Part shown: positions 1 through 9,231 of the stretch, piece after piece | How positions within the stretch are numbered: the stretch's first letter is position 1 | Layout of the letters: each line of letters starts with the position of its first letter | Origin: Lachnospiraceae bacterium | Lineage (GTDB): Bacteria > Bacillota_A > Clostridia > Lachnospirales > Lachnospiraceae | Assembly (NCBI GenBank): GCA_017996675.1 | Contig: JAGOGN010000052.1 | Span: forward strand, 1 to 9,231 | Direction: 5' to 3' | DNA length: 9,231 bases | Program-made: the position numbers and the translations under genes | The notes under the pieces: model-generated | The model's database searches: none | Seen by the model: only the letters and a program-made list of their open reading frames with translations | What the model was told of the DNA's origin: nothing

Positions 1-614
1 TTATACTAGCTATAAAACCTAGTATTTATAAATCAGTATTAGAAAAAATTAAAAACTCTATAGATAAAAATACTATTATTTTAACAATTGGAGCAGGAAT
101 AAGTGTAGATTTTGTACAAAATATAATAGGAGAAGATAAAAAAGTAGTAAGAACTATGCCTAATACTCCTGCACAAGTTTTAGAAGGAATGACAGCAGTT
201 TGTTTTAATAAAAATATCGATGAATCAGAAAAAGAGATAGTGTTTAAACTTTTAAATAGTTTTGGTAAAAGCGAAGAAATTGAAGAAAAATTAATGCATG
301 CATACACAGGGATAAGTGGTTCTCTTCCAGCTTATGTATACATATTTATGGAAGCACTTGCAGATGGAGGAGTGCTAGAAGGAATGCCTAGAGATAAAGC
401 ATACAAAATAATTGCACAAACGGTAAAAGGTAGTGCTGAGATGCTCCTTGAAACAGGAAACCATCCTGGAGAATTAAAGGATAGTGTTACTTCTCCAAGT
501 GGAACTACAATAGAAGCAGTTAAAGTTTTAGAAAATGGTAATTTTAGAGGAACTATTATAGATGCTGTTGTAGCATGTACAAAAAAGTCTAAAGAAATGG
601 CTAATGAGAAATAG
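1..614 (+). CDS. proC: Pyrroline-5-carboxylate reductase, 3' part (start outside window)
   Basis: This enzyme reduces 1-pyrroline-5-carboxylate to L-proline with NAD(P)H, the last step of proline synthesis, in the cytosol. The frame is open from base 3 to the TAG at 612-614, giving about 203 residues. The family is usually about 265-270 aa, so roughly the first 65 residues, including the N-terminal dinucleotide-binding glycine loop, lie before the window. Family signatures are visible: ILTIGAGIS, then VRTMPNTPA (around 146-175), then GSLPAYVYIFMEALADGGV in the helical dimerisation domain, then DSVTSPSGTT near the C-terminus. The last motif is usually VTSPGGTT, so one glycine is serine here, while the T and S residues of the active-site loop are kept. 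An ATG at 156 lies inside the RTMPNTPA motif and is internal, not the start. Codon use is very AT-rich (many ATA, AAA, TTA). Identification is firm. Confidence 0.95.
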   Translation, partial: ILAIKPSIYKSVLEKIKNSIDKNTIILTIGAGISVDFVQNIIGEDKKVVRTMPNTPAQVLEGMTAVCFNKNIDESEKEIVFKLLNSFGKSEEIEEKLMHAYTGISGSLPAYVYIFMEALADGGVLEGMPRDKAYKIIAQTVKGSAEMLLETGNHPGELKDSVTSPSGTTIEAVKVLENGNFRGTIIDAVVACTKKSKEMANEK

Positions 615-715
615 ATATTTAGGATTATAAATTTTTAGATTATATTAATTTTAATTAAATAAGGTATAATAATACAAAAAATTAAAAATGAAAGAAATTG
701 AAATTGAAGGTGGAT

Positions 716-784
716 ATGCATCTAAAAAATATTGATATCATTAGAGAGGCAGATTACACAATTAGTCTATCTCTTTTTTATTAA
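716..784 (+). CDS. Possible 22-codon small ORF overlapping a terminator hairpin
   Basis: The ORF runs from ATG at 716 to TAA at 782-784 and encodes 22 residues beginning MHLKNIDIIREADYTIS. A ribosome binding site-like GAAGGTGG (706-713) lies just before it, and TATAAT at 665-670 could be a -10 box, although I see no good -35. The 3' half coincides with the terminator-like hairpin at 743-779, so translation and hairpin formation would exclude each other. I do not recognise the peptide. It could be a leader peptide, a chance ORF or a remnant. The AT-rich background and short length keep confidence low. Confidence 0.25.
   Translation: MHLKNIDIIREADYTISLSLFY
743..779 (+). terminator. Rho-independent terminator-like hairpin after proC
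   Basis: The left arm AGAGA (743-747) plus AGATT (751-755) pairs with AGTCT (764-768) plus TCTCT (770-774). An asymmetric internal loop (GGC opposite A) splits the stem, the apical loop is ACACAATT, and one pair is a T-G wobble. A T-run at 774-779 follows. It lies about 130 bases after the proC stop, so it either ends proC transcripts or ends a separate short transcript. The stem is AT-rich and imperfect. Confidence 0.5.
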
Positions 785-793
785 TAACATAAG

Positions 794-823
794 ATGTCAG
801 ATAGAAAAAATGAAAAATATAAT
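794..823 (+). promoter_or_regulatory. Candidate sigma-A promoter upstream of the restriction-modification gene
   Basis: The -10 box is a perfect TATAAT (818-823). The -35 candidate ATGTCA (794-799) matches 4 of 6 bases of TTGACA at 18-base spacing. The predicted start, near 830, falls in the palindrome at 830-845. In AT-rich DNA such matches arise easily, so this is tentative. Confidence 0.3.
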
Positions 824-829
824 AAATTC

Positions 830-845
830 TTAAAGTATACTTTAA
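830..845. repeat. Perfect 16-bp palindrome, possible operator
   Basis: TTAAAGTATACTTTAA is identical to its reverse complement over 16 bases. It lies 6 bases after the TATAAT at 818-823, where a bound dimeric repressor would block initiation. No regulator gene is visible nearby, and AT-rich palindromes also occur by chance. Confidence 0.4.
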
Positions 846-894
846 AGATAGTTAAAAAATATATTGTTGTTATTTATCTTATTAAAATGTTGTG

Positions 895-911
895 ATCTCT
901 TAGAAAGAGAT
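895..911. repeat. Perfect hairpin, 7-bp stem and 3-base loop
   Basis: ATCTCTT (895-901) pairs perfectly with AAGAGAT (905-911) around the loop AGA. No T-run follows, so it is not a typical terminator. It would lie in the 5' leader of the 1104 gene if transcription starts near 830. Its role is unknown. Confidence 0.4.
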
Positions 912-1103
912 TAGGTATCAAATAAAATTAAATAAAAAATCCTTATTAGGGGGAGCAAATTCAAAACGCTAAATAATACAAACTAAGATTAAATAAATTA
1001 TATTAACTGACAAAAAACTAATTTTATAATTAAATATTATTTATTAGTGATTATTTATTGCCTGATAAAAAATAAAATTTAACAACAAAGGAGTGAACTC
1101 ACG

Positions 1104-2375
1104 GTGTATAATGCAAAATCAAAAAAATCAATTGAGCCTAACATTGCTGATCTAGCAAATGGTTGGTTGAAAAAATACAAACTAGACTATAAGTTAGAAC
1201 AAGAAGAATTGAATACTGAAATTGATAAAGCTCTTAATGACTATGATTCTAAAAATGGTGGTTCTGGAGGTAATAGACCTGACGCAAAACTGTTATTGCA
1301 GGATAAAAATCTTAATTTTTATCCTATTCTTATTGAGTATAAAGGTTATAAGGATAGGCTTGTAAAAATTGGTGCAAATGGTCAGGTAGAAAATAGAACT
1401 TCAAAAAATGAACCTAATTTTAAAAATATTAATTCATTTGCAGTGAATGGTGCAGTACATTATTCCAATGCGATTCTTCATCATACAAGTTATACAGATG
1501 TTATTGCTATTGGAATGACAGGATTTAAAGATGAAACTGGAAAAATAGAGCATCAAATCGGTGTTTATTATGTTTCAAAGAGAAATTTTGGAATTGGACA
1601 AAAGATTGGAGAATATTCTGATTTTTCATTTCTGAAAAAAGAAAATTTTGATGCATTTATAGAAAAGATTAAGACACTCCATTTATCCCAAGAAGAAATT
1701 GATAAGCTAAAAGAACAAAGAGAAAGAGAGATTGATGCAAGTCTTGTCAAACTTAACAATGATATTTATCAAAATGAAAAGGGATTAGGCGAAAATGATC
1801 GGGTTTATTTAGTTGCTGCGTCTATTATTGCAACTTTAGGCATACCAGGTGAAGTTTCTCCTCTTGAAAAATCCGACTTAAAATCATCTACCGAAGTAGG
1901 AAATACAGATGGTGATATTATCATTAGGAAAATTAAAGCTTTTTTAGATAAAAAAGATTTACCGAAACAGAAGAAAGACTTAATTGTTAGAACCTTACAG
2001 AATACACTTACTACTGAAAATATAAATAAAGTGGAAAATGGAGAAAGTCAATTAAAAAGAGTATTTACAAAAATAGTAGATGATCTAGGTATTTATTATA
2101 AAGTCGGATTAACTACTGATTTCACAGGGAAGCTTTTTAATGAAATGTATGGATGGCTTGGTTTTACACAAGACAAGCTTAATGATGTGGTGCTCACACC
2201 TTCATATGTTGCTACACTATTGGTAAAACTGGCTAGAGTTAATAAAGATTCTTATGTATGGGATTTTGCTACAGGGGAGGATGTCATAATAGTGACAAGG
2301 GGTAAAAACGCTGTATTTAATAGGGTTTTGAAGCTTCCACAAAGTCACAAAACGACAAATTGGTGTGCTGCTTAG
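1104..2375 (+). CDS. Type IIG-like restriction-modification protein, truncated by element insertion
   Basis: This is the 5' part of a large single-chain nuclease-methyltransferase, fused to 32 codons of unrelated sequence. The start is GTG at 1104, ten bases after AAAGGAG (1087-1093). Residues 59-80 show a PD-(D/E)XK nuclease core: PD at 59-60, a strand, then E78-Y79-K80 in ILIEYKG. A charged helical linker lies near 195-230. The C-terminal part (LTPSYVATLLVKLARVN, then YVWDFATG at about 384-391) is the start of an N-6 adenine methyltransferase domain. DFATG is SAM-binding motif I, normally followed by S/C-G-G/A-F. Here it is followed by EDVIIVTRG and then non-family sequence to TAG at 2373-2375. 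The catalytic (N/D)PPY motif and any target-recognition region are missing. A full protein would be much longer, and the rest presumably lies beyond the element. Methylation should be lost, while the nuclease part could still be made. The tail after residue 391 probably comes from the element. Confidence 0.8.
   Translation: MYNAKSKKSIEPNIADLANGWLKKYKLDYKLEQEELNTEIDKALNDYDSKNGGSGGNRPDAKLLLQDKNLNFYPILIEYKGYKDRLVKIGANGQVENRTSKNEPNFKNINSFAVNGAVHYSNAILHHTSYTDVIAIGMTGFKDETGKIEHQIGVYYVSKRNFGIGQKIGEYSDFSFLKKENFDAFIEKIKTLHLSQEEIDKLKEQREREIDASLVKLNNDIYQNEKGLGENDRVYLVAASIIATLGIPGEVSPLEKSDLKSSTEVGNTDGDIIIRKIKAFLDKKDLPKQKKDLIVRTLQNTLTTENINKVENGESQLKRVFTKIVDDLGIYYKVGLTTDFTGKLFNEMYGWLGFTQDKLNDVVLTPSYVATLLVKLARVNKDSYVWDFATGEDVIIVTRGKNAVFNRVLKLPQSHKTTNWCAA
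2282..2297. repeat. Inverted repeat at the element end, possible recombinase or Xis site
   Basis: TGTCA (2282-2286) and TGACA (2293-2297) form a perfect inverted repeat around TAATAG, 6 bases inside the point where host-gene similarity ends. Related GTCA/TGAC words recur nearby, for example GTCAC at 2344-2348. Arm-type recombinase or excisionase sites usually lie here in integrative elements. The function is inferred. Confidence 0.45.
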
Positions 2376-2411
2376 AGCTTTTATCTAAGAAATAAGGGTT
2401 GTAAGCAGTAC
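2365..2411. repeat. 10-bp inverted repeat near the element's left end
   Basis: GTGCTGCTTA (2365-2374) pairs with TAAGCAGTAC (2402-2411), with one G-T wobble. A shorter nested alternative also exists: CTTAGA (2371-2376) with TCTAAG (2384-2389) around a 7-base loop. The two share bases, so only one can form at a time in RNA. No T-run follows. It may belong to the attachment region or to a leader RNA. Confidence 0.45.
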
Positions 2412-2447
2412 ATCAGTGCCCCTAGTAATCTATAAGTTAAGAATATA

Positions 2448-2476
2448 AGGACATATCATTTTAGTTCATATATAGT
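2448..2476 (+). promoter_or_regulatory. Candidate sigma-A promoter for the cargo genes
   Basis: The -35 box AGGACA (2448-2453, 4 of 6 matches to TTGACA) and the -10 box TATAGT (2471-2476, 5 of 6) are separated by the ideal 17 bases. The predicted start, near 2483, is about 45 bases before the ATG at 2530. It is the best-looking promoter in the window by spacing. Confidence 0.45.
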
Positions 2477-2529
2477 TTAATGCAATCATATTTGAAGTGA
2501 GACAAATGAAATTGAAGGAGGAACTCATT

Positions 2530-2958
2530 ATGGGAAAAAATATAAGTGACTATTTGTACGGAGCAGGAAATATAATGTTAAATGCAACAAGAGAAGTTGT
2601 ACAAAGACATGAAGATGAGTCTGTTCAGGCAGAACGAAATTATGGTGCAGGGATCCTCATTCAAGCACTGTTTGAAGTAAATGTTGAAGATGATGTGATT
2701 ATTAGTTTAGTTCAGAAATACTATGGTTTTAGTGAAAGAGAAAGCGAAGAACTGATGGTTTCAGAACGAACCATAAATATACCATGTCAGAAATTAGAGA
2801 CATTTCTTGTACGTTCAGAAGGATACACAAGAGATGAAGCTGTAAATTTCATTTTAAAAAATGGTATTCCAGATTTTTTGAGAGAAAAGAAAGTTTCCTG
2901 GAAACTATCACCAAGGGAATTACTTTTAAAAGTAGAAAAAGAGCAACAGAATTATTAG
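2530..2958 (+). CDS. Unrecognised 142-aa protein, first cargo gene of the element
   Basis: I do not recognise this protein. I chose ATG 2530 because AAGGAGG (2515-2521) lies 8 bases upstream. An in-frame ATG at 2497 lies before that site and has no ribosome binding site of its own. The product is soluble, rich in Glu and probably mainly helical, with no signal peptide or membrane segment. Recognisable stretches are YGAGILIQALFEVNVEDDVI, then YYGFSERESEELM, then RSEGYTRDEAVNFILKNGIP. The repeated helix-turn pattern (FSERESEE, YTRDEAVN) could indicate a small protein-binding or DNA-binding helical domain, but that is a guess. It has its own candidate promoter and lies 53 bases before the nuclease-fold gene at 3012, probably co-transcribed. 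The reading frame of that next gene is open back through this gene's 3' end, so the two may once have been one gene or have shifted relative to each other. Its position next to the attachment end suggests cargo. Confidence 0.7.
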   Translation: MGKNISDYLYGAGNIMLNATREVVQRHEDESVQAERNYGAGILIQALFEVNVEDDVIISLVQKYYGFSERESEELMVSERTINIPCQKLETFLVRSEGYTRDEAVNFILKNGIPDFLREKKVSWKLSPRELLLKVEKEQQNY

Positions 2959-3011
2959 AAGATACTTCAGATGATTCTATTTGCCTATTTGATGAAGATG
3001 AGGCTATCGGG

Positions 3012-3521
3012 ATGAAATATGATTATTATGAGAAAAAAATAAATGATGTGATAATGAAATGCCCTATTGAATCAGGGATTGAAATACTTGTTTACAATGT
3101 TCTTAACGAGGTTATTGATTCAACAAAATTGTCACTTGTAGACATTAATCGCCTTCGGAAAGATAGAGATTATAGATTGACTACAGATGGGGGAATAGCA
3201 GATATAGCTGTTCTTTCGGAAGACTTTGAATACCGCACAGATGTTGGAACAGTCTATGGATTTATTGAAGTGAAGGCAACAAATGAGCTACTTTCAGTAA
3301 CGGGACAAATTGAAGGTCAAAAAAAAGATATTGTTCATTATATATACACCAACGGATTAGCTTGGAAATATTATAAAGATGGAGAGATTAATTGGGAAAT
3401 TGTATTATCTTATGATGAAAATCAAGCATGTTCAGTATTGAGAGAACCTAAAAGGATATCAATAGATTCAAAGAAATTTGATACTTTGATTGATGAACTC
3501 AAAAAAATTAACTGGTTCTAA
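3012..3521 (+). CDS. PD-(D/E)XK nuclease-fold protein (HsdR N-terminal-like domain)
   Basis: This 169-aa protein resembles the stand-alone N-terminal nuclease domain of type I restriction HsdR subunits. A helix bearing E20 and E24 comes first, then GGIADIAVLSEDFEYR with the metal-binding D64, then YGFIEVKA with E86 and K88. A helix with Q99 and Q103 (TGQIEGQKK) matches the QxxxQ motif that follows the core in this family. No helicase domain follows, so this is not a full restriction subunit. The ribosome binding site is weak (GATGAGG, 2997-3003, 8 bases before ATG). The frame is also open upstream to 2838 without an ATG or GTG, encoding acidic residues (LLEDTSDDSICLFDEDEAIG) that look like true coding sequence. 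The original start may therefore have lain in or beyond the 2530 gene. The role could be element defence, competition with other mobile DNA, or a non-cutting DNA-binding use of the fold. Cutting activity is inferred only from the motif. Confidence 0.75.
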   Translation: MKYDYYEKKINDVIMKCPIESGIEILVYNVLNEVIDSTKLSLVDINRLRKDRDYRLTTDGGIADIAVLSEDFEYRTDVGTVYGFIEVKATNELLSVTGQIEGQKKDIVHYIYTNGLAWKYYKDGEINWEIVLSYDENQACSVLREPKRISIDSKKFDTLIDELKKINWF

Positions 3522-3581
3522 GATAATCAACACTAATCTCAAGTAAAATAGATTTCTAAAAATTAAATATGGATGGATAAG

Positions 3582-3614
3582 CGATTAGAGATAAAAATCT
3601 AGTCGTTTTTTTTT
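3582..3614 (+). terminator. Terminator or attenuator hairpin before repA
   Basis: CGATTAGA (3582-3589) pairs with TCTAGTCG (3598-3605), 8 bp with one T-G wobble, around loop GATAAAAA. Nine T residues follow (3606-3614). It may end transcription of the cargo genes. It also sits directly before repA with no evident promoter in between, so repA would depend on read-through or on an unseen promoter. A tiny ORF (ATG GAT GGA TAA, 3569-3580) ends two bases before the left arm. The ssb leader has the same arrangement. Confidence 0.75.
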
Positions 3615-3639
3615 ATGCCCAAAAGAAAGGAGGAAAGGC

Positions 3640-4401
3640 GTGGAATTTGAATATTACCACAACAATGATGGTGATCAGTTTCGATATATTCAGTTGCCAA
3701 CCATCTTGTTAGAACATGAATATTTTTCTGGTTTATCTTTGGAAGCCATCGTCTTGTATTCCATGATGCTTAACCGAATAAGTTTGTCATTTAGGAACGG
3801 TTGGATTGATGAGCACTCAAGAGTATATATCTATTTCACATTGGAAGAGGTCATGAAGAAGCTTAGATGCAAATCACAAAAAGCAACGAAGATTATAGCT
3901 GAACTTGATGTAGATAAAGGTATAGGACTGATTGAGAGGAAAAGGCAAGGTCTTGGAAAGCCGACAATTATTTATGTGAAAAACTTTATGAGTATTTTCA
4001 AGAATAAAGACTATGGAAAAACAGAAGTCCAGACTAGTGAAAATCAAAACTCTGTAACTTTGAAAAACAGAAGTCCTGACTGCGGTAAATCAAAATCTAA
4101 CTATATAGATATTAGTGAACCTGATTTAAGAAAGAATGATATGAGGAGTGACACCTCCCTTTTTGGATTATTTCAAAATGTCATTTTAACTCAAGAAGAC
4201 TATGAAGAACTCTCAAGAACGATTGTTGAAGACCTAGATGGTTTGATAGACAGGCTATCAGCCTACATGACTTCAACAGGAAAGACCTATAAGAGCCATA
4301 AAGCAACGCTTTTATCCTGGCACTTACAGGATGAAAAGAAATTTAAAAAGAAATCAACCGTACTTAGCTACGATGATTATGACAAAGGAGAACACTTGTG
4401 A
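3640..4401 (+). CDS. repA: Replication initiator RepA, RepA_N family
   Basis: This 253-aa protein initiates plasmid-like replication, presumably of the excised circular element. The RepA_N domain spans about residues 3-115: FRYIQLPTILLEHEYFSGLSLEAIVLYSMMLNR, then YIYFTLEEVMKKLRCKSQKATKIIAELD, then GLIERKRQGLGKPTIIYVKNF. This is a winged-helix type DNA-binding domain. A polar linker (about 125-175) follows. The C-terminal part (LTQEDYEELSRTIVEDLDGLIDRLSAYM, then YKSHKATLLSWHLQDEKK) resembles the DnaD-like helicase-loading segment seen in these initiators. The start is GTG 3640, six bases after AAAGGAGG (3626-3633). The stop TGA at 4399-4401 overlaps the next gene's start, so translation of the DnaC-like ATPase is probably coupled. 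The leader carries a hairpin and T-run at 3582-3614. Confidence 0.9.
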   Translation: MEFEYYHNNDGDQFRYIQLPTILLEHEYFSGLSLEAIVLYSMMLNRISLSFRNGWIDEHSRVYIYFTLEEVMKKLRCKSQKATKIIAELDVDKGIGLIERKRQGLGKPTIIYVKNFMSIFKNKDYGKTEVQTSENQNSVTLKNRSPDCGKSKSNYIDISEPDLRKNDMRSDTSLFGLFQNVILTQEDYEELSRTIVEDLDGLIDRLSAYMTSTGKTYKSHKATLLSWHLQDEKKFKKKSTVLSYDDYDKGEHL

Positions 4402-5231
4402 TGAGTGAAATGAAGAAAATTAGAATGGGAGAAGCAAGTTTTAACTACTCTCCAGAAACAGCCTATGAGAAAAACGGCAATGTCTATTGCAACACATGCC
4501 ATGAACAGATTAATGGCGAAGTAGTCAATATGATGGGCACTTGGATGTGTTTCAGAATTCAGTGCCAGTGTGAAAAGGAAGAAGAAAAAAGATGGAAAGA
4601 ACGGGAGCGAGTAATGCGGGTAAATCAATTAAAGGACACTTGTTTTACTAATCCTAAACAAAGAAACTACACGCTAGATAAATGTCTTATCAGTAATGAA
4701 AAAACAATCGGTGTTGTTTCTAACTACATTAAGAAATTCGATGAGGTAAGAAAAAAGAATGTGGGTCTTCTCTTCTTTGGTGAAGTTGGTAGCGGTAAAA
4801 GCTATCTGGCCGCAGCGATAGCAAATGCAGTGATGGAAGAATATGAAATCACCTGTAAGATGCGAAACTTCTCCCAGATTATCAATGACTTGCAGTCAGG
4901 CGGATTCGACCTAGACAAAAACAGATATATTGATTCACTGGTCAGAACACCACTTCTTATCCTTGATGATTTAGGGATTGAGAGAAATACACCATACGCT
5001 TTAGAACAAGTCTACAACATCATCAATGGTCGAAGTTTACAAGGCTTACCAACCATAATTACTACCAATTTAAGTCTTGAAGATATCAAGAATCACACAG
5101 AAAGCATCGAGCTAAAGAGAATTTATTCCAGAGTTCTAGAGATGTGTATTCCCGTTCTAGTGAGTGGAGCAGATATCAGAGAACAGATTCATAAAAAGAA
5201 AATACAAGAATCAAGAGAGTTGCTCTTGTAG
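4401..5231 (+). CDS. DnaC/IstB-like AAA+ ATPase, helicase loader
   Basis: This 276-aa ATPase probably loads the host replicative helicase at the RepA-opened origin. An N-terminal cysteine cluster (CNTC near residues 30-33, then C50, C55 and C57 in MCFRIQCQC) looks like a zinc-binding site. The AAA+ core follows: Walker A GEVGSGKS (127-134), Walker B LLILDD (185-190), and a sensor-type TIITTNLS (218-225). The C-terminal REQIHKKK is typical of DnaC-like proteins. Two starts are possible: GTG 4398 (7 bases after AAAGGAG, 4384-4390) or ATG 4401 (10 bases after). I chose the ATG because it is the stronger codon, and the difference is one residue. The start overlaps the repA stop, so the pair is a replication module. 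Its stop overlaps the ribosome binding site of the next gene. Confidence 0.9.
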   Translation: MSEMKKIRMGEASFNYSPETAYEKNGNVYCNTCHEQINGEVVNMMGTWMCFRIQCQCEKEEEKRWKERERVMRVNQLKDTCFTNPKQRNYTLDKCLISNEKTIGVVSNYIKKFDEVRKKNVGLLFFGEVGSGKSYLAAAIANAVMEEYEITCKMRNFSQIINDLQSGGFDLDKNRYIDSLVRTPLLILDDLGIERNTPYALEQVYNIINGRSLQGLPTIITTNLSLEDIKNHTESIELKRIYSRVLEMCIPVLVSGADIREQIHKKKIQESRELLL

Positions 5232-5243
5232 GAGGTGATAAAC

Positions 5244-5732
5244 ATGATTAACGAAGAAACTAGTAATAAGACCTTGCACATGGAAATGCAAGCAGCAAAA
5301 GTAACTGCAAAGGGAATACAAAAACTGTTAAAGGATCTCATGCAAAAGCTAGACCAACAGAAGCAGAGCCTTGATAGTTATCTAAAAAGTTCCTCAAAGG
5401 AAGTCACCATGAAAGATATGGTGAAAAAGGGGCAACTGGAAGAATTAGAGGTTAAAGATTGTGACCTAAAGGAACTGAAAAAAGAACTCAATAAAAATGG
5501 AGTGAAGTTTTCAGTGATGAAAGATAAGGAAACAGGAAATCACTCGGTATTCTTTCAAGCGAAAGATACGGCTGTTATGGAAAAGGCATTTCGTAATACC
5601 TTAGCCACTGTTGAGAAAAAGGAAGCGAAGAAAGATTCTGTGATTCAATCAATCGATAAATATAAACAAGCGATGAAAGATACTGTCACGAAGGATAAGG
5701 TGAAAAATAAGCAAAAGGAGCAAAGTCTATGA
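5244..5732 (+). CDS. pcfB: PcfB family protein (DUF3801), relaxosome accessory
   Basis: Members of this family, named after PcfB of plasmid pCF10, help assemble the relaxosome at oriT and link it to the coupling protein. This 162-aa protein begins MINEETSNKTLHMEMQAAKV, with a long N-terminal helical region (about 10-50) rich in K, Q and L and likely coiled coil. A compact domain follows (ELEVKDCDLKELKKELNKNG, then VKFSVMKDKETGNHSVFFQAKD), then a Lys-rich tail. I chose ATG 5244 because GGAGG (5231-5235) lies 8 bases upstream; an in-frame GTG at 5235 lies inside that site. It sits between the replication genes and the antirepressor and coupling genes. Its stop overlaps the next ATG (ATGA). Confidence 0.85.
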   Translation: MINEETSNKTLHMEMQAAKVTAKGIQKLLKDLMQKLDQQKQSLDSYLKSSSKEVTMKDMVKKGQLEELEVKDCDLKELKKELNKNGVKFSVMKDKETGNHSVFFQAKDTAVMEKAFRNTLATVEKKEAKKDSVIQSIDKYKQAMKDTVTKDKVKNKQKEQSL

Positions 5733-6478
5733 GAGAAAATCAAATACAACAATTTCAGAATCAACATTTTGGAAAGCTCACTGTCATAGAAATTGATAGT
5801 GAGTTTTTCTTTATAGGAAAAGAAGTCGCAGAACTACTGGGATACAAAAATGGTAGCAGAGATGTAAATCGGCATGTTGATGAAGAAGATCGGTGCATAT
5901 TTCAAAACTACCAAAACGGTACTTTTGAAAATATACCAAATAGAGGAGTAACCATTATCAACGAATCAGGACTTTATAGCTTGATTTTGTTATCAAAGCT
6001 TCCGAGTGCAAAAGCTTTTAAACACTGGGTGACGAAAGAAGTTTTACCAAGCATTCGAAAACATGGTGGTTATATTGGAAATCAAGAAAATAAATCAAAT
6101 GAAGAAATTCTTGCCAGTGCAGTCCTTGTTGCTCAAAGGGTAATTCAGGAAAAAGAACAAGTAATCGAGCAGTTAAAACCAAAAGCAGATTACTATGATC
6201 AGCTAGTGAGTCAAAATCTTTTAACGAACCTAAGAAACACAGCAAAGGAGCTAAAAATTCCACAAAATAAATTCATTGCGTTTTTACTGGAAAACAAATA
6301 TATCTATCGAGATAAGTATGAAAGGCTTCTTCCCTATGCACAAAAGAACAAGGGCTATTTCGAGATTAAAGAGTGGTACAACTTCTATAATGATTTAGTT
6401 GGGATTCAAACCATGGTAACACCAAAAGGTCGGGAGCATTTTCTGATTCTGACTGGAGGTGATGTCACTTGTGACTAG
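5729..6478 (+). CDS. Phage-type antirepressor with BRO-N and KilAC domains
   Basis: This 249-aa protein has two domains. The BRO N-terminal domain covers about residues 13-113: FGKLTVIEIDSEFFFIGKEV, AELLGYKNGSRDVNRHV, ESGLYSLILLSKLPSAKAFK and WVTKEVLPSIRKHGGYI. The C-terminal antirepressor (KilAC/ANT-like) domain covers about 150-245: LKPKADYYDQLV, then TAKELKIPQNKFIAFLLENKYIYRD, ending TPKGREHFLI. Such proteins bind DNA or block phage repressors. In this element family it is a regular backbone gene between pcfB and virD4, so it probably controls element gene expression or copy state; its direct target is not visible here. The start ATG 5729 overlaps the pcfB stop and lies 8 bases after AAAAGGAG (5713-5720). 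The end overlaps the virD4 start region. Confidence 0.88.
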   Translation: MRENQIQQFQNQHFGKLTVIEIDSEFFFIGKEVAELLGYKNGSRDVNRHVDEEDRCIFQNYQNGTFENIPNRGVTIINESGLYSLILLSKLPSAKAFKHWVTKEVLPSIRKHGGYIGNQENKSNEEILASAVLVAQRVIQEKEQVIEQLKPKADYYDQLVSQNLLTNLRNTAKELKIPQNKFIAFLLENKYIYRDKYERLLPYAQKNKGYFEIKEWYNFYNDLVGIQTMVTPKGREHFLILTGGDVTCD

Positions 6479-8255
6479 TAAAATACCTCAAGATATAAAG
6501 TCTGTATTTATCGGGCAGGATTGGAAGAAACTACTGAAAGTAAACATTGCATATCTTGCCTTTTTCTATGTCGGTAATATCTTTTCAGCTCATGTAAGAG
6601 CCTACCAAGGTGGCGATATCATTGACCGAATTATGACTGCAATCGTAGAACTGGAGACAATGAAGTTTATTCCTAGTTTTCATCCAAATGATTTACTAAT
6701 TGGCATAGCTGTTGCTGGTCTCATGAAGTTCATCGTTTACACCAAAGGTAAGAAAGCGAAGAAGTTTCGAGAAGGAAAAGAGTATGGCTCTGCTAGATGG
6801 GGAAACGCTAAAGACATCAAACCTTATATTGATGAAAAGTACGATAACAATGTGCTCTTTACCAACACGGAGCGTCTCACCATGAATGGTAGACCCAGTA
6901 ATCCCAAATATGCCAGAAATAAGAATGTACTGGTAATCGGTGGTTCAGGTTCAGGTAAAACAAGATTCTTTGTAAAACCAAATCTCATGCAGATGCATTC
7001 TTCCTATGTGGTGACAGACCCGAAAGGCACGATTGTCTTAGAGTGCGGAAAGATGCTTGAAGAAAATGGTTATGAGATAAAAATCCTTAATACCATCAAT
7101 TTTAAGAAAAGCATGAAGTACAATCCATTTGCTTATCTGAAAAGCGAAAAAGACATCTTAAAACTGGTTCAAACGATTATCGCTAATACCAAGGGCGAAG
7201 GAGAAAAGGCGGGTGAAGACTTCTGGGTCAAGGCGGAAAAGTTGTATTACACAGCCCTTATTGGCTACATCTACTATGAAGCTCCAAGAGAAGAAAAGAA
7301 CTTCAAGACGCTTCTGGATATGATTGATGCTTCTGAAGTTCGTGAAGATGATGAAAGCTATATGAACCCAATTGATCGGCTATTTGAAGCCTTAGAAAAG
7401 AAACGCCCTACCCATTTTGCAGTGAAGCAGTATAAGAAATACAAGCTTGCAGCAGGAAAAACAGCAAAGAGTATTCTCATCTCATGTGGTGCAAGGCTCG
7501 CTCCCTTTGATATTGAAGAGTTAAGGGAGTTGATGAGTGAAGATGAAATGGCACTTGATACCATCGGTGATAAGAAGACTGCACTCTTTGTCATTATTTC
7601 AGATACGGATGACACCTTTAATTTCGTAGTTTCTATCATGTATTCTCAACTCTTTAATCTACTGTGTGATAAAGCAGATGATGTGTATGGAGGCAGACTT
7701 CCTGTGCATGTTCGATTCTTACTAGATGAGTTTGCAAATATCGGGTTAATCCCAAAATTTGAAAAGCTGATTGCAACCATTCGTTCAAGAGAAATTTCAG
7801 CAAGCATCATCTTGCAATCACAATCTCAGCTCAAAGCCATCTACAAAGATCATGCAGATACCATCATTGGTAACTGTGATAGCACTTTGTTCCTTGGTGG
7901 AAAAGAGAAAACGACACTCAAAGAACTCTCTGAAACACTGGGGAAAGAAACTATTGACCTTTATAACACATCGGAAACCAGAAGCAATCAAAAGTCCTTT
8001 GGTCTTAACTATCAGAAAGTTGGTAAAGAGCTGATGAGCCAAGATGAAATAACAGTGATGGATGGTGGAAAATGCATCTTTCAGTTAAGAGGGGTCCGCC
8101 CATTCTTGTCAGATAAATTTGATATCACCAAGCACAAGAACTATAAGCTCTTGGAGGATTACGATAAGAAAAATTTATTTGATGTAGAGAAGTATATGAA
8201 GCGAGTCGGTAAGGCAAAGGTCACAGCCAATACAAAGTTAAACACCATAAGCTGA
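6471..8255 (+). CDS. virD4: VirD4/TraG-type coupling protein (type IV secretion ATPase)
   Basis: This inner-membrane ATPase carries the relaxase-DNA complex to the conjugation channel. In 594 aa it has two N-terminal membrane segments (about 24-40 VNIAYLAFFYVGNIF and 74-90 LLIGIAVAGLMKFIVY), then YGSARWG (105-111), which is typical of VirD4 proteins. Walker A GGSGSGKT is at 157-164, followed by VVTDPKG, and Walker B FLLDEF is at 416-421, followed by ANIG. The later ILQSQSQLKAIY is the conserved motif-3 region of this family. The start is uncertain. GTG 6471 lies 11 bases after GGAGG (6455-6459). In-frame ATG 6462 is only 2 bases after it and GTG 6459 overlaps it, so I prefer 6471. The start overlaps the antirepressor gene, so translation is probably coupled. 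Length and motifs match complete family members. Confidence 0.93.
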   Translation: MTSKIPQDIKSVFIGQDWKKLLKVNIAYLAFFYVGNIFSAHVRAYQGGDIIDRIMTAIVELETMKFIPSFHPNDLLIGIAVAGLMKFIVYTKGKKAKKFREGKEYGSARWGNAKDIKPYIDEKYDNNVLFTNTERLTMNGRPSNPKYARNKNVLVIGGSGSGKTRFFVKPNLMQMHSSYVVTDPKGTIVLECGKMLEENGYEIKILNTINFKKSMKYNPFAYLKSEKDILKLVQTIIANTKGEGEKAGEDFWVKAEKLYYTALIGYIYYEAPREEKNFKTLLDMIDASEVREDDESYMNPIDRLFEALEKKRPTHFAVKQYKKYKLAAGKTAKSILISCGARLAPFDIEELRELMSEDEMALDTIGDKKTALFVIISDTDDTFNFVVSIMYSQLFNLLCDKADDVYGGRLPVHVRFLLDEFANIGLIPKFEKLIATIRSREISASIILQSQSQLKAIYKDHADTIIGNCDSTLFLGGKEKTTLKELSETLGKETIDLYNTSETRSNQKSFGLNYQKVGKELMSQDEITVMDGGKCIFQLRGVRPFLSDKFDITKHKNYKLLEDYDKKNLFDVEKYMKRVGKAKVTANTKLNTIS

Positions 8256-8275
8256 TTCAGGAGAAAGGAGCTTAA

Positions 8276-8329
8276 ATGAAGAGGATAAGAAGTCCCACTA
8301 AAAATTTAATAGCAGAATGTATCAGTTAA
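8276..8329 (+). CDS. 17-codon leader peptide upstream of ssb-like gene
   Basis: ATG 8276 to TAA 8327-8329 encodes MKRIRSPTKNLIAECIS. A strong ribosome binding site AAAGGAG (8264-8270) lies 5 bases upstream, as good as that of any large gene here. The last two bases of the stop codon are the first two of the following terminator-like stem. A ribosome finishing or stalling near the stop would therefore cover the 5' arm and favour read-through into ssb. The peptide is basic at its start and matches nothing I can name. The layout is that of a regulatory leader, as in tet(M)-type or erm-type leaders, but the inducing signal is not evident. Confidence 0.5.
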   Translation: MKRIRSPTKNLIAECIS

Positions 8330-8366
8330 GCGATTGAAAGAGAAAGAAATCTTCCAGTCGCTTTTT
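8328..8366 (+). terminator. Terminator or attenuator hairpin in the ssb leader
   Basis: AAGCGATTGAAAGA (8328-8341) pairs with TCTTCCAGTCGCTT (8350-8363), a 14-bp stem with one T-G wobble and one A-C mismatch, around loop GAAAGAAA. A T-run at 8362-8366 follows. It lies inside what is otherwise one run of co-directional transfer genes. As a full terminator it would cut off ssb, maff2 and the VirB6-like gene, so partial or regulated termination is more likely. The left arm begins AAGCGATT and the right arm ends AGTCGC, shared with the hairpin before repA (GCGATT and AGTCG). Confidence 0.75.
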
Positions 8367-8396
8367 AAATTTCAAAGAAAACAGGAGAAAAGATAA

Positions 8397-8708
8397 ATGG
8401 AAATGAATTTAGAGATGATTAACATCAACGCAAACCTAGTTAAAGAACCAGTCTTTAGTAGTTTTGAGAAAAACGGAGAAACCATTGAAGTGGTGAACTT
8501 CACTTTGGTCAAAAGCTATGGCAAGGACAAAGAATATACCAATTGCTCAGCCTATGGCGAGAAGGTAGAGCTTGCAAGAGAGCTTAGACCAGGCGATTTC
8601 GTTCATGTCTTTGGTTACTTCAAAGAGAGGGTCAAGGGCGATAAGACCTATAAAAATTTCATCGTCAAATCATATAACAAAATCACAGAAAACAAGGAGG
8701 AAGAATAA
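8397..8708 (+). CDS. Single-stranded DNA-binding (SSB-like OB-fold) protein
   Basis: This 103-aa protein looks like a short SSB: MININANLVKEPVFSSF, then VVNFTLVKSYGKDKEYTNCSAYGEKVELARELRPGDFVHVFGYFKERV, then KTYKNFIVKSYNKI. These are the OB-fold strands in SSB order, with the WNVVAFG-type strand replaced by CSAYGEKVE. It lacks the long disordered acidic-tip tail of host SSB and ends in a short acidic run, NKEEE. It probably coats single-stranded element DNA during transfer or replication. The start ATG 8397 lies 8 bases after AGGAGA (8383-8388); an in-frame ATG at 8403 is less well placed. Its stop TAA overlaps the next ATG. Expression is probably controlled by the leader ORF and hairpin upstream. 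Confidence 0.8.
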   Translation: MEMNLEMININANLVKEPVFSSFEKNGETIEVVNFTLVKSYGKDKEYTNCSAYGEKVELARELRPGDFVHVFGYFKERVKGDKTYKNFIVKSYNKITENKEEE

Positions 8709-8923
8709 TGGGATTTTTTGTAGAAGGCGTTAACGTATTAAAAACCTTAGTCATGGCACTAGGAGCAGGTCTTGGAGCATGGGGCGTTATCAATCTTATG
8801 GAAGGTTACGGGAATGATAACCCTGGTGCAAAGTCACAAGGTATTAAACAGCTAATGGCTGGTGGAGGTATCACACTGATTGCAATGAAACTTATTCCAC
8901 TACTTGCAGATGTATTGAACTAA
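8708..8923 (+). CDS. Maff2 family small membrane protein
   Basis: This 71-aa protein has two hydrophobic segments: about residues 10-30 (VLKTLVMALGAGLGAWGVIN) and about 46-70 (LMAGGGITLIAMKLIPLLADV). A short polar loop with NDNPGAKSQG joins them. This is the Maff2 pattern regularly found just before the VirB6/CD0411-like gene in Tn1549-type elements. The size and double-helix layout are like VirB2/TrbC pilin-type channel subunits, so a pore or pilus-like role in the type IV secretion system is likely but inferred. The ribosome binding site AAGGAGG (8694-8700) lies 7 bases before ATG 8708, which overlaps the ssb stop. Confidence 0.82.
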   Translation: MGFFVEGVNVLKTLVMALGAGLGAWGVINLMEGYGNDNPGAKSQGIKQLMAGGGITLIAMKLIPLLADVLN

Positions 8924-8935
8924 GGAGCGTAACTT

Positions 8936-9231
8936 ATGTTTGGGATTTTCGATAAAATTACAGAGTTCTTTAAGGAACTACTCATCGGAGGTATCCAAGC
9001 AAACCTTGAATCGATGTTCTTAGATATCAACAATCAAGTGGCGTCAGTCGCAAGCGATGTAGGGCAAACACCTATGGGATGGAATGGAGAAGTCTTTAAT
9101 TTCATTAAGACGATCAACAACAATGTCATTATCCCGATTGCAGGACTGATAATCACAGCTGTACTTTGTATTGAGCTCATTAATCTGGTGATGCAGAAAA
9201 ACAACATGCATGACTCTGATACCTTTGAGTT
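8936..9231 (+). CDS. VirB6/CD0411-like membrane protein, 5' part (cut by window end)
   Basis: The first 98 residues of a larger conjugation protein are visible. It begins MFGIFDKITEFFKELLIGGI, continues with LESMFLDINNQVASVASDVGQTP, and has one clear membrane segment near residues 66-85 (NVIIPIAGLIITAVLCIELI). The frame stays open to the last base. In Tn1549-type elements this is the polytopic VirB6-like (CD0411) subunit of the transfer channel, which follows Maff2 directly. The ribosome binding site AAGGAG (8922-8927) overlaps the maff2 stop and lies 8 bases before ATG 8936. The family call rests on gene order, the N-terminus and the first membrane helix. Confidence 0.8.
   Translation, partial: MFGIFDKITEFFKELLIGGIQANLESMFLDINNQVASVASDVGQTPMGWNGEVFNFIKTINNNVIIPIAGLIITAVLCIELINLVMQKNNMHDSDTFE

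Follow-up and report, generated by a model that had tools for sequence, protein, structure and literature searches.

A conserved MxRIR[S/A]PT leader frame and terminator-like hairpin preceding ssb and maff2 in a mobile-element family: a candidate ribosome-arrest leader

Between virD4 and an ssb-like gene in a 9,231-nucleotide stretch of DNA from a Lachnospiraceae bacterium (hereafter the window) lies a short reading frame whose first eight residues, with the core MxRIR[S/A]PT, are strongly kept in related mobile elements. By analogy with known arrest leaders, we hold the chances to be evenly balanced that this stretch is a ribosome-arrest regulatory leader for the ssb-maff2-T4SS operon; in it a Shine-Dalgarno (SD) sequence is followed by the short frame with its core, an AU box and T2, a terminator-like hairpin.

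Genomic setting and selection on the leader peptide

The window carries VirD4 of the CD1115 family, Maff2 and RepA_N, a gene set of the kind found in what we take to be Tn1549-type elements, a name carried over from the original prediction. The virD4 gene, which encodes the coupling protein (6459..8255, plus strand; NF045973, 581 bits against a cut-off of 250; Pfam T4SS-DNA_transf), ends in a TGA at 8253-8255 directly upstream of the leader. The first gene after T2 (8397..8708, plus strand) is annotated in relatives as single-stranded DNA-binding protein; its NCBIfam match, to PRK05813, reaches only E 0.0069, well short of the family cut-off, and it has neither a Pfam nor a solved-structure match. 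It is followed by maff2 (8708..8923, plus strand; Pfam PF12750, E 2.4e-37), and in four annotated relatives the pair leads into genes for VirB6-like, PrgI, VirB4-like and peptidase proteins. The closest ssb is that of a Granulicatella seriolae locus (L009), which is 93.3% identical to the window over 5.7 kb, and the hosts of the element family include many Bacillota, among them streptococci, Peptoniphilus, Anaerococcus and Lachnospiraceae.

As originally predicted, a 17-codon frame led by an SD sequence precedes ssb: the frame, MKRIRSPTKNLIAECIS (8276..8329, plus strand), runs from an ATG at 8276-8278 to a TAA at 8327-8329, and its SD sequence AAGGAG (8265..8270, plus strand) is retained in the alignment of relatives. 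Conservation of the frame, which the original prediction had left to an alignment, is borne out by its core, codons 3-8 encoding R-I-R-S-P-T (8282..8299, plus strand). For the ssb alignment 117 relatives were drawn from a genome collection, and the best 80 of the 117 were kept, representing 79 distinct loci; these, the window and four plasmid loci make up a set of 84. The core, written as [R/N]-I-R-[S/A/N]-P-T, was found 61-124 nt upstream of ssb in 82 of the 84 loci (77 with an earlier, narrower expression), tallies that are conditional on the expression, which fixes I4, R5, P7 and T8. In one of the two exceptions, L078, the leader and hairpin lie 1.9 kb upstream of ssb with an insert between them, and in the other, L084, the end of the contig cuts the locus. 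R-I-R is present in 80 of 81 tallied leaders and N-I-R in one; the L096 leader, MIRNRSPT, has R-N-R, so position 4 can vary. R-[S/A/N]-P-T is found in 78 of 82 leaders, R-A-P-P being confined to four loci of a Streptococcus suis type. Where a stop codon was seen the leader has 8-43 residues; three of the 82 have none within 60 codons. A match to MIRAPT in L007, where no SD sequence was visible by eye, was taken as chance.

The pattern of codon changes, counted by parsimony on an ssb-maff2 tree for 81 of the 82 loci (L044, with masked bases, was omitted), differs sharply between the core and what follows it. Codons 3-8 have undergone 44 synonymous and 8 non-synonymous changes, seven of the latter at the S/A/N position, against a null in which 13 of the 54 possible single-base changes are synonymous, whereas the six codons past Thr8 show 9 synonymous and 144 non-synonymous changes. 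Most often, in 43 of 81 loci, the frame stops immediately past Thr8. Recombination among elements could distort these counts, but hardly the contrast between core and downstream codons. Among the 39 aligned leaders third codon positions are the most variable, and frame 0 is the sole frame open throughout all 39. Because codons 3-8 are constrained, and given the changes after Thr8, it is the peptide up to Thr8 that matters, and not the residues after it; selection at the amino-acid level on the core likewise indicates that the leader is translated.

A search with the core DNA pattern matched 45 of 50 genomes drawn from the ssb loci (50 of the 79 loci given). Among 395 genomes sharing an order with the S. 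oralis genome it matched 6; among 391 from the same class as the Lacrimispora genome, 18, three of them resembling chance; and among 130 from the family that includes an Anaerococcus genome, 64. Reversed-pattern controls in the four sets matched 0, 0, 1 and 1 genomes, respectively; the sets of pattern loci overlap one another, and the counts are not independent. All 30 pattern loci from the 50-genome set precede ssb (29 by regular expression; L144 is the L010 locus), the source genomes having been chosen for possessing such an ssb. Among 37 further loci, 29 precede ssb by regular expression and L169 by eye, L184 has an intron-like interruption and six are without ssb. The leader is retained in the absence of ssb in L165, L186 and L198; the matches in L166, L171 and L179, with neither an SD sequence nor ssb in view, were taken as chance. 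Of 45 maff2 loci fetched, 42 could be placed and three could not; counted irrespective of ssb, seven of the placed loci carry R-x-R-[S/N]-P-T, one (L098) a weak look-alike, and 34 neither. The retention of the core amid varying later codons would also suit an octapeptide acting in trans as a micro-protein, but with a mere eight residues, no secretion signal visible by eye and a position directly preceding ssb in 30 of 30 loci, we consider such a function extremely improbable.

The T2 hairpin, the leader stop codon and the AU box

T2 (8328..8366, plus strand), a putative terminator, comprises 13 pairs (9 + 4) between 8328 and 8363, with one A-C mismatch, a loop of 8 nt and a run of five T at 8362-8366, and its T-run ends 30 nt short of the ssb ATG at 8397. 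The hairpin and T-run were correctly foreseen; the stem length of 14 bp and the distance of 31 bases given with them are here revised to these values. Folding of the 43-nt hairpin yields -15.2 kcal/mol (z = -4.58, equalled by 0 of 200 shuffles), and the whole 151-nt leader region folds unremarkably (z = -1.16). A simple terminator scan did not list T2; its stable hairpin and T-run are those of an intrinsic terminator, and on these features it is predicted to terminate transcription. In 39 aligned sequences 98.2% of the stem cells are paired, and in all 71 leader loci that have a T-run (of 75 distinct loci) the run is preceded by a hairpin folding at between -8.5 and -16.2 kcal/mol; in L010 this position is occupied by a hairpin of different sequence. 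Covariation is slim: one pair swaps G-C for A-U in 15 of the 39 sequences, and one of ten pairs is changed on both sides. The covarying stem envisaged at the outset finds support in the covariation score and the tally of changed cells, both of which exceed all 500 shuffles, and not in the count of both-side changes, which 403 of the 500 matched.

The original prediction held that a ribosome at the leader stop codon would cover the 5' arm of the hairpin, such that translation of the leader blocks termination. The window itself fits this model, in that the last two bases of the TAA at 8327-8329 do open the stem, which starts at 8328; the stop also contacts the stem in the close relative L009, in L003 and in L058, and lies inside the arm in L080. 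Nevertheless, these five are the only such cases among 82 leaders: in 57 the stop falls 7-33 nt upstream of T2, in 16 the frame continues through the hairpin and in four the hairpin is absent. Leader stops range from +24 to beyond the hairpin, their position being free and bearing no sign of constraint. As the stop touches the stem in so few leaders, a ribosome parked there cannot be the shared signal, and we regard this model as highly unlikely. The distance from the leader ATG to the T2 stem is near-fixed, at 49-53 nt in 74 of the 78 hairpin-bearing leaders and 56-60 nt in the other four.

In 62 of the 75 distinct loci another terminator-like hairpin precedes the leader and ends 16-27 nt short of its ATG; none was found at this position in the window. 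In L032, L069 and L078 the virD4 stop codon lies within the 5' arm of this upstream hairpin (GCAGTAAGTC...GATTTGCTGC), as does the stop of another gene in L012, an arrangement with the geometry first proposed for the leader.

Several other modes of control were considered and set aside. RNAalifold recovered the T2 helix and no second helix from the 39-row alignment, and 20 leaders folded whole, truncated or with a stalled footprint masked displayed no shared alternative (antiterminator) pairing; with T2 the only shared structure in both analyses, classical attenuation by competing hairpins was rejected. A GGAU...GUCC hairpin within the leader codons was discarded as synonymous changes break it, by eye, in some relatives. 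With two Arg codons only in the leader core and no alternative hairpin, an amino-acid operon attenuator of the trp/his type was likewise dismissed. The RNA polymerase pause motif TTNTTT does not occur in the initial 80 nt of any of the 75 distinct leaders, and an Rfam scan to E 1 left 8264-8396 without a match.

The remaining shared element, the AU box ATTTAATA (8304..8311, plus strand; defined as A-N-T-W-AATA), is present in 34 of the 39 aligned leaders, its first match starting at +31 to +34 in 26 of the 34. In the window it stands 16 nt from the stem, and mostly 11-12 nt in relatives; the strict box is absent from five of the 39, and L012 is among those in which it stands farther downstream. 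The definition was drawn up once the leaders had been seen and was then fixed for three other gene families, at whose terminators the box recurs: 11 of 16 distinct regions upstream of repA (0.5 expected by shuffles), five of seven hairpin-bearing regions upstream of relaxase genes (0.18 expected; seven more distinct regions have no hairpin) and 6 of 15 upstream of mobC-like genes (0.4 expected). Seven of the 38 hairpin-bearing regions belonged to the loci from which the box was first recognised; omitting these leaves 8 of 13, two of four and 5 of 14, and sequence kinship inflates the counts further. After removal of duplicates, the box was detected at 27 of 250 non-T2 terminators on the plus strand (6.1 expected) and at 0 of 136 on the minus strand, which rules out its being a feature of every terminator. 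By these counts the box belongs to several terminators of the element family, and not to the leader alone.

Its recurrence before the repA, relaxase and mobC-like terminators is what would be expected if a factor encoded by the element acted on the AU box in processive or factor-dependent antitermination, with T2 as one of several targets and the leader merely adding to the effect. The low frequency of the box at other plus-strand terminators and its absence from minus-strand ones speak against such a factor, and the constraint on the peptide would be left unexplained; this alternative is in our view unlikely. A second AU box with a terminator-like module (3562..3614, plus strand; z = -4.67) lies upstream of the RepA_N gene of the window and has no leader core. 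Positions 3546-3613 give a weak match to the Rfam small RNA SpF39 (36.8 bits against a gathering score of 60), whose consensus combines a AAUUUAAUA-like box with a hairpin of terminator type. This sub-gathering match is confined to the region upstream of repA and does not extend to the ssb leader; SpF39 might represent an attenuated leader transcript from such elements.

A proposed arrest mechanism and its relation to known leaders

In the arrest mechanism that we propose, the nascent M-x-R-I-R-S/A-P would stall the ribosome when Pro7 occupies the P site and the A site displays the Thr8 codon, a position chosen because the constraint stops at Thr8. The stall would probably require a ribosome-directed drug or another signal, drug-assisted arrest being likelier than intrinsic arrest given a chain of seven residues. 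Chloramphenicol and linezolid prefer Ala, Ser or Thr at the penultimate residue. The front edge of the stalled ribosome would lie at about +35, and the ribosome would hence stand at the AU box rather than at the hairpin and would alter the passage of the polymerase at T2; that it reaches the box and not the hairpin would explain both the freedom of the stop codon and the spacing. By analogy with the ErmK, MefA, TlrB and MsrD leaders, arrest should raise read-through and turn on ssb and the transfer-channel genes. The same footprint arithmetic, by which a ribosome at codon 7 stops short of the hairpin, counts against a link from arrest to T2, as do the lack of a shared antiterminator pairing in the folds and of TTNTTT in the leaders scanned. 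Were T2 governed by ribosome position alone, moreover, opposite responses would be expected from the 16 frames that run through the hairpin and the 57 that stop early. Translation-linked control of the ssb-maff2-T4SS operon, as first suggested, is thus made plausible by the conserved leader and terminator-like hairpin, if not through contact between stop codon and stem.

A mechanism acting through T2 leaves five loci unexplained. The four S. suis-type loci, L002 (13508-13585), L020, L023 and L067, encode MRIRAPPT, a perfect RAPP motif, and have no hairpin; their frames overlap the start of ssb in L002 and L023, enter ssb in L067 and end 13 nt upstream of it in L020. L169 keeps MLRIRSPTV, and its fold, at only -2.9 kcal/mol, is no proper T2 hairpin. 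These loci speak for an additional or separate function at the level of mRNA stability or translation. Taken as the sole function, an arrest peptide independent of T2, whereby a ribosome held near the 5' end shields the message from exonucleolytic decay or adjusts translation of ssb and T2 serves as a plain insulator, would account for them, and in the available part of one study a stalled ribosome is reported to protect mef(E) mRNA (PMC4335068). The presence of T2 at its near-fixed spacing from the ATG in 78 of 82 leaders, even where the hairpin differs in sequence (L010), counts against such a sole function, and we deem this explanation rather unlikely.

Among described systems, the proposed arrest leader resembles in motif the '+x+' macrolide leaders, which in the accessible portions of the literature include MefAL MTASMRLR and ErmDL MTHSMRLRFPTLNQ (PMC10314930) and the ErmK leader, given as MTHAMRLRFPTLNQ or MTHSMRLRFPTLNQ, with attenuation described for mef(E) and ermK (PMC4335068). 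Like those of the ErmD/ErmK and MefA/MsrA types, it is a short SD-led frame with Arg-X-Arg near the N terminus; RLRFPT of ErmK may be compared with RIRSPT here, and mef(E) also has a terminator before the gene. Unlike them, it precedes ssb and conjugation genes instead of a macrolide resistance gene, showed no antiterminator or mutually exclusive structures when folded, and is constrained as far as Pro7-Thr8, past the +x+ site. It may work like this class, of which it is a candidate member. The TlrB leader (yxjB, Bacillus subtilis), with RYR and transcription attenuation in the text available (PMC6851288), similarly places R-X-R before an attenuator, and for TlrB and MsrD the available passages describe direct obstruction of the terminator rather than mutually exclusive structures (PMC6851288, PMC10314930). 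In TlrB the stalled ribosome covers terminator bases and a polymerase pause is required, whereas in the ssb leader the footprint falls short of the hairpin and TTNTTT is lacking.

The R-[A/S]-P core is also shared with the RAPP/RGPP arrest peptides and SecM, and the S. suis type has RAPP itself. In the excerpted account of the RAP core, Arg is irreplaceable and Ala tolerates Gly and partly Ser (PMC12992588), a tolerance similar to that at R5, the small residue 6 and P7 of the leader. This raises the alternative of a drug-independent arrest of the RAPP/SecM type, with R-A/S-P in the P site, that senses the state of the cell or element. Outside the S. suis type, though, Thr fills the fourth position, where these peptides have an A-site Pro (or Gly); mutation of that Pro relieves ApdA/ApdP stalling in the part of that report available (PMC10951233). 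Furthermore, the chain before Thr8 has seven residues and the core occupies residues 2-8, away from the C terminus of any secretory or membrane protein such as is typical of the class. We therefore rate drug-independent arrest as distinctly unlikely.

A bolder version of our drug-assisted arrest proposal is that MxRIR[S/A]PT defines an undescribed class of arrest leader, combining the '+x+' macrolide motif with an R-A/S-P core, through which ribosome-targeting drugs would induce the ssb-T4SS operon in Tn1549-type elements with or without a resistance gene, by way of a ribosome parked on a terminator-associated AU box shared with repA and relaxase genes. We offer it tentatively and think it somewhat unlikely as a whole. 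The literature searched, with most subscription journals outside its coverage and papers available in part, yielded no mention of RIRSPT or account of the ssb leader. If the leader does arrest ribosomes, expression of the transfer channel would be tied to the state of the ribosome, and possibly to sub-inhibitory antibiotics. A precedent exists in Tn916, where, in the available text, attenuation exerts part of the control and inhibitors of translation lift it partially (PMC9154091); no equivalent account for the Tn1549-type family was found in the sources searched. The tet(M) leader of Tn916 (orf12) is comparable as a mobile-element attenuator with this partial relief, but Tn916 belongs to another element family, and its site is at tet(M) rather than before ssb-T4SS; the likeness drawn here is one of regulation.

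Cargo and intron-like insertions around the leader

The gap between virD4 and the leader resembles a cargo hotspot, its genes differing by relative (13790-14407 in L001, 13739-15253 in L003 and 13647-15669 in L004); the window has no cargo genes between virD4 and the ssb leader. Three ORFs of the window without Pfam or NCBIfam matches (1104-2375, 2497-2958 and 3012-3521), situated between a P5CR-domain ORF and repA, are possible cargo. In L078 (about 4145-5975) and L184 a group II intron-like insert is located immediately after the T-run of T2; class C introns insert at terminators.
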